Below, piece after piece: positions 1 through 64,000 of a stretch of 64,000 bases of DNA (position 1 is its first letter; each line of letters starts with the position of its first letter). Both the position numbers and the translations under genes were made by a program. The DNA lies in NCBI RefSeq assembly GCF_023746595.1, contig NZ_CP080572.1, positions 1,472,530-1,536,529 of the forward strand. Reading direction: 5' to 3'. Source of the stretch: Thermococcus argininiproducens (GTDB taxonomy: Archaea > Methanobacteriota_B > Thermococci > Thermococcales > Thermococcaceae). The notes beneath the pieces were generated by a model that saw only the letters and a program-made list of their open reading frames with translations, ran no database searches and had not been told where the DNA came from.

Positions 1-126
1 GAGAGACACTTAAACAGAGCATGGAGTGCTTATGCTGACGGATACGTAAAGGAAGGAGACACTTATCTCGAGTCTGGATATTCCCAGCTTAAAGAGACTT
101 CAAGACTCTTAAACTCCAGAATCTGA
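1..126 (+). CDS. C-terminal end of an unidentified protein (partial)
   Basis: The open frame runs in from the window edge and stops at TGA 124-126, giving the last 41 residues of a protein. The tail is hydrophilic and probably helical, with no recognisable motif, so I assign no function. There is no overlap with the lipoprotein array that starts about 75 bp downstream. The same-strand order could mean a shared transcript, but an A/T-rich stretch near 155-175 could also be an independent promoter. Confidence 0.6.
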   Translation, partial: ERHLNRAWSAYADGYVKEGDTYLESGYSQLKETSRLLNSRI

Positions 127-200
127 TTCTTTTTCTTTTCCTTTCTCTTACAACAAAAGGAATAAATACCCAGAAGCTCAAAATAATTTTGGTGGATGAT

Positions 201-1076
201 GTGAGAAAATTTTTTAGCTTAATATTGGTTTTTCTTATAATAACCAGCCTTTCTGGGTGTATTTCAAAAGAAACCATTTCCCCCTCTAAAAGTGAAACGG
301 CAACGTCAACAACTAAGCCAACCATAAGTGAAAGCTCCACGACTACATCACCAGAAACAACCACAACTGAAGCCATGATGCAAGCTTTAAATAAGGAGGA
401 TTTAATTAATGCTATTGAAAGTGTTGAGAAATATCAATTTACTGCTGAGTATTCTACGATACCCAAAAGTGACACCCGAATAAATTCTAAAGGAGGATTT
501 GACTTCACTAAGGAAGAGGCATTTTGGGAGATTACCTCTTTAAGTGGGGATCTAGTAGCTTATTCTAATGAGGTTGTCTGGGGTAATTCCATTTATTATT
601 CCGTCACTGTAGAACAAGACAACAAAATAGTACAACAAGAAACTACAAGCATGACTATAGAAACATACTTTGAACGGATTCTTCAAGGCCGTACGGAAAT
701 AAAAACGGTTGAAGAATTTAAACAATGGCTTTTCAAAGGTGCTGATCCTACTAGGAACCCTCTGTACTATGTCCGTGATCTTCTTAGTAATGCGGATTCC
801 TTTGAAGTGAGCAAAGAGGGTAGCAATTATATAGTGACTTTCACTTTCACAAAAGAAGAAAAGGTTAATCTAGACTCTGTAGAGAAACACATAAAAACTG
901 AAGGTACAGGAAAACTATGGCTCGAGGATAACCTGCCAATAAAAGGGGAAATAGAGATAAAACGAACAACAAGCTATACTGGATTGGATAGTACTACTAC
1001 AACAGAAGCCCTTGTAAAGTTTGAAATAAGTTATAGATATGAAAGACCCGTGTGGGTCAAGAAAATTGTTGAATAG
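201..1076 (+). CDS. Lipoprotein, paralogue 1 of 3
   Basis: A secreted, membrane-anchored lipoprotein of about 291 residues and unknown function. The GTG at 201 is preferred over the upstream TTG 189 because GGTGG (191-195) lies 5 nt before it. The N-terminus is a short basic stretch, a hydrophobic core and a lipobox-like LSGC, followed by a Ser/Thr-rich linker of about 40 residues typical of archaeal surface proteins. The body has a GGF(D)..EEAFWE block, an RNPLYY motif and LW(L)EDNLPIKGEI, all shared with the next gene. It starts an array of three related lipoproteins. A lipid-binding LolA/LppX-like fold is possible but not shown. Confidence 0.8.
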   Translation: MRKFFSLILVFLIITSLSGCISKETISPSKSETATSTTKPTISESSTTTSPETTTTEAMMQALNKEDLINAIESVEKYQFTAEYSTIPKSDTRINSKGGFDFTKEEAFWEITSLSGDLVAYSNEVVWGNSIYYSVTVEQDNKIVQQETTSMTIETYFERILQGRTEIKTVEEFKQWLFKGADPTRNPLYYVRDLLSNADSFEVSKEGSNYIVTFTFTKEEKVNLDSVEKHIKTEGTGKLWLEDNLPIKGEIEIKRTTSYTGLDSTTTTEALVKFEISYRYERPVWVKKIVE

Positions 1077-1148
1077 ATTTTCTTTTTATCATTTTTAAAC
1101 CGAAAAGAATAAGTATATCAATATCGTAATATATTTCGGTGGGGGACT

Positions 1149-1949
1149 ATGAAGAAAGCTTTTGTAATAACCTTCATTCTCCTTGTGATAATTAGCTTTT
1201 CTGCTTGTGTTCAAAAGGAACCAACACCTCAAGCTCTCATTGAGGAAATTGAAGATGTGGATAAGTACAGCTATTCAATTGAGTATCATCAGGAGACTCA
1301 ATTTAGTAATGTCACAATATACTCCAGGGGAGGTTTTAACTATGACAGAGAAGAAGCATTTTGGGAGAGTAAAGTCATTAGAAAGGAGATAACTTATATT
1401 AATGAGACAATCCTCGGGGATTTCATGTACTTCTCATATGCCATAGAGAAGAATGGAAATGTAATCCAAAAAGGCAGTGGAAATACGACTATACAAGAAT
1501 ATTTTGAAAAACTTAAAGACAACCTCATGCCAGGAATTGAGACACCCGAAGATCTAAAATATCAAATGTTAAAGGGAGCCGATTTAAGTAGGAATCCTCT
1601 TTATTACCTTAAAGATATCCTAAAAAACACCACAAACTTTGAAGTTGCAAGAGGTGACGGCCTCTATTTAATTGGATTCAACTTTACCAGACAATATGAG
1701 TCCCCAATGCCAGAGAACGTATCAGAAAATCTAAAAGACTACTTCGAAACTATAAGATGGATAGAAACAACAAGGGGCTTTGCTCGACTGTGGGTCAAGG
1801 ATAACCTTCCAATAAAGGGGGAGATACATGCAACGAAATTTATAGAGCGCCCAGGATTAAACATGACATCCACCATAGAAATTTCAGCCAAGTTTGAGAT
1901 TACATATGACTATAAACGACCAGAATGGATTAAGAAGGTGATTGAATGA
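1149..1949 (+). CDS. Lipoprotein, paralogue 2 of 3
   Basis: A predicted exported lipoprotein of 266 residues: positive N-terminus, hydrophobic core, then SFSAC as lipobox. ATG 1149 follows a strong GGTGGGGG at 1139-1146. It shares with its upstream neighbour the GGFNYDREEAFWE block, GADLSRNPLYYLKDIL and LWVKDNLPIKGEI, so the two arose by duplication. It lacks the long Ser/Thr linker of paralogue 1. The 72-bp gap upstream holds A/T-rich promoter-like sequence, so it may have its own start of transcription. Its stop overlaps the next start (ATGA, 1946-1949), implying co-translation. Function unknown. Confidence 0.85.
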   Translation: MKKAFVITFILLVIISFSACVQKEPTPQALIEEIEDVDKYSYSIEYHQETQFSNVTIYSRGGFNYDREEAFWESKVIRKEITYINETILGDFMYFSYAIEKNGNVIQKGSGNTTIQEYFEKLKDNLMPGIETPEDLKYQMLKGADLSRNPLYYLKDILKNTTNFEVARGDGLYLIGFNFTRQYESPMPENVSENLKDYFETIRWIETTRGFARLWVKDNLPIKGEIHATKFIERPGLNMTSTIEISAKFEITYDYKRPEWIKKVIE

Positions 1950-2677
1950 AGCAGTCACTCTTTGTAGCTTTAATTACCTTAATTCTTTTTTCTGGATGTC
2001 TTACGTTTGAGAGGGTCCCTTCAATAGAAGAAGTCCTCAGAGCAATGGAAGAAGTAAATGAATATCAATATGAATTCCATTCTGCAAATATCGGGATAAC
2101 CGAATCGGAAACATTCACTCAAATTATGAAGGGAGGTATGAACTTAAAGAGACGTGAAGGGTTTGAAGAAATAATGACCTATAATTTTGATGGAGAATTA
2201 ATAGAGATCTACAGAGCAGCTGTTTTTGATGGAAGATACTACCACTACCAACTTAGAAAAAACAAAGGAGAAATACTCGAGAATATAACTGAAGAGAATC
2301 CACTTGAAGCTATTGTTTCTTCGGAAAATATTACTACTTTTATTGAGGATCACTTTGCATGGCCACTTCACACTTTGTCGCTTTTTCTAAAGAACGGGAG
2401 CGTAGAGTTAATTGAAAAAGATGGCAACCTCTATGTTTTCAGAGTTGAATATAGTAAGGAAAGACAGGGTAAATACTATGAGTATATTGGAAATTTAACT
2501 GGGATAATATGGGTAAATGACGCCCTTCCAGTTAGATTTTCCTTGAACATAACAACAATCACAATAAACCTGCACTCAAATATAACAAAAAGAGCGACTT
2601 CAGTCGTTAGAGGAAATATAACATACTCCTATTTGATCCCAGAGTGGCTTCTAAGAATAAGAAAGAGATCAAGCTGA
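1946..2677 (+). CDS. Lipoprotein, paralogue 3 of 3
   Basis: A predicted lipoprotein of 243 residues with a short signal ending in a lipobox-like LFSGC. It is the most divergent of the three: the GGMNLKRREGFEE block and the IWVNDALPVRFSL block match the equivalent regions of the other two, but the RNPLYY segment is lost. Several N-x-S/T sequons suggest glycosylation at the cell surface. Translation is coupled to paralogue 2 through ATGA. Its last 9 bases overlap the convergent DUF1667 gene. No specific function can be assigned. Confidence 0.82.
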   Translation: MKQSLFVALITLILFSGCLTFERVPSIEEVLRAMEEVNEYQYEFHSANIGITESETFTQIMKGGMNLKRREGFEEIMTYNFDGELIEIYRAAVFDGRYYHYQLRKNKGEILENITEENPLEAIVSSENITTFIEDHFAWPLHTLSLFLKNGSVELIEKDGNLYVFRVEYSKERQGKYYEYIGNLTGIIWVNDALPVRFSLNITTITINLHSNITKRATSVVRGNITYSYLIPEWLLRIRKRSS

Positions 2678-3031
2678 CTCAACATCTCTGGTCGCAACTA
2701 TTTTTGTTTCTAAGTTTAAAGGGCTTTCTAGGATTACTTGACCAACTCTTACCGGTGCCTTAACCTCAATCTGTGCTAAAACCTTCATAAGTTCAGGTAT
2801 CTTTTCTTTGGGAATTGGTTTAGTAGTCTTTACACTAACTGTTGGCAATTTACCGTTTTTCACTTTTACTACACTCATCACGATTCTCTTTGGGTTGATT
2901 ATCTCATTAATTGCCCACTCCCTACCCCTCGGACACTTGTAACCTATAACTTCCGTTACTCTCTCATTCTTCACTTTCACTTCTATGAGACAACCCAAAG
3001 GACATACAATGCAAGTAAGGCGGTGTCTCAT
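2669..3031 (-). CDS. DUF1667 protein, putative Fe-S/metal subunit of the glycerol module
   Basis: A 120-residue protein with an N-terminal cysteine cluster (C7, C10, C14, then C33 in KCPRG), the layout of DUF1667 proteins encoded beside glycerol-3-phosphate dehydrogenases. The cysteines could bind an Fe-S cluster or zinc. The gene overlaps the end of the upstream FAD oxidoreductase by 4 nt, so it is the last gene of the glpK-dehydrogenase-oxidoreductase operon. Inferred role: electron transfer or assembly partner of the dehydrogenase. The biochemical role is not shown by the sequence. Confidence 0.85.
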   Translation of the reverse strand: MRHRLTCIVCPLGCLIEVKVKNERVTEVIGYKCPRGREWAINEIINPKRIVMSVVKVKNGKLPTVSVKTTKPIPKEKIPELMKVLAQIEVKAPVRVGQVILESPLNLETKIVATRDVESA

Positions 3032-4272
3032 TGAGGAATCACCTCCATAGTTATCTTCTTCTCTGCACTTCTAATTTCTTCAGCTTTAAGTCTAATTCTG
3101 AGCATTTCTGCTGGTCTGACCATAGGAGACCTAAGTTTCTTCTTTATCTCAGGAAAAACTATTTTGACGTTTTCCATTGGAGCTGAAACCCTAGCATATA
3201 CATAGACGTCTCTTTCACCACTCAGATAGTGAGGAGCGAGAAGTCTTATGTTCTGGCCGTTTTCTAGTTTTATCCACTTCTTTGATGGTATTCCTTCATT
3301 TTCAATGAATTCTTTTGCTCCAAAAGCAGCTATTTCTCCTTGTTCTGCAACGTAATCCACAAGGTCATTTATTAAGAGAGCATTACCTGCAACAAATATC
3401 CCTGGCACTGTAGTTTCTAAGAGTTCGTTTACTATCGGTCCGCCGGTTGAGGGATCTATTTTTACTCCTATTCTTTGAAGAAGCCTTACATTTGGCATCA
3501 AACCTGCTGAAATTAGAAGAGTATCTGCATTAATCCAGAATTCACTTTTTGGAATCTCTTTAAAGTTTTCATCAACTTTAACAACTTTAATCTTTTCAAC
3601 TCGTGCCTTCCCCCTGACTTCAACTACTTTATGGCTTAGGTATAATGGAATGTTAAAGTCTCGAAGTATCATTACATTTCTTGCTAATCCTCCAGGATAG
3701 GGCATTAGCTCAATAACCGCTTTAACTTTTGCCCCTTCAAGAGCAAATCGACGCGCCATTATTAGACCAACATCCCCAGAGCCCACTATAACGATTTCCT
3801 TTCCTGGCATTATCCCATAAATATCCATAAGTGTCTGAGCTTCCCCAGCAGTATAAATACCAGCAACTCTGTCTCCCACGATACCTATTTCAAAAGCATG
3901 CTTCTCTCTTGCTCCCGCCGCATAGATTACCGTTTTTGTCCATACTTCTTTAATTCCCCTAGGGGAAGAGAAGACGATTTTTTTCTCCAAATCTGAGTAG
4001 TTCTCAATATTCAGGACATATGCACTTGTTTGATATTTTACTCCAACATCTTTTATCTTCTCTATAAATAGATGGGCAAATTCTGGGCCAGTGAGCTCTT
4101 CCTTAAAGTAATGGATACCAAATCCAGGATGAATACATTGAGGTAAAATACCTCCAAGAAACTCGTTTTCATCAAGGAGGAGAGTTTCTAAACCAAGCTC
4201 TTTTGCTTTGACTGCTGCAGCTAAACCTGCGGGTCCACCACCAATGACAATGACATCATAACTCTCCATCAT
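3028..4272 (-). CDS. FAD/NAD(P)-dependent oxidoreductase of the glycerol module
   Basis: A flavoprotein of about 414 residues of the pyridine nucleotide-disulfide oxidoreductase superfamily, close to sarcosine oxidase alpha/NADH oxidase-like proteins. It has an N-terminal FAD motif (VIVIGGGPAGLAAA), a second Rossmann motif (EIVIVGSGDVGLIMAR) for NAD(P), and a C-terminal TVPGIFVAGNA FAD-contact segment. No redox-active CxxC is evident. The start is one of two tandem ATGs (4272/4269) behind AGGAGG; a longer frame to 4317 is rejected because it lacks a ribosome site. It overlaps the dehydrogenase by 17 nt. Inferred role: passes electrons from glycerol-3-phosphate oxidation to an NAD(P) or ferredoxin-linked acceptor. 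Confidence 0.85.
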   Translation of the reverse strand: MMESYDVIVIGGGPAGLAAAVKAKELGLETLLLDENEFLGGILPQCIHPGFGIHYFKEELTGPEFAHLFIEKIKDVGVKYQTSAYVLNIENYSDLEKKIVFSSPRGIKEVWTKTVIYAAGAREKHAFEIGIVGDRVAGIYTAGEAQTLMDIYGIMPGKEIVIVGSGDVGLIMARRFALEGAKVKAVIELMPYPGGLARNVMILRDFNIPLYLSHKVVEVRGKARVEKIKVVKVDENFKEIPKSEFWINADTLLISAGLMPNVRLLQRIGVKIDPSTGGPIVNELLETTVPGIFVAGNALLINDLVDYVAEQGEIAAFGAKEFIENEGIPSKKWIKLENGQNIRLLAPHYLSGERDVYVYARVSAPMENVKIVFPEIKKKLRSPMVRPAEMLRIRLKAEEIRSAEKKITMEVIPQ

Positions 4273-5758
4273 GGGTCCTCCTAAGAAGAACTTTAACGTC
4301 TCCAACTCCAATCTCACTTCCCTTTCCCTTCAACGTAACTTTCCATGGTTCCACTTTGTATTCTCTTGCCAGTATCTGGACGATTCTAACCTTACAAAAG
4401 GTTCCTTGGCAGGTACCACTTGTTGCCTTTGTTCTAACCTTGACTGAATCTATGCTTGGAGTTTTAACTCCTATGAACTTCATTCTTTCAATTGCCTCTA
4501 AGATGTCCCCCTCACTAACTTTGTTACATTTGCACACTATCTTTCCGTAAGAATGATTAGTAGCTATAAGTCGGTTTGCTTCTTCTCTGGGAAGCATGAA
4601 AAAATGAGTTATATCTCTCCTATATGGATTCCAATGATATTTTTCAGTAAGTGCTATCCCGAGGTCACGCTCTATTATCTCTTTAACTTCATAAGCTATT
4701 GCTGGTGCACTTGTAAGACCTGGTGAGCGAATTCCTGCTACATTAATAAATCCATAAACCTCTTCTTCCGCTTTGATTATGAAGTCTCCACCAGTAGGTT
4801 CGGGTCTCAGACCTGCAAAGGTTCTAATAACTTTACTTTTTGGAGGTAAATTTGGCCATATCTTTTTTGCTTTTTCCCAAACCTCGTTTAGACCTTCCCT
4901 TGTAGTTGCAAGGTTCTCTTTTTCTTCTTTTGGCAAGTCTTGAGCATTGGGGCCTATCATAAGGTGTCCACTTATCTCTGTTGTTACTACGACTCCTTTG
5001 CTTATTGGAGTGGGTGTGGGAAAGAGTACTCTCCTAGGTCCCGGCACATCGTCGTCAAAGATCCAGTATTCTCCTTTTCTTGGGTGAATCTCGAAATAAT
5101 CTATACCAACCATCTTAGAAATTTCATCAGCGTAAAGACCAGCAGCGTTTATAACTATATCAGCATTTATAAGACCATTGTTAGTCTCTATCCCTTTAAC
5201 TTCTCCATTTTCAAGTTTTATCCCTTTAACTTCTGTTTCCAAATGTAATTTCACACCATTGCTAACTGCATTCTCCACCATTGCAACAACAGCTGGAATT
5301 GGGCCTATCTGGCCTACTATTGGAATCCAAAGACCTCCAAGAGCTTTTGGATTAAGACCCGGTTCTAAAGAAAGTGCTTCCTCCTTATCTACAATCCGCA
5401 TTTCTGGAACACCATTTTTAATACCCCTCTCTAAAAGAGTCTCAAGTTCATCAAAGTCATCCTCTGTTAGTGCCACTATCAAGGCTCCGTTCCATATATG
5501 AGGAATCTCTAACTCTTTTACCCATTGGTGCCAAATGCGATTTCCTTGTATACATAATTTTGCTCGTAGTGGGAATTTCTTTGGATCATCATCGTATCCT
5601 CCATGAATTAAGGCAGTGTTTGCTTTAGTTACACCCCAACCAACATCAGAGTTTTTTTCTATCAAGTGCACTTCAAGATTATCATATCTACTGAGGACAC
5701 GTGCAATACTAGCTCCAATTATCCCTGCACCGATTATGGCCACTTTGACTCGTTTCAT
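4256..5758 (-). CDS. glpA: FAD-dependent glycerol-3-phosphate dehydrogenase with C-terminal [2Fe-2S] domain
   Basis: Oxidises sn-glycerol-3-phosphate to dihydroxyacetone phosphate. The 500-residue protein has an N-terminal DAO-fold FAD site (VAIIGAGIIGASIAR), the TKANTALIHGGYD segment typical of GlpA/GlpD-like enzymes, and a C-terminal BFD-like domain with VCKCN and TCQGTFC cysteines for an iron-sulfur cluster. ATG 5758 lies behind GGTGATG. It is the second gene of the operon, 21 bp after glpK. No membrane anchor is visible, so it is probably a soluble or peripheral complex with the two downstream gene products. The symbol follows the family; archaeal naming varies. Confidence 0.9.
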   Translation of the reverse strand: MKRVKVAIIGAGIIGASIARVLSRYDNLEVHLIEKNSDVGWGVTKANTALIHGGYDDDPKKFPLRAKLCIQGNRIWHQWVKELEIPHIWNGALIVALTEDDFDELETLLERGIKNGVPEMRIVDKEEALSLEPGLNPKALGGLWIPIVGQIGPIPAVVAMVENAVSNGVKLHLETEVKGIKLENGEVKGIETNNGLINADIVINAAGLYADEISKMVGIDYFEIHPRKGEYWIFDDDVPGPRRVLFPTPTPISKGVVVTTEISGHLMIGPNAQDLPKEEKENLATTREGLNEVWEKAKKIWPNLPPKSKVIRTFAGLRPEPTGGDFIIKAEEEVYGFINVAGIRSPGLTSAPAIAYEVKEIIERDLGIALTEKYHWNPYRRDITHFFMLPREEANRLIATNHSYGKIVCKCNKVSEGDILEAIERMKFIGVKTPSIDSVKVRTKATSGTCQGTFCKVRIVQILAREYKVEPWKVTLKGKGSEIGVGDVKVLLRRTHDGEL

Positions 5759-5779
5759 CACTCATCACCGATTGCCTGG

Positions 5780-7264
5780 TTAAAGGCCTTCAACAACCTT
5801 TGCCCATGCTAGTGCTCTTTTTACGGCCTCCTTCCATCCAGCATATAAGCGTTTTCGTTTTTCTTCGTCCATTACAGGTTCAAAAGTTCTCTCAATTTTC
5901 CATAGGTTTCTTATCTCTTCAAGGCTCTCCCAGTACTCTACAGCAAGACCCGCAAGATATGCAGCTCCTAGTGAAGTAGTTTCTTGCACAACTGGTCTTA
6001 TCACGTTCTTGTTTATAATATCCGCCTGGAACTGCATTAAAAAGTCATTTTTTGTTGCGCCTCCATCAACACGAAGCTCTTTTACTTGGATTAACTTTTC
6101 CATCTCCTCTATTACATCTCTTGTGAGATATGCTATTGCTTCAAGAGTTGCCCTGGCGATATGCTCTCTTGTAGTACCACGGGTAATTCCAATTATTAGA
6201 CCTCTTGCATACTGGTCCCAATAAGGGGCCCCCAGTCCAACAAACGCAGGGACAAAATAGACACCTTCATTTGATAACACTCTGATTGCAAGCTCTTCAG
6301 TTTCTGTTGCATCTCTGATTATCTTTAGCCCATCTCTTAACCACTGTATTGCAGCACCGGTAATGAAGATGCTTCCCTCAAGGGCATAGTTAACCTCCCC
6401 ATTCAGCCCCCATGCTATTGTAGTAAGCAAATTATCGGAATAAAGAATCATCTTTCCAGTGTTGGCTAAAATAAAGTTCCCTGTTCCATAAGTGGCTTTT
6501 ACCATTCCTTCCTCAAAGCAAGCCTGACCAAACAACGCTGCCTGCTGGTCACCAGCATCTCCACTTACAGGAATCTCGCGACCAAGTATCTCCTTTTTTG
6601 TATACCCATAGATTTCACTTGACTCTTTAACTTCAGGTAAAAGAGACTGCGGGATATCAAAGAGCTCTAAGAGTTCATCGTCCCATTCAAGCTTTTTTAT
6701 GTTAAAAAGCATTGTACGAGAAGCGTTGGAATAATCCGTCACATGTTCACCAGTTAACTTGTAAATCAGAAAACTATCTACTGTCCCAAATTTGATCTCT
6801 CCTTTCTCAGCCTTTTCTCTAAGACCAGGTACATTATCGAGAAGCCATTTAAGTTTGCTCGCTGAGAAATAAGCATCTGGAACAAGCCCTGTTTTTTCTT
6901 TTATTATGTCCCCATATTCATGCTTTATTTTTTCGACCATCTCAGAGGTCCTTCTACACTGCCAAACGATAGCATTATACAGGGGTTTTCCATTTTTATC
7001 CCAAACTATTGTAGTCTCCCTCTGATTTGTGATACCTATACTGGCTATTTTTTCAGGTCCTATTTTGGCTTTCTCTAGAGCAGTTTTTATAGCAACAACT
7101 TGGGCATTCCATATTTCTTCCGGATTATGTTCGACCCACCCGGGCTTTGGAAAATACTGGGGGAACTCATATTGACCGCTTCCAAGAACATTACTATCCT
7201 TGTCAAAAATCATTGCTCTGGCAGAGGTTGTACCTTCGTCAAGAGCCAAGATGAACTTTTCCAT
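5780..7264 (-). CDS. glpK: Glycerol kinase
   Basis: Phosphorylates glycerol with ATP to sn-glycerol-3-phosphate. The 494-residue FGGY-family protein begins with the phosphate-binding segment [15 protein letters not shown] and has the conserved blocks [26 protein letters not shown] and [19 protein letters not shown]; length matches Thermococcales GlpK. A GGTGGTATT ribosome site precedes ATG 7264. It is the first gene of the glycerol operon, with a TATA-like AAATATTTTT stretch about 40 bp upstream, so the whole module is probably driven from 7290-7320. Confidence 0.97.
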
Positions 7265-7316
7265 AATACCACCAAGAAAGAAAATAGAGGTTAAAAATAT
7301 TTAAGCTTCACGCTCT

Positions 7317-8069
7317 TTAACTTTCAATCTCTTTTAAGTAGTTCAACATTCTCTCTGGATCATCAGTTATTACAATATCAAAGAGGCCTTTAAGTCTCTT
7401 GAGATTGTCTTTTCTGTAATATATCTCCTCTTCCACAGGCCATAGTGCAATCTTAACCCCTAAACCTCTGAGCCACATTAAAGCTGTCTTAAACCTTTCA
7501 AAACCCAGTACAGATATTCCATCTATCGGCACGTTTACAGAATACAAATTAAGTTCCTCTTTGAGTCTTGGGATTAAAGGTATAACCTTTTCGTCTCCCA
7601 CCAGTAGCCCAAGAGTTAGCCTCTCATTCATCTCTCTGGTCAATTTCAATGCATTTACATTGAAAGAAGAGATCATTACTCTTTCCTCAGCATTGAACTC
7701 ATTGATAATTCTTAAAACTTCGCTTACGGCTTCAATATCCTTGATCTCAATATTCACAAGAGCGGTTTTAGGAAGGATTTCAAGAACATCTTCTAGAGTT
7801 GGTATCCTTTGTTTCATTCCCAAATCTGCTTTTTGTAATTCCTCTAGGGTCATCTCTTTTTGTTTCCCCCTCATGTTACTCGTTCGGTTTATGGTCTCAT
7901 CATGCATTACTATGACTTTTCTGTCCTTAGTTAACCACACATCAAGTTCTACTCCATCTGCCCCTGCTTTAACAGCTTCAACAAAAGCCAAGAGGCTATT
8001 TTCTGGGTATTTTCCGATTGAACCCCTATGGCCAAGAACCAATATTCTTTTCACGTCCCATCTGGACAT
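7317..8069 (-). CDS. Glycerophosphodiester phosphodiesterase
   Basis: Hydrolyses glycerophosphodiesters to glycerol-3-phosphate and an alcohol. The GDPD TIM-barrel signature is clear: LGHRG at the N-terminus, YPENSLLAF, GVELDVWLTKD and VMHDETINRT (catalytic His and metal-binding Glu/Asp residues). ATG 8069 gives 250 residues; a TTG 12 nt upstream and a GTG nine codons into the frame counted from that TTG are alternatives. It lies 52 bp upstream of glpK on the same strand, which suggests salvage of glycerol-3-phosphate from lipid headgroups into the glp operon. The IS element at 8144 inserted in its upstream region and may have replaced its promoter. Confidence 0.92.
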   Translation of the reverse strand: MSRWDVKRILVLGHRGSIGKYPENSLLAFVEAVKAGADGVELDVWLTKDRKVIVMHDETINRTSNMRGKQKEMTLEELQKADLGMKQRIPTLEDVLEILPKTALVNIEIKDIEAVSEVLRIINEFNAEERVMISSFNVNALKLTREMNERLTLGLLVGDEKVIPLIPRLKEELNLYSVNVPIDGISVLGFERFKTALMWLRGLGVKIALWPVEEEIYYRKDNLKRLKGLFDIVITDDPERMLNYLKEIES

Positions 8070-8143
8070 ATTTATCGCCAAATTGAAAGTAACTCTCTCA
8101 CAATTAAAACCTTTTTTATGAGAGCAAAAATTTCTATGTGCTT

Positions 8144-9537
8144 GTGAACTACCCCCTTATGAGGGGGCTTCGTGAGAGTTCATTTGGCGTCCCGTTGCCG
8201 GTAGCCTCACTCTCACCGGCCGGTTCACGCGGCCACTACCGACTATCGCCCTGACGGGCGAATCGCCGGCTACTTTCCGCAAAATGTTCAAAGCACCATT
8301 CACGTCAGCATTAATTAAAACTCCAGTGGAAGACTGGTAAAGCCCTCTTTTGATCCTTTTACCCCAATACTCCTCCTTCTTTTCCAAAGGCTCTAAAGCC
8401 AAAGCGTCCGCCTTGCTAGTGTAGGCTTCATCAACTTCAATGAAGTTAATCCCATAACGCTCACACTTGGCTTTTAACTTTCGCTTGAAGAGACCATAAG
8501 GAATGAATTGGAAGTTCTGATTATTCACTTTGCCCAAGGAAGCCCTCTGCTTAGCCTCCTCCAATTCGCCAATAACAATGCTTCCAATTTTATTCTCCAG
8601 GCAATATTTGATTATGTAATTCACGGCTTGATTCATAAAATTATTCATCACGCTCTTCCTCTTCCTCAAAAGCCGGGCCATCCTTTTGCCGAATTTTACC
8701 CCTTGTTTGTCATACTGGCTTTGGAGTTTGGCCTTTTTCTTGTTCCACCACCGGTTAAAGCTTTTTAACCCCCGGCCTTCAACAATGAAGGCCGTCCCGG
8801 TGGAGGAAACACAAGTGGCGAAATTATCCACGCCCAAATCAATGGCCAAGTACTTTGAGTAATCCAAATCCCTCTTTTCCGGTTGGACTTCATAAACGTA
8901 CTCCACCTCAAACCAGAGAGCATTGTATCGTGGAATTATACGGACTTCCTTTATTCTATGGCCCTTAACATTCTTTGGGAGAGGAATTTCTAAATACATC
9001 ATGCCAAACTTTTTCGCAAAGTTTCGCCCGAGAGTGAGGATCACTCTATCCTCTTCCACCTTGAAGGACTGGTAGGGGAAGATGAGGACGAAGTGCCCGT
9101 TTTTCGGCAAAAACTTTGGCGGGTGGATTGGTCTATGATAGTTGCCTTTTCTTCTCTCTCCTAATAGCTTGAAGAATGAGCGGTAGTTTCTTTCCACAAT
9201 TTTCATGGTTTGTTGAGCCACTTGACTTGGCAATAGTTTGTACGGGGTGCTGTCCTTCACAAGGTGGTAGGCTTTAACAAAGGGAAGGAATGAACTGTTT
9301 AACTCATAGTGCTGTCTTGTCACGTACAACGTGAGGTTGTAGAGGTCCTTAGATAGGTGAGAGAGTATGCGAAGGGTCTTGTAGGTTTTCTTGTCCACTC
9401 GCAAGTGATTCTTTTGGGTCAAGTACATTGGACTCACTCATTACTATGCAGCAGAGTAAAAAGTATTTAAACCTTTCGGTGCCCACCTTTAGAGTGTTTA
9501 CATTCCCTTCCCTTTCGGAAGGGGTCTTCCCCAAAAG
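8144..9537 (-). mobile_element. IS200/IS605-type element carrying only tnpB (family A)
   Basis: The element is 1394 bp, with ends defined by comparison with the deletion derivative at 12084-12234. The left end begins directly after a TTTAT pentanucleotide (minus strand, 9542-9538) and carries a CCTTCC/GGAAGG hairpin. The right end finishes in GTAGTTCAC (minus strand, 8152-8144) next to a CCCCC-TTAT-GGGGG hairpin. No target duplication and no tnpA are present, as expected for IS605-group solo-tnpB elements that rely on a transposase in trans. The right end should also encode the omega RNA guide scaffold. Confidence 0.85.
8157..9437 (-). CDS. tnpB: TnpB RNA-guided endonuclease, zinc-finger-less form
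   Basis: A 426-residue TnpB (OrfB). The RuvC-like triad is intact: D200 in AIDLGVDN, E291 in IGELEEAK and D378 in NADVNGALNIL. Between the conserved DEAYTSK (336-342) and NAD the usual CxxC...CxxC ribbon is absent: no cysteine lies in that segment, which reads ADALALEPLEKK and IKRGLYQSS instead. The start could be GTG 9437 or ATG 9428 (3 codons in). The C-terminus is rich in Arg/Pro and overlaps the structured right end of the element. Family knowledge: TnpB uses an omega RNA from the right end to cut DNA next to a TAM equal to the insertion target, here TTTAT. Confidence 0.92.
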   Translation of the reverse strand: MSPMYLTQKNHLRVDKKTYKTLRILSHLSKDLYNLTLYVTRQHYELNSSFLPFVKAYHLVKDSTPYKLLPSQVAQQTMKIVERNYRSFFKLLGERRKGNYHRPIHPPKFLPKNGHFVLIFPYQSFKVEEDRVILTLGRNFAKKFGMMYLEIPLPKNVKGHRIKEVRIIPRYNALWFEVEYVYEVQPEKRDLDYSKYLAIDLGVDNFATCVSSTGTAFIVEGRGLKSFNRWWNKKKAKLQSQYDKQGVKFGKRMARLLRKRKSVMNNFMNQAVNYIIKYCLENKIGSIVIGELEEAKQRASLGKVNNQNFQFIPYGLFKRKLKAKCERYGINFIEVDEAYTSKADALALEPLEKKEEYWGKRIKRGLYQSSTGVLINADVNGALNILRKVAGDSPVRAIVGSGRVNRPVRVRLPATGRQMNSHEAPS

Positions 9538-9570
9538 ATAAATTTAAAAGTTAAAAGATAAAAGTTATCA

Positions 9571-9879
9571 TTACTTTTTCATGTGCTTCTCAACGGACTC
9601 CCATATTTCTGGATATTTCTCTTTTATGGCTTTTTCAAGCAGTTTACTTGCCTCATTGGATATGCTGAATTCTGGGACGGTCTTTCTGAGATATCGAAGA
9701 ACTGCAGTAGCCTCTGGTGACCATAATGTTATTCTTGGGTTTTTTAGGGCCTCTTGAACGCTTAACATTAATGCACCTTCTTGAATCTCTGTTTTTGTTT
9801 TCTCTTTAGGTTTTTCCTCAATTGGAAGAGGTTCAGAAATAAGTGCTTCTAACCCTCGTCCAAGAGCCTTTTTCTTCAT
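9571..9879 (-). CDS. Small ParA-partner protein with ParB-type N-terminal peptide
   Basis: A 102-residue protein. Its N-terminus KKALGRGLEALI matches the ParA-stimulating peptide at the start of chromosomal ParB/Spo0J proteins. The ParB CTPase/nuclease-like core and helix-turn-helix are missing. After a Pro/Glu/Lys linker (residues 17-33) comes a compact, probably helical domain (WSPEATAVLRYLRKTVPEF...YPEIWE). The start overlaps the parA stop by 4 nt (ATGA, 9876-9879), so both are made from one message. Inferred role: adaptor that docks ParA onto a cargo or DNA site. The C-terminal domain is not assigned to a family. Confidence 0.85.
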   Translation of the reverse strand: MKKKALGRGLEALISEPLPIEEKPKEKTKTEIQEGALMLSVQEALKNPRITLWSPEATAVLRYLRKTVPEFSISNEASKLLEKAIKEKYPEIWESVEKHMKK

Positions 9880-10625
9880 CTACCATCAACCTCCTCAGCT
9901 AGTTTTATATATGCCTTAGCACCTCTGCTATCAGGAGCATAAAGGAATATGGGTTTTCCATACGATGGAGCTTCTGCAAGCCTGACGTTTCTGGGAATCA
10001 TAGTCTTGAAGACCTTTTCTCCAAAAGTTCTTTTTACTTCCTCTCTAACTTCCTTAGAGAGGTTAGTTCTTCTGTCAAACATTGTTATTAGAAAACCTCT
10101 GATTTCAAGAGGGATCCCTAGTCTATCTCTAACTAACCTTATTGCCTTTAGCAACAGTGCAATTCCTTCAAGAGCATAATATTCTGCTTGTATGGGGATT
10201 ATAACCTCATCACTTGCAACTAAAGAATTCATCGTAAGTACCCCTAATGAAGGGGGTGTATCAATAATTACATAGTCATAAAGATCCCTGATTTGCGCAA
10301 GTTTATTTCTGAGGATATATTCTCTTCCTATTTGACTACTAAGCTCGATTTCAGCACCACTTAATGCTATGTTGCTTGGAATTAAATGGAGACCTTCTAT
10401 AGATGTCTCTACAATGGCTTCTTCCATTTCTGCTTCGTCTATTATCACATTATAGATTGTTGGTGTAGCTTCCCTAAGTCCCAAGCCAATAGTAGTAGCC
10501 CCCTGTGGATCCATGTCCACGAGGAGAACTTTTTTCCCTTTTAGTGCTAACGCTGCTGATAGGTTTATTGCAGTGGTACTTTTTCCCACTCCACCCTTCT
10601 GATTTGCAATACTTATTACGGGCAT
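9876..10625 (-). CDS. parA: ParA/Soj-family partition ATPase
   Basis: A 249-residue deviant-Walker ATPase. KGGVGKSTT (residues 9-17) carries the signature lysine; LLVDMDPQGATT is Walker A' and VIIDTPPSLG is Walker B. It lacks an N-terminal DNA-binding extension, like Soj. Family members form ATP-dependent dimers on DNA and position chromosomes, plasmids or protein cargos. It is followed by the small ParB-peptide protein in one operon. The upstream gap shared with the divergent MFS gene holds two perfect 12-bp palindromes that may act as operator or partition site. Confidence 0.93.
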   Translation of the reverse strand: MPVISIANQKGGVGKSTTAINLSAALALKGKKVLLVDMDPQGATTIGLGLREATPTIYNVIIDEAEMEEAIVETSIEGLHLIPSNIALSGAEIELSSQIGREYILRNKLAQIRDLYDYVIIDTPPSLGVLTMNSLVASDEVIIPIQAEYYALEGIALLLKAIRLVRDRLGIPLEIRGFLITMFDRRTNLSKEVREEVKRTFGEKVFKTMIPRNVRLAEAPSYGKPIFLYAPDSRGAKAYIKLAEEVDGR

Positions 10626-10668
10626 AGTAGACCTAAGGCGGTTAGAAGTTATAAATCTTGAGAATTAT

Positions 10669-10680
10669 AAGTTATAACTT
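10669..10680. promoter_or_regulatory. 12-bp palindrome upstream of parA
   Basis: AAGTTATAACTT is a perfect inverted repeat 44 bp upstream of the parA ATG; a second AAGTTATAA copy in the same orientation lies at 10646-10654. The repeats overlap the likely TATA region of parA. Function is not known: an autoregulatory operator or a centromere-like ParA-system site are both possible, and the A/T-rich background makes chance occurrence plausible. Confidence 0.35.
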
Positions 10681-10737
10681 GGATCTTATACCTTAATAGG
10701 CGAAAGTATAATAACCTTCATCGTCGTACGTATTTAA

Positions 10738-10749
10738 TGCATTAATGCA
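10738..10749. promoter_or_regulatory. 12-bp palindrome at the MFS gene transcription start
   Basis: TGCATTAATGCA is a perfect palindrome immediately downstream of a TATA-like TATTTAAT (10731-10738) and upstream of the ribosome site AAGGGGGTGA of the MFS gene. Its place over the expected transcription start fits a repressor operator. A partial repeat, GTGCAT, occurs at the start codon. Confidence 0.4.
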
Positions 10750-10765
10750 CTAAGGGGGTGAGTGC

Positions 10766-12070
10766 ATGAAATGGTTCAGCTATAGACGTATTTTCCTCCT
10801 GGGCTTCGGATTTTTTGGAATAAGCATTATATGGTCCCTGTATAATGCATATATCCCGATTTTCTTACAAGACACATTTCAGATGAGCAAAACTATTACA
10901 GGCTTTATTATGACTATCGATAATCTATTTGCAGTTTTATTACTTCCATTTCTAGGAGCATTAAGTGACAAGACAAGAACTAAAATTGGACGACGAAAGC
11001 CGTATATTCTCATTGGAGCTCCTTCAGCAGCTCTAATGTTCGCATTGATACCACTCGCAAGAAGATATGAGAATATTGCTCTTTTTATGGGAGTTATAGT
11101 TCTTATGAATTTCTTTATGGCTCTTTTCCGATCTCCTGTTGTAGCATTTATGCCCGATATAACCCCAAGCGAAAAAAGAAGCCAAGCAAATGGCATAATT
11201 AATTTTATGGGTGGAGTTGGAGCATTACTGGCATATTTTGGAGGAAAGGTACTCTATGACATGAATTATGCATATCCCTTCATAGTAGGAGCAGCCATAA
11301 TGCTTCTTGCAAATCTCCTTGTGATTCTTTTTGTACCAGAACCAGAGGAATTCCGAGTACCCGGCGAGAAGATTATTATCAGGAAATTAATTAAAGAAAC
11401 CTCAAAAAAGAGCTTTGGAGAATTAAAAGAAAACCTAAAGGATGTTTTTATTAGTGAAGAAAGGAGCCTGCTTTTCATGCTTACTTCAATATTCCTCTGG
11501 TTCATTGCATTTAATTCAGTGGAGACATTTTTCACAAGCTATGCCAAATACCACCTCGACATTGCGGAAAGTACTGGAGCATTCCTAATGGGTGTTGTCT
11601 CTCTAAGTTTTATGATCTTTGCAATTCCAGCGGGATTTGTCGGTGGACGTATTGGACGGAAGAAAACAATCACTAGCGGTCTCATACTTGTAACACTTGT
11701 TATGTTAACAGCGTACTATCTTGGAGAAACCTCAAAACCATCTAGCAGTGCCCTTACCGATCCAATAGTTCTCCGATTTATGGTCCTCTTCTTCTTTGGA
11801 GGCATTGGCTGGGCTTTAATAAACGTCAATTCCTTACCAATGGTTGTGGACATGACAACGGAAGAGAAACTTGGAGGATACACTGGACTTTATTATTTCT
11901 TCAGCCAGGCCGCAAATCTCGTGGCTCCCCCGTTGGCTGGTGCGTTCCTAGATGTGATCGGATATAACACTTTACTCCCATTTGCCGCTGTGTTCTTCGT
12001 ATTAGCTGCAGTAACGGTACAATTTGTCAAAAGAGGGGACATAAAAACTGACCTCCTCCCCGTGGACTGA
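10766..12070 (+). CDS. MFS transporter, SLC45/GPH sugar-transporter-like
   Basis: An integral membrane protein of 434 residues with about twelve hydrophobic segments. After TM2 comes the MFS loop GALSDKTRTKIGRRKPYILIG, a form seen in SLC45-like and glycoside-pentoside-hexuronide carriers; the half-repeat loop GGRIGRKKTI lies in the second half. A charged central loop of about 60 residues separates the halves. Inferred role: proton- or sodium-coupled sugar or oligosaccharide transport; the substrate cannot be read from sequence. ATG 10766 is preceded by AAGGGGGTGA. It is monocistronic, and the 151-bp MITE lies 13 bp after its stop. Confidence 0.88.
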   Translation: MKWFSYRRIFLLGFGFFGISIIWSLYNAYIPIFLQDTFQMSKTITGFIMTIDNLFAVLLLPFLGALSDKTRTKIGRRKPYILIGAPSAALMFALIPLARRYENIALFMGVIVLMNFFMALFRSPVVAFMPDITPSEKRSQANGIINFMGGVGALLAYFGGKVLYDMNYAYPFIVGAAIMLLANLLVILFVPEPEEFRVPGEKIIIRKLIKETSKKSFGELKENLKDVFISEERSLLFMLTSIFLWFIAFNSVETFFTSYAKYHLDIAESTGAFLMGVVSLSFMIFAIPAGFVGGRIGRKKTITSGLILVTLVMLTAYYLGETSKPSSSALTDPIVLRFMVLFFFGGIGWALINVNSLPMVVDMTTEEKLGGYTGLYYFFSQAANLVAPPLAGAFLDVIGYNTLLPFAAVFFVLAAVTVQFVKRGDIKTDLLPVD

Positions 12071-12083
12071 TGTTTCTCTTTAT

Positions 12084-12234
12084 TTTTAGGGAAGGCCTCT
12101 TCCGAAAGGGGAGGGGATGAGGGTTTGAAGTGTTTAAATATATAACTGGAGTGGCCACATGAACCGGCCCGTGGGAGTGAGGGTAATTCCAGTGAACTCT
12201 CATGGAACCCGTTCACAAGGGCAGGGTAGTTCAC
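12084..12234 (+). mobile_element. 151-bp MITE-like deletion derivative of the family-A TnpB element
   Basis: Both termini match the complete element at 8144-9537. The left end follows TTTAT (12079-12083), with the CTCTTCCGAAAGGGG hairpin region and a shared GTTTAAATA-type segment. The right end carries the CCGGCC/GAGTGAGGGTA/GAACTCTCA blocks and finishes in GTAGTTCAC (12226-12234). The whole tnpB interior is missing. It lies between the convergent MFS and EEP genes, and its last bases supply the stop codon of the EEP gene. Confidence 0.85.
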
Positions 12235-13958
12235 CATTTTGAAATTAGGACATAAATTGGACGGTGGTCTGAGACTTCAACATCTAGGAGCCATCCATAG
12301 TCTTTAACCTTCAGAGTACTTCCTCTCCTTATGAGGATATAATCAATGTTTTCTATATCCACATTGCCCCAATTGAAAGTGTAGGGTGGTCTTTCAGCGA
12401 AGGAGTCGTAATACTCCCTGAGAAGTATTTTTATTGCTTCCTCTTCAGGTTCTGCATTTGTATCACCTAAGATCATATCAGCCATCGGATCGTTCAGTGC
12501 AACTTCCAAAAGTTCTTCTGCTTGTAAGGCCCGTTCCTCCGGAGAGAGGCCCATATGAACATTTACCAAAGTTAAATTAACACTCTTTATTCTAACTTTT
12601 TGCACTGGTCTAGCCTGACCAATGCTCTTAAGGTTTCTTTCTTCTATAATTTCCAGTGGCCATCTGGAAAATGTTGCCACGCCATATGTTCCTTCGACAG
12701 CAGGTGTATACTCGTAGTAATAGCCGAAATACGCCGATAAAAGGAGTGGAACATCTTGGTATCCATCTCCTATCATACCTCCGACAACTTCTTGACTCGC
12801 TATTATATCAGAGTTATAGGTTTTTAGAAGTTTTACCAGTTCATTTCCATTAAAAGATCCTTTATATGGAGCGAATCCTTGATGGAGATTATAACTCCAT
12901 ACTATGATCTCGGTTTTTTTCTCTGCAGTTATCGGCGATGGATAAAATGTAGTAAGTACAAGGAGAGAGACAACCACAAGTCCTACTATGGGAACTGCTA
13001 CTTCTTTTACATTTGGCCTTTTGATAGACACTGATTTTGAAGAAAAAGCATAAACAATTGCGCTGAATGTTATTAATGCTTCAAGATGATCTTCCATAAA
13101 TGGAATTCCAATATCTCTGCCAACATATGCTCCTATAGCAAGCACAGAGACCACTACAAAATATAAAGCCCCCAAAACCCCAAAACGACTTTTCTTTGCC
13201 CCTTCTAGCAGAGCCAGCGCAGAAGCAAGTGCTACTGGCATCCCAATAATACCAAAAGGTTGTACAAAGAGTGTAAGAGCACCACTTATCAACAAAAATG
13301 GTGTAAATTTTTTCCCTGTTAGATAGGGAGAAACAAGTATGGCAAGAGCCACTACAAAAGAATAAGCTGCAAATTGAGTTAAGTAATAGGTTTCAATCCC
13401 AGAATAACGCATTATTGCATTTGGATATATAAGACCAAGATTAATCAACACGGCGAACCCATAAAGTTCAAATCCAGGGCTTTTTAATTGCCCCTCTTCT
13501 TTCCAGAGTACATATGCCAAAGCCAGAATAGATATCACAAGCAAAACTCGGGTATGAATAAAATCGATAGGTTCTCCTCCCACTGCTAAGATTCTAAGTG
13601 CTAAATCTCCTACAAGACCAATGAGCACATACCTAATTTCTGCTTCTTTTAATACAGCCAGTGCTACAGGGAGAACAAGAGCTGCAATTAGATGTGTGTA
13701 TTCCGTTGCATCAGTTATAAGAGAAGCTAGTGCATAAATGCCGACTACAATTGCTCCTATTTTCCTTTGTATTTTTCCAACAATGAATGAGGAAAGTAAA
13801 AACAGTATTATTCCAAGGCCTGAAGGAAACATGACTCCGTAGAAGAACGTTTTCTCCAGACTTGCATAAGCTCCTGAGACAAAGATCCTCATGGAGGAGG
13901 TTAGTAAAATTCCCACGCTAATTCCCAAGACTCTTTTTTCCCACTCAGATAGTTTCAT
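12231..13958 (-). CDS. Polytopic membrane protein with C-terminal endonuclease/exonuclease/phosphatase domain
   Basis: A 575-residue protein. Residues 1 to about 345 contain roughly ten hydrophobic segments. Residues 355-575 form an EEP-fold hydrolase with the expected catalytic motifs: WSYNLHQG (Asn), IASQEV (metal-binding Glu), VNVHMG (His), LGDTNAEP (Asp/Asn) and SDHRPI. EEP enzymes cleave phosphodiesters in nucleic acids, phosphoinositides or sphingolipids; anchoring to membrane segments favours a lipid or extracellular substrate, by inference. The start is ATG 13958. The final Trp-stop is created by the abutting MITE; without it the protein would end one residue earlier. Confidence 0.85.
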   Translation of the reverse strand: MKLSEWEKRVLGISVGILLTSSMRIFVSGAYASLEKTFFYGVMFPSGLGIILFLLSSFIVGKIQRKIGAIVVGIYALASLITDATEYTHLIAALVLPVALAVLKEAEIRYVLIGLVGDLALRILAVGGEPIDFIHTRVLLVISILALAYVLWKEEGQLKSPGFELYGFAVLINLGLIYPNAIMRYSGIETYYLTQFAAYSFVVALAILVSPYLTGKKFTPFLLISGALTLFVQPFGIIGMPVALASALALLEGAKKSRFGVLGALYFVVVSVLAIGAYVGRDIGIPFMEDHLEALITFSAIVYAFSSKSVSIKRPNVKEVAVPIVGLVVVSLLVLTTFYPSPITAEKKTEIIVWSYNLHQGFAPYKGSFNGNELVKLLKTYNSDIIASQEVVGGMIGDGYQDVPLLLSAYFGYYYEYTPAVEGTYGVATFSRWPLEIIEERNLKSIGQARPVQKVRIKSVNLTLVNVHMGLSPEERALQAEELLEVALNDPMADMILGDTNAEPEEEAIKILLREYYDSFAERPPYTFNWGNVDIENIDYILIRRGSTLKVKDYGWLLDVEVSDHRPIYVLISKW

Positions 13959-14073
13959 ATAATATCACCAGAATATAAGATATGTCTCGAAAGATTTAAG
14001 CTTTTCTCAAATATTTACTCGAGATTTTTGGCTTTTTCTTTCCTAATTATGCTGTTTAGGGTACTGTAGATGT

Positions 14074-14090
14074 TCTCACTCCCAGTGAAA
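14074..14090 (+). promoter_or_regulatory. Thermococcales glycolytic motif-like site upstream of gap
   Basis: TCTCAC-TCCCA-GTGAAA resembles the published TGM consensus TATCAC-N5-GTGATA, recognised by Tgr/TrmBL1, at 10 of 12 defined positions. It lies just upstream of the gap TATA-like box (about 14098-14105). In Thermococcales, TGM copies upstream of the TATA box are associated with activation of gluconeogenic genes and copies downstream with repression of glycolytic genes; gap is gluconeogenic. Confidence 0.6.
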
Positions 14091-14137
14091 AATAACCTTT
14101 AAGTATTTCATTTTGATAAAATATCTCGGTGAAGAAA

Positions 14138-15142
14138 ATGAAAGTTAAAGTTGGGATTAACGGGTATGGCACTATAGGGAAGAGAGTTGCTTATGCAGTC
14201 ACAAAACAGGATGATATGGAGCTCATTGGAGTGACGAAGACAAAACCAGATTTTGAAGCATATAGGGCCAAAGAGCTTGGTATCCCCGTCTATGCAGCAT
14301 CAAATGATTTCTTACCAAGATTTGAGAAAGCTAATTTTGAAGTAGCTGGAACCCTCGAAGATCTTCTAAATGAGATAGATATAATAATTGACACAACTCC
14401 AGGAGGAATGGGCGAAAAAAACAAAACCCTTTATGAAAACGTTGGTGTTAAGGCAATATTCCAAGGTGGAGAAAAAGCAAATGTTGCTGAGACCTCTTTT
14501 GTGGCACAAGCAAATTATGAAAATGCTATTAGGAAGAATTACGTTAGAGTTGTCTCATGCAATACCACTGGACTAACAAGAACCCTGAATGCAATAAAAG
14601 AATACATTGAGTATGTTTATGCAGTGATGATTAGGAGAGCTGCGGACCCAAATGATATTAAGAGAGGGCCTATTAATGCGATAAAGCCAAGTGTTGAAGT
14701 GCCTTCACATCATGGCCCAGACGTGCAAACAGTAATTCCAATAAACATTGAAACCACGGCATTTGTTGTCCCAACAACAATAATGCATGTACACAGTGTG
14801 ATGGTAGAACTCAAAAAGCCCCTTACAAAAGAAGATGTAATTGACATTTTTGAAAACACCACAAGAGTTCTGCTCTTTGAGAAGAAAAAAGGCTTTGATA
14901 GCACGGCTCAATTAATAGAATTTGCAAGAGACCTTCACAGAGAATGGAACAACCTCTATGAGATTGCAGTATGGAAGGAAAGCATCAACATCAAGGGTAA
15001 TAGGCTATTCTACATTCAGGCGGTTCATCAAGAGAGTGACGTAGTTCCAGAAAATGTGGATGCAATAAGAGCAATGTTTGAGATGGCTGATAAGTGGGAG
15101 AGTATCAAAAAGACTAACAAGAGCCTTGGTATTTTGAAGTAG
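14138..15142 (+). CDS. gap: Glyceraldehyde-3-phosphate dehydrogenase (phosphorylating, archaeal type)
   Basis: Interconverts glyceraldehyde-3-phosphate and 1,3-bisphosphoglycerate with NAD(P). The 334-residue archaeal class II enzyme has a Rossmann motif [11 protein letters not shown], the catalytic Cys141 in SCNTTGLTR, and [20 protein letters not shown] 14138 follows GGTGAAG; the GTG at 14129 belongs to the ribosome site. In Thermococcales glycolysis runs through GAPOR/GAPN, so this enzyme mainly serves gluconeogenesis. It has its own promoter with a TGM-like site upstream. Confidence 0.97.
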
Positions 15143-15185
15143 AAACCCTTTTATATTTCCTTTTTGATCCTTTTTGGTGGATGTT

Positions 15186-16007
15186 GTGAAGTGTAGGGCA
15201 TTTAAAGTAGATGCTTTTACCACTCAAGCATTTAAAGGAAATCCTGCGGCAGTTGTTCTGGATTGTCCTGAACTGGATGCAGAAACTATGTTGGCCATTG
15301 CCGGTGAACTCAATCTTTCAGAGACTGCTTTTGTCTGGTCCGAGAAAGAGGGATTCCGAGTACGGTTCTTCACACCTGGAGATGAAATTCCTCTCTGTGG
15401 GCATGCGACTGTTGCAACGTTTTATCTGCTCTGGCGTTTAGGCATGGCTAAGGAAGGTATGAACAAAATGATTTCTAAGGTTGGAGAGCTTGATGTCCTT
15501 ATTAAAGATAGAAAAGTATGGCTCAAGCAGCTACCACCAAAAATTATTGGCGAGCTCAATATAGAAGAGCTAAAGGGCATTCTCGGTGTTAAAGAGCTTG
15601 TAGGGCCCGCCTTAGCTATGACAACAGGAACACCAGAAGGTGTTGTTGGCATTCGAACGTTTAAAGAACTTATGAACATCAAACCAAACATGGAGGCATT
15701 AGCAGAGTTTTCCAAAGAAAACGGGATAATTGGAGTTTATGTTTACACACTCGACTCGAAATTCGATGCAGCTGGAAGGTTTTTTGCCCCTGCGGTTGGT
15801 GTTCCTGAAGATCCCGTAACGGGAACCGCTAGTGGAATTCTTGCAGGTTACCTTAGACTCACGGACAAGCTAACGAAAAATAGCTACATCTTTGAGCAGG
15901 GACATGCCCTAAAGAGAGAGGGAAAAGCGTATGTAGAGTTTGAAGGAAATCACCCCTGGGTCGGAGGGGAAGCTAGGATAGTCTTGGAAGGAGAGCTTGA
16001 ATTCTAA
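15186..16007 (+). CDS. PhzF-family isomerase-like protein
   Basis: About 273 residues of the PhzF (phenazine biosynthesis-like, diaminopimelate-epimerase fold) family: KVDAFTTQAFKGNPAAVV near the start with the duplicated-fold counterpart PVTGTASGILAGYL later, plus LSETAFVW (catalytic Glu) and FTPGDEIPLCGHATVAT. GTG 15186 is preferred over TTG 15174 because GGTGG at 15176-15180 then acts as ribosome site. Phenazine genes are absent here, so the name reflects fold only; the substrate is unknown. Confidence 0.9.
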   Translation: MKCRAFKVDAFTTQAFKGNPAAVVLDCPELDAETMLAIAGELNLSETAFVWSEKEGFRVRFFTPGDEIPLCGHATVATFYLLWRLGMAKEGMNKMISKVGELDVLIKDRKVWLKQLPPKIIGELNIEELKGILGVKELVGPALAMTTGTPEGVVGIRTFKELMNIKPNMEALAEFSKENGIIGVYVYTLDSKFDAAGRFFAPAVGVPEDPVTGTASGILAGYLRLTDKLTKNSYIFEQGHALKREGKAYVEFEGNHPWVGGEARIVLEGELEF

Positions 16008-16040
16008 AAGCTTTTTAACCTTCTTACCTAATCTTTTATC

Positions 16041-16223
16041 ATGGAAATTGAGGAATACCTCATTGTCGTTGGACTGCTTTTGATACTTGGCTTCTTTATT
16101 TACCCGAGTGAAACCATATCTAAGACTTTCTGTGAAGGAAGCTTTGGAAACATTGGAAATTATGAAATAAGCATTCGAGAAGGGTTTCTAAAAGTTTATC
16201 ATAAAGGCGAAGAGGTATTCACT
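16041..16223 (+). pseudogene. 5' part of a small membrane-protein gene split by a TnpB element
   Basis: The first 61 codons of a membrane protein: an N-terminal hydrophobic helix (IVVGLLLILGFFIYP) and a beta-rich middle (ISIREGFLKVYHKGEEVFT). The host sequence ends exactly at 16223, where the element begins with CTGACCTCC; the frame runs a few codons into the element before stopping at 16244. Joining to 17682 restores the frame (see 17682-17855). It is unknown whether the 67-residue truncated product is stable. Confidence 0.85.
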
Positions 16224-17681
16224 CTGACCTCCTCCCCGTCCTAAAGGGCGAGGGTTCTAGCGAGTTAACCCCCTCGCCATGGGTGGGAAGGTTTGAGGGG
16301 TTTCATTCAGACCCAACATAAAGCGGGTTTTCAACCCCTCTGGGAGGGTCTTCCCCCAATTACCCCTACCCACCGTTAAACCCAGCAGGCTCGGGGTTAT
16401 CTTTTCAACAACCTTCTTTAAAATATTGAAAGCCCCAACCAAATCAGCATTCATTACAAGCCCCTCCGCGGGACACTTAAATAATCCGCGAACAAAACGG
16501 GCCCCGTCATGGAGCTTCCCGCAGAAGGGACAAAACTTTGAAGTAAAAGCTTCATCTACAACCACAACACTAATACCAAACTCTTCAGCGACTTCAGTCA
16601 AGCGTTTAATAACAGTGTTGAAACGCCACACGTGGGAAAGAATGAAATTCTGCTTTTTGCCCTTTTCAGAATTCCTCGCAATTCCCTTTGGATAGCCAAC
16701 CACAATCCGTGAAACTCCAAGGGAATAAAGTTTCTCGACAGTTTGCCTGACTGCAGTGTTAATGTAGTGCTTTGCCTGTAATTTGGCATTCTCATGCATT
16801 TTTCTGAGTTTTCTGCTCTTTTTACTTCCACTCTTGTTGAGTTTTGACTGATACTCTGCAATCCGCTTTTGCCAGTAGAAAGCTATGCTCTTGAGCGGTC
16901 CTCCGTTAACTAAGAACGATTCACCATTCTCAAGGTAAACGGCCATTAAGTTATTCACTCCTAAATCAATTCCGGCTGAAAGGTTCCCTAAAGATTGTCT
17001 TGGGAGTTTAATCCAGCCATTCTCAGTTAACTTCTCCTCAACTTTTGAAATGGTGACGTGAGCGTACCACTTCCGCTTAACAGGATTGTAAATTAATTCT
17101 AGCCTTCCCTGTTTACCCTTCAAGTGAATCCTACCCTTGAATTGAACTTCAAGCCTTTTAAATCTTCCAAGGCCTTGGAGGATTAATTTATTCCCTTCAA
17201 TTTTATATTGGGTGTTCCTGAGGATTATGAGTGGTTTTCCCTCCCTTTTATAGCCTGGTGGGTTTGGCTTGAGCCACTTTGGCAATTCCTTACTCTTCTT
17301 CATTCTGATTTGCGAGAAGAAATCCCGCCAGGCTTCAGCATTCTTCCTGCAAACTTGCTGAACTGTTGCAGAACCGATTTCACGCTTGTATTTTTCATAA
17401 ACGATTTTTTCAGCCTTGTTAAAGTCCACAATTTCGTGGTTAAAGAATTGTTGCCTGCGAAGATAATTCACTTCATTCCAAACTTTTGCACTAGCCTCGG
17501 CTAACTCGAAGAGTGCTTTTTCTTGCTCTTTTGAAGGTTGAAGTTTTAGTGTTACTGTCCTCTTCATGTCAAGTTATAGTATGATTCTTAGGTTTTAAAA
17601 AAGTAACGCTTTTCTGCTCGAAGACTTGCTTTAGAATTCCTGCATCCCCGCTCCAAAGGCCGAGGCTTTTGGAAGAAAAAT
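16224..17681 (-). mobile_element. IS200/IS605-type element carrying only tnpB (family B)
   Basis: The element is 1458 bp, with ends set by comparison with the relic at 44580-44990 and by the interrupted gene. The right end on the minus strand finishes in GGAGGTCAG (16232-16224); the left end begins after TTTAC (minus strand, 17686-17682). It has no target duplication and no tnpA. A strong GGCGAGGG/CCCTCGCC hairpin (about 16247-16277) marks the structured right end expected to encode the omega RNA. Ends and target differ from family A. Confidence 0.9.
16257..17567 (-). CDS. tnpB: TnpB RNA-guided endonuclease with atypical RuvC-II
   Basis: A 436-residue TnpB. RuvC-I D201 lies in GIDLGVNN and RuvC-III D375 in NADLVGAFNIL. 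The RuvC-II block reads IVVGYPKGIAR, with no acidic residue where the other TnpB here has E291; the nearest invariant acid is E339 in VVVDEAFTSK. The zinc ribbon has CPFC (346/349) and C365 but the fourth position is not Cys (CPAEG). An N-terminal HTH-like region (residues 1-60) is typical. The start is ATG 17567. The C-terminal tail overlaps the right-end RNA-coding segment. Whether it can still cut DNA is open. Confidence 0.92.
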   Translation of the reverse strand: MKRTVTLKLQPSKEQEKALFELAEASAKVWNEVNYLRRQQFFNHEIVDFNKAEKIVYEKYKREIGSATVQQVCRKNAEAWRDFFSQIRMKKSKELPKWLKPNPPGYKREGKPLIILRNTQYKIEGNKLILQGLGRFKRLEVQFKGRIHLKGKQGRLELIYNPVKRKWYAHVTISKVEEKLTENGWIKLPRQSLGNLSAGIDLGVNNLMAVYLENGESFLVNGGPLKSIAFYWQKRIAEYQSKLNKSGSKKSRKLRKMHENAKLQAKHYINTAVRQTVEKLYSLGVSRIVVGYPKGIARNSEKGKKQNFILSHVWRFNTVIKRLTEVAEEFGISVVVVDEAFTSKFCPFCGKLHDGARFVRGLFKCPAEGLVMNADLVGAFNILKKVVEKITPSLLGLTVGRGNWGKTLPEGLKTRFMLGLNETPQTFPPMARGLTR

Positions 17682-17855
17682 GTAAAAGAGGAACAAATCT
17701 TCGTTAAAAAAGCAAACATAAAATACTCATATTCTAAGGGGTGTTATACGATCATGATAAGAGAAAAACCTGAAAAAGCGCTGTATCTCTTTATTGGAGG
17801 CGTAATTTTAATTGGGATTGCGTTTTACTATATAGCGTTTCTGCGTTATCGATAA
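17682..17855 (+). pseudogene. 3' part of the membrane-protein gene split by the TnpB element
   Basis: Codons 62-118 of the interrupted gene: VKEEQIFVKKANIKYS then a C-terminal transmembrane helix (LYLFIGGVILIGIAFYYIAF) and RYR-stop. The frame is continuous with 16041-16223 if 16224-17681 is removed, giving a 118-residue protein with one helix at each end. An internal ATG at 17754 with GGGGTG upstream could express a 33-residue remnant. The stop overlaps the convergent DUF167 gene by 10 nt. The family is not recognised. Confidence 0.8.
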
Positions 17856-18130
17856 ATTTCGAGCTTCTTTTTAACTTCCTCTATGCTTACCCCCCTTATC
17901 AGAAGATCTTTTTCTCGTGATGTTTCTCCTTTGATGAGACTTATCTCAGCTCCAAGGAGCTTGGAAAAAAACTTTACAATTTCTTTGTTCGCTTTCCCTT
18001 CAACAGGAGGAGCTTTTACTTTAACTTTCAACCTCTTGCGCCACTCATCTACCCCATCTATCTCAGTTCTTTTTGCCTTTGGTTGTACATAGATTTGGAG
18101 TATTACTCCTTCTTTGCTCTCTTTTATCAT
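17846..18130 (-). CDS. DUF167/YggU-family protein
   Basis: A 94-residue protein of the UPF0235 (YggU) family: ILQIYVQPKAKRTEI, KVKVKAPPVEGKANKEIVKFFSKLLG and EISLIKGETSREKDLLI are the defining blocks. The length is that of the full family domain. ATG 18130 follows GGTGGTTGA. Function is unknown; members are small alpha/beta proteins in archaea, bacteria and eukaryotes. It is convergent with the split membrane gene (10-nt overlap at stops) and divergent from the beta-helix protein. Confidence 0.92.
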   Translation of the reverse strand: MIKESKEGVILQIYVQPKAKRTEIDGVDEWRKRLKVKVKAPPVEGKANKEIVKFFSKLLGAEISLIKGETSREKDLLIRGVSIEEVKKKLEIYR

Positions 18131-18185
18131 TCAACCACCATAAGGTATTTTAGGTATGGTGCCTATTTAAACGTGAGGGAGCCTA

Positions 18186-19391
18186 ATGAGGGTCCTGGTG
18201 GTTTTTGCTATACTCCTTTTTGTGCCCTTTGCAAATGCAACACAGCTAGCATTTATTGGTGACGAGAGTCTAAAAGAACTTCCTGGTTCCGGTATTCCTG
18301 AAGATCCATATGTTCTCGAAAATTTGATCATAAATGCAAGCAATATCACAGGTATTTTAGTTAAGAACACTACCACATATCTTCTCATAAGAAACTTGAG
18401 CATAATCGGAGATAATAAGCGCCCAGGAATAATTCTCGAGAATGTAAAAAACGTTAGAATTGAGAATGTACGAGTGATTAAATGCAGTTATGGGATAAAG
18501 CTCATCAACTCTGAGAACATTACTATTATCAATAGCATTTTCAAAGGAAATCTATACTGCTACTGGAAAAGTAAGTTCGCGGGAGATGCTGAATGCAAAG
18601 GGGGAGCAATTTTTGCTGATTACTCGAGAAACTTGTATATTATAAATAATTCTTTTGTCCCGTACTCGTCTCTTTTCTCAAATATATATGGAGTCTATCT
18701 GGTCAGTGTTAGAAACTCAAAAATTTACAATAATCGGTTTGTAGGTTCTATAAAGTGTTACCCTTCCGCTGCATTTGGTGGATACTGCAAAGGAGCTGCT
18801 ATATATCTAACCCGTTCAAACGAGAATGAAATTGTAGGAAATCTTATCTATCTCCCCATGAGTGGAGGGATGGAATATGCTTCAGAAGTCTACGGAATAT
18901 ACCTTTCTGGAGTTAACAACAGCATTTATTTGAACGATTTCTATGGGGAAGAAGTGTCATATCAAATAGACATGGGCATAGGGTTTTACTACGTCTTCCC
19001 AAGAAGTAAGGGCAAAAACACATTCCACTCTCCAAAAGTTGTCTATGAGTTTGCAAATGAAACTTTTGAAGGATTTTTAGGCAATTATTGGGATTCCTAT
19101 AAAGAAGTTGATGCCGAGGGTGATGGAATCATTGATACTCCCTTTATTGTAGATCACTATCCTCTAGCCCTCCCTTCAGAAAATTATAAGATCATAAAAC
19201 CAGCAGAGAAGATCAAAACAATCACAAATTCTTCAACACTCATCTCGAATACTTCATCAACTCCTTCATCGATCTTATCAACGAGTTCGACGAGTCCTCC
19301 TGCATTCTCTCAAGAAGAAGAGAATCTCAAATACATGGGGACCCTTTTAGTTTTGGCAACAATTCTAATCATTCTCTGGAGAAGAAAGTGA
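18186..19391 (+). CDS. Secreted parallel beta-helix (NosD/CASH-type) surface protein
   Basis: A 401-residue protein with a signal peptide (residues 1-19, cleavage near ANA-TQ). Repeated beta-helix strands follow (ILVKNTTTYLLIRNLSI, VKNVRIENVRVIKCSYGIKLINSENITIINS, SNEIVGNLIYLP), typical of CASH/NosD right-handed helices. Then come a WDSYKEVDAEGDGIIDTPF motif, a Ser/Thr-rich stalk (about 345-370) and a C-terminal membrane helix ending RRRK. This is the layout of an archaeal cell-surface anchored protein. A carbohydrate-binding or -cleaving role is possible. Its end overlaps the convergent DUF402 gene by 27 nt. Confidence 0.85.
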   Translation: MRVLVVFAILLFVPFANATQLAFIGDESLKELPGSGIPEDPYVLENLIINASNITGILVKNTTTYLLIRNLSIIGDNKRPGIILENVKNVRIENVRVIKCSYGIKLINSENITIINSIFKGNLYCYWKSKFAGDAECKGGAIFADYSRNLYIINNSFVPYSSLFSNIYGVYLVSVRNSKIYNNRFVGSIKCYPSAAFGGYCKGAAIYLTRSNENEIVGNLIYLPMSGGMEYASEVYGIYLSGVNNSIYLNDFYGEEVSYQIDMGIGFYYVFPRSKGKNTFHSPKVVYEFANETFEGFLGNYWDSYKEVDAEGDGIIDTPFIVDHYPLALPSENYKIIKPAEKIKTITNSSTLISNTSSTPSSILSTSSTSPPAFSQEEENLKYMGTLLVLATILIILWRRK

Positions 19392-19883
19392 GTACTTCCA
19401 AACTATGTCTGGTGGAAATTCTCCTTTCTTAAACCTTTTCATAATTTCTGTTGCCTTTGAATATGCAAAATCAAATGTTTCTTTATTAATAAGGCCATAA
19501 TTGAGGGCCATTTCCAGCTCTTCTTCATCCAAGAGAAAAGTCTCTCCATTTGGAAAGATAAAGATGTCTAAGAAGAGGTCGAGCATCTCTAACTTATTTC
19601 CCTCTCTTTTGGTGTAAGCCAAAATGTCAATATAGAGACCCTTAAAGTTGCCCTCTCTATCATAGACCTTCAATACATCATAATTCCCTCCAATAAAGGC
19701 AAAATAGATCATTGTGTAACCGTTATCAATAACCTTGACACCGTTTACAAAAAGTGGGACGAGCATTCCCTCAAATTTTGACTTTGCTACAATTATATCA
19801 CCTAGATCTGCTATGAGCTCATCTTCTCTCTCAAGAATTCGATTTGGAACACGCTTGTAAATGAGGTGAATTTTTCTGACCAT
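19365..19883 (-). CDS. DUF402 domain protein
   Basis: A 172-residue protein with DUF402-like blocks (GYTMIYFAFIGGNYDVLKVYDREGNFKGLYIDI, then LDLFLDIFIFPNG and LDEEELEMAL). The same domain lies at the C-terminus of the RNase E/G-like FAU-1 proteins of Thermococcales, but here there is no S1 or catalytic N-domain. Some family members act as nucleotide phosphatases. ATG 19883 has a weak upstream ribosome site. No specific substrate can be assigned. Confidence 0.82.
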   Translation of the reverse strand: MVRKIHLIYKRVPNRILEREDELIADLGDIIVAKSKFEGMLVPLFVNGVKVIDNGYTMIYFAFIGGNYDVLKVYDREGNFKGLYIDILAYTKREGNKLEMLDLFLDIFIFPNGETFLLDEEELEMALNYGLINKETFDFAYSKATEIMKRFKKGEFPPDIVWKYSLSSPEND

Positions 19884-19948
19884 TGATAATTCACTGCATT
19901 TCGAGATATATTAATCCTTCGGTATAAGACAATAAAGAAAAGAAGAGA

Positions 19949-21652
19949 TCATCCAAAAATAAGCTCTCTTAACTTCTCTGGAAGCTCGTCAATCTTAACC
20001 CTAATCTGCTCTCTCGTATCTCTGTCCCTGATTGTTACAGTATTATCTTCAGGGGTTTGATTATCTACTGTCACACAATAGGGAGTTCCTATCTCATCAT
20101 ACCTTGCATATCTCCTTCCTACTGTATCCTTCTCATCGTAAACCACGATAAATCCTTCCTTCTGTAGAGTCCTGAAGATATCATAGGCAATGGTTGTGAG
20201 AGGTTCCTTTGCCACCAACGGTAGAACTGCAACTTCTATTGGGGCCATGTCCTTCTTAATTTTCAGATAAACCCTACCATCTTCATCCACAGTCAATGAA
20301 TTCTCGAGAAGGAGATAGAATGGCCTGTCTATACCAAAGCTCGGCTCTAGAACATGGGGCACTATTTTTTCACCAGTTATCTTTTCCTCAACTTCTTTAA
20401 TAATAAAATCATCTTTTTCAAGCTCATACTCGTCAATGATAACCTTCCCTATCTGTTCCAGACCCTCAACTATCTTTTTAAGCTCTTCTTGACTCATCTC
20501 TTGCAGTTTTTGATTAATTCTCTTTGCATCGCTTTTTAGTTTAGGTCCTACGCGCTTCATGTTAAGAGAAACTTTGAGCTTTCTAATGCTCTTAGGCTCT
20601 TTATAATGGATCATTACGGTTAAATCTGCACCGCTTTCCTTTATATGCTTGCTCAAGTCATAATCTCCTCTGTATGCTATACCCACACACTCTATCCAGC
20701 CAAACCTTTCACTATGAATTTCTACGTCCCACGTGTCAGTTGAGTAGTGAGCTCTCTCCTCGGGTAATTGTTGCCTAAATCTTATCTTGTCCTCAGGAAT
20801 CCCGATATCAAGAAGAATCCTCTTAACCATCGCCATATAGTAAGCGAAGAAAGTATTCAGAAGATAACCTTTCTTAACAGCCTCTTCTAAGGTAAGTTCA
20901 ATCATTCCTAACTCTTTGAGCTGATGTTCGATTGGATAAAGACGAAGAACTTCATCTTTCACCTCATCAAAATGTGGATGCTCAGTTTCGTTTGGATTGA
21001 AGAAGATCTCCACCTCTGCTTGAGTGAACTCTCTAAGTCTGAGCATTCCTTGTCTTGGAGAGATTTCATTTCTATAAGCTTTGCCAATTTGAAACACTCC
21101 AAATGGAAGCTGGTTTCTCGCAAAATTGTTTAAACGCTTAAAGTTTACAAATATGCCTTGGGCAGTTTCAGGCCTGAGGTATCCTTTTTTGTCTTTGTAA
21201 GGACCAATATAAGTCTCGAACATCAGATTAAAGTACCACACATCAGAAAGCTCTCCCCCACATTCGGGACATTTTATATCATGCTCTCTTATCAATTGAG
21301 TTAAATGCTCTGCACTTAAGCCCTCTGTGTCTATCTCAAGAACATCTTCCACAATGTGATCTGCTCTGAATCTTGAGCCACATTTCTTACATTCGGTTAA
21401 TGGATCAACAAATTTTTCCACGTGTCCTGAAGCTATAAAAACCTCCTCTGGAGTAATATCAGGAGTCTCAATTTCAAAGAATCCCTCCCTTATGAAAGCT
21501 TCTCTAATCTTCTTCTCAATCTTCCTCTTTATTGTAGCTCCAAGAGGACCGTAATCATAAAAACCTCTCGCTCCACCGTAGATTTCAAAACTACCCCACG
21601 CAAAACCTCTCCTTCTCAGCAAGTCTTGAAGAGCCTCATACTTATTCACCAT
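19949..21652 (-). CDS. glyS: Glycyl-tRNA synthetase (alpha2 type)
   Basis: Charges tRNA-Gly. This 567-residue class II synthetase shows RRRGFAWGSFEIYGGARGFYDYGPLG, the insertion with CxxC pairs (CKKCGSRF and CPECGG), motif 2 (FRNEISPRQGMLRLREFTQAEVE), motif 3 (PSFGIDRPFYLLL) and a C-terminal anticodon-binding domain. ATG 21652 lies behind GGTGGTGGT; the GTGs upstream are part of that ribosome site. It is monocistronic. Confidence 0.97.
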   Translation of the reverse strand: MVNKYEALQDLLRRRGFAWGSFEIYGGARGFYDYGPLGATIKRKIEKKIREAFIREGFFEIETPDITPEEVFIASGHVEKFVDPLTECKKCGSRFRADHIVEDVLEIDTEGLSAEHLTQLIREHDIKCPECGGELSDVWYFNLMFETYIGPYKDKKGYLRPETAQGIFVNFKRLNNFARNQLPFGVFQIGKAYRNEISPRQGMLRLREFTQAEVEIFFNPNETEHPHFDEVKDEVLRLYPIEHQLKELGMIELTLEEAVKKGYLLNTFFAYYMAMVKRILLDIGIPEDKIRFRQQLPEERAHYSTDTWDVEIHSERFGWIECVGIAYRGDYDLSKHIKESGADLTVMIHYKEPKSIRKLKVSLNMKRVGPKLKSDAKRINQKLQEMSQEELKKIVEGLEQIGKVIIDEYELEKDDFIIKEVEEKITGEKIVPHVLEPSFGIDRPFYLLLENSLTVDEDGRVYLKIKKDMAPIEVAVLPLVAKEPLTTIAYDIFRTLQKEGFIVVYDEKDTVGRRYARYDEIGTPYCVTVDNQTPEDNTVTIRDRDTREQIRVKIDELPEKLRELIFG

Positions 21653-21776
21653 TACCACCACCTTAGTGCATGAAGGGAAAGCACCTAAAAAAAGTTTTGC
21701 CCCAATCTTATGAAAAATTGATAAAAGAGTTGAGTTTCCCCTAGATAAAACTAAACTTACTACTTCAAATATTGGC

Positions 21777-23402
21777 TTAAATTGATTCTATCTCCTCTTT
21801 TAGTGCCATAGAGCCCCTCTCAAATAGTCTTTCGTCCATTTCGTCTAGCTTTCTACTAATTTTAGGTCGGAACTGCATCTTGTCTAGGATGTCCTTGTCT
21901 ATATCAATTCCCGGGGCATACTCCTCAAGAACAAGGCCTTTCTCTGTAAGTCTAAAAACTGCTCTTTCTGTAATGTAAATGACCTCTTGCCCTTTCTCCA
22001 ATCCAAGTGCTGCATTATATACTATTTTGTACACATTTTTAACAAACTTCTCAATCTCTCCATCTTTCACTATGTTGAGCTTTCCATTTCTTATCTCTAA
22101 CTTCTTTTTACCTGCTGTAAAGTGGCCAGCAAAAAACATTCTTGGTGAACCATATGAAATTACAGGGAATCCTCCTGGACCCGGCAACCTACCGGGGAGC
22201 AGAGAGGGATTTACATTCCCCTTCTCATCTACTTCCATAAACCCTAAACTCGCTGCATCAATTACTCCCCCTTCGTAATTGGCAAATTGATCCGGCTGAG
22301 AAATTATGGCAAAAGGCCCAATAGAAGCTCCAAAATCTGGCCCTCTTAGTGCAATGCCTCCAAACGGGCCAGATTCAACTGTTGTTAATACATACTCTTG
22401 AAGTCCTTCTTCTATTGCAATTTCAGCAACTTCAGTAGGTATTCCTATGCCTAAGTTGACCAAAATTGGTCTTCCAAGCTTTTTTACAAGGTTTGTCATT
22501 TCTAGTAGAACTCGCCGTGCAATAATCTTCCGGGTATCTAACAGAGGTTTTGAAGTCGAATTCGACATAATTGGAGGAATGATTTCTCCTGAGACCCTAG
22601 GATCGTAATAAATATTTGCACTTTGCATGTGGAACTCAGGAGGAGCCACAACAACATAATCTACAAGAGGACCAGGCACTTTAATATCTTGAGGATGTAA
22701 CGATGGGTATCGAGCAATTCTTTCTACTTGGGCAATTACAATGCCTTTATTTGGTTCAGCTTTTGAAGCTTGAGCTAAATTAAGTATCTCCGTGAAACTT
22801 CCTTCCTTTTCCGTTGTAATATTTCCAAGTTCATCAGCTGTTGTACCTCTAATAAGAGCCACAGTTGGCTTAGGGGCCTGATATAGCAGATATTCTTTCC
22901 CCTGAATGTTAATGACCTCAATTTTACACCTCTTTCTCTCTTTAGCCAACTCATTCAAATATCCTCCATCTTCTCTTGGATCAAGAAATGTGCCAAGTCC
23001 AACCCTAGTTAATACACCAGGTAAACCCCTTGCAACTTCCCTGAAGAACCAAGAAGCTGTTCCAATTGACCACGTGTACCCTTCGATTCTATTTTCTTGA
23101 ATCATCTTTTGCAATGTGGGTGACCAACCGGGATAAGTAACCAAAATTCCAGACAAAAACTCCTGGTCAGGATCATTGTATAGTTCTGTTGCAATTTTAT
23201 CAAGAACTCTCCCTGGGGCTGTTGGAATTGGATTCACCTCAAGAAAAAGGCCTTTTGGATGGCCTGTTTGTTTATACCTCTCATAAAGTTTTAAAATAAG
23301 GTATTCTGGGGCCACTAAAAGGTTAAAACCGGAAATCGCAATCACTGAATTGTCCGAAATTTTCTCAACGGCTTCTTCACTTTTTAATATTTTTTTCATC
23401 AT
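21777..23402 (-). CDS. Family I CoA-transferase (acyl-CoA:acetate/3-ketoacid type)
   Basis: Transfers CoA between an acyl-CoA and a carboxylate through a glutamyl-CoA intermediate. The 541-residue fused alpha-beta protein has the catalytic Glu343 in TTVESGPFGG, the N-terminal SGFNLLVAPEYL, LVNLGIGIPTEVA at the start of the beta half, and SLLPGRLPGPGGF. This fits propionate/YdiF-type transferases. Tandem ATGs (23402, 23399) follow GGAGG. It stands alone, so the substrate is unknown; a role in amino-acid-derived acyl-CoA metabolism is plausible in a peptide fermenter. Confidence 0.92.
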   Translation of the reverse strand: MMKKILKSEEAVEKISDNSVIAISGFNLLVAPEYLILKLYERYKQTGHPKGLFLEVNPIPTAPGRVLDKIATELYNDPDQEFLSGILVTYPGWSPTLQKMIQENRIEGYTWSIGTASWFFREVARGLPGVLTRVGLGTFLDPREDGGYLNELAKERKRCKIEVINIQGKEYLLYQAPKPTVALIRGTTADELGNITTEKEGSFTEILNLAQASKAEPNKGIVIAQVERIARYPSLHPQDIKVPGPLVDYVVVAPPEFHMQSANIYYDPRVSGEIIPPIMSNSTSKPLLDTRKIIARRVLLEMTNLVKKLGRPILVNLGIGIPTEVAEIAIEEGLQEYVLTTVESGPFGGIALRGPDFGASIGPFAIISQPDQFANYEGGVIDAASLGFMEVDEKGNVNPSLLPGRLPGPGGFPVISYGSPRMFFAGHFTAGKKKLEIRNGKLNIVKDGEIEKFVKNVYKIVYNAALGLEKGQEVIYITERAVFRLTEKGLVLEEYAPGIDIDKDILDKMQFRPKISRKLDEMDERLFERGSMALKEEIESI

Positions 23403-23529
23403 TCATAATTCCTCCACAAGACACTAGTAAACACATGTTGAGGAATGATATAACATATACCAAAAAGAGTTTGTATCTTCATCCTTTAAACTGTTCTCCT
23501 AAGAGCCGAGAAACTTTGCCAAAGGAGTA

Positions 23530-23606
23530 TGGTGGACCGGGCGGGATTTGAACCCGCGGCCTCTGGCTTGCGAAGCCAGCGCTCTCCCAAACTGAGCTAC
23601 CGGCCC
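23530..23606 (-). tRNA. tRNA-Ala(CGC)
   Basis: A full cloverleaf on the minus strand: acceptor GGGCCGG pairs with CCGGTCC and includes the G3-U70 alanine identity pair. The anticodon stem CTGGC/GCCAG encloses TTCGCAA (anticodon CGC), the T loop is TTCAAAT, and CCA is encoded. The length is 77 nt with CCA and no intron. Confidence 0.98.
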
Positions 23607-23652
23607 ATCCCGATCTTTATCTTTAAAGCCAACTTAAAAAGTTTTCCATCTA

Positions 23653-24309
23653 TTAAAACCTCTCAAGAGTTATATCCTTCACTTTTTTCTCGTTCTCATT
23701 AAAGTCTATTATAGCATAATGTCCTCTTGATAGGGGTCCAGGATTTACAATAAGGGTTCTTCCGATCTCATCTATCCCAATCGCCTCATGTATGTGGCCA
23801 CATATTACAAGTGGAGGTTGATTTTCTTCTATGAATCGCCGTAAGGCCTTGCTCCCTGCATGAGTCCCAACAAAGGTTTTGTCGACTTTTGTGTTCTTTG
23901 GTGGGACGTGAGAGAGTATTATATCGCCCTCCTGATAGTTGTTAATCAAAATCTCCCAGATTTCTTCTTCACTAAACTCCCATATGGTTGAGAATGGCGT
24001 GATGTTTGAACCTCCTATTCCAATAATGCCAACGTTTTTAAATTCCACTCTTCTATTGTGAAGGCTTATATTCAACTCTTCCAGCATTTCAAGAACATCT
24101 CTACCGTCGCAGTTACCCATGACAGCATAAAAGGGTTTTTCCAAGTTGATGAATTCCTTTATAATGTTATAGGCTGCCTCTCTTCCCCTAAAATGAGTTA
24201 AATCACCAGCTATCAAAAGAAGATCAAAAGTTTCTTCCTTAATATTCTCTAAAAATTCTCGGGCTTTGGTTCCCCTCCCATGAATGTCAGTTACTGCAAC
24301 TATTCTCAT
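23653..24309 (-). CDS. Metallophosphoesterase (calcineurin-like)
   Basis: A 218-residue binuclear-metal phosphoesterase: VTDIHGRG (Asp/His), LLIAGDLTHF (GD), VMGNCDGRD (GNxD), LSHVPP (His) and ICGHIHEAIG (GHxH). The start is ATG 24309 behind GGTGAGG, with GTG 24318 inside the ribosome site. The VNPGPLSRGHYAIID ending resembles small archaeal YfcE-like enzymes. The substrate is not identifiable. It diverges from the small gene at 24394. Confidence 0.92.
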   Translation of the reverse strand: MRIVAVTDIHGRGTKAREFLENIKEETFDLLLIAGDLTHFRGREAAYNIIKEFINLEKPFYAVMGNCDGRDVLEMLEELNISLHNRRVEFKNVGIIGIGGSNITPFSTIWEFSEEEIWEILINNYQEGDIILSHVPPKNTKVDKTFVGTHAGSKALRRFIEENQPPLVICGHIHEAIGIDEIGRTLIVNPGPLSRGHYAIIDFNENEKKVKDITLERF

Positions 24310-24393
24310 TTTCCTCACCGCTTACAGAATACACAAAGAAGCTTAAATGTTTGGCGGTTAGGTTTAAAACTTGGGTTTCAAATCCATAAATGT

Positions 24394-25783
<1,390 letters not shown>

Positions 25784-25784
25784 A

Positions 25785-26975
25785 TCAATAAAGTGTCACC
25801 CATACCTCTACTCCCTCTTTATATCCCTCACTGTTCTCTGGAACCTCTATGTAACCATTACTTTCTACCAGAGCACTTATTATTCCACTTCCTTTCTTTC
25901 GTATTGGATAAGCTTTGCCATCTTCGTAATAAACCTTCACAAATTCATGTCTTCCAAGGGACGAGGGTACTTTGCCCATCAAGGTCGCTTTAATTTTTAT
26001 TGGCTTGTAATTAGCTCCGGCGAGCTTAGCTAGTGCATACTTAACATAGAGGTGAAACTGAGCAAACACTGCAGAGGGATAGCCACTCATAACAAAAACC
26101 TTCTCTCCATATCCTATTGGCCTTCCAGGCTTGTTTGTGCACCCATGGAAAAGAAGTTTAACGAATTTGTGTGCATAGTCCTTTTCTCCAAAGGCACTCC
26201 CGCCAGTTATCAAAACAAGATCACATTCACATTTTGCCCTTTCCAAGGTTGCTCTGATTAATTCTTCATCATCCGGAATTACTCCATAAAAAACTGGCTC
26301 ACTAAAGTAATCTCTAACAAGCCCCTTAAGCATCGCTGAATTACTATCTAAAATCTTCCCACTCTCCAAAGCCTTTTCGTTGAGCTCTTCTATTAGCTCG
26401 TCCCCAGTGACGATTATTCCGACTTTTGGTTTTCTTTTAACTTTGACAGTTTTAAATCCTAAAGCCTTAAGCATTGAGAGATCTTGGGGCCTAAGTATTT
26501 GACCTTTCTTGAGAATAACCTCGCCTTTCTTAACATCTTCTCCCTTAAATGCGACATTTTCTCCTGGAGCAACAGGCCTGAGTACATAAATCTTATTTTC
26601 CTCTCTTTTTACATATTCTTGCATAATAACAGCGTTTGCTCCATTGGGCATTTTATTGCCAGTCATGAGTCTTATTGCTCTACCATTTGTAACTTCCTTC
26701 TCACTTTCCATCCCCGCAGTAATTTCATCAATTACCTCAAGCTCAATTGGAGCGTATTCCCTTGCTTGAAAAGTATCCTCCGCTCTAAGGGCATACCCAT
26801 CCACGGCAGAACGGTTAAATGGTGGCAAATCTATGGGAGACGTAACATCCTCTCCAAGAACTCTTCCAAGGGCCTTATCTAGGGGAAGTTCCTCAACTTC
26901 TTTTACTTCCTCAATATCGTTTAACATCATTTCAAGAGCTTCTTTGTAAGGAGTTAAGCGCTTAAATTCTCTCAT
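25785..26975 (-). CDS. moeA: Molybdopterin molybdenumtransferase MoeA
   Basis: Inserts molybdenum or tungsten into adenylated molybdopterin. The 396-residue protein has the MoeA blocks PFNRSAVDGYALRAEDT, RLMTGNKMPNGANAVIMQE, the MoaB/MogA-like central domain with VGIIVTGDELIE and ITGGSAFGEKDY, and a C-terminal domain IV. ATG 26975 follows AGGTGAAAAAG. Thermococcales use tungstopterin enzymes such as aldehyde:ferredoxin oxidoreductases, so tungsten is the likely metal. It lies downstream of moaB with 44 bp between them, and together they form a cofactor-insertion pair. Confidence 0.95.
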   Translation of the reverse strand: MREFKRLTPYKEALEMMLNDIEEVKEVEELPLDKALGRVLGEDVTSPIDLPPFNRSAVDGYALRAEDTFQAREYAPIELEVIDEITAGMESEKEVTNGRAIRLMTGNKMPNGANAVIMQEYVKREENKIYVLRPVAPGENVAFKGEDVKKGEVILKKGQILRPQDLSMLKALGFKTVKVKRKPKVGIIVTGDELIEELNEKALESGKILDSNSAMLKGLVRDYFSEPVFYGVIPDDEELIRATLERAKCECDLVLITGGSAFGEKDYAHKFVKLLFHGCTNKPGRPIGYGEKVFVMSGYPSAVFAQFHLYVKYALAKLAGANYKPIKIKATLMGKVPSSLGRHEFVKVYYEDGKAYPIRKKGSGIISALVESNGYIEVPENSEGYKEGVEVWVTLY

Positions 26976-27019
26976 CTTTTTCACCTTTTAACTTTTAAGT
27001 TTTAACTTATAACTTCTAA

Positions 27020-27529
27020 CTACTCCCGTGCATGCTTTAGAATATGATACGCCTCTCGTTTTATTATCTCAAGAGCAGTTTTCACGGCATTTAAGCTCCC
27101 TGGAAGGCAAAAAACGACTTTACTCTCTTTGTCTCTTATTATCCCAGCTGTTGCTCTACTTAGCACTGCTGCAGTTCCTACCTCTTCATAGCTTTTCAAT
27201 CTAAAAATCTCACCAAAACCCACGAGTTCTTTATCAAAAAGAGGCCTCAAAGCTTCAATTGTGATATCTCTTCTTGTTATTCCAGTTCCACCGGTGGTTA
27301 TCACAACATCGGCCTTTTCGAGGGCTTCAATTACAGCTTTTATTATCTTAAGCTTCTCATCTGGGACTACCGCATAATAAACGTTATCATTCCCCTCTTT
27401 CCTCAATTCCTCAATTATGTAATATCCACTTAGATCTTCCCTCTTCCCAAGACTTGCAGTGTCGCTTACTGTTATGACAGCGAACTTAAACTTTTTAGGG
27501 GCCTTGGCTTTGTGTTCCTCATGAGACAT
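27020..27529 (-). CDS. moaB: Molybdopterin adenylyltransferase MoaB/MogA
   Basis: Adenylates molybdopterin before metal insertion by MoeA. The 169-residue protein has VITVSDTASLGKREDLSG, VVITTGGTGITRRDIT and FCLPGSLNAVKTAL, the MogA/MoaB signature. Length is typical for archaeal MoaB, which functionally replaces MogA. ATG 27529 has GGTGG in front; the ORF extension to 27550 includes that ribosome site. It precedes moeA on the same strand. Confidence 0.95.
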   Translation of the reverse strand: MSHEEHKAKAPKKFKFAVITVSDTASLGKREDLSGYYIIEELRKEGNDNVYYAVVPDEKLKIIKAVIEALEKADVVITTGGTGITRRDITIEALRPLFDKELVGFGEIFRLKSYEEVGTAAVLSRATAGIIRDKESKVVFCLPGSLNAVKTALEIIKREAYHILKHARE

Positions 27530-27878
27530 TTTTACACCACCGTTTAACATTTGGCAAAGAGGTTAATAATCTTTGTCATATGAATGAGCCTACTAAGCTC
27601 AGTTTCGTTCATAATCCCTCCAAGTCATTAAAGTGGTTTGCTACTTTTTCAGATCTAGCCAAGAGGGTAAATCCATTATATTCCCAGATCAGTTACAATC
27701 TTCATAAAACCCTACAATTTCTGCTTTGTTGCTTTTTTATTCTCTCAGTAAGAAGTTTTATTTCCTAAGTTGGCCAAAGCGTGAGGGATCTCGGTTCTCC
27801 TTCTCCTGAAGAGCAAATTCAAAAAGAAGAAAGTAAGTCTTTTAAGCAATTAAAACTTCACAAATTAAAGGTGGTCCT
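27530..27878. other. Intergenic region between moaB and the methyltransferase gene
   Basis: This holds divergent promoters. Near 27840-27870 there is A/T-rich TATA-like sequence followed by the ribosome site GGTGGTCC of the methyltransferase. A plus-strand frame at 27580-27768 has no ribosome site and no coding character. No RNA structure, repeat or box C/D pair was recognised. Confidence 0.5.
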
Positions 27879-28631
27879 ATGCATGAGCTTTACACTGTTT
27901 TAGCTGAGTACTATGACGCCATTTACCGAAGACGAGCTGAGAGAGTTAAAGATGAGATTGACTTTGTTGAGAAAATATTCGAAGCAGATAGTAGGAGAGA
28001 AGTGAGAAAAATTTTAGATATAGCCTGTGGAACAGGAATTCCAACACTAGAACTTGCCAAAAGAGGTTATGAAGTCACAGGTGTAGACTTACATGAAGAA
28101 ATGCTTGAAGTTGCAAGGAGGAAAGCCAAAAGAGAAGGATTAACTATCGAGTTCATTCAGGGAGATGCCCTTGAAATAGGCTTTAATCAAGAATTTGATG
28201 CGGTGACAATGTTCTTTTCCAGCATTATGTACTTTGATGAAAAGGATCTCAAAAAACTGTTCAACTCAGTAGTCAAAGCCCTTAAACCTGGGGGAGTTTT
28301 TGTTGCAGATTTTCCCTGCTGGTTCTATGGAGGGAGTAATGGGCCCATAGTATGGGACGAAAGTACAGATGGAGAGAAATTAGTGATCACAGATTGGCGA
28401 ATAGTCGAGCCAGGGCTCCAAAAATTACACTTCAAGCGACTTGTCCAGATACTCAAGCCAAACGGGGAAACTAAATCATTTTTTGTTGATGACACACTTA
28501 ACATCTACACTCCAAGGGAAATGAGACTACTTGCCAAGGAACACTTTGATGAAGTCAAAATCTACGGCCACCTTAAAAGGAAACTTGATCCAAATGACAG
28601 AAGGTACTGGCTTGTTGCAATAACACCTTAA
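27879..28631 (+). CDS. Class I SAM-dependent methyltransferase
   Basis: A 250-residue Rossmann methyltransferase: motif I ILDIACGTGIPTLELA, motif II GVDLHEEML, motif III IQGDALEIGF, then VTMFFSSIMYF and LKPGGVFVADFP. The domain organisation is of the UbiE/glycine-sarcosine methyltransferase-like type. ATG 27879 lies behind AGGTGGTCCT. No partner gene indicates the substrate; small molecules are likelier than nucleic acids. Confidence 0.9.
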   Translation: MHELYTVLAEYYDAIYRRRAERVKDEIDFVEKIFEADSRREVRKILDIACGTGIPTLELAKRGYEVTGVDLHEEMLEVARRKAKREGLTIEFIQGDALEIGFNQEFDAVTMFFSSIMYFDEKDLKKLFNSVVKALKPGGVFVADFPCWFYGGSNGPIVWDESTDGEKLVITDWRIVEPGLQKLHFKRLVQILKPNGETKSFFVDDTLNIYTPREMRLLAKEHFDEVKIYGHLKRKLDPNDRRYWLVAITP

Positions 28632-28663
28632 ACTTTTTAAACCCAAAGCTTGTTTTATTTTTT

Positions 28664-28760
28664 GGTGGTGCATATCGTCAATCGGAAGAAAAACACTTAT
28701 TAATCTCCTTAAAAAATCCCTGTTTTTCTGGTTAGTGAACTCTTTTTCAAATGCACCACC
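28664..28760. repeat. Inverted repeat upstream of valS
   Basis: GGTGGTGCAT (28664-28673) is repeated in inverse as ATGCACCACC (28751-28760), with 77 bp between, in the 199-bp gap between the methyltransferase and valS. In RNA this would give a 10-bp stem with a large loop. There is no tRNA-like loop or known aptamer, so a regulatory role for valS is only speculation. Confidence 0.35.
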
Positions 28761-28830
28761 GAGAAGAAGATTAACCTTTTTAAATTCCGCTTTTGATAGG
28801 TTAGATATCTCCAAAAAAGAGGTGATATAA

Positions 28831-31491
28831 ATGCTCCCAAAAACATACGATCCAAATGAAATAGAACCAAAATGGCAGAAATTCTGGCTTGATGAGAAAA
28901 TATACAAATATGAACTAGATGAAAAGAAACCAGCTTATTCTATAGATACACCACCTCCGTTTACCAGTGGAACCCTTCACTTAGGACACGTGCTCAGTCA
29001 TACCTGGATTGACATAGTAGCAAGATACAAGAGGATGCGCGGTTATAATGTGCTCTTTCCACAAGGTTTTGACAATCATGGACTTCCAACAGAGCTTAAA
29101 GTAGAGAAAGAATTTGGGATAAGCAAGGATCAGCCAGAGGAATTCCTTAAGAAATGTATAGAGTGGACCTGGCAAGCCATTGAAGCCATGAGAAATCAGT
29201 TCATAAGGATAGGCTACTCAGCAGACTGGGACTTAGAATATCACACAATGGACAATGAGTATAAGGCTTTGGTACAAAAGTCTCTCCTAGAGTTCTATAA
29301 AAAAGGTCTCCTTTACCAAGACAAGCATCCTGTTTACTGGTGTCCGAAATGTAGAACAAGCTTAGCAAAGGCAGAGGTAGGTTACGTAGAAGAAGACGGA
29401 TACCTCTACTATATTAAACTTCCCATCTCTGGTGAAGATGATTACATTCCAATAGCCACAACAAGGCCAGAACTTATGCCTGCCTGTGTAGCAGTGTTTG
29501 TCCATCCTGAGGACGAGCGCTATAAGGATAAGGTAGGGAAAAAGGTAAAACTCCCAATATTTGAGAGAGAGGTACCAATAATAGCTGATGAAGATGTAGA
29601 TCCCGAATTTGGTACTGGAGCAGTTTATAATTGTACTTATGGTGATGAGCAGGACGTAGTGTGGCAAAAACGTTACAACCTGCCTGTAATTATAGCCATA
29701 AATGAAGATGGCACCATGAATGAAAATGCTGGCAAGTATAAGGGACTAACAGCAGAACAAGCAAAAGAAGCGATAGTAAAAGATCTAGAGGAAATAGGGC
29801 TTCTTTATAAGAAGAAACAAGTACACCACCGTGTCCTTAGACACACTGAGAGAAGTTCATGTAGGGCTCCCATCGAACTATTACCAAAGAAACAGTGGTT
29901 CATAAAAGTTAAAGAGTTTACAAAGGACATAGTAAAAGTATCCGAGCAGATAAAGTGGCATCCACCAGACATGTTTCTAAGGCTAAAGGATTGGGCTGAA
30001 AGCATGGATTGGGATTGGGTAATAAGTAGACAAAGAGTATTTGGGACTCCACTCCCATTCTGGGTATGCAAAGACTGTGGAGAGATAATCCCTGCTAGAG
30101 AAGAGGACCTTCCAGTAGATCCAAGATTTAATGGAGCACCTGTAGATAAATGTCCCAAGTGCGGAAGTACTAATTTAGAAGGCGTAAAAGACGTCCTTGA
30201 CTGCTGGATAGACTCTTCTATAACTCCATTGGTAATAAGCAAGTGGCAAAAGGATGAGAAATGGTTCAACCACAACTTTCCCACATCCTTAAGGCCTCAA
30301 GGAACTGATATCATAAGGACATGGGCATTCTACACAATCTTCAGAACTTACATTCTAACTGGAGAGAAGCCTTGGGACGACATACTTATCAATGGTATGG
30401 TAGCTGGCCCAGATGGAAGGAAAATGAGCAAGAGTTATGGAAACGTAGTCTCACCAGAAGAAGTTATTCCAAAATATGGTGCCGATGCATTGAGGCTCTG
30501 GACAGCTTTAGCTCCCCCGGGAGAAGATCATCCTTTCAAGTGGGAAACTGTGGACTATAACTACCGCTTCCTCCAAAAGTTATGGAATATCTTCCGTTTT
30601 GCAGAAAGGCATATAAAAGACTTTGATTACGAGGAGTACAAAGATATAGAACTTGAACCCCTTGACAAGTGGATACTCTCGAGACTTCACCGGTTAATAA
30701 AATTTGCCACCGAAGAACTCGAAAAGTACCGCTTCAACCTTCTCACTAGAGAATTAATGACCTTTGTATGGCACGAGGTTGCAGATGAATATATCGAAAT
30801 GATAAAGCACAGACTCTATGGACAAAATGAAGAGAGCAAAATTAAAGCAAAAACTGCACTATATGAGCTCCTTTACAATATAACCTTACTACTTGCCCCA
30901 CTAGCACCTCACATAACCGAAGAGCTTTACCAAGAGATGTTCAAAGAAAGAAGTGGTGCAAAGAGTGTACACTTGTTAGAGTGGCCTACATATAGAGAAG
31001 ATAGGATCAGTGAAGAGGCCGAAAACTTTGGAAAACTAGCAAGTGAGATAATCGGCGCCATGAGAAGATACAAGAACTCACATGGATTAGCGTTAAATGC
31101 AAAGCTCAAACACGTCGCAATTTATACATTAGACAATTATGACATACTCAAAATCCTAGAAAAAGACATTGCCGGTACAATGAATATTGAAAAACTCGAA
31201 ATCATCAAAGGGGAGCCAGAACTCGAGGAAAAAATCATTGAAATCAAACCCAACTTTAAGAACGTGGGGCCAAAATACGGAAAGCTCGTTCCAAAGATTA
31301 CCAGACATCTTAAAGAAAATGCAGAGGACATAGCTAAGACTCTCAAAGAGATTGGAAAAGTTGAATTTGAGATAGAAGGACAGAAAGTAGAGCTTGGTAA
31401 GGATGACATAGTTATCAGAAAAGCCGTGTTCAGTGAAGGGGAAGAAGTAGAGACTGCAGTAATTAAAGATGCTGTTATTCTCTTCTTCTAA
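28831..31491 (+). CDS. valS: Valyl-tRNA synthetase
   Basis: Charges tRNA-Val. This 886-residue class I synthetase has the HIGH-type motif HLGH (50-53), two zinc-binding pairs (CPKCRTS near 170 and CKDCGE...CPKCGS near 400-445), the editing domain (TTRPELMPACVAVFVHPED) and KMSKS at residues 531-535. The C-terminal anticodon domain ends without a long coiled coil. ATG 28831 follows GAGGTGATATAA. Confidence 0.97.
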   Translation: MLPKTYDPNEIEPKWQKFWLDEKIYKYELDEKKPAYSIDTPPPFTSGTLHLGHVLSHTWIDIVARYKRMRGYNVLFPQGFDNHGLPTELKVEKEFGISKDQPEEFLKKCIEWTWQAIEAMRNQFIRIGYSADWDLEYHTMDNEYKALVQKSLLEFYKKGLLYQDKHPVYWCPKCRTSLAKAEVGYVEEDGYLYYIKLPISGEDDYIPIATTRPELMPACVAVFVHPEDERYKDKVGKKVKLPIFEREVPIIADEDVDPEFGTGAVYNCTYGDEQDVVWQKRYNLPVIIAINEDGTMNENAGKYKGLTAEQAKEAIVKDLEEIGLLYKKKQVHHRVLRHTERSSCRAPIELLPKKQWFIKVKEFTKDIVKVSEQIKWHPPDMFLRLKDWAESMDWDWVISRQRVFGTPLPFWVCKDCGEIIPAREEDLPVDPRFNGAPVDKCPKCGSTNLEGVKDVLDCWIDSSITPLVISKWQKDEKWFNHNFPTSLRPQGTDIIRTWAFYTIFRTYILTGEKPWDDILINGMVAGPDGRKMSKSYGNVVSPEEVIPKYGADALRLWTALAPPGEDHPFKWETVDYNYRFLQKLWNIFRFAERHIKDFDYEEYKDIELEPLDKWILSRLHRLIKFATEELEKYRFNLLTRELMTFVWHEVADEYIEMIKHRLYGQNEESKIKAKTALYELLYNITLLLAPLAPHITEELYQEMFKERSGAKSVHLLEWPTYREDRISEEAENFGKLASEIIGAMRRYKNSHGLALNAKLKHVAIYTLDNYDILKILEKDIAGTMNIEKLEIIKGEPELEEKIIEIKPNFKNVGPKYGKLVPKITRHLKENAEDIAKTLKEIGKVEFEIEGQKVELGKDDIVIRKAVFSEGEEVETAVIKDAVILFF

Positions 31492-31498
31492 AATGTTT

Positions 31499-31849
31499 TT
31501 ATTGTCTCTTCCCCATCTCTTTAAGCCGGTTTAAAGCTTCTTCATATTTTTTGTTTTTCTTAGCCCATTCACTAAGTTTCTCACACGGAAAATCCTCACA
31601 TTGATAACAGAATTCTAATCCCTTTTCATCAACACAACATCTAAGTATCCAACAGTCCGGTGACCAATGTTTTGTTCTATCCTCTCTACAACCTAAACAA
31701 TGAATATCTTCGATTTTTACATCTATATGTCTCTCTTCTTTAAACCAATTTACAATTCGTTGGGCTATCTCTGGATTATTTGATGCCCGGAAAATATCGC
31801 ATTCACTGCAGTTTAGACCACAAACTGCAATCATCTGGTTCTTCTCCAT
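31499..31849 (-). CDS. DUF3795-type cysteine-rich protein
   Basis: A 116-residue protein rich in cysteine: AVCGLNCSECDIFRAS, CLGCREDR, CWILRCC, and FCYQCEDFPCEKL. This pattern matches DUF3795 and suggests zinc or Fe-S binding. ATG 31849 follows GGGTGAG; the frame to 31894 is upstream read-through. It is convergent with valS, 7 bp from its stop. The molecular function is unknown. Confidence 0.85.
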   Translation of the reverse strand: MEKNQMIAVCGLNCSECDIFRASNNPEIAQRIVNWFKEERHIDVKIEDIHCLGCREDRTKHWSPDCWILRCCVDEKGLEFCYQCEDFPCEKLSEWAKKNKKYEEALNRLKEMGKRQ

Positions 31850-32193
31850 TATTCTCACCCCCTTTTTTGCTTTTTTACCCCTTTCTGCAGGCATTTTGTT
31901 TTTACCAAGTTTTGGTACTTATTTTCCCTTTGACAATCTTTGGTTTTCTTTGAATACATTGCGAAGGAAGATAACTTCCCTAAAACCCAAAAATAGGACT
32001 CCTTTTATACAGTTGCTATCATGAACTCTATGGTGGGTAATTTGAGTTGAAATTATAAAAGAGTTTTGTAAGCACTATAGCAAAAATAGGAAGTTATTGA
32101 AACGACATTTCTTCAAAAAAGTTAGTCATATACAAACCTCCTTTAATGAAAGGGAAGATGTCAGAACCGGCTCAAGGAACAAAAAGTGGAGAG
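31850..32193. other. Intergenic region without recognised genes
   Basis: 344 bp between the DUF3795 start and the Trm10 stop. It is A/T-rich with a short GGAAG/CTTCC inverted repeat near 31971-31980 and T-tracts. No open frame with a ribosome site, no tRNA-like fold and no C/D or H/ACA signature was found. Confidence 0.5.
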
Positions 32194-33324
32194 TTAACAA
32201 TTATAGCAAAGCATCTCGGCTCTTTTCAACAAAATAACGCGATAAAGCTTGCCGTTTATTATTCGTGGGATTGAGATTTTGTTAAGATGCTGAATTCTCT
32301 TTCTTTCCAGAGCTACAAACTCAAGCTCCCTCAAAACTTGAACAAAATCTTCCCACCTTATGTTGAGCCATTTAGAGTATTCATCAAAAAGTTCCTTTTC
32401 AACGATTAGAAACTTTCTTCCATCGATCAGAAACCTGATTTTATGCTTAGGCAGCTCTTTTCTAAGCCTCCACTTTGCATGTAGCGGTGATTGAACTTCT
32501 AAAATTGCTTTATCCATACCTTTGCCCTCCACAACCATCTTAAGCAGCAGTTCAAGTATCAGATTTATTCTATCTGGAACTCCGATTACATCTCCCCTCA
32601 AGGATATCTTTCGCCTCTTAACCTTAATCCCCACTCTCTCCAATTCTTCACCAATTTTTGGAGTGGTTTTTTTCTTCGTTCCTCCAGTGTCAACGATTCC
32701 ACCTATGATAAATGCCCCTGTAGAAAAATCCTCTTTACTCAAATCTTTTTCAGCCCAAGGATCAAGAAGAACAACCTCATCTATGCCTTCTTTTTTAAGG
32801 AATTCTGCAGTTGGACCTTCATATGAGGTAATTTTATCAAGGGGAAAGTTTGCAAGCTTTTTGAATTCTTCATTAACCCACGTCAAAGCTAAGCGATCTC
32901 CCCATAGATAGTCTCTGATAACTCCATAACTTTGGGAAGCCTGAAGGGCAACTTTTTTCTTTTCCTTTTCTGTATGCTTATCCCAGTGCATAAGATCAAT
33001 GATAAAATAAGGGCATTTTGATTGAGAAATTTTTTCTCTGAGATCATTTCCCCTTATTATGACTTTAAATTTGTGAAGATGAGAGGAGTTTGAAGGAACA
33101 TAAGCAAAGAGTGCTTTATTGGTTTGCCTTCCTTCAAGGTCCCATGCTATTGTGGTAGGCTCATTAACCCTTACAATAACCCCCTTGTTTTCTAGGATGG
33201 CTATTGCAATCTCCTGAAGAGGGTTATCAGAAGATCTATCCGGTACTCTTCTTGATAAGCTTCCTATCTTTCCAATGTCCTTTTCTCTGAGTATTTCTTT
33301 GAGTATATCGGCAAGTTTCTTCAT
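32194..33324 (-). CDS. tRNA (purine-9)-N1-methyltransferase, archaeal Trm10
   Basis: Probably methylates N1 of A9 and/or G9 of tRNA, as the Thermococcus kodakarensis Trm10 does for both. The 376-residue protein has an N-terminal domain and a central SPOUT-like methyltransferase region with VVLLDPWAEKDLSKEDFSTGAFIIGGIVDTGGTKKKTT, matching the archaeal Trm10 active-site loop, then a C-terminal tRNA-binding extension. ATG 33324 lies behind an A/G-rich site. It is monocistronic with a T-rich 3' end. Confidence 0.88.
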   Translation of the reverse strand: MKKLADILKEILREKDIGKIGSLSRRVPDRSSDNPLQEIAIAILENKGVIVRVNEPTTIAWDLEGRQTNKALFAYVPSNSSHLHKFKVIIRGNDLREKISQSKCPYFIIDLMHWDKHTEKEKKKVALQASQSYGVIRDYLWGDRLALTWVNEEFKKLANFPLDKITSYEGPTAEFLKKEGIDEVVLLDPWAEKDLSKEDFSTGAFIIGGIVDTGGTKKKTTPKIGEELERVGIKVKRRKISLRGDVIGVPDRINLILELLLKMVVEGKGMDKAILEVQSPLHAKWRLRKELPKHKIRFLIDGRKFLIVEKELFDEYSKWLNIRWEDFVQVLRELEFVALERKRIQHLNKISIPRIINGKLYRVILLKRAEMLCYNC

Positions 33325-33383
33325 GGTTACCGTTCTGAGGTGGGAAGAGGGTATTTAAGTCTTTCTCTTTACATATTGAACAA

Positions 33384-34345
33384 CTATTCACTTTTCTTCA
33401 AGACTATTGCTTGAACGTATTCTCCAAAGTCACTCTTTACTTTTTCCAGCACTTCTCTACTGAAGTTCGGTACATACACAAATATTAACTTGTTCTCCTC
33501 TCCTGTTCTGTACCCATTTTTCTTCGCAATTGTCAAAACTTTCTGGTTGAGTTTTGTTAGGTTGTGACCATACTTATCGACAAGTTCCCAGGGATAGAGT
33601 TGGATATAGGGACTCCCAAAAGCTTCAAGGGCTTCTTTTGAGGGAGAGGAGTAGAGAACCTTAATCCATCCATCTCTATAAATGTACATCTCCTCTCTTT
33701 TTCCCCGATCTTCATAAAGAATCCAGAGGGGTTTGTATGTGAGGTTAAAAGTATAAATGCCCATCTCCTTCCCTTTCCAGCTATCTGCGAGAATTATCAC
33801 TTTGACATTCTGATAATCCTTCAAAAATCTGATCCCAAATGCCGGAAACACGAGATCATCAGTACACATGACCGATGCTGGATTACATCTTCCTCACAGG
33901 CCAGGAGCTTCAGGTAGTACATGCCGCTTGTTCCAAAACTCGTGTATATTGTCACATCCCTCTCCAATTCCCTACCTCTAGTGTTGGTGTATTCAATAGG
34001 ACATGTCGGCTCAGGCTTCGTAAAATCTTCGTCATATTCACCCCAAACTTCAATTTTAACTGCCTCTGGGGGTATTCCTTCTTCCTTTATGGCCTCTATG
34101 AGTGCTTCCTTATCCCCATAAGGACTTATAGCAATGTGAATGTAATTATCTCTCGTTAGGCTGTCCTTTCCAAGCCATACTGCTCCTATTCCATAATCCG
34201 GATTTAAAGCTAAACGTTCGATTTTTGCTCTCCAAAGGTAGAGATCTTCCTCGCTCCAATTTTGAGGTTTTTCCCTAAGCGCACTGAGATAATAAGCAGA
34301 AGAGAGTACGATCACAATAGCAATTAGTCCAACTATCCGCTTCAT
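33384..34345 (-). pseudogene. Membrane-anchored protein of unknown function, interrupted by a frameshift
   Basis: Two overlapping frames read as one gene of about 320 residues. The 5' frame begins at ATG 34345 (alternative 34354) with a single N-terminal helix (IVGLIAIVIVLSSAYYLSA) and runs to YYLKLLACEEDV. Homology-like text then continues in the next frame as NPASVMCTDDLVFPAFGIRF and on to the stop at 33384. One missing base near 33885-33886 explains the change: with it restored, CEEDVNPASVMCTDD reads through. The 3' frame alone lacks a plausible start. It may be a real decay event, a sequencing error or recoding; the protein family was not recognised. Confidence 0.7.
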
Positions 34346-34418
34346 GATTTCCATCAGAGAAAGTTATTCATGAAAATATAAATTCATTTCGACAACTTCA
34401 AGAAAATTAAAAGTAAAA

Positions 34419-35297
34419 TCAAAATGCAATACCCATGTTCTCTGCTATCCTCCTGAGCCTCTCGATTCTCTTGTATGTTGGTGGATGAGTTGAGAAGAGT
34501 TCAGCAAAGCTAACTCCCTTGAATGGGTTTACTATAAACATGTGAGCTGTTGCAGGGTTTCCGCCTTTTAGGGGTTTCCTCGAAACATAATATTCAATCT
34601 TCTCAAGTGCCCTTGCAAGAGCCCATGGTTTCCCACTTATTTTTGCCCCAGTTTCATCGGCTAGATATTCCCTAGCCCTGCTTATTGCCATTTGAATCAA
34701 CATTGCAGCTATTGGTGCTAATACTATAAGAAGTATTGCCCCTAATGCACCTCCAGCGCTTTCATCTCGATCTCTTCCTCCAAATCCACCAAGCCAGAGC
34801 ATCCAACCAGCCCATCTTGCCACCATTATTATTGCTCCAGCCATTACGGCAGCTAATGTTTGGATTAAAACATCACGATTCTTTATGTGGCTCAGTTCAT
34901 GAGCTATTACTCCTTCAAGCTCATCTCTATTGAGAATCCTCAGCAAACCTTGGGTTACTGCAACAACAGCATGTTCTGGATTCCTTCCAGTGGCAAAGGC
35001 ATTTGGAATGTCTGTTGGTACTATGGCTATTTTCGGAGTTGGTATCCCGGCTTCCTGAGCGAGCCCCCTAACGATTTCGTACAGTTCTGGAGCTTCTTCT
35101 TCCTCTATGATTCTAGCTCTATACCAAGCCAAGACAATCCTATCACTATACCAGTAGCTGAAAAAATTCATAAACAACGCAAACATGAAGGCAAAGAGCA
35201 ATCCAGTTTCACTGCCTAAGACATACCCTATCGCCATTAAAAGACCTGTGAGGAAAGCCATAAGCAATCCTGTTCTTAACCATAGGCCTAGACCCAT
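34419..35297 (-). CDS. htpX: HtpX-type membrane zinc metalloprotease (M48)
   Basis: A membrane-bound protease for quality control of membrane proteins. The 292-residue protein has two N-terminal helices (about 8-50), the catalytic HELSH (133-137), two further helices after it, and the third zinc ligand in [32 protein letters not shown] is the typical M48B block. ATG 35297 overlaps the end of the kinase gene by 10 nt and uses GGTGGTGA inside it as ribosome site, so both are one operon. Confidence 0.95.
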
Positions 35298-35842
35298 TCG
35301 TCACCACCTCCAAGATCAAGATAGGGGATAACTTCATCATAAACCTTAGTCCAATCTACAACACCTAATCTTCTTTTCACTCCTTTTTCAAAGAGATTTA
35401 AGATTTCATCAATTACCTCTTCAGGTGTCTTATTAGTGGTGTCTATTTCTATAATGCTCTCGTTTTCCTCAAGGGCTTCAAGCAGGCAAACATCTACCAG
35501 CTCAGCCTCTACATTCTCACTTATTTTCTCTTTGCTATAACCCCTCTCTTTTAAACGCTCTCCAATTATCTTTGGATGAGCTCGAAGCACTATGATCTGA
35601 TCCACTGGCATTAAGTGACTTAAATGACCATCAAGTACCAAATCTCTCCCCTTTAACTCCCTTTCGACATAATATGCGAGTTCATCAATCTCAACCTCAA
35701 GTTCCTCTCCTTTCATCTCACCTATTCCATGCCTTAGGGCAAATTCTCTCAAATCAACGTAATCATACCCCAATTTTTTCGCTAAGAGTTTTGCTACAGT
35801 AGTTTTCCCAACGCCAGGTGTTCCACTTATGGCTATAATCAT
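35288..35842 (-). CDS. AK6/Fap7-type adenylate kinase
   Basis: A 184-residue P-loop kinase: [11 protein letters not shown] at the N-terminus, a short NMP-binding region ([12 protein letters not shown]), [10 protein letters not shown] and a C-terminal LxERGYS lid. This is the archaeal and eukaryotic AK6 (Fap7/hCINAP) family, active as adenylate kinase/ATPase and linked to small-subunit ribosome maturation in relatives. The start is ATG 35842 after GGGGATGAAGAA. It is first gene of a pair with htpX. Confidence 0.93.
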
Positions 35843-35979
35843 TTCTTCATCCCCTTACATAATTTATTAACTTAAGGTTTTTAAAGATATGGTTTTTTAC
35901 GCTAATTGTCGATATAGTACTAGGCATTAAACGGAAGATTTTTAAATGATAAATGCATATATATCTTGGTGATTTGTTC

Positions 35980-36108
35980 ATGAGAGATGACAAATTGTTG
36001 CAAAAAAAGCTTGAAATTATTAAAAAACAAAAAGAAAAATTGATGCTCGAAGAGGCCAGAATCTTAAGAATCCTCATGCAAGAAAAGATGAAAAAAAGCA
36101 CAAGTTAA
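35980..36108 (+). CDS. Small coiled-coil protein (42 aa)
   Basis: A short highly charged protein, mostly Lys/Glu/Leu with heptad-like spacing (KLLQKKLEIIKKQKEKLMLEEARILRIL), predicted as one continuous helix. It is supported as a gene by GGTGAT (35968-35973) 6 nt before ATG and by TATA-like TTTTTAAAT near 35938-35946. Its stop lies 1 nt from the convergent metK stop. The antisense frame over it lacks a ribosome site. Function unknown; a small helix of this kind could be a nucleic-acid or protein-binding accessory. Confidence 0.7.
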   Translation: MRDDKLLQKKLEIIKKQKEKLMLEEARILRILMQEKMKKSTS

Positions 36109-36109
36109 A

Positions 36110-37327
36110 TCAGAAAACATTGATTTTGTCTTCCAATATCATTTTTTGGATTTTTGTTATGTTCGCTAACCACTCATCAGCTATCTCATATGCTTGCTTC
36201 TCAAATTGTTCTACTCTATGGCCGTTCTTTGGAATTATTTGAATACTTGCGACCAAGGGTTCATCAATAGGCTTTCCTATTTGGCTAAGAAGCCTTACAT
36301 AAACCTCTTGAACTCCATCAATTTGCTCCGCAATGTCTTTTGCAATCAAGTTAGCAAGGATATTATAGATTTTACCTACGTGACTAACTGGGTTTTTGCC
36401 GGCTGCAGCCTCCATGCTCATATGTCTGTTGGGAGAAATCAACCCATTTACCCTGTTTCCTCTTCCGACACTACCATCATCACCTGCTTCAGCACTTGTT
36501 CCGGTTACAGTTATGTAATAAATGTCCTTCTCAGGGTCATCAGCTGTGTTGACATACACATTGACTTTTCTTTGGGTATATTGAGCAACAAGCTCCTTAA
36601 CAGCTCTGTATATGCCTTCCTTAACCTCTAAGTATTCCTGTGGGCTTTGGACTTCACTATCAACTATTGCAGCTGCTATTGTAAGATCAATTTCATCTCC
36701 TTTTCTAAGGCCCATGACTTTGATATCTTCTCCAACAGCAGGCCATTCGTTCTTGAATTTCGCGCTGTTTAACAACCTTTCAGTTTCAAGTACAATTTTC
36801 TCAGTCTCACTCAAAGGAGCATAACCCACACCAAATGAAGTATCATTAGAAAATGGAATCGGATTCTCCTTCACCTTATTAAAAACTCCAACTAAATCAA
36901 CACTTCCCTGGCCAATTCTTGAATCAATCACTACATGATTGTCAACATCCAAGTGTCTAACAGTTTTCCTAAGATATTCCTTGGCCGCTTTAATCGCCAC
37001 TTCATGGACTGGGAACATTTCCCTGTCTACAAATTCAACGGCCCTACCAGAGAGGAGAATATATATTGGCTTTATAACCTCTCCACCCCCAAATCTTGGG
37101 TATGCTCTTCCACCAACCACTTCAACTTGATCTGTGTTGTGGTGAAGGATTATTCCATAGCGCTTTATGTACTCCCTTGAAAGTGCTCTACTAACTGCCT
37201 CAGCAATTCCATCAGCTATACTGTCTGGGTGACCAATTCCTTTTCTTTCTACAAGTTCTACCTTTTGCATCTCAACTGGAGTCCTCACAAGATCCTCAAC
37301 AACAATGTTCCTATTCTTCTCAACCAT
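36110..37327 (-). CDS. metK: S-adenosylmethionine synthetase, archaeal type
   Basis: Makes S-adenosylmethionine from methionine and ATP. This is the archaeal MAT family, only distantly related to bacterial MetK. The 405-residue protein has [99 protein letters not shown] 37327 follows GAGGTGATGATC; the GTG/ATG pair upstream lies in that site. It has its own promoter in the 37330-37480 region. Confidence 0.97.
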
Positions 37328-37477
37328 GATCATCACCTCAAATGAACTCTTACGTGCATAGCTTTGAAGGTCCCTTTATATATCTTTCGGCATGATATCA
37401 ACTCAAATATATAACTGCTAGTTATATCAAAGACAAAAAGTTAAAATTCCAAGCAATAGAAATTAAATACGCATCCG

Positions 37478-37624
37478 ACCCACCCGGTAGCCCGACCGAA
37501 GGAGCTCTAGGGCAGCTATGAATTCTGGGGACGATGCCGGGTGGACAGGGCTTGGTCTCCGGGATCACCTGAGATGGCCGAAAATGGCCCACAATGAAGG
37601 TGAGAGGATATGCCAAGCCCACAA
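37478..37624 (+). ncRNA. Double-hairpin H/ACA guide RNA (candidate)
   Basis: A G/C-rich island in an A/T-rich gap. Hairpin 1: CCACCCGG (37480-37487) pairs with CCGGGTGG (37537-37544), followed at once by ACA (37545-37547). Hairpin 2: GGGCTTGG (37548-37555) pairs with CCAAGCCC (37613-37620), followed by ACA (37621-37623). Inside hairpin 2 an upper stem TCACCT/AGGTGA is closed by a K-turn-like GA...TGA element, leaving internal loops on both sides as a pseudouridylation pocket. Hairpin 1 has a similar GGA...TATGA element. These are the features of archaeal H/ACA RNAs that guide Cbf5. Targets not determined. Confidence 0.75.
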
Positions 37625-37670
37625 CCGAAGGTTTTTATCTCGTTACATCAAAAACTTTTGGGTGGTGCTA

Positions 37671-38291
37671 ATGAACATTTCTGAGATAATAAGAGAAATA
37701 CGAGACGTTCTGGATAGAAAAGATGAAGTGCGAGAGAGGACGCTAAAACTCACCAGAGAGATTGTTCGCCTAAGTGGAGATTCCATAAAAGCACTTCATA
37801 GGGGAGAATTTAAAACTGCTGAGGAGAGATTGAAAAGAGTGGAAAAACTAGTTAATGAACTGAGAGAGATGCTTAAAGAACATAGAGACCTTTATTTTAC
37901 CGGATATGTGCAAGGTGCTCATCAAGAATATGTAGAGGCAACACTCTTCTATAATTATCTCTTAGGAAAAGATTTTCCAACCCCTCAAGAAATTAAAGTT
38001 CCAGAGGCTGATTATGCCCTAGGGATTGGAGATTTTATAGGAGAGTTAAGGAGATATTTTCTTACATTATTGCTGAAAGGAGATCTAGAGAAGGCTCAAG
38101 AGGTCTATTATTTCATGGAAAAAATCTACAACGAGCTTGTTACACTAGAATACCCAAAGGGTCTAGTGAATATAAGACAGAAACAAGATCAGGCACGATA
38201 TATTCTTGAAAAGACTCTTGAGGATCTTGTCCGAGCCAAAATAAATAGAGGTCTCGAGAAGAAGCTCGAGGAGTGGAGAAATGAATCTTGA
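37671..38291 (+). CDS. Translin-family protein
   Basis: A 206-residue all-helical protein of the translin family (archaeal members are often misannotated as dehalogenases): [47 protein letters not shown] and [11 protein letters not shown]. Translins bind RNA or ssDNA and some are RNases. The start is ATG 37671 with GGTGGTG before it; the upstream frame extension reads through the H/ACA RNA and is rejected. It overlaps nfi by 11 nt, the first gene of a translin-nfi-ribK-membrane protein operon. Confidence 0.9.
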
Positions 38292-38856
38292 AAAAATTGC
38301 CAAAATCCAAAAAAGACTGGCAAAACGAATAGTGGAAAGGCCCATAGATATTTCAAAACTCAGAACCATTGCTGCAGTGGACGTTTCATACCGTAAGAAT
38401 AAAGCGAGAGGTGCTTTTGTTCTCTGCTCATTTCCTTCATGTGAAGTTTTAAAGACAAAAACCATTGAAATTGAAGTTAGTTTTCCTTATATTCCTACAT
38501 ATTTTTTCTTAAGAGAAACCCGACCAATCTTGATATTATTGAAAGGTGAAACCTTTGATGTGTTGCTTGTAGAAGGCCATGGAAAGGCCCATCCAAGAGA
38601 GTACGGACTAGCATCTCATATTGGACTTCTACTTGGAAAACCCACTATTGGAGTTGCAAAGAAACCCCTACATGGTACCAATAAGAACTTCATCAAAATT
38701 GGAAAAGCTTATGTAAGTGTTGGCAACTTAATCAACCTAGACTCTGCAAGAGAGATAATAGAACTCATAAATGAAGGTGGTTATCCAAGACCATTGAAAA
38801 TAGCAGATAAAGTTTCCAAAGGTGCTGAAAAATGGAAGAACTTAGACTTATTATAA
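38281..38856 (+). CDS. nfi: Endonuclease V
   Basis: Cleaves the second phosphodiester 3' to deoxyinosine, important where heat deaminates adenine. The 191-residue protein has the catalytic AAVDVSY (Asp), [17 protein letters not shown] (Glu and the wedge PYIP) and [18 protein letters not shown]. In the last block the usual DGxG aspartate is Glu (VEGHG), a conservative change at a metal-binding position. A GAGGAGTGG ribosome site lies in the translin gene. It overlaps ribK by 25 nt. Confidence 0.95.
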
Positions 38857-39467
38857 CACTTGCAAAAAGAGGAGCTGTTGGAGAAAGGATCAAAGTAACC
38901 TTGAGAGATCTTTCTAGAGAAGTTGGTAGCTCGCCCCAATCAGTTATGCGAAGACTTAACTCTCTCGAGAAAGAGGGTTATATAATCAAAGAAACACTTG
39001 GAAAAAGAACATTCGTTGAGATATCTCCTAATGGGCTACAATTTCTGGAATCTATTTTCGAAGACATAGGCAAGATCCTCTATGGAAATTATATTCTCGG
39101 GGAAGTTGTCTCTGGAGTTGGAGAAGGGAGATACTACGTAGAACAGTACAAAGACAGGATAAAGGAATATCTTGGATTTGAACCCTACCCTGGCACTTTA
39201 AATATCCTTGTGGTCTTTCCTAAGACTATCTACGATGCCCTTTATAATGTTGAGCCCATAATAATACCTGGCTTCTCAAAAGGAGGAAGAACATTTGGAG
39301 ATGTGAAAGCCTATAAGGTAATGATAAATGGGATTAGTGGAGCAATAGTGGTTCCATCTAGAACAATTCATCCTCCAAGAGTTGCTGAGATTATTGCCCC
39401 CATATGTCTTAGAGAAAAACTTAATTTGAAAGATGGGTCTAGAGTTAAAGTGGAGGTTATAAAGTGA
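38832..39467 (+). CDS. ribK: CTP-dependent riboflavin kinase with N-terminal HTH
   Basis: Makes FMN from riboflavin with CTP. The 211-residue archaeal enzyme has an N-terminal winged helix (residues 1-75: [25 protein letters not shown]) and a C-terminal RibK cradle barrel ([48 protein letters not shown]). The HTH suggests an additional regulatory DNA-binding role, known for RbkR in other archaea. The ATG lies inside nfi, so translation is coupled. Confidence 0.95.
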
Positions 39468-39988
39468 AGAAAAAACTCCTCTCTTCCTTGGGATACGGCG
39501 GAGCAGGTGTAACATTGAGTTTTTTATTGATAGTCCTTGTTTATCCACCATATACACCAACAAGAACACTACTTCCAATCTATGGGTTGGGATTATTCCT
39601 AGGTGGAGTTTTAGGAAGCTATAAAGGAAAACTAAATGCAAGTGGATATGCCTTTATAGTTGGCTTTCTCTTAACCTTAATTCTCCATTTGCTGTGGATT
39701 AAAATAGAGTTCTCGATGTTATATTCTTTTTCACTCTTAGTAATTGTAGTCTTTGTCATGGGGCTTGTATCAGCAGAAGACACTTTAGATGTCTCTATAG
39801 TCCCGTTTGCATACTTTGGTGGCTTTGTTTTAGCCAGTTTGATATTTATGGACTTTAATATGTACGAGATCAGTGGGGCAATCCAAAGCATAATTCTCAC
39901 TGGAATCAGCGGTGCAGTGATTGCCACTGTAGTTATTCTCTTGAAGTCATTTCTTGAAAACACTGCAAGGCTTAGTAAGAAAATTTAA
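39464..39988 (+). CDS. Integral membrane protein, unknown
   Basis: A 174-residue protein with about five hydrophobic helices and glycine-rich turns (GGAGVTLSFLLIVLVYPPYTPTR, LGLFLGGVLGSYKG). It starts at GTG 39464, overlapping ribK by 4 nt, and is the last gene of the translin operon. No family is recognised and no motif indicates a substrate. Confidence 0.78.
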   Translation: MKKKLLSSLGYGGAGVTLSFLLIVLVYPPYTPTRTLLPIYGLGLFLGGVLGSYKGKLNASGYAFIVGFLLTLILHLLWIKIEFSMLYSFSLLVIVVFVMGLVSAEDTLDVSIVPFAYFGGFVLASLIFMDFNMYEISGAIQSIILTGISGAVIATVVILLKSFLENTARLSKKI

Positions 39989-40022
39989 AAGGATAAAGCT
40001 CCAATTCTAAATGGTGAGCAAC

Positions 40023-40232
40023 ATGGTAATGAGATTATCAAAGATTTATGGGAAGCAGATATACAATACCGCCGGATATTATATAGGTTACGTTGATGAG
40101 GTGCTTATTGAGATAGAAGCAGGCGGAGGCAAAATCCTTGCTTTAGGTCTCCCTGGAGAAAAAGTTGGGATTCCATATGAAAGAGTATCTGCCATTGGTG
40201 ATATAATATTGATAGAAGCAAAGAAAGGTTAG
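40023..40232 (+). CDS. PRC-barrel domain protein
   Basis: A 69-residue single PRC-barrel: LSKIYGKQIYNTAGYYIGYVDEVLIE...GKILALGLPGEKVGIPYERVSAIGDIILIE. Small archaeal PRC-barrel proteins bind partner proteins, for example in cell division (CdpB) or RNA processing. ATG 40023 has GGTGAG upstream; the frame from 40011 includes that site. Its stop overlaps the convergent DHH gene by 4 nt. Confidence 0.88.
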   Translation: MVMRLSKIYGKQIYNTAGYYIGYVDEVLIEIEAGGGKILALGLPGEKVGIPYERVSAIGDIILIEAKKG

Positions 40233-41692
40233 GCCTCCTTTACATTTAGAGCCTCCAAAAACTTCTCTGTTATTGCTTCTTCTACTAATTTTAAGAGAGA
40301 ACTTTTGTCTTTAGCAAGTTTAAAGATCCCCAGTGGAATTCTAGCTCCTCCAGATTGGGGATGTCCTCCGCCGCTTCCTATGTCTCCAAAGGCATCTTTT
40401 AAAACTCTTCCTACATTTACCCTAACGTCTCTTGTTCTTGCTGAAATTTCAATCCTATCGTCCACTATGCCAAATACAACTACTGTATTAACTCCTTCAA
40501 GTCTAAGCAAAAAATCAGCAGATTCGGGAATAGCATCTCTATTCGTTATGAATCCCACATTTGAGATAACAACATTCTTAAAGGCTTTTCTGTTTAAAAT
40601 GGCTTTTGCTAATATCTCTGCAGTTTCTATCGAGATATCAGGATATTCTATCTTTTCCAAAATCTCATAATCCACTTTACCAGTCAAAAACTCAAGCGCC
40701 TCAAGGTCTGTGGTACTAAGTTTCGAGAATTTCTTTGTATCTATATAGATTCCATAAAACAAACTAGTTCCCAAGATGTTACTGACCTCCATGTTAAGGT
40801 TTTGGAGGTATTCTGCCATTATAGAAGATGTAGAGTTAACATCAGATCGTATATCAATAAAAGTGGTTTTAGGAAGCTTTTCATCTAGGTTCTGAAGGAG
40901 TTGATGATGATCTATCAATATCTCTATTCTCTTCAGGTCTTCGTCATCTAGGATACTAAGATTCCCATTAGGCTGACAATCAACTAGAGCTATTGCAGAA
41001 TGTCGTTTAACTTCGTAAGAACCTAAGGAAACCTTTCTCATGTCCAAACCAAGCAGGTTTACAAACGCTCTATTCTCATGATGGGTTATTTCTCCACCAT
41101 AAACTATTGTGCTTCTAAGCCCCATATTTTGAGCAATATACTGGAGAGCAGCAGCACTTGCCATTGCATCAGGATCTGGGTTATCATGCATTACTATTAA
41201 AAGAGAATCAGTTTTTTGCCTTATTTCGGAGAGCTTTCTAGATAACAAGGTAGCATTTTTCTTTTTTCCAAGTCCTTTGACCGTATCGACTAATACTTTG
41301 ATAGTAGCTACCCTTGGAGAAATCGCATAATCAATTTTTACATCAGTTTCGAACTCGTCCTTTATCTGGGAAATAACATCATCTACAGTGATCTCATCTG
41401 GCAGCAGAACAAGTATTGGAACTTCAGAATTGTTATTTCTTATAGCTTGAATTGTCCTTTTTACCTTAGTGATGTCCATAGTAGTAATTATCACAAGGTC
41501 TACTTTTTCAATTCCAGCTTTCAAGAGTGAGGCAGTGTAAGAGAAATCACCATGAATTACATGAAAGCCACTTTCACTGAGAGATTTTGCCCGAATTTCA
41601 TCTTGTTCAATTATAATAACCTCGAATTCGCCCTTTAGGGCCTGAGCAACATTCCTTCCGATGGTTCCCCCACCCAGTATTAACACCCTCAT
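40229..41692 (-). CDS. TrkA-N (RCK) and DHH/DHHA1 phosphoesterase fusion
   Basis: 487 residues. Residues 1-135 are an NAD-binding RCK/TrkA-N domain (VLILGGGTIGRNVAQAL). Residues 165-320 are a DHH phosphoesterase with IVMHDNPDPDAMASAAAL, ALVDCQPNG and ILIDHHQLL. The C-terminus is DHHA1 with GSGGGHPQSGGARI. DHH enzymes hydrolyse cyclic dinucleotides, nanoRNA or pNp; the RCK sensor suggests control by NAD or a nucleotide, by inference. ATG 41692 lies behind GGTGAGCGCC. Confidence 0.92.
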   Translation of the reverse strand: MRVLILGGGTIGRNVAQALKGEFEVIIIEQDEIRAKSLSESGFHVIHGDFSYTASLLKAGIEKVDLVIITTMDITKVKRTIQAIRNNNSEVPILVLLPDEITVDDVISQIKDEFETDVKIDYAISPRVATIKVLVDTVKGLGKKKNATLLSRKLSEIRQKTDSLLIVMHDNPDPDAMASAAALQYIAQNMGLRSTIVYGGEITHHENRAFVNLLGLDMRKVSLGSYEVKRHSAIALVDCQPNGNLSILDDEDLKRIEILIDHHQLLQNLDEKLPKTTFIDIRSDVNSTSSIMAEYLQNLNMEVSNILGTSLFYGIYIDTKKFSKLSTTDLEALEFLTGKVDYEILEKIEYPDISIETAEILAKAILNRKAFKNVVISNVGFITNRDAIPESADFLLRLEGVNTVVVFGIVDDRIEISARTRDVRVNVGRVLKDAFGDIGSGGGHPQSGGARIPLGIFKLAKDKSSLLKLVEEAITEKFLEALNVKEA

Positions 41693-41804
41693 GGCGCTCA
41701 CCTAAGGACAACAATGCTTAAATATATGCTTGAATGGAACTTAATAGTAGAGGTCTCTTTAACCTTTATTCGGTTTTTGATATATATATCTAATGGTGGT
41801 GAAA

Positions 41805-43511
41805 ATGCAACTTCCAAGAATCACACCAATAGAAGAAAACATTGTATGTACGAAAAAAGACGAAATCTCGGAATTAGTCCGTAATACATTGTCTAATCAA
41901 GAATTTAGCGGAGTATTTCTAAAAATATTTGCAAAGGATGACACTGAGAAATACTATGTCACATTATTGATGGACAAACGAAAGCTTTTGGCCTCTAAAG
42001 TGTCACTTCTCTCTTCAAAGACTGAAGTAATTGGAGATGAGAGTTTAAAAATATTAAAGAGGATTATAAACTATCCATTAGTCATCGATGTGTATGGATT
42101 AGATGAAATAGAGCTGAAAATTTCAATAACGGACAACCTAGACATATACAATGCCACTCCAAAAATTGAAATTGACAAGATTTTTGAAGAAACTATTGTT
42201 GAAAACAAAGAGCTTGCTGAGAAAGAAAGAATTTTGGAAGAAGCTCTCAAAAAAAAAGAAGTAAAAAAGAAAGAAATAGAACCAGAATCAAACCTCCCCT
42301 CCACAGTTGAACAAAAAGTAGCACCTAAAAAAGAAAAGCCCTCTAAAAAAGAATCCAAACCAAAAAAGAGAACGAAAACTCTCAAACCTGAAATCACAGT
42401 AGAAATAATTGGTGGTGAGATCTTTAAACCCATTCTCAAAGAGTATACAGAAGAAGTTTTGAAAGAAGTTCAAACACTCAATGGAGTATCTCCACAAAAG
42501 ATTAAAATAACGGGGGAAGTCGGCTCAGGAGTTATATATCTCCACGTAGAGTTTTATGGAATCAGTGAAGGAGAGCCAAATACTAGACAGATGTCCGAAA
42601 GAAGGGTATTATACTTCATAAACAAACATCTCCCAATAATCTGGAGAAAGGCGGGACTTAAACCAATTCTAAGCGGCGCACGAGCAAAAATAACTGGACC
42701 AGGTGAGTCTTTTGAAGAAGAGAAGGAAACTTTAGAAAGTAAAAAGAAAATCGCTCCTCGTAAAATTGAGAGCAATATCTCAGTTGAAGCTCATGAGAGC
42801 ATTAAGCCTTATTTCTCCACATATGCCAGGGCAATTCTCCAAGATATACAGAATGCAGGAATTGACGTAGAGAAAATGCACCTCGATATAAAAGGAAGAA
42901 GTGAACATGAGATCAATCTAACACTTTGGGGTAAAGCTCCAGGTAAGACTCATTCACAAGCAAGGAGCATAGTGGAAAGTATTCTGAAAACTCATGCAAA
43001 AGAGATTTCTAGAGCTCTAAACAAATACATTACAGTTCACCGAGTGCAAATCAATCTAGAGGAAACTGAGGGAGAAGTTTCAGAAAGTGTAAAACAAATA
43101 CTCTCAAAGAAAGAAGAGTTAGAAAAGGAAATAGAAAAACTGCTTAAGGAAGTAGGTGTTGATGAACTTTCCTCATTAACTGAGGAAAAAAGGAGAGAAA
43201 TCGAAGAGAATTTAATAAAACCTAAAGTCGAACCCGCAATAGAGGCCCTAAGAAGACGGTTGCAAAACATGTTTAAGGATCTTCCAAATTCCGTATTCAG
43301 ATGGATGCGACTGGATTGGGAACTTCATAGAAATGAGGTCTTAATAACTTTAGAAGCAAGCTTTGACAAAAGGGGAAGCCTAATAGGTGTGGTCTCAGAT
43401 GACAGAATAATAGAGGATGCTACTCAAGTATTAAACACTGCTGTTCAGGAAATATCTAAAGAACACAATGTACCAATCAAAATCAAAAATGTAAATATAA
43501 ACGTCAGGTAA
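41805..43511 (+). CDS. DUF2226-like protein with three repeated C-terminal domains
   Basis: A 568-residue soluble protein. Residues 1 to about 125 resemble archaeal DUF2226. A highly charged Lys/Glu linker (about 130-200) follows. Then come three related alpha/beta segments: about 200-300 (EITVEIIGGEIFKPILKEY...), 325-425 (SNISVEAHESIKPYFSTYARAIL...) and 470-568 (PKVEPAIEALRRRLQNMF...VPIKIKNVNINVR), each of helix, amphipathic strands with LHVEF/INLTLWG/VLITLEA, and a helix. ATG 41805 lies behind GGTGGTGAAA. Function unknown; the third repeat follows a coiled coil. It may be a scaffold or nucleic-acid binder. Confidence 0.8.
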   Translation: MQLPRITPIEENIVCTKKDEISELVRNTLSNQEFSGVFLKIFAKDDTEKYYVTLLMDKRKLLASKVSLLSSKTEVIGDESLKILKRIINYPLVIDVYGLDEIELKISITDNLDIYNATPKIEIDKIFEETIVENKELAEKERILEEALKKKEVKKKEIEPESNLPSTVEQKVAPKKEKPSKKESKPKKRTKTLKPEITVEIIGGEIFKPILKEYTEEVLKEVQTLNGVSPQKIKITGEVGSGVIYLHVEFYGISEGEPNTRQMSERRVLYFINKHLPIIWRKAGLKPILSGARAKITGPGESFEEEKETLESKKKIAPRKIESNISVEAHESIKPYFSTYARAILQDIQNAGIDVEKMHLDIKGRSEHEINLTLWGKAPGKTHSQARSIVESILKTHAKEISRALNKYITVHRVQINLEETEGEVSESVKQILSKKEELEKEIEKLLKEVGVDELSSLTEEKRREIEENLIKPKVEPAIEALRRRLQNMFKDLPNSVFRWMRLDWELHRNEVLITLEASFDKRGSLIGVVSDDRIIEDATQVLNTAVQEISKEHNVPIKIKNVNINVR

Positions 43512-43512
43512 A

Positions 43513-43567
43513 CTCAGTACTCAAGATCTTCATCATAGCAATGCTCAGGTTTGCCGAGCTCATCACT
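43513..43567 (-). ncRNA. C/D box guide sRNA (candidate)
   Basis: On the minus strand all four boxes occur with archaeal spacing: C GTGATGA (43566-43560), an 11-nt guide, D' CTGA (43548-43545), an 8-nt spacer, C' ATGATGA (43536-43530), a 12-nt guide, D CTGA (43517-43514). The short D'-C' spacer and 11-12-nt guides are those of archaeal 2'-O-methylation sRNPs (L7Ae/Nop5/fibrillarin). It begins 2 nt after the DUF2226 stop, on the opposite strand. rRNA or tRNA targets were not identified. Confidence 0.82.
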
Positions 43568-43709
43568 ACTTAAATTTTACTTTTTGGGTTTTTAAGCTCT
43601 CTGTTTTGACATTATCCCTCTCCTAAATAAGATACCTTTAGGTTGTAGAGCTCTATCAAATCTTTTTCGAAACGTTAAGTTTTTAAACTGATTTGCCCTC
43701 TCCAAACAC

Positions 43710-44576
43710 ATGGAGACTCTCTTTGGAGCATTGTTAGCACTGGTCGCTGCATTTGGCTGGGGAACTTCATCAGTTCTAATTAAAGTTGGAATGAGAAAGA
43801 AGAGCGCCATTACTGTGAATATTATAAGATTATATATAACAGTGCTTTCTTATTTAGTTCTATTCATATTTACAGGGAGTTATAGAGAGATAGTCAATCT
43901 TTCATGGAAACTCATCGTAATAGCATTCATTTCAGGTCAATTTGGGTTTGTTGTGGGAGATTACTTCTATTTTAGCGCCCTCAGAATTATGGGGGTTTCA
44001 CGGACAGTCCCTATAACCTCTTCGTATCCCCTTTGGACAATACTATGGACATGGTTATTCCTTGGAAGACAAATAAATATTCAAATCGTTCTTGGAGCCT
44101 TTCTTGTATTCCTAGCTATTATCATCGTGAGAAAGGGAGAAATTGAAGAACATTTAAACCCAAAAGGGTTTATCTTTGCACTTTTAGCCCCCATATCCTG
44201 GAGTATTGCTATAGTGTTGTTAGATTTTCTTTCCTCTCAAATCTCTCCTATTTCCCTTGCTGGAATTAGACTTGCCTTCGCAGCTATGGGGGTTAGTCTC
44301 TTTCTCCCCAAATACTCCATGGAACTAAAAAAAGTCACAAAGAAGGAAATAGCGCTTTTATCAGCGGCAGCACTTCTGGGGCTTATAATAGGGCAATATG
44401 CATTTGTAAAGTCAGTGAGTTCAGTGGGTTCACAAATATCTGCTCCAGTAAGTGCTATTAATCCAATTATCTCCTCTGCTCTTGCAATGGCACTTCTAAA
44501 AGAGCCACCAAATAGGAAGATCATCTTGGGATTGATCTTAGCTGTCACAGGCGTTATACTAATAACGACAGCATGA
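43710..44576 (+). CDS. EamA/DMT-superfamily transporter
   Basis: A 288-residue protein with ten hydrophobic helices in two EamA repeats (residues 1-140 and 148-288). GALLALVAAFGWGTSSVLIKVGMRK begins repeat 1 and FALLAPISWSIAIVLLDFLSS repeat 2; PVSAINPIISSALAMALLKEPP is the typical end of repeat 2. Such carriers export or import amino acids, sugars or purines. The substrate is unknown. Its stop lies 3 nt before the TnpB-element relic. Confidence 0.9.
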   Translation: METLFGALLALVAAFGWGTSSVLIKVGMRKKSAITVNIIRLYITVLSYLVLFIFTGSYREIVNLSWKLIVIAFISGQFGFVVGDYFYFSALRIMGVSRTVPITSSYPLWTILWTWLFLGRQINIQIVLGAFLVFLAIIIVRKGEIEEHLNPKGFIFALLAPISWSIAIVLLDFLSSQISPISLAGIRLAFAAMGVSLFLPKYSMELKKVTKKEIALLSAAALLGLIIGQYAFVKSVSSVGSQISAPVSAINPIISSALAMALLKEPPNRKIILGLILAVTGVILITTA

Positions 44577-44579
44577 AGG

Positions 44580-44990
44580 CTGATCTCCTCTCTGTCTTGA
44601 AGGGCGAGGACTCCTCTCGGGGTCATAACCCTCACCCTTCAAGGCTTTCATCGGTTTGCGGACCCATCACATACTCTCCTTGCGAGTTTCGGTTCGGCCC
44701 GAGGGCCGGGTCTTCGGCTCGTTACCCCTACCGCAAAGCGGTTCGGGGTTATCGTCCCAGAGGACACTCCTTAAAGTTCTAAACCACTTGAAGGAGATCC
44801 CTAAAAGGACGCCTAACGGCGTCATCTCCCATGCAGGGGAACACGAGTGAAACCCCTTTAAACGAGTTGTTTTTGAATGGTTTCTCCGGGCCTTATTACG
44901 TTGATAAGTTTAAAAAAGTTTCAGTAGTTTAAAGGTTTCCTTGGACAGTTCACCCACATCCCCACCCTAAAGAACGAGGCTTTTATGAGA
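44580..44990 (-). mobile_element. 411-bp relic of a family-B TnpB element
   Basis: Both ends match the element at 16224-17681. The right end is CTGATCTCC (44580-44588) with GAAGGGCGAGG, against CTGACCTCC and AAAGGGCGAGG. The left end has CATCCCCACCC...GAACGAGGCTTTT and is followed by GTAAA (44991), the same target. The minus strand near the right end still encodes a recognisable TnpB tail (MKALKGEGYDPERSPRPSRQ) but upstream frames are broken by stops. G/C-rich hairpins (CCGCAAAGCGG region, 44731-44741) from the omega-RNA part remain. The rest of tnpB is deleted. Confidence 0.85.
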
Positions 44991-45033
44991 GTAAAGGATT
45001 TAACCCCCTGTGATCATATTCTAATGCCGACAG

Positions 45034-45055
45034 CGAGGGTACAATTGTACCCTCG
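45034..45055. repeat. 22-bp perfect palindrome upstream of H/ACA RNA and topA
   Basis: The sequence from C45034 to G45055 is its own reverse complement, centred on CAATTG. As RNA it gives a 9-bp stem with an AATT loop. It lies 2 bp before the first H/ACA hairpin, so it may be part of that RNA or an operator/terminator between the TnpB relic and the topA leader. Confidence 0.7.
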
Positions 45056-45057
45056 TT

Positions 45058-45183
45058 GGGCCTGGTATACCCGCCTCCACAAGGTATCGGGCTCTATGAG
45101 TGGGGGTGCTCACACCAGGCTCACAGGGCCGGTGCATCCACCCGCGCGAAAAATGAACGCGGGCCTCTGTTGCCGGCCCACAA
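45058..45183 (+). ncRNA. Double-hairpin H/ACA guide RNA upstream of topA (candidate)
   Basis: Hairpin 1: GGGCCTGGT (45058-45066) pairs with ACCAGGCTC (45114-45122) and is followed by ACA (45123-45125); an upper stem CCTCCAC/GTGGGGG with a TATGA K-turn-like element leaves a bipartite internal loop. Hairpin 2: GGGCCGG (45126-45132) pairs with CCGGCCC (45173-45179), followed by ACA (45180-45182), with upper stem CCCGCG/CGCGGG and a GAAAAATGA loop. Back-to-back hairpins each ending in ACA match the candidate at 37478. The topA start lies 55 bp downstream. Targets not determined. Confidence 0.78.
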
Positions 45184-45237
45184 TTCTCCAAAAAATTCTT
45201 ATACCCGCTCTTCTAAAGCACTTTAGAGAGGGATACC

Positions 45238-47400
45238 ATGACTACACTGATAATTGCAGAAAAACCCAATGTAGCCAGAAAAATCGCATATGCACTTGCT
45301 GAGGGGAAACCTATAAGAAAGAGTATCGGTAAAGTCCCTTACTATGAACTAACTAGAGATGGCAAAAAGATAATAGTTGCTCCTGCTGTTGGACATCTTT
45401 TTTCTTTAGCCCCAAAGGAAAAAACCTACGGATATCCTGTTTTTGATATTCATTGGGTTCCGGTCTATGTGGCAGAAAAAGGGAAAAGTTACACAAAAGA
45501 TTACATAAAAGCCCTCAAAGAACTCGCCAAACGGGCAGATGAGTTCGTAGTAGCGTGTGATTACGACACAGAAGGTGAGGTTATTGGATATACTGCCTTA
45601 AAATATGCCTGTGGAGTTGACCCATCAAAAGCAAAGAGAATGAGATTTTCTGCCCTTACAAAAAAAGATTTAATTAGAGCATGGTACAATTTGGAGCCTA
45701 CAATAAACTTTGGAATGGCCGATGCTGGAATAGCACGTCACATTCTTGATTGGTACTGGGGAGTAAATCTCTCAAGGGCCTTGAGTTCATCCCTAAGAAA
45801 AACTAGTGGGAAGTGGGTAATCCTCTCTACAGGGCGTGTTCAAGGCCCTACCTTAAAATTCTTGGTTGATAGAGAGAGGGAGATAAGAGACTTTGTCCCA
45901 ATTCCATATTGGGTCATAAAAATGATCCTCGAGAAAAACGGAGAGCAATATACAGCCACCTATGAAAAGGATCGTATTTTTGATGAAGAGGAAGCCAAAC
46001 GAATAGTTGAGGAAGCAAAAAAGGGGCCAGCCTTTGTAGAAAATGTAGAAGTTGAACAAAGACAGCGTTATCCCCCTCATCCATTTGACCTTGGTACTCT
46101 TCAAAGAGAGGCATATTCGGCCTTTAAATATAGCCCTAAAAAAACATTAGACATCGCTCAGCGCTTGTATGAGCGGGCATTAGTCTCATATCCTAGAACA
46201 TCCTCTCAAAAGCTCCCAAAGAACTTAAACTATAAGAACATCATCCAAAATCTTGCAAAGATCCAAGAGTATAAACCGCATGCTCATGAGCTTTTGGGGA
46301 AAGGAATTCTAAAGCCCGTAGAAGGCAAAAAAGATGATCCTGCTCATCCAGCTATATACCCCACGGGAGAAATCCCAAAACCTGGAGAATTGACCAAGGA
46401 AGAACAAAACCTTTATGACTTAATTGTTAGGAGATTCCTGGCGGCATTTGCTGATCCGGCCATTAGAGAGAGCGTAAAGGTCATCATAAACTCCAATAAT
46501 CACCACTTTATCCTCAGTGGTTCAAGAACCATAAAAGAAGGTTGGCTCAAAATATACGGAAAATATGTGAAATTTGATGAAATTGTCCTTCCTAAATTTG
46601 TAAAAGGGGAAACTATAAACGTGCTCCAGATAAAACGAGAAAAAAAGAAAACCAAACCTCCTGCGAGATACTCACCAGCTAGCATTATCAAGAAGATGGA
46701 AGATCTAGGAATTGGTACAAAAGCAACCAGAGCTCAAATTTTAGAAACATTATACTCGCGAGGATATATAGAAGGAAAAAGAACTATAAAAGTCACCCCT
46801 CTAGGTATTAAAGTTGTCGAAGCCCTTGAAAGCAATGTTCCAGACATAATAAGTGTCGAACTTACCAGAGAATTTGAACAAAAAATGGAAGAAATAATAC
46901 AAAGAAAATTAACCAAAGAAAAAGTCATAGAAGATTCGAAAAAGACATTGATTAAAATTTTAAAAGAGTTTAAAAACAAAGAAAGTGAAATAGGAGCCAA
47001 ACTACTTGAAACGTTTCTTGACACTCAGAAAAATAGCAAGAAAAGCAAACAAAAATCAAAAAATACAAAAGAGCTAACGACAGAGGAAGAAACCCGAATA
47101 AAGCAGGAAGTTGAAAAGGATAATAAAAACCCCAACATTATAGTGGGTAAATGTCCTAAATGTGGCGGGAACTTAGTTGTTAGGTATAACAGAAAAACTG
47201 GAAAGAGGTTTGTGGGTTGTTCCAATTGGCCAGAGTGTAACGTAACTTATCCTCTTCTTCAAAGAGGAAAAATAATACCAACTGGAAAAACTTGTCCAGA
47301 ATGTGGAAATGCACCCATTGTAAAAATTAAGGAACGATACCGAGAATATGAAGTCTGCCTTGACATGAACTGCAATAAAAACCGAAAAAAGAAATCATAA
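45238..47400 (+). CDS. topA: DNA topoisomerase I (type IA, archaeal)
   Basis: Relaxes negative supercoils through a 5'-phosphotyrosine. The 720-residue protein has a Toprim domain ([29 protein letters not shown] with the DxD-type acid cluster), [17 protein letters not shown], the catalytic Tyr318 in [29 protein letters not shown], and two C-terminal zinc ribbons ([13 protein letters not shown]...GCSNWPEC and [10 protein letters not shown]). ATG 45238 follows GAGAGGGATACC. The long structured leader contains an H/ACA RNA. Confidence 0.96.
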
Positions 47401-47429
47401 ATTTATTTAAAAATAAAAGTCAAAGCAAA

Positions 47430-48623
47430 TTAAAGAAGCTCTTTAAGAAGGCTTATTCTACGAGCACTCATAAGCACTTTTGGATGCTTGAGCAAGACTT
47501 TTATCACTTCTGTATAGTTGCCCTCTGCAATTTTCTCAGCGTCTGTTCCACTTAGTACTTCAATAAATACATCTAGATCCTCATCAGTTAGCCTTTCTAC
47601 AGCCTTTCTGATTTTTAATACTCTTTCAAGTCTTTTTCCATCTTTTTCCCACCACTCAGTAGTATAGTTTTTCAGGAGCTCAAGGTTTTCCTCCTCAAGT
47701 GCCTTGACTATCCACTTACTTGCTATAGTCCCTGCTTTCATAGCCTCAGCCATGCCTCCCCCATGCATTGGATTTACCTGTCTTGCTGCATCTCCAACCA
47801 CAACCACATTTTCTTTAGCAAGCTCTTTCAAGAAGCCACCAACTGGTACAACCCCCACATTAATTTCAAGGAGCTTTTTAGATGGGATGTTGTTCTCTTT
47901 AAGCCATTTATCAAGGTAATATTTTGCAGTTTTTGGGTTATCGGAATTTATCCCTATCCCCACATTTGCCCGATCTTCATCTTTTGGAAAGACCCACACA
48001 TATCCCCTAGGTGCTACATCATTTCCAAACCAGAGATGAATCAACTCAGGATCGAAGCCATCTATGAGCATCTCATATTCATAAGCAGAATCAAATTCAT
48101 GTGGAGGAGCATAAGTATTAATGCCTGCTTTTCTTGCTATAGTGCTTTCAACACCATCCGCTGCTACTATTATATCTCCGTATATTTCTACTGGTTCCCC
48201 TTCATGCTTTGCTTTTACTCCAATAATTTTGCCATTTTCTCTTATTACATCCTCCACTTCAGTTCTAGACAGAACATCGGCTCCACTTCTCGCAGCGTAA
48301 AATGCGAGCATTTTATCAAATACCTTCCTCTCCAAGATAACCCCACTAACCTTTTTGTACCTTATTTCAAGTTCATATCCACTTGGAGAATATATTCTTG
48401 CCCCATAAATTTCCCTGTTAATGAAGCGTTTGTCATATGGGATACCATATCTCTCAAATATGCTAATGTTAATACCCTCTGCACATTGTTTTGGCGCTCC
48501 TATGGCAGGTTTTTTGTCCACGAGGAGAACAGAATATCCTTCCCTAGCAACGTTTCTGGCAACAATAGGGCCTGCTATTCCAGCCCCAACTACTACCACA
48601 TCGTATTTCATTATTTCAGTCAT
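47430..48623 (-). CDS. Geranylgeranyl reductase family flavoprotein (archaeal lipid saturation)
   Basis: Saturates geranylgeranyl chains of archaeal ether lipids. The 397-residue FAD enzyme has [28 protein letters not shown] (the catalytic-loop Cys of GGRs), [12 protein letters not shown] and [25 protein letters not shown] 48623 has GGAGGGATAA upstream. It is 2 bp from the ferredoxin gene, so the two are co-transcribed and the ferredoxin is the likely electron donor. It is one of two GGR paralogues in the window. Confidence 0.93.
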
Positions 48624-48625
48624 GT

Positions 48626-48823
48626 TTATCCCTCCAACGGTTCAAAGTCCAAAGCGCCAACCGGACATGCATTTATGCATATCTTACATGATATACATTT
48701 GTCCTGAAAGAATTCCCATTTAGACGAGCTCACTTTTATTGCAAGTGATGGACAGACCCCGGCACATCCACCGCAAAGATAGCACTTATCCTCATTGACA
48801 ATGATTTTAATCTTCTCCACCAT
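48626..48823 (-). CDS. 2[4Fe-4S] ferredoxin
   Basis: A 65-residue ferredoxin with two CxxCxxCxxxCP motifs ([12 protein letters not shown] and [12 protein letters not shown]). It precedes the geranylgeranyl reductase by 2 bp. In Methanosarcina a ferredoxin encoded next to GGR supplies its electrons; the same is inferred here. ATG 48823 lies behind GGTCCTTC, a weak ribosome site. Confidence 0.95.
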
Positions 48824-48847
48824 GAAGGACCCTCCATTCTATCTATC

Positions 48848-49522
48848 TTATAACGCTTCTTTGTCAATTTTAATTGTATCCTCTTTTATGATTAACGGTA
48901 TCACTCTGGAAAGTTCCTCGACCTTCTCCCTCACTTCCCTCTCTTTGAGGTTTAATACGTCACTCAGCTCTTCTACGGTGGTAGTATCATAAAGTAAGAG
49001 ATAATGGAGAATTGCAAGCTGAGTCATGTCTCCTACTTCCCTTAAATATTTATCTTTAAGGTCTCTCATGAGAGTGTTCCTGTAGCTTTCAATAGTCCTT
49101 AATGCTTCAACTACCTGTTCAAGTTTTTTATTTGCATCCACAAATGCTCTTACCATAGCATGCAAGTCCTTTGGAGATTTTTCAAGTTCATCAAGTTTAA
49201 TTTCAAATCTTTCAAACCTCTCTGGAGTTTTCAAATCAAGCCCTTTATACCAAAATATGTTTGGGGTAACAGTTACGAGAAAGGTTTTAGAGACTGCTAT
49301 AGAATAATACTTTCTTGTGGGCCCAATAAAACCTTCTTCTTTCTCATAAGACTTTAACACTCCTTCTCGTTCCATGATCTTCAAGTGCTTAGAAACCGCT
49401 GTGGAGGATACATTAACTTTACTGCTAAGCAGACTAAAGTAACACTCCGTGCATGTTAAGTGACTAAGTAAGTCTCTCCTCACCTTGTTGCCCAAGATGT
49501 AAAATATATCTGGTTCAGACAT
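48848..49522 (-). CDS. surR: SurR sulfur-response transcription regulator
   Basis: A redox-switched regulator of Thermococcales hydrogen and sulfur metabolism. The 224-residue protein has an ArsR-like winged helix (residues 5-75: KVRRDLLSHLTCTECYFSLLSSKVNVSSTAVSKHLKIMEREGVL) with the CxxC switch at C24/C27, and a C-terminal second HTH (MTQLAILHYLLLYDTTTVEELSDVLNLKEREVREK). Reduced SurR activates hydrogenase genes and represses sulfur-reduction genes; oxidation of CxxC by sulfur releases DNA. ATG 49522 follows GGTGGGCAAC. It is divergent from pdo with a SurR motif between. Confidence 0.96.
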   Translation of the reverse strand: MSEPDIFYILGNKVRRDLLSHLTCTECYFSLLSSKVNVSSTAVSKHLKIMEREGVLKSYEKEEGFIGPTRKYYSIAVSKTFLVTVTPNIFWYKGLDLKTPERFERFEIKLDELEKSPKDLHAMVRAFVDANKKLEQVVEALRTIESYRNTLMRDLKDKYLREVGDMTQLAILHYLLLYDTTTVEELSDVLNLKEREVREKVEELSRVIPLIIKEDTIKIDKEAL

Positions 49523-49580
49523 GTTGCCCACCTACCCAAATCTGTATCGTAAAGTTTATATACCGTCATCTTAACCTCTG

Positions 49581-49589
49581 GTTGAAAAC
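49581..49589. promoter_or_regulatory. SurR binding motif between surR and pdo
   Basis: GTTGAAAAC fits the SurR core GTTn3AAC; with n5 the next three bases are ATT, near the extended GTTn3AACn5GTT form. It sits about 25 bp upstream of the surR TATA (GTTTATATAC, 49554-49563) and about 45 bp upstream of the pdo TATA-like TTAAAAAG (49632-49639), which fits control of both genes. Confidence 0.7.
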
Positions 49590-49671
49590 CCTAAATTTGT
49601 AAAGACCTCGTATGTAGGTTGCACCCGAAGGTTAAAAAGCTTTAGTTTGAAACTGATTGGAGGTGTGTGAA

Positions 49672-50346
49672 ATGGCACTTATTAGTGATGGAGATAAGAA
49701 GATAATTAAAGAGGAGTTCTTTTCAAAACTTGTCAACCCGGTCAAAATAATCGTGTTCATCGGAAAAGAGAACTGCCAATACTGTGACCAGTTAAAGCAA
49801 CTAGTCCACGAAATAAGCGAGTTAAGTGATCTTGTGACTTACGAAATTCACGACTTCGATAATGAAAAAGACCTAGCAGAAAAGTACAGGATAGATGTTG
49901 CTCCTGCGGTTGTAATAACCCAAGACGGGAAAGACCTAGGCGTTAGATACTTTGGCCTTCCAGCTGGCCATGAATTTGGATCATTCCTCGAGGATATAGT
50001 AGATGTCTCAAAGGGTGAAACAGACCTCTTAGAAGAAACCAAAGAAGTACTTAGAGGGATCAACAAGGACGTGCAGATCTATGTTTTTGTTACCCCTACA
50101 TGCCCATACTGTCCAATGGCAGTTAGAATGGCCCACAAATTTGCAATTGAAAATGCCCTTGGAGGCAATGACAAGATCCTTGGTGATATGATAGAAGCTA
50201 TTGAATTTCCAGGACTTGCTGAACAATACAACGTCATGGCAGTTCCCAAGGTTGTCATCAGAGTAAACGGTGAAGACAAGGTTTCATTTGAAGGAGCCTA
50301 TCCCGAGAAAATGTTCCTCGAGAAACTGCTTGAAGCCCTCGAGTGA
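49672..50346 (+). CDS. pdo: Protein disulfide oxidoreductase (glutaredoxin-like, PDO)
   Basis: A 224-residue protein with two thioredoxin-fold units: CQYC (35/38) in the N-terminal unit and CPYC (144/147) in the C-terminal unit. It has the RYFGLPAGHEFGSFLEDIVDVS block and cis-Pro AVPKVV. It is the archaeal PDI-like enzyme for disulfide formation in the cytoplasm. With thioredoxin reductase it is thought to set SurR redox state. ATG 49672 follows GGAGGTGTGTGA. Confidence 0.96.
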   Translation: MALISDGDKKIIKEEFFSKLVNPVKIIVFIGKENCQYCDQLKQLVHEISELSDLVTYEIHDFDNEKDLAEKYRIDVAPAVVITQDGKDLGVRYFGLPAGHEFGSFLEDIVDVSKGETDLLEETKEVLRGINKDVQIYVFVTPTCPYCPMAVRMAHKFAIENALGGNDKILGDMIEAIEFPGLAEQYNVMAVPKVVIRVNGEDKVSFEGAYPEKMFLEKLLEALE

Positions 50347-50413
50347 TAATCTTCCCTTTTTATTTCTACCGTTTTGAAAATAATAAAGAATCTGAGACAA
50401 GTCTTCTAGAGAT

Positions 50414-51664
50414 TCATTTTTGTTCATTGAGTATCTTCTCAATCTCACCAGTTTTCATGAACATTCCATTATCGTATATGAGTTCCCCATTGACAAATAC
50501 CTTTTCAACATCACTACCCCTAGCTGAGTATACAAGATGAGAGAGCATATTCTCCCTCGGCAAAAAGTGAAGCTTTTTGGTGTTTATGAGGACGAGATCT
50601 GCAAGATAACCACGTTCTATTAGGCCCGCATTTAGCTTTAAGGCCTTTGCTCCTCCTACTGTTGCCCAGTAGAAGACATCCTTTGCCGTAGGGCTTGTAG
50701 GATCTCTGTTCTTTACTTTATTTAAGATGGCAGCGAACTTCATTTCGAGAATCATGTCCATAGAATTATTAGAAACTGCACAGTCGTTTCCAAGGGCTAT
50801 ATTCCCACCAAGTTTCCAGAGGTCCAATATCGGAGCAACATAACCTTCTAATTTTGCTAGGCTTATGGGACAATGGACCAAAGTTGCATTACTCTTTGCA
50901 TAGATTCCAACTTCCTTTTCTGATAGGTATACTCCATGAACTCCGATAAAATTGGACTCTAAAATGTTCGTGCTTTTAAGGTATTCAACGGGAAGCATTC
51001 CTTCTCTATCCTTGACTCTAAGAACCTCCTCTCTACTCTGGGAAACATGCATATGGACTAAAGCGTTCTCCTTCTCTGCGAACTCTCTCACTTCTTCCAA
51101 CAGATCCCTTGAAACCGTGTCAGTTGCATGTGGAGCAAGTATCACATTTACTAAACCATTTCTACTTTTCCATTTTTTGAAGAATTTAAATCCGAGTTTT
51201 GGCTCTGCTATTGGCATATCAACAAGATCCATCATTGTTTGACCAATAAATGCCCTAACACCAAGTGTTTCAGCAGCTTTTGATATCTGCCATGCAAAAA
51301 AGTAGTGATCATTTATAGTTGTAGAGCCACTTGCAATAGCCTCGGCAATACCTATTAAGGCCCATTTATAAATTTCTTCCTCGTTCCATTCCTTTTCATT
51401 GGGCCAGATTACCTCATTGAGCCATGTATCAAGGGGCATATCATCTCCAAAGCCCCTAAATTTAACCATGGCCACATGAGTATGAGCATTAATAAGACCT
51501 GGAATGAGAAGATAATCCCTTCCTCCATAAGTCACCTCCACATCAAATTCTTTTAACTTCTCGCTGGGAATTATACTAACTATCTTTCCATCTTCTATCA
51601 AAACTACCGAATTCTTCCTATGAGTATTAGCATCAATAATATGATCGGCTACAATTGCCTTCAT
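50414..51664 (-). CDS. mtaD: 5-methylthioadenosine/S-adenosylhomocysteine deaminase
   Basis: A 416-residue amidohydrolase: LIPGLINAHTHVAMVKFRGFGDDMPLDTWLNEVIWP (HxH metal site), VILAPHATDTVS, VHMHVSQSREEV, GVHGVYLS and LGNDCAVSNN (Asp ligand). This is the MtaD/SsnA-like group that deaminates MTA or SAH to inosine forms. It links to SAM turnover (metK is elsewhere in the window). ATG 51664 has GGTGAG upstream. Confidence 0.93.
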   Translation of the reverse strand: MKAIVADHIIDANTHRKNSVVLIEDGKIVSIIPSEKLKEFDVEVTYGGRDYLLIPGLINAHTHVAMVKFRGFGDDMPLDTWLNEVIWPNEKEWNEEEIYKWALIGIAEAIASGSTTINDHYFFAWQISKAAETLGVRAFIGQTMMDLVDMPIAEPKLGFKFFKKWKSRNGLVNVILAPHATDTVSRDLLEEVREFAEKENALVHMHVSQSREEVLRVKDREGMLPVEYLKSTNILESNFIGVHGVYLSEKEVGIYAKSNATLVHCPISLAKLEGYVAPILDLWKLGGNIALGNDCAVSNNSMDMILEMKFAAILNKVKNRDPTSPTAKDVFYWATVGGAKALKLNAGLIERGYLADLVLINTKKLHFLPRENMLSHLVYSARGSDVEKVFVNGELIYDNGMFMKTGEIEKILNEQK

Positions 51665-52009
51665 GTTCTCACCTCACACGGGATTAATTTTTCATGCCTC
51701 ATGATATTTAAACTATATGCCAAGAAGAGAGTTTAACAACTTCCAAGCACCCATTGCCACATTAATGATCCTGTGATGTTATGCTGGCATTTATTCATCA
51801 ACCTCATTTAAATCCATAAAAAATGACAACAAATAAAGCGAATGATTTAAATATCAATAACTAGGTTTAAAAATGTGATTACCATGTCTGTGATATTCGA
51901 AGTTAAAGACAAGAGATTCCTCCCAAAAGTCCTATGGAATAATTGACTCTTCTGGGATAGATTAATAAAGCTAAAATGGAAACACAAGCAAGATTGGAGG
52001 TGTTTTATT
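51665..52009. other. Intergenic region between mtaD and asnS
   Basis: 345 bp. It contains the divergent promoters (TATA-like TTTAAATAT near 51846-51854) and a short frame at 51884-51946. No tRNA or guide-RNA fold was found. GGAGGTG before ATG 52010 is the asnS ribosome site. Confidence 0.5.
51884..51946 (+). pseudogene. Short frame, possible truncated 5' gene remnant (20 aa)
   Basis: MSVIFEVKDKRFLPKVLWNN then TGA. It sits behind a TATA-like box (51846-51854) and a purine-poor leader, and reads like the start of a larger protein cut short. No continuation was found in the next frames before asnS. It could also be a short upstream frame in the asnS leader. Low confidence. Confidence 0.3.
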
Positions 52010-53302
52010 ATGATTGAAAAAATTTACTGTGCAGATGTAAAACCTAAGATGGAAGGAGAAAGGGTAAGACTTGCTGGATGGGTATATAGAAAGAGAGAAG
52101 TTGGTAAAAAAGTATTTATTGTCCTTAGAGACTCAAGTGGGATAATTCAAACCATATTTACAAAAGAATTAAGTGAAGAGGCATATAGGAGAGCAAAACA
52201 AGTGGGAATAGAATCAAGTGTGGTAATAGAAGGCAGAGTTAAGGCTGATCCAAGGGCCCCCACAGGCGTTGAGGTTCAAGCAGATAAAATTGAAATAATC
52301 CAAGATGTGGAGTTTTTCCCCATCACAAAGGATGCAAGCGATGAATTCCTACTAGATGTGAGGCATCTCCATCTCCATTCTCCAAAAGTAGCTAGTGTGA
52401 TGAAGGTTAAAGCCACTTTAATGCAAGCTGCGAGAGAGTGGCTCCTCCAAGATGGATGGTATGAAGTATTCCCACCAATCCTTGTTACTGGAGCGGTCGA
52501 AGGCGGCTCAACACTTTTTAAATTGAAGTATTTTGAGAGAGAAGCTTATCTAAGCCAATCAGCACAGCTTTATCTTGAGGCAGCGATATTTGGACTGGAG
52601 AAAGTATGGTCACTTACACCAAGTTTTAGGGCCGAAAAGAGCAGAACAAGGAGACATCTTACTGAATACTGGCACTTAGAACTTGAAGGGGCGTGGATGG
52701 ATTTATGGGACATCCTCAAGGTGGAGGAAGAGCTTGTTAGCTATATGGTGCAAAGAACTCTAGAACTCAGGAAAAAAGAGATTGAGACTTTTAGAAAAGA
52801 CTTCACAACTCTCAAAAACACTGAACCACCATTCCCAAGAATAAGTTATGATGAGGCCATTGATATCCTCCAAAGCAAAGGAATAAATATAGAATGGGGC
52901 GAAGACATGGGCGCTGATGAAGAGAGAGTTTTAACAGGAGAATTTGACAGCCCATTTTTCGTCTATGGTTATCCAAAGCATATTAAGGCCTTTTACATGA
53001 AAGAGGATCCAGAAGATCCAAGAAAAGTTTTAGCGGCCGATATGCTGGCTCCAGAAGGATATGGTGAAATCATTGGAGGAAGCCAAAGAGAAGATGACTA
53101 CAACAAGCTTGTTCAAAGAATACTCGACGAGGGTATGGATCCAAAGAACTATGAATGGTACCTTGATTTGAGGAAGTATGGATCAGTTCCACACAGTGGC
53201 TTCGGGCTTGGCTTAGAAAGACTTGTGGCTTGGGTACTCAATCTTGACCACATAAGATGGGCCACACTATTCCCAAGAACTCCTTCAAGGTTATATCCCT
53301 AG
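52010..53302 (+). CDS. asnS: Asparaginyl-tRNA synthetase
   Basis: Charges tRNA-Asn. This 430-residue class IIb enzyme has an N-terminal OB fold (VRLAGWVYRKREVGKKVFIVLRDSSG), motif 2 (SFRAEKSRTRRHLTEYWHLELE) and motif 3 (GFGLGLERLVAWVLNLDHIR). FKLKYFEREAYLSQSAQLYLEA together with TRRHLTEYWHLELE favours AsnRS over AspRS, which normally has the same scaffold; some uncertainty remains. ATG 52010 follows GGAGGTGTTTT. Confidence 0.9.
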   Translation: MIEKIYCADVKPKMEGERVRLAGWVYRKREVGKKVFIVLRDSSGIIQTIFTKELSEEAYRRAKQVGIESSVVIEGRVKADPRAPTGVEVQADKIEIIQDVEFFPITKDASDEFLLDVRHLHLHSPKVASVMKVKATLMQAAREWLLQDGWYEVFPPILVTGAVEGGSTLFKLKYFEREAYLSQSAQLYLEAAIFGLEKVWSLTPSFRAEKSRTRRHLTEYWHLELEGAWMDLWDILKVEEELVSYMVQRTLELRKKEIETFRKDFTTLKNTEPPFPRISYDEAIDILQSKGINIEWGEDMGADEERVLTGEFDSPFFVYGYPKHIKAFYMKEDPEDPRKVLAADMLAPEGYGEIIGGSQREDDYNKLVQRILDEGMDPKNYEWYLDLRKYGSVPHSGFGLGLERLVAWVLNLDHIRWATLFPRTPSRLYP

Positions 53303-53311
53303 CTTTTTTTC
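53303..53311 (+). terminator. T-tract terminator after asnS
   Basis: A run of seven T (53304-53310) with further T-rich sequence begins right after the asnS stop; archaeal RNA polymerase ends at such tracts. It separates asnS from tRNA-Arg. Confidence 0.5.
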
Positions 53312-53368
53312 TTTAAATTTTCAAAAACCGTAAGATTTATAAATGCATTAAGGCCCATAGAAGTTCGA

Positions 53369-53445
<77 letters not shown>

Positions 53446-53460
53446 AAACTTCTGAGAAAT

Positions 53461-53934
53461 CTAAATTTCATTCAAAATCTGTTCTAATACATCTACAAGT
53501 TTTTTTGCACTTTCTTTTAATTCTTTACTCATCTCTACAAAAAATCCAATCTGCTTTGGCTGTGCTCCTATAAGGAGAAATTTAGCATCTATATTTTGCT
53601 TCAAATAACCTACCAAAAGCTTTAATGGCATTCTATGAGTTGAAAATGCTTCCCCTAGTGTTCCCTCAGGGTCTGCTAAAACTATTTCGCCTGGTTTTCC
53701 TTCAAAATGCACTGCATCAATAAAAACCACGTGAGAAGGTCTTTCTCTAATGATTTTCCCTGCATAACTCTCTGGCATTTCAGCACAGTTAAGAAAAACC
53801 ACTTTAGGATTGAAGACTCTTTCTTTCAACCTTTCTACAACATACACTCCAAAGGCATCGTCTCCTCTAGTATCGTTTCCAATGCCGCATATCACTACTT
53901 TTTCAACATCCGAAAAGAATTCCCTAAGTTCCAT
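53461..53934 (-). CDS. hycI: Hydrogenase maturation protease (HycI-like)
   Basis: Cleaves the C-terminal tail of a NiFe-hydrogenase large subunit after nickel insertion. The 157-residue protein has VICGIGNDTRGDDAFGVYVVERL (metal-binding Asp), VFIDAVHFEGKPGEIVL and STHRMPLKLLVGYL (His). ATG 53934 follows GGTGATGGAG. It lies 14 bp downstream of the Mrp-type HypB in the hypA operon, which supports the function. Confidence 0.92.
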   Translation of the reverse strand: MELREFFSDVEKVVICGIGNDTRGDDAFGVYVVERLKERVFNPKVVFLNCAEMPESYAGKIIRERPSHVVFIDAVHFEGKPGEIVLADPEGTLGEAFSTHRMPLKLLVGYLKQNIDAKFLLIGAQPKQIGFFVEMSKELKESAKKLVDVLEQILNEI

Positions 53935-53960
53935 CTCCATCACCAAAAATATAGGGAGAA

Positions 53961-54686
53961 TTAAAGAGCTTTGATGACTTCTTCAATCTTCTTCGCAAAT
54001 TCACTCTTTAATAACTCCTCAATGTTACCAACTTTAGCATCCAAATCTCTGTAAAGTGGAACCTCTACTAAGTAAGGGATGTTGAATTCTTTGGCAAGAT
54101 TTCTGATTTCCTCTCCTCCATTAAATGTCATATTTTCCACGATGCCTACTATCTTGAGGTTCTGTTCCTTTAAAAGTTCAAGTAGCTTTTTGACAACGTT
54201 AATAGCAAGCTTTGAAGGAGTTGCAACAACAAGAAATTCTCCTTTCCTGAGAAATCTCAAAACATCGAGGAACTGATCTCCCATTCCAGGAGGCATGTCA
54301 ATGATCAAAAAGTCCAAGTCTTCCCATCTGGTTATAGCTAAGAGTTCTATTAAAGCGTCGCTTATCTCCATCCCTCTAAGTGGTGTTGGTCTATCCTCGG
54401 AGTAATATACAATACTCATGAACCTAATTCCATGAACCTCTGGCGGAATGACTCCCCTGTCCTCTTCAGGGAATTCTTTGGGCTCAAAACCAAGGATAAC
54501 ATGATCACTTGCTCCGTGAAAGTCCAAATCCAGAAGACCCACTTTATAACCTTTTTGGGCTAAGCTTAGTGCTAATGTCGTGGATACCATTGACTTGCCC
54601 ACTCCACCTTTGCCACTTACTACTGGAATAATTTTCTTCACTTTCTCAAGTCTGGCTTCAACGGCCTTTATTCTAGGGTCAATCAC
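53961..54686 (-). CDS. hypB: Mrp/MinD-type HypB nickel-insertion ATPase
   Basis: A 241-residue P-loop ATPase of the Mrp/MinD family: PVVSGKGGVGKSMVSTTLAL (deviant Walker A), LLDLDFHGASDHVILG, and DFLIIDMPPGMGDQFLDVL. In Thermococcus kodakarensis the HypB partner of HypA is of this family rather than the canonical GTPase, and the 4-nt overlap with hypA upstream supports that identity here. The usual Mrp CxxC at the C-terminus is absent. Confidence 0.9.
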   Translation of the reverse strand: MIDPRIKAVEARLEKVKKIIPVVSGKGGVGKSMVSTTLALSLAQKGYKVGLLDLDFHGASDHVILGFEPKEFPEEDRGVIPPEVHGIRFMSIVYYSEDRPTPLRGMEISDALIELLAITRWEDLDFLIIDMPPGMGDQFLDVLRFLRKGEFLVVATPSKLAINVVKKLLELLKEQNLKIVGIVENMTFNGGEEIRNLAKEFNIPYLVEVPLYRDLDAKVGNIEELLKSEFAKKIEEVIKAL

Positions 54687-55099
54687 TCCTCATCACCCTC
54701 AACTTTTATTGCTGCTAGATAAACTCCCCTTCCCTTTGTAACCTCAAAGTCTCTGCTCCCGCATTTCGGACAGGCCAAGAACGCATGAACAACTTCTGGT
54801 ATGAAATGAATATCTTCCTTTATTCTCTCATCAAATCCGCTCTTTACGTCTTTGAGTTTCCACTCGGTTTCACAGTTCCTACATTTAAACTCTGCCTCTT
54901 CAATGACAAATTCCAGTTCTGCTCCTTCTGCAATAGTTCCCCTCTTTATCTCGTTGATAGCAAATTCCAAAATCTCTTGATTAACGTCCTGAAGTTCTCC
55001 AAGAACTATCCTTAAAGCAAGAACCTTTTCCTTTCCATGTTGTCTTGCAAACTCAATAGCAGTCCTAACTATCCCATCGGCAAGTGCCCATTCGTGCAT
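54683..55099 (-). CDS. hypA: Hydrogenase nickel chaperone HypA
   Basis: A 138-residue protein beginning MHEWALADG, with nickel-binding His2, and two CxxC pairs (CRNC near 73 and CPKC near 110) separated by a Thermococcales-type insertion with KSGFDERIKEDIHF. It works with the ATPase encoded directly downstream. A TATA-like AGTTTATAAA (55131-55140) lies 32 bp before ATG 55099 and a SurR-type motif lies just upstream of it. Confidence 0.95.
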   Translation of the reverse strand: MHEWALADGIVRTAIEFARQHGKEKVLALRIVLGELQDVNQEILEFAINEIKRGTIAEGAELEFVIEEAEFKCRNCETEWKLKDVKSGFDERIKEDIHFIPEVVHAFLACPKCGSRDFEVTKGRGVYLAAIKVEGDEE

Positions 55100-55147
55100 T
55101 CTATCCCCTCCAGAAAAGTCTAAATAAGAGAGTTTATAAATTGTGGT

Positions 55148-55156
55148 GTTTTTAAC
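55148..55156 (-). promoter_or_regulatory. SurR-type motif upstream of the hypA TATA box
   Basis: On the minus strand this reads GTTAAAAAC, matching GTTn3AAC. Its centre is about 16 bp upstream of the hypA TATA (55131-55140), the position where SurR activates hydrogenase promoters. The only other gene nearby, the aminotransferase, ends rather than starts here. A/T-rich context makes chance possible. Confidence 0.5.
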
Positions 55157-55180
55157 AAAAGGTGTTTAAAAAGAAAAGGA

Positions 55181-56557
55181 TTAATGCCAGGTAACTGTTT
55201 TATGTGTCACTTTGCCCGCTAACGCATCCTTCAAAGCCTGTTCAACTATCTCCAATCCTTTCTCTGCTATCTCCTTGGTTATCACAAGTGGTGGGGTTAT
55301 CCTTATAACGTTTCCAAACATTCCATAGCTCGGCAAAATTAAGCCAAGTTCAAAGGCTCTCCAGCATATCTTCCCTGTGAGTTCTGGATCTGGTGTTTTC
55401 GTACCTGGTTTTACAATCTCTGCTCCTATCATGAGGCCTTTTCCTCTAACGTCCCCGATTACTTCATACTGTTCTTTTAATTCAAGCAAATGCTTTTTTA
55501 TAAACTCGCCAACTTCTAGAGCATTTTTAATAAGGTTTTCCTCCTCTATTATTCTCAACGTTGCATATGCTGCTGCTGAAATCACAGGATTGGCTGCGGG
55601 AGTTAACAAAGCTGACCCACTTGTCATTTCCATGAGCTCATCTCTTCCTATGACACCACTCAATCCCATTCCACTTGCAACACCTTTTCCAAATGAAATA
55701 AACTCTGGCTTTATATCAAACCATTCACTTGCAAACCACTTTCCAGTTCTTCCAATACCCGTCTGCACTTCATCCATTGCCAAGAAAATTCCATGTTCAT
55801 TAAGTACTTTCTTGAGTTCCTTGAAAAAGTCCTCCGGAGGTACAACTATCCCGGCATCCCCTTGAATTGGCTCTGCTAATAGCATACTAACTTCCTCGGG
55901 AGGAACTACGTGGGCAAAGACGTACTTTTCAAGATAGTCAATAAAAGCGTTTATGAGCTCATTAGGCTCTTCATATCCGTCAATGTTCCAGATGTTTCTG
56001 TAAGGATTAGGGTAAGGAACCCACACCACATTCGGCACCAAAGGAGAAAAACCTCTCTTTTGGGAACTTTGGAAAGCAGCTACAGAAGTTGCTCCATATG
56101 TTTGTCCATGATAAGCCCCAATAAATGCTACAATCCAGGGTTTTCTTGTCGTAAAGCGAACAACCTTCATAAGCAAGTCTATTGAGTCGCTGCCACTAAG
56201 ACCAAAAAGAATTTTGGGATTGTCTATCGGAGCTTTCTCAGCTAAGATCTCAGCCACTTCTATAGCTCTTTTGCTGTAGGTGTACCCTATCATTGAATGT
56301 TGAATCTTAGCTACCTGTTCCTGTACTTCCTTAACGAGTTTTGGATGAGCGTAACCCGTTGACGCAGCGGCAGCACCGGCAAGGAAGTCAATAAAGATAT
56401 TCCCATCAACATCTTCAACAAGTGCTCCATATCCTCTCTCGGGAACAACTGGAAAAAGCTTAACCCCTAAACCTTGAGAAATAACTTTCTTCTCCCTCTC
56501 CACGAGTTCTTTAGCTTTAGGTCCAGGAGGACTGACAACTAATTTTGGATATTCCAT
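55181..56557 (-). CDS. Class III aminotransferase-fold PLP enzyme (aminotransferase or amino acid racemase)
   Basis: A 458-residue fold-type I PLP enzyme of the GABA/ornithine aminotransferase group: FLAGAAAASTGYAHPKLVKEV, AYHGQTYGATS, LAMDEVQTGIGRTGKWFA (Asp contacting PLP N1) and the Schiff-base Lys in SFGKGVASGMGL. Thermococcales members of this group include broad-specificity amino acid racemases and Ala/Ser racemases as well as true transaminases. The neighbouring alanine-type symporter favours an amino acid such as alanine as substrate. ATG 56557; the ribosome site GGTGATTTAAG is upstream. Confidence 0.88.
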   Translation of the reverse strand: MEYPKLVVSPPGPKAKELVEREKKVISQGLGVKLFPVVPERGYGALVEDVDGNIFIDFLAGAAAASTGYAHPKLVKEVQEQVAKIQHSMIGYTYSKRAIEVAEILAEKAPIDNPKILFGLSGSDSIDLLMKVVRFTTRKPWIVAFIGAYHGQTYGATSVAAFQSSQKRGFSPLVPNVVWVPYPNPYRNIWNIDGYEEPNELINAFIDYLEKYVFAHVVPPEEVSMLLAEPIQGDAGIVVPPEDFFKELKKVLNEHGIFLAMDEVQTGIGRTGKWFASEWFDIKPEFISFGKGVASGMGLSGVIGRDELMEMTSGSALLTPAANPVISAAAYATLRIIEEENLIKNALEVGEFIKKHLLELKEQYEVIGDVRGKGLMIGAEIVKPGTKTPDPELTGKICWRAFELGLILPSYGMFGNVIRITPPLVITKEIAEKGLEIVEQALKDALAGKVTHKTVTWH

Positions 56558-56605
56558 CTTAAATCACCTCACAAAAGCTGAAAAAGAGCAAAAATAGAAA
56601 AGAAA

Positions 56606-58153
56606 TCACGGATTAGCTGAAACGAATTCACTTGTGTACCTCTTGACTACAGTGGCCAACAAGAGTAGTCCAACAAGGTTTGGTATTGCCATAAGACCGT
56701 TCATCATATCTGAGAATGTCCATACGTTTTCAAGGGCTGTTGTTGCACCAATGAATATGAACACTACGAACAGTAGGTTGTAGATCAAGTGAAGCTTTGG
56801 ATAAAGCTTTGCAAACTTCTCTGGATCTCCTTCAATCCACTTTGCTAAATACATGATGTTCTGTCTACCATAGAATGACCATGCAAGAACTGTAGAGTAA
56901 GCAAAGAGGATAACGCCTATAACAACCATTACTTCACCTATGTGGCCAAATGCTCTAGCGAAGGCCTCCTGTGTCAATGGAGTGCTGGTCTTTCCAGTCT
57001 CCCATGCACCGGTAGCTACAATTGAGATACCGGTTAATGAACAGATGAGAATTGTATCAATAAATGGACCCAGCATAGCCACGTGTGCTTGTCTTGATGG
57101 GTGGTCTGTTCTTGCTGCAGCGTGAGCAAGTGTAGCAGTTCCAAGACCAGCCTCGTTAGAGAAGAGACCTCTTGCCACACCCCACCTGATCACTGTACCT
57201 ACAGCACCTCCAGCCACAGCTTGGCCAGTAAATGCATCTCTGAAGACGAGACTAATTGCACTTGGTAATTGACCGGCATACTTAATCCAGACTCCAATTG
57301 CAAAGATAAAGTAGACTATTGCCATTAATGGAACTAACGCTTCTGCAACTTCACCTATTCTCTTAATTCCACCGACGATAACTATGAATGTTATGAACGC
57401 GAAGAATGCTCCTGTTATCCATGTTGGGACATTGAAAGCTTGCTTCATTCCCAAGGCCAGAGAGTTCGCTTGAGTCATGTTTCCAATTCCAAATGCAGAG
57501 ATTGCTGCAAACAACGCGAACAGTATTGCAAGGGTCTTTCCAAGGCTTGGAAGAGAGCGTCCGGAGATAAGGTATAACGCTAGTATCAAGAACAGAATTG
57601 CAATTATTACTGCAAGTATCATAAGTCCACCACTTAGCTTTGTGGCCTCATAGCCTATGAAGAGTGCAAACAGGATAATAAATATGCCTGCTATTGTTCT
57701 GAACGTTGGGGAAATCTCTTCTTCGCTGAGCCCCCTCTCAAGGAAGTTAAATGTACCTCCAATCATTGTCCCATCGGGTAATTTGCCTCTAAATGCAACT
57801 CCCAAAAGACCTTCTGAATATCTAGTGGCCATTCCAACTAAAGCTGTGACCCACATCCAGAATAATGCACCAGGACCTCCAGCCGCTATTGCAGTCGCAA
57901 CACCAGCAATGTTTCCTATACCTACCGTTCCAGCAATAGTAGCCATTAATGCTTGGAACGGAGTAATGTCTCCTTCTCCCTGTTTCTTCCTTCCCTCAAA
58001 AAGAGTAAACTTTATAGACCATCCAAGTCTGCGGAACTGTATACCCCCAAGGTATATTGTTAGCAACAGTCCAGTGCCCACCAGTAAAATCATTATTGGG
58101 GGGCCCCATACCATACCATCAAGCCAGTTTATAAAGTCCATAATGGCACTCAT
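56606..58153 (-). CDS. Sodium:alanine/glycine symporter (AGCS family)
   Basis: A 515-residue protein with about eleven helices. The AGCS signature blocks are GIQFRRLGWSIKFTLFEGRK, GDITPFQALMATIAGTVGIGNIAGVATAIAAGGPGALFWMW and SNEAGLGTATLAHAAARTDHPSRQAHVAMLGPFIDTI. It takes up alanine or glycine with Na+. It lies 48 bp upstream of the PLP enzyme on the same strand, so uptake and conversion of an amino acid are probably coupled. ATG 58153 follows GGAGGTGCCTAA. Confidence 0.95.
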   Translation of the reverse strand: MSAIMDFINWLDGMVWGPPIMILLVGTGLLLTIYLGGIQFRRLGWSIKFTLFEGRKKQGEGDITPFQALMATIAGTVGIGNIAGVATAIAAGGPGALFWMWVTALVGMATRYSEGLLGVAFRGKLPDGTMIGGTFNFLERGLSEEEISPTFRTIAGIFIILFALFIGYEATKLSGGLMILAVIIAILFLILALYLISGRSLPSLGKTLAILFALFAAISAFGIGNMTQANSLALGMKQAFNVPTWITGAFFAFITFIVIVGGIKRIGEVAEALVPLMAIVYFIFAIGVWIKYAGQLPSAISLVFRDAFTGQAVAGGAVGTVIRWGVARGLFSNEAGLGTATLAHAAARTDHPSRQAHVAMLGPFIDTILICSLTGISIVATGAWETGKTSTPLTQEAFARAFGHIGEVMVVIGVILFAYSTVLAWSFYGRQNIMYLAKWIEGDPEKFAKLYPKLHLIYNLLFVVFIFIGATTALENVWTFSDMMNGLMAIPNLVGLLLLATVVKRYTSEFVSANP

Positions 58154-58172
58154 TTAGGCACCTCCTGTAGTT

Positions 58173-58190
58173 GGCACTATAAAGTGCACC
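58173..58190. promoter_or_regulatory. Inverted repeat in the symporter 5' leader
   Basis: GCACT-ATAA-AGTGC (58174-58187) lies between a TATA-like TTTTAAAT on the minus strand (about 58226-58219) and the symporter ribosome site. It would cover or follow the transcription start, where a repressor could act. No matching regulator is encoded nearby. Confidence 0.4.
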
Positions 58191-58331
58191 ATAGCATTAG
58201 AATTAACGTCAAGGAATTATTTAAAACTTTCCAGTACATCTATGGTGTAGAATGGACTAAAGTCAAAAAGATTTCTAACAAAAAAGCACACTCTTTTATT
58301 CAGATACTTTCCAAAGGATAATATTTTTACC

Positions 58332-59615
58332 TTATGAATTAGTCTCTTTCTTTCTCCAAATAAGATATACCGTAACTAAAACCCTCAAATGAGTTATCAA
58401 TGCTAGGAGAAAGAATAAAATATCCAGTCTTCCTGCCAAACATAAGAGCATTGTCATAAACACTCTTTCGTCCCTCTTTCCAATAAGATATTTCAGAACA
58501 GGTATCGAAGTATAAGCGCTAACAAAGTACTCTCCTTTGTAGCGTTCGGTAGAATAACTCACCATGAAAGAACCAAATATAGCAAGCAGTATTATCAACC
58601 ACATCTGAGGACTTGGTTTCATATAAATAGCAAGGCTCCAAAGAACAAAAAAGTCCACATATCTATCTAGAATCGAGTCAAGATAGCCGCCAAATCTGGT
58701 TTTTTTCATTGCACTCCTTGCGATCTCTCCATCCACACCATCGAGAATAGAACTCACCTGATACACAATCCCTGCAAATGGTGGGTTGAAAAGTCCAAGT
58801 AAGCCTGCACTAATCCCTACTAAAAAGGAAAAGAAAGTCATGTGGAATGGTTCAACATAATCAACAAGGAGTTCACTAATTCTTGTGGAAATTTTCCTAT
58901 TTACATATCTTGAAACTAACCCATCTCCCGTATCTTTTACAGCATTCTTTATTAAAAGTCTTTTAGCTTTCTTTACGTCTTCTGGAGTATCAATATCCAT
59001 CCAAAAGAATCCATTTACTTCAGTTACTTTCAATCTAGCCTCTTTGGCCACTTCCGTTAACTCCAAAACCTCCTTTTTCTCAAGCAATTTTTCAGCTATA
59101 TCAAATATATTGGGTCTTAAAAGAAAGAATCCTGTATCAAAAGCATCATATTCTTCAATATTTTTTCCAATATCTACTATTTTACCTTCCTTGATTTTTA
59201 CTTTCGTAGCTTCCTCGTTGTTTGTGAATTTTCCAACTTTGTCAACTATAATTCCCTCTCCTTTCAGAGCCGCTTTTATAAAATTCTCCTCGTATATGTG
59301 ATCACTCATTACCAACACAAATTTTCCAGAGACATAATTTTTACTCAAATATAAGCTGTACCCATTACCTTTTTCTGGATATGGGTTTACGAGAATTCTG
59401 TAATTAAACCTATTTTTTTCTAAGAAGTCTTTTAGCTTTCCCATATAATGAGGGTTGGTGACTACAATAAACTCTTCAATGCCTTGTTCTTCAAGAAGCT
59501 TCATTGTTCTGTAAAGTATTTCTCGTCCAGCCACTTTTATTAAACATTTTGGTATCCCCTTTGCCAATTCACCCATTCTGATGCCTAAACCCGCTGCAAG
59601 AATAACTGCTTTCAT
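58332..59615 (-). CDS. Bifunctional inositol-1-phosphate cytidylyltransferase / di-myo-inositol phosphate phosphate synthase
   Basis: Makes the heat-stress solute di-myo-inositol phosphate (as its phosphate) from CTP and inositol-1-phosphate. The roughly 427-residue protein has an N-terminal sugar nucleotidyltransferase (MKAVILAAGLGIRMGELAKGIPKCLI; VMSDH) and a C-terminal membrane CDP-alcohol phosphatidyltransferase with the DG-x2-AR-x8-G-x3-D-x3-D motif in SILDGVDGEIARSAMKK...GGYLDSILDRYVD and several helices. ATG 59615 (alternative 59624). This fusion is typical of Pyrococcus and Thermococcus. Inositol-1-phosphate synthase is not in the window. Confidence 0.93.
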   Translation of the reverse strand: MKAVILAAGLGIRMGELAKGIPKCLIKVAGREILYRTMKLLEEQGIEEFIVVTNPHYMGKLKDFLEKNRFNYRILVNPYPEKGNGYSLYLSKNYVSGKFVLVMSDHIYEENFIKAALKGEGIIVDKVGKFTNNEEATKVKIKEGKIVDIGKNIEEYDAFDTGFFLLRPNIFDIAEKLLEKKEVLELTEVAKEARLKVTEVNGFFWMDIDTPEDVKKAKRLLIKNAVKDTGDGLVSRYVNRKISTRISELLVDYVEPFHMTFFSFLVGISAGLLGLFNPPFAGIVYQVSSILDGVDGEIARSAMKKTRFGGYLDSILDRYVDFFVLWSLAIYMKPSPQMWLIILLAIFGSFMVSYSTERYKGEYFVSAYTSIPVLKYLIGKRDERVFMTMLLCLAGRLDILFFLLALITHLRVLVTVYLIWRKKETNS

Positions 59616-59741
59616 TTTTCTCATATAATATTATTACCCAAATCCTAAAAGCTTTGGGCATATTCTAAACATCTTTTTCCGTTCAGATATTTATCGAAAA
59701 AATTAAAAGTTTAACTCTGAAGTATACAGTGGTGAATAGAA

Positions 59742-61247
59742 GTGACAGAAGAAGTCTTCCAAAATGAAGTTGTGATGAATATTTTAAAGCATTATAGAAA
59801 GATATGGGCAATAGAACATGCTCAAAGTCTTCTTGGATGGGACATGGAAGTCAACATGCCCAAGATGGGAATCACAGAGAGAAGCGTTGCCAAAGGAGAA
59901 CTTTCTGTCTTGGCTCAAAGTTTAACATTAGACCCAAAGTTTCTTGATCTAGTTGAGAAAGCTTCCGCTTTAGAAACATTGAACGATTACGAAAAAGGAG
60001 TTATTAGAGTTCTCCAAAGAGAAATAAAAATCGCCAAGGCTTTTCCCCCCGAATTCGTTAGAGAGCTCAGCGAAGTAAGGAGCAAGGCTACAATGGCTTG
60101 GAGCGAAGCTAAAGAAAAAGACAACTTTAGAAAGTTTGAACCTTGGCTCGACAGGATAATCGAACTCTCAAAAAAAGCTGCAGAGTATTTAGGCTACGAC
60201 GAATATCCATATGATGCGTTATTGGACCTCTATGAAGAAGGACTCAGAACAAAGGACCTCGAGCCTATTTTTGAAAAGCTTGAAAAAGACCTAAAGCCAA
60301 TATTAGAGCAGATTCTCGAAGCGGGAAAAATTTCAAACGAACACCCTCTAGAAAGGGAAAAATATGAAATCCAAGCCATGGAAGAAGTCAACTTAAGAAT
60401 TCTCGAATTATTAGGATATCCTCTCGGAGTAAAAGGAAGGCTCGATGTTTCTCCCCACCCCTTCACATCCGGATTTGGAATTAATGATGTTAGAGTTACT
60501 ACAAGGTATGAGGGCTTCGACTTCAGGAGGACTCTCCTTGCAGTGGTTCATGAATTTGGACATGCATTATACGAACTGCAGGTAGATGAAAGGTTCATGT
60601 TCTCACCAATAGCTAGAGGAGTTTCCCTTGGGATCCACGAAAGTCAAAGCAGATTTTGGGAAAATATAATTGGAAGAAGTAAAGAATTTGCAGAACTCAT
60701 CTATCCACTATTAAAAGAAAAGCTACCCTTTATAAGAAACTATACTACCGAGGATCTATATGCTTACCTCAATATGGTAAGACCAGATTATATCAGGGTA
60801 GAAGCTGATGAAGTAACTTATAACATGCACATTCTCCTTAGGTACAAGCTTGAGAAGCTCATGATAAATGAAGAAGTAAAAGCAAGAGAACTACCAGAGC
60901 TATGGAACGATGAGCTTGAAAGACTCCTCGGCATACGACCCAAGAACTATAAAGAAGGGATCCTCCAAGATATACACTGGGCCCATGCTACTGTTGGATA
61001 TTTCCCCACATATAGCCTTGGAACATTATTAGCAGCACAAATTAAGAACTACATCCTTAAGGACATGCCTGACTTCTATGAGAAAATAACAACAGGAGAA
61101 TTTGCCCCAATAAGAGAGTGGCTAAAGCAAAAAGTCCACAGATACGGAAGCGTATATTCACCAAAAGAACTGCTAGAGAAGAGCTTTGGAGAAGGAATAA
61201 ACCCAGAGTACTTCATCAAATATATAAAAGAGAAATATTTGGACTGA
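59742..61247 (+). CDS. Carboxypeptidase Taq (M32 metallocarboxypeptidase)
   Basis: Releases C-terminal residues from peptides. This 501-residue all-helical enzyme has the zinc site VVHEFGH (H270, E271, H274), the M32 blocks HPFTSGFGINDVRVTTRYEG, GIHESQSRFWENIIGRS, DYIRVEADEVTYNMHILLRY and IHWAHATVGYFPTYSLG. The start is GTG 59742 with GGTGAATAGAA upstream. It fits the peptide-based metabolism of Thermococcales. Confidence 0.95.
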   Translation: MTEEVFQNEVVMNILKHYRKIWAIEHAQSLLGWDMEVNMPKMGITERSVAKGELSVLAQSLTLDPKFLDLVEKASALETLNDYEKGVIRVLQREIKIAKAFPPEFVRELSEVRSKATMAWSEAKEKDNFRKFEPWLDRIIELSKKAAEYLGYDEYPYDALLDLYEEGLRTKDLEPIFEKLEKDLKPILEQILEAGKISNEHPLEREKYEIQAMEEVNLRILELLGYPLGVKGRLDVSPHPFTSGFGINDVRVTTRYEGFDFRRTLLAVVHEFGHALYELQVDERFMFSPIARGVSLGIHESQSRFWENIIGRSKEFAELIYPLLKEKLPFIRNYTTEDLYAYLNMVRPDYIRVEADEVTYNMHILLRYKLEKLMINEEVKARELPELWNDELERLLGIRPKNYKEGILQDIHWAHATVGYFPTYSLGTLLAAQIKNYILKDMPDFYEKITTGEFAPIREWLKQKVHRYGSVYSPKELLEKSFGEGINPEYFIKYIKEKYLD

Positions 61248-61259
61248 ACTGTTTCTTTT

Positions 61260-61589
61260 TCATTCTTTTATTGATTCTATTTCAATTGCAACAACCCCGT
61301 ATTTTTTCTCCTCTTCTTCAGTGTAAAACTGCCTATAAATTTGGACTCCTTCTTCAATAGTTTTAACCCCCGGTAAAACATTTTCAACTCCTTCTTCACT
61401 AAGCATTTCTCTAAAAGAAGGGTATACTCGAAGAGCTTTTACTTTAACCCTTAGTTTCCCTTCAAATATTATCGTGTCCCCAGGCTTTACTTGCCTCCGT
61501 TTTTCATCATAAAGCCTGCCTTCAATTTTCTTTTTTCCTTCTTTGATTAACCTTAGGTACTCTTCCTGCAGACCCATTTCCCATTCCAT
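61260..61589 (-). CDS. ASCH domain protein
   Basis: A 109-residue PUA-like ASCH domain: LRLIKEGKKKIEGRLYDEKRRQVKPGDTIIFEGKLRVKVKALRVYPSFREML. The EGR(L)YD segment carries the conserved Lys/Glu/Arg of the family. Relatives bind RNA or act as N4-acetylcytidine amidohydrolases. It is 8 bp downstream of the second geranylgeranyl reductase and likely co-transcribed, though no functional link is evident. ATG 61589 follows GGTGAGAC. Confidence 0.9.
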   Translation of the reverse strand: MEWEMGLQEEYLRLIKEGKKKIEGRLYDEKRRQVKPGDTIIFEGKLRVKVKALRVYPSFREMLSEEGVENVLPGVKTIEEGVQIYRQFYTEEEEKKYGVVAIEIESIKE

Positions 61590-61597
61590 AGTCTCAC

Positions 61598-62713
61598 CTA
61601 TACAAGATACCTCAAAAGCATTGGGAAAACCCTCAAACCTCTAGCAAGCAGTTTAGGGTTCTTTACAAGTGCAGTTATGGTTTTCTTATGATCGTCAAAG
61701 TCTGCATAAGTTTCAATAACTTCCTTAGCCTCTTTACTAGAGAATACTTCGAAGAATTTCTCTATTTGGTCTTGATTGAGGGCTTTGAATAAGCGTCTAA
61801 TTCTCAAACCAAACGTTATCTGTTTCTTTACATCTTTACATAGATCTTCATACACATTTAAGTTTCCTCTTCTAATCGAGTACCTAAGGGCATGAGCACA
61901 GAGCATCCCATAGACAATCCCTCCTGCAGTTAGGGGTTTTATCTGTAATGCTGCATCACCAACTAGAGCAACGTTCCCTCTTACCCAAGGCTTTCTAACC
62001 CCTAACCCCACATTGCCTGTTTTGATCTCCACAATATTAGTCTCCTTAAGAAGCCTAAGCCTCACAAATCTAAGAAGAGCATCGTATGTGCCAAAAGTTC
62101 CGAGCCTTGCAGTGGATCCATCTATAGGAGCAAGCCACATAAAGAATTCATTATTAATCTCTTTGTTGACCCAGATTTCTACAAAGTCTGTCTTCTTAAA
62201 GTCGCCAACAACTTCCACTTCATATCCACTCAAAAACTCGGCGTCAGTCTTTGCCCCTATTTCTTGAGCTACTTTACTTCCGACACCATCAGCGCCTACA
62301 TAAAAATCTGCTTCAATTTCAAATCTCTCATTAAACCTCTGGACAATAGCTTTCCCATTCTTAAATTCTAAAAACCTAGTTCCCATATAATATTCGGCAC
62401 CTTTTTTAATAGCATTTTCTGCAAGTTTCCTTTCTAGGATCTTTCTATCTACTACATAAGCTTGAGAGGCCGGGCGTTCTATCTCAAAACTCTGAATTCT
62501 TGAATAAAATACTGCTCCTCTCAACTTATTTACAATGGCTTCTTTTGGAAGATTGAGTTTTTCATAGTTTTCTGCTCCCAGAATCCCAGTACAGGCTTTG
62601 CCTCCAAAAGAGTTTTTCGCTTCCACAACAGCAACTTTAAACTCGCCTGCAAGAAGGTTTGCCAAATAATTCCCTACTGGACCCCCACCAATTATCGCAA
62701 CATCATATTTCAT
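61598..62713 (-). CDS. Geranylgeranyl reductase family flavoprotein, second paralogue
   Basis: A 371-residue FAD enzyme: DVAIIGGGPVGNYLANLLAG, FGGKACTGILGAENY (Cys in the catalytic loop), YVGADGVGSKVAQEIGA and VALVGDAALQIKPLTAGGIVYGML. It is more compact than the paralogue at 47430. It may reduce polyprenyl chains of lipids or quinone-like compounds. ATG 62713 has GGTGAGG upstream. It is first gene of a pair with the ASCH protein. Confidence 0.88.
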   Translation of the reverse strand: MKYDVAIIGGGPVGNYLANLLAGEFKVAVVEAKNSFGGKACTGILGAENYEKLNLPKEAIVNKLRGAVFYSRIQSFEIERPASQAYVVDRKILERKLAENAIKKGAEYYMGTRFLEFKNGKAIVQRFNERFEIEADFYVGADGVGSKVAQEIGAKTDAEFLSGYEVEVVGDFKKTDFVEIWVNKEINNEFFMWLAPIDGSTARLGTFGTYDALLRFVRLRLLKETNIVEIKTGNVGLGVRKPWVRGNVALVGDAALQIKPLTAGGIVYGMLCAHALRYSIRRGNLNVYEDLCKDVKKQITFGLRIRRLFKALNQDQIEKFFEVFSSKEAKEVIETYADFDDHKKTITALVKNPKLLARGLRVFPMLLRYLV

Positions 62714-62777
62714 CAACCTCACCAAAAAGGTGTAAGCTTTAAATCCTAATTAAACTTTTAGTTTTTGGTGGCAAACA

Positions 62778-63383
62778 ATGAGAGTTTTGATCACAGGTTT
62801 TGAACCCTTTGGAGGAGAAAAAATAAATCCCTCTTGGGAAGCAGTTAAAGACCTCCCCGAAAAGATAGATGGAGTAAAAATCCTAAAAAAAGAACTTCCT
62901 GTTAGCTTCAAGGGCATCAAAGAGAAACTTCCACAGATTCTAAACAAGACAATGCCAGATATTGTAATTTTGACTGGACAAGCAGCAGGAAGAGCAAACA
63001 TTACTATTGAAAGAGTGGCAATAAACATTATGGAATCAAAAAAAGAGGACAATGATGGCTACAAACCTGAGGATGAACCAATTTTTAAAGAAGCACCCGC
63101 AGCATACTTTTCAACGCTACCAATCAAAAGAATCGTGAAGAGTTTAAGAAATAATAAAATCCCTGCCGCGATTTCAAATAGTGCTGGAACTTATGTATGC
63201 AATACAGCAATGTATGTTGCTCTTCACCACATAGCAATAAACAACTTGAATATAAAAGCAGGGTTCATACATGTACCTTACATCCCAGAGCAAGTTTTAG
63301 AAAAGCCCCAGCCCTCAATGAGCTTAGAAATGATAAGAAAAGCACTAGAAATAACAATAAAAGAAAGTATAAAGGATCAATAG
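62778..63383 (+). CDS. pcp: Pyrrolidone-carboxylate peptidase
   Basis: Removes N-terminal pyroglutamate from peptides. This 201-residue cysteine peptidase (C15) has [41 protein letters not shown] (catalytic Glu), [14 protein letters not shown] (nucleophile Cys) and [12 protein letters not shown] (His). GGTGGC precedes ATG. Its end overlaps the convergent proS gene by 7 nt. Confidence 0.95.
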
Positions 63384-64000
63384 GTTCTTGCAAATCTTGC
63401 TACGTATTTTGCATCCCTTCCACAGTTGGCGCACTTCTTTCCTTCAATTTTGGCTGTTTCTTCTGGATATGGAATTCCAAGCATGCTGGCATCAAGGATT
63501 TCTTCCATTTCCACGCCACAACTTTCTTCGCCACACCATGGAAGTTCTACTACCCCTCTTCTGTCTTCGAAGACCTTCTTAGCGTCTTCTATCGTATCTA
63601 CCCTCTTTATGTGAGTCTCTAAGAATTCCCTTGCTCGTGCATATAGATTTTCCATGATTGCATCAAGGGTCTTTCTGGCCTCTTCCACAATCTTATCTCT
63701 ATCAACACTGAACTTTTCAAAGGTATCCCTTCTAGCAAATACTGCCTTGTTTCCTTCAACGTCTCTTGGACCAACTTCAATTCTCAAGGGAACACCCTTA
63801 ATTTCCCAATCGTAGAACTTCCTTCCTGGCCTTATATCCTCTCTATCATCAACATAAACTCTTATACCTGCTGTTCTAAGGTCTTTGGCTATCTCTTTAG
63901 CATATGCATTTACATCATAGGGGGAATCCTTCATTGGAATTGGCACTATCACTATTTGTATTGGAGCTATGGTTGGAGGCAATACAAGACCACTATCATC
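63377..64000 (-). CDS. proS: Prolyl-tRNA synthetase (C-terminal part, continues beyond window)
   Basis: The last 207 residues of a class IIa synthetase: [21 protein letters not shown] at the window edge, the anticodon-binding domain ([35 protein letters not shown]) and the archaeal/eukaryal-type C-terminal zinc domain ([13 protein letters not shown]... [18 protein letters not shown]). The C-terminal Tyr at the very end is typical. The 5' part lies outside the window. Confidence 0.96.

What the first reader, a model, noticed from the sequence alone, without database searches (positions are those of the whole stretch)
16041..17855. TnpB element sits precisely inside a small membrane-protein gene; computed removal restores a 118-residue frame
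The host frame runs 61 codons to 16223 and resumes in phase at 17682 for 57 codons to a stop. The restored product has one transmembrane helix at each end and a beta-rich middle. The boundaries were set by comparing ends with the relic at 44580, and they coincide with the frame join. Absence of a target duplication is as expected for IS605 peel-and-paste. Two points are notable: the insertion is probably recent, because both halves stay intact, and TnpA-mediated precise excision would revert it.
Basis: seen in the sequence. Interest (0 to 1): 0.72.

Follow-up and report, generated by a model that had tools for sequence, protein, structure and literature searches.

The report
TnpB element seamlessly interrupting archaeal gene
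A small jumping element carrying an RNA-guided DNA-cutting enzyme has inserted cleanly, with no duplicated target bases, into a conserved but uncharacterised membrane-protein gene of a Thermococcales archaeon; at least three other genes of the same genome are split in the same way, so this is a well-documented example of a known kind of insertion.

Summary
A 1,458-bp tnpB-only IS200/IS605-type element (16224-17681, tnpB on the minus strand) splits a 118-codon membrane-protein gene. Uninterrupted homologues spanning the join occur in 22 other genomes of the family. In the two closest, 640 nt of DNA aligns across the join without gaps. The ends carry an IS608-type signature: TTAC target, AAAG guide beside the left hairpin, TCAG right cleavage site, GAAC right guide. 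TTTAC plus the adjacent host sequence is what the element's own predicted guide RNA would recognise in the empty allele.

(1) Reversion: the only TnpA in this genome belongs to a different element (about 38% identical to the cognate TnpA of sister species), and TnpB would tend to cut and refill an emptied site. (2) The case is not singular: of seven copies with defined ends, four split a conserved gene in frame and a fifth lies at a gene's last codons. TnpB copies differ by dS 0.4-0.9 (dN/dS about 0.1), while the sister species, about dS 0.2 away, has the sites empty: the elements are older than their present sites. New member of a known kind; host-gene function unknown.

The parts
16041..16223 (+). 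5' half of the interrupted host gene (61 codons, N-terminal helix plus part of the beta domain)
   Evidence: Joined frame; homologues 1-118 in relatives
17682..17855 (+). 3' half of the host gene (57 codons plus stop, rest of beta domain plus C-terminal helix)
   Evidence: Joined frame; gap-free DNA alignment to G079 and G078 across the join
16224..17681 (-). tnpB-only IS200/IS605-type element, 1,458 bp, left end at 17681, right end at 16224
   Evidence: Ends shared with other copies; absent from the empty site in relatives
16257..17567 (-). tnpB, 436 aa, RNA-guided endonuclease family; RuvC motifs IDLG, VDEAFTS and NADLVGAFN present
   Evidence: NF040570 186.5 bits against cut-off 100; PF01385 and PF07282; dN/dS about 0.1 among copies
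17682..17685 (-). TTAC target site (in TTTTAC) 5' of the left end; expected TAM
   Evidence: TTAC at the left end of nearly all copies whose left end was resolved; present in the empty site of G079 and G078
17646..17669 (-). left end: AAAG guide tetranucleotide (17669-17666) followed by hairpin CCTCGGCCTTTGGAGCGGGG
   Evidence: IS608 left guide = AAAG (PMC5934647)
16224..16257 (-). right end: GAAC guide tetranucleotide, hairpin CCTCGCCCTTTAGGACGGGG, terminal TCAG cleavage site
   Evidence: IS608 right guide/cleavage site = GAAT/TCAA (PMC5934647)
16208..16402 (-). predicted omegaRNA: 3' part of tnpB and right end, followed by about 16 nt of guide (16223-16208, AGTGAATACCTCTTCG), antisense to the host gene
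   Evidence: Sub-threshold Rfam matches HgcC and sot0042; folding z -2.85; position as described for ISDra2 in PMC8612924
44580..44990 (-). short relic or non-autonomous derivative with the same kind of ends, preceded by TTTAC

Best explanation
[quoted passage not shown] TnpA was supplied in trans, either by a cognate enzyme no longer in this genome or by the resident TnpA of another element. TnpB and its omegaRNA, whose guide is read out of the right end into the host gene, would recognise the restored empty site (TTTAC + AGTGAATACC...) and cut it, which favours keeping or copying back the element. Shown: exact insertion, empty sites in relatives, IS608-like end signals, TnpB under purifying selection, no cognate TnpA detected in the genome. 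Inferred: trans-mobilisation, TnpB activity, recency, loss of host-gene function.
For: Uninterrupted homologues; gap-free empty sites; shared ends with TTAC/AAAG and TCAG/GAAC compared with IS608; TnpB family assignment; dN/dS 0.09-0.13 among copies; TnpA+TnpB elements with the same ends in G076 and G078; three further split genes with whole orthologues in G079; no TAM+guide site with fewer than 2 mismatches elsewhere in the genome.
Against: No cognate TnpA in the genome, so movement in trans is inferred. One of the four usual zinc-ribbon cysteines is missing (KCPAEG) in this copy and similarly in the others, so nuclease activity is not guaranteed. Expression of the omegaRNA is not shown. Only one genome per species was available, so within-species polymorphism was not tested.
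Confidence: 0.9

Rival explanations
1. The split genes are still functional because the element is removed at RNA level (an IStron-like arrangement) or because the polyploid cell keeps some chromosomes with the empty site.
For: Four split genes keep intact halves and the pooled own-branch N:S is 23:59, no worse than in the sister species, 21:32.
Against: No group I intron among Rfam matches. In this locus tnpB is antisense to the host gene while in L003, L006 and L007 it is co-oriented, so one strand-specific splicing signal cannot serve all. Recent insertion explains the same data.
Confidence: 0.06
2. The two halves are separate genes or a gene fission, and the element simply lies between them.
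For: The 5' half can be read as a 67-aa ORF ending inside the element.
Against: Every homologue not cut by a contig end is one frame of 117-120 aa; DNA aligns gap-free across the join.
Confidence: 0.01
3. The insertion is old and the host gene is a slowly decaying pseudogene.
For: The host gene has N:S 7:7 on this branch, weaker constraint than its neighbours phzF 8:27 and DUF167 1:7.
Against: The sister branch of the same gene shows 4:5 and the outgroup 11:12, so the gene is always loosely constrained; no stop or frameshift; the neutral N fraction of about 0.76 gives P about 0.03; site empty in G079 and G078.
Confidence: 0.05

Closest known systems
IS608 (Helicobacter pylori), IS200/IS605 family
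   Same: TTAC target on the left flank, no duplication, AAAG left guide beside the left hairpin, right-end guide/cleavage pair of the same layout (PMC5934647)
   Different: Window element carries no tnpA; right cleavage site TCAG with guide GAAC instead of TCAA with GAAT
ISDra2 TnpB/reRNA (Deinococcus radiodurans)
   Same: TnpB with right-end RNA whose guide is the flanking host DNA, and a cleavage motif equal to the transposition target (PMC8612924)
   Different: TAM expected to be TTTAC/TTAC, not TTGAT; no adjacent tnpA; one zinc-ribbon cysteine missing; activity not shown here
TnpA+TnpB IS605-type elements of sister species (G076, G078)
   Same: Same TnpB type (about 75% DNA identity), same kind of left and right ends, TTAC target
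   Different: They carry a Y1 TnpA between left end and tnpB; the window element does not
Haloarchaeal sotRNA/omegaRNA (RF02656)
   Same: RNA overlapping the 3' end of tnpB (PMC12558985)
   Different: The match here is well below the family's gathering score (34 against 88 bits)

Membership tests
IS200/IS605 family element (tnpB-only) | Insertion 3' of a short fixed target without duplication | tested here: met
   TTTAC|, gap-free empty sites in G079 and G078
IS200/IS605 family element (tnpB-only) | Subterminal hairpins with guide tetranucleotides that match the cleavage sites | tested here: met
   TTAC/AAAG at left, TCAG/GAAC at right; recur across copies, with a shorter variant right end in L003, L005 and L006
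IS200/IS605 family element (tnpB-only) | Y1 (HUH) TnpA in the element (autonomous members only) | tested here: not met
   Absent; tnpB-only copies are an accepted subgroup, but autonomy cannot be claimed. One TnpA elsewhere in the genome, of another element
TnpB RNA-guided endonuclease | Profile match above curated cut-off | tested here: met
   NF040570 186.5 against 100 bits
TnpB RNA-guided endonuclease | RuvC D-E-D residues | tested here: met
   IDLG, VDEAFTS, NADLVGAFN by motif inspection in all eight copies
TnpB RNA-guided endonuclease | Four-cysteine zinc ribbon (common, not universal) | tested here: not met
   CPFC present; second pair reads KCPAEG (CPAGG, CPVEG, CHREG in other copies), one Cys missing
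TnpB RNA-guided endonuclease | omegaRNA with guide from the flank | tested here: inconclusive
   Sub-threshold Rfam matches, folding z -2.85; no expression data
TnpB RNA-guided endonuclease | RNA-guided cleavage of the empty site | not testable with these tools
   Needs biochemistry; only the matching TAM and target in relatives' empty sites were shown
IStron | Group I intron in the element | tested here: not met
   No intron family among Rfam matches at E up to 1, or up to 0.001 for all copies

The most novel reading that the evidence does not exclude
The split genes of this genome remain under selection after insertion because they are restored at DNA level in some chromosome copies of a polyploid cell (excision balanced by TnpB-driven refilling) or at RNA level, making these elements reversible gene switches.
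Probability: 0.06. Interest if true: 0.75.

Novelty: new member of a known kind. Interest (0 to 1): 0.33.

Why it matters
It gives base-exact filled and empty sites for a TnpB element family in a Thermococcales archaeon, with target motif, predicted guide and target all readable, and shows that the TnpB copies are older than the sites they occupy. The four split genes with whole orthologues in a sister species are a ready natural test of whether TnpB-only elements move in trans and whether TnpB keeps them at their donor site. The host protein itself is a conserved Thermococcaceae membrane protein with no assigned family.

Tried and rejected
Host-gene function: no Pfam or NCBIfam match, no convincing solved relative by sequence, and no significant Foldseek match for a good model of a homologue (pLDDT 86; best E 0.009 with TM 0.27 to a ribosomal chain, taken as chance). 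A genome-contig scan with the single protein found nothing; with an alignment it gave four Thermococcus MAG homologues. IStron: no intron family. Self-targeting: no exact TAM+guide in the genome, nearest have 2 mismatches. Whether genus members without the host gene once had the insertion could not be tested: the neighbouring phzF was not found there either. Bacterial promoter/terminator scan not informative for an archaeon. A literature search for HgcC together with TnpB gave nothing.

Full report
Check of the observation. The window lies in a 1.95-Mb one-contig genome. Joining 16041-16223 to 17682-17855 yields a 118-codon frame. A family-wide search with the joined protein found homologues spanning the join, uninterrupted, in 22 other genomes: 91% identical in G079, 85% in G078, about 68-70% in five more of the genus and 37-55% in others; two further genomes gave only weak partial matches. 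The own genome gives only residues 1-63 and 60-118, on the two sides of the element. An alignment of 15 members shows invariant residues on both sides of the join. DNA of G079 and G078 aligns over 640 nt without a gap across the join.

Anatomy. On the minus strand the order is TTTTAC | left end, tnpB, right end | host. The left end has AAAG directly before its hairpin, the right end has GAAC directly before its hairpin, and the element stops at TCAG. The same signals recur in other copies in this genome and its relatives. In IS608 the corresponding signals are TTAC, AAAG, GAAT and TCAA (PMC5934647). The change of TCAA to TCAG together with GAAT to GAAC looks like a compensated guide/cleavage pair; that reading is my inference. 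Three copies (L003, L005, L006) carry a right end shortened by about 35 nt.

TnpB. The 436-aa protein passes the RNA-guided TnpB model and keeps the three RuvC motifs, but the second half of the zinc ribbon reads KCPAEG in place of a CxxC, and similar departures occur in the other copies. Copies in this genome differ at dS 0.37-0.90 with dN/dS 0.09-0.13, so selection has kept TnpB intact. The RNA expected at the right end is supported by sub-threshold Rfam matches to HgcC and sot0042 and by folding better than shuffles (z -2.85); this is modest evidence.

Age and generality. Joining flanks at the same signals restores whole genes in three more cases: a cupin-like protein (L003), a 440-aa protein that I read as an NSUN/RsmB-type methyltransferase (L006), and a membrane protein (L007); these names are by eye, not tested against a family library. 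In L004 the insertion lies at the last codons of a 256-aa gene. G079 has whole orthologues of all three, gap-free at the predicted site. The pooled own-branch count of nonsynonymous to synonymous changes is 23:59, against 21:32 on the sister branch; the neutral expectation is about 76% nonsynonymous. So these genes were under normal constraint for most of the branch. Synonymous distance to G079 in neighbouring genes is about 0.2, less than among the TnpB copies. The elements thus predate their current sites. Conservative hopping, loss by precise excision in G079, or recent arrival of already diverged copies all fit; they were not separated here.

Movement. The genome holds one Y1 TnpA, next to a different TnpB; it is 33-38% identical to the TnpA of the type found with this TnpB in G076 and G078 (and a similar one in G083). 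Eight of 13 genus genomes have no detected TnpA although all 13 carry matches to the element. Movement of the tnpB-only copies in trans is therefore likely but unproven, and reversion in the present strain is doubtful. TnpB is proposed to cut the donor joint and lead to refilling from the sister copy (PMC8612924; PMC11870625). The empty site in G079 keeps TTTAC and the first 12 guide bases, with a mismatch at position 13.

Host protein. No known family or fold was found. Its function, and the cost of its loss, remain open.

Verdict. A correct and precise observation of a known kind of event, strengthened here by empty sites and by three parallel cases in the same genome. The claim of ready reversion is not supported.

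Noticed in passing
L003, L006, L007 and L004 (own genome): Other copies of the same element split or abut genes seamlessly: a cupin-like protein, a 440-aa putative methyltransferase, a membrane protein, and the last codons of a 256-aa gene.
   Followed up: yes
G078:C1:255288-257370 (L041, L073, L103): In a sister species a TnpA+TnpB element sits at the very 3' end of the orthologue of the gene that is split in L007: the same gene was hit twice at different positions.
   Followed up: partly
L042, L045, L050, L051, L060, L063: Some relatives' TnpB elements carry, between left end and tnpB, a reading frame with a motif like SVDDEVEKKFRELVEKKYGKIRGALGVAVTEA (ribbon-helix-helix-like by eye) in place of TnpA.
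   Followed up: no
window 44580-44990; G000:C1:147386-147789, 415288-415692, 130865-131271: About 400-bp non-autonomous derivatives with both ends of this element family; the window one is preceded by TTTAC.
   Followed up: partly
L001-L008 TnpB proteins: All copies lack the fourth usual zinc-ribbon cysteine (KCPAEG and variants), yet the copies compared are under purifying selection.
   Followed up: partly
L003, L005, L006 (and L008): Right ends shortened by about 35 nt with a different terminal hairpin (CCTCCCCACCTTAAAAAACGGGGAGG), so two right-end/omegaRNA 3' architectures coexist in one genome.
   Followed up: no
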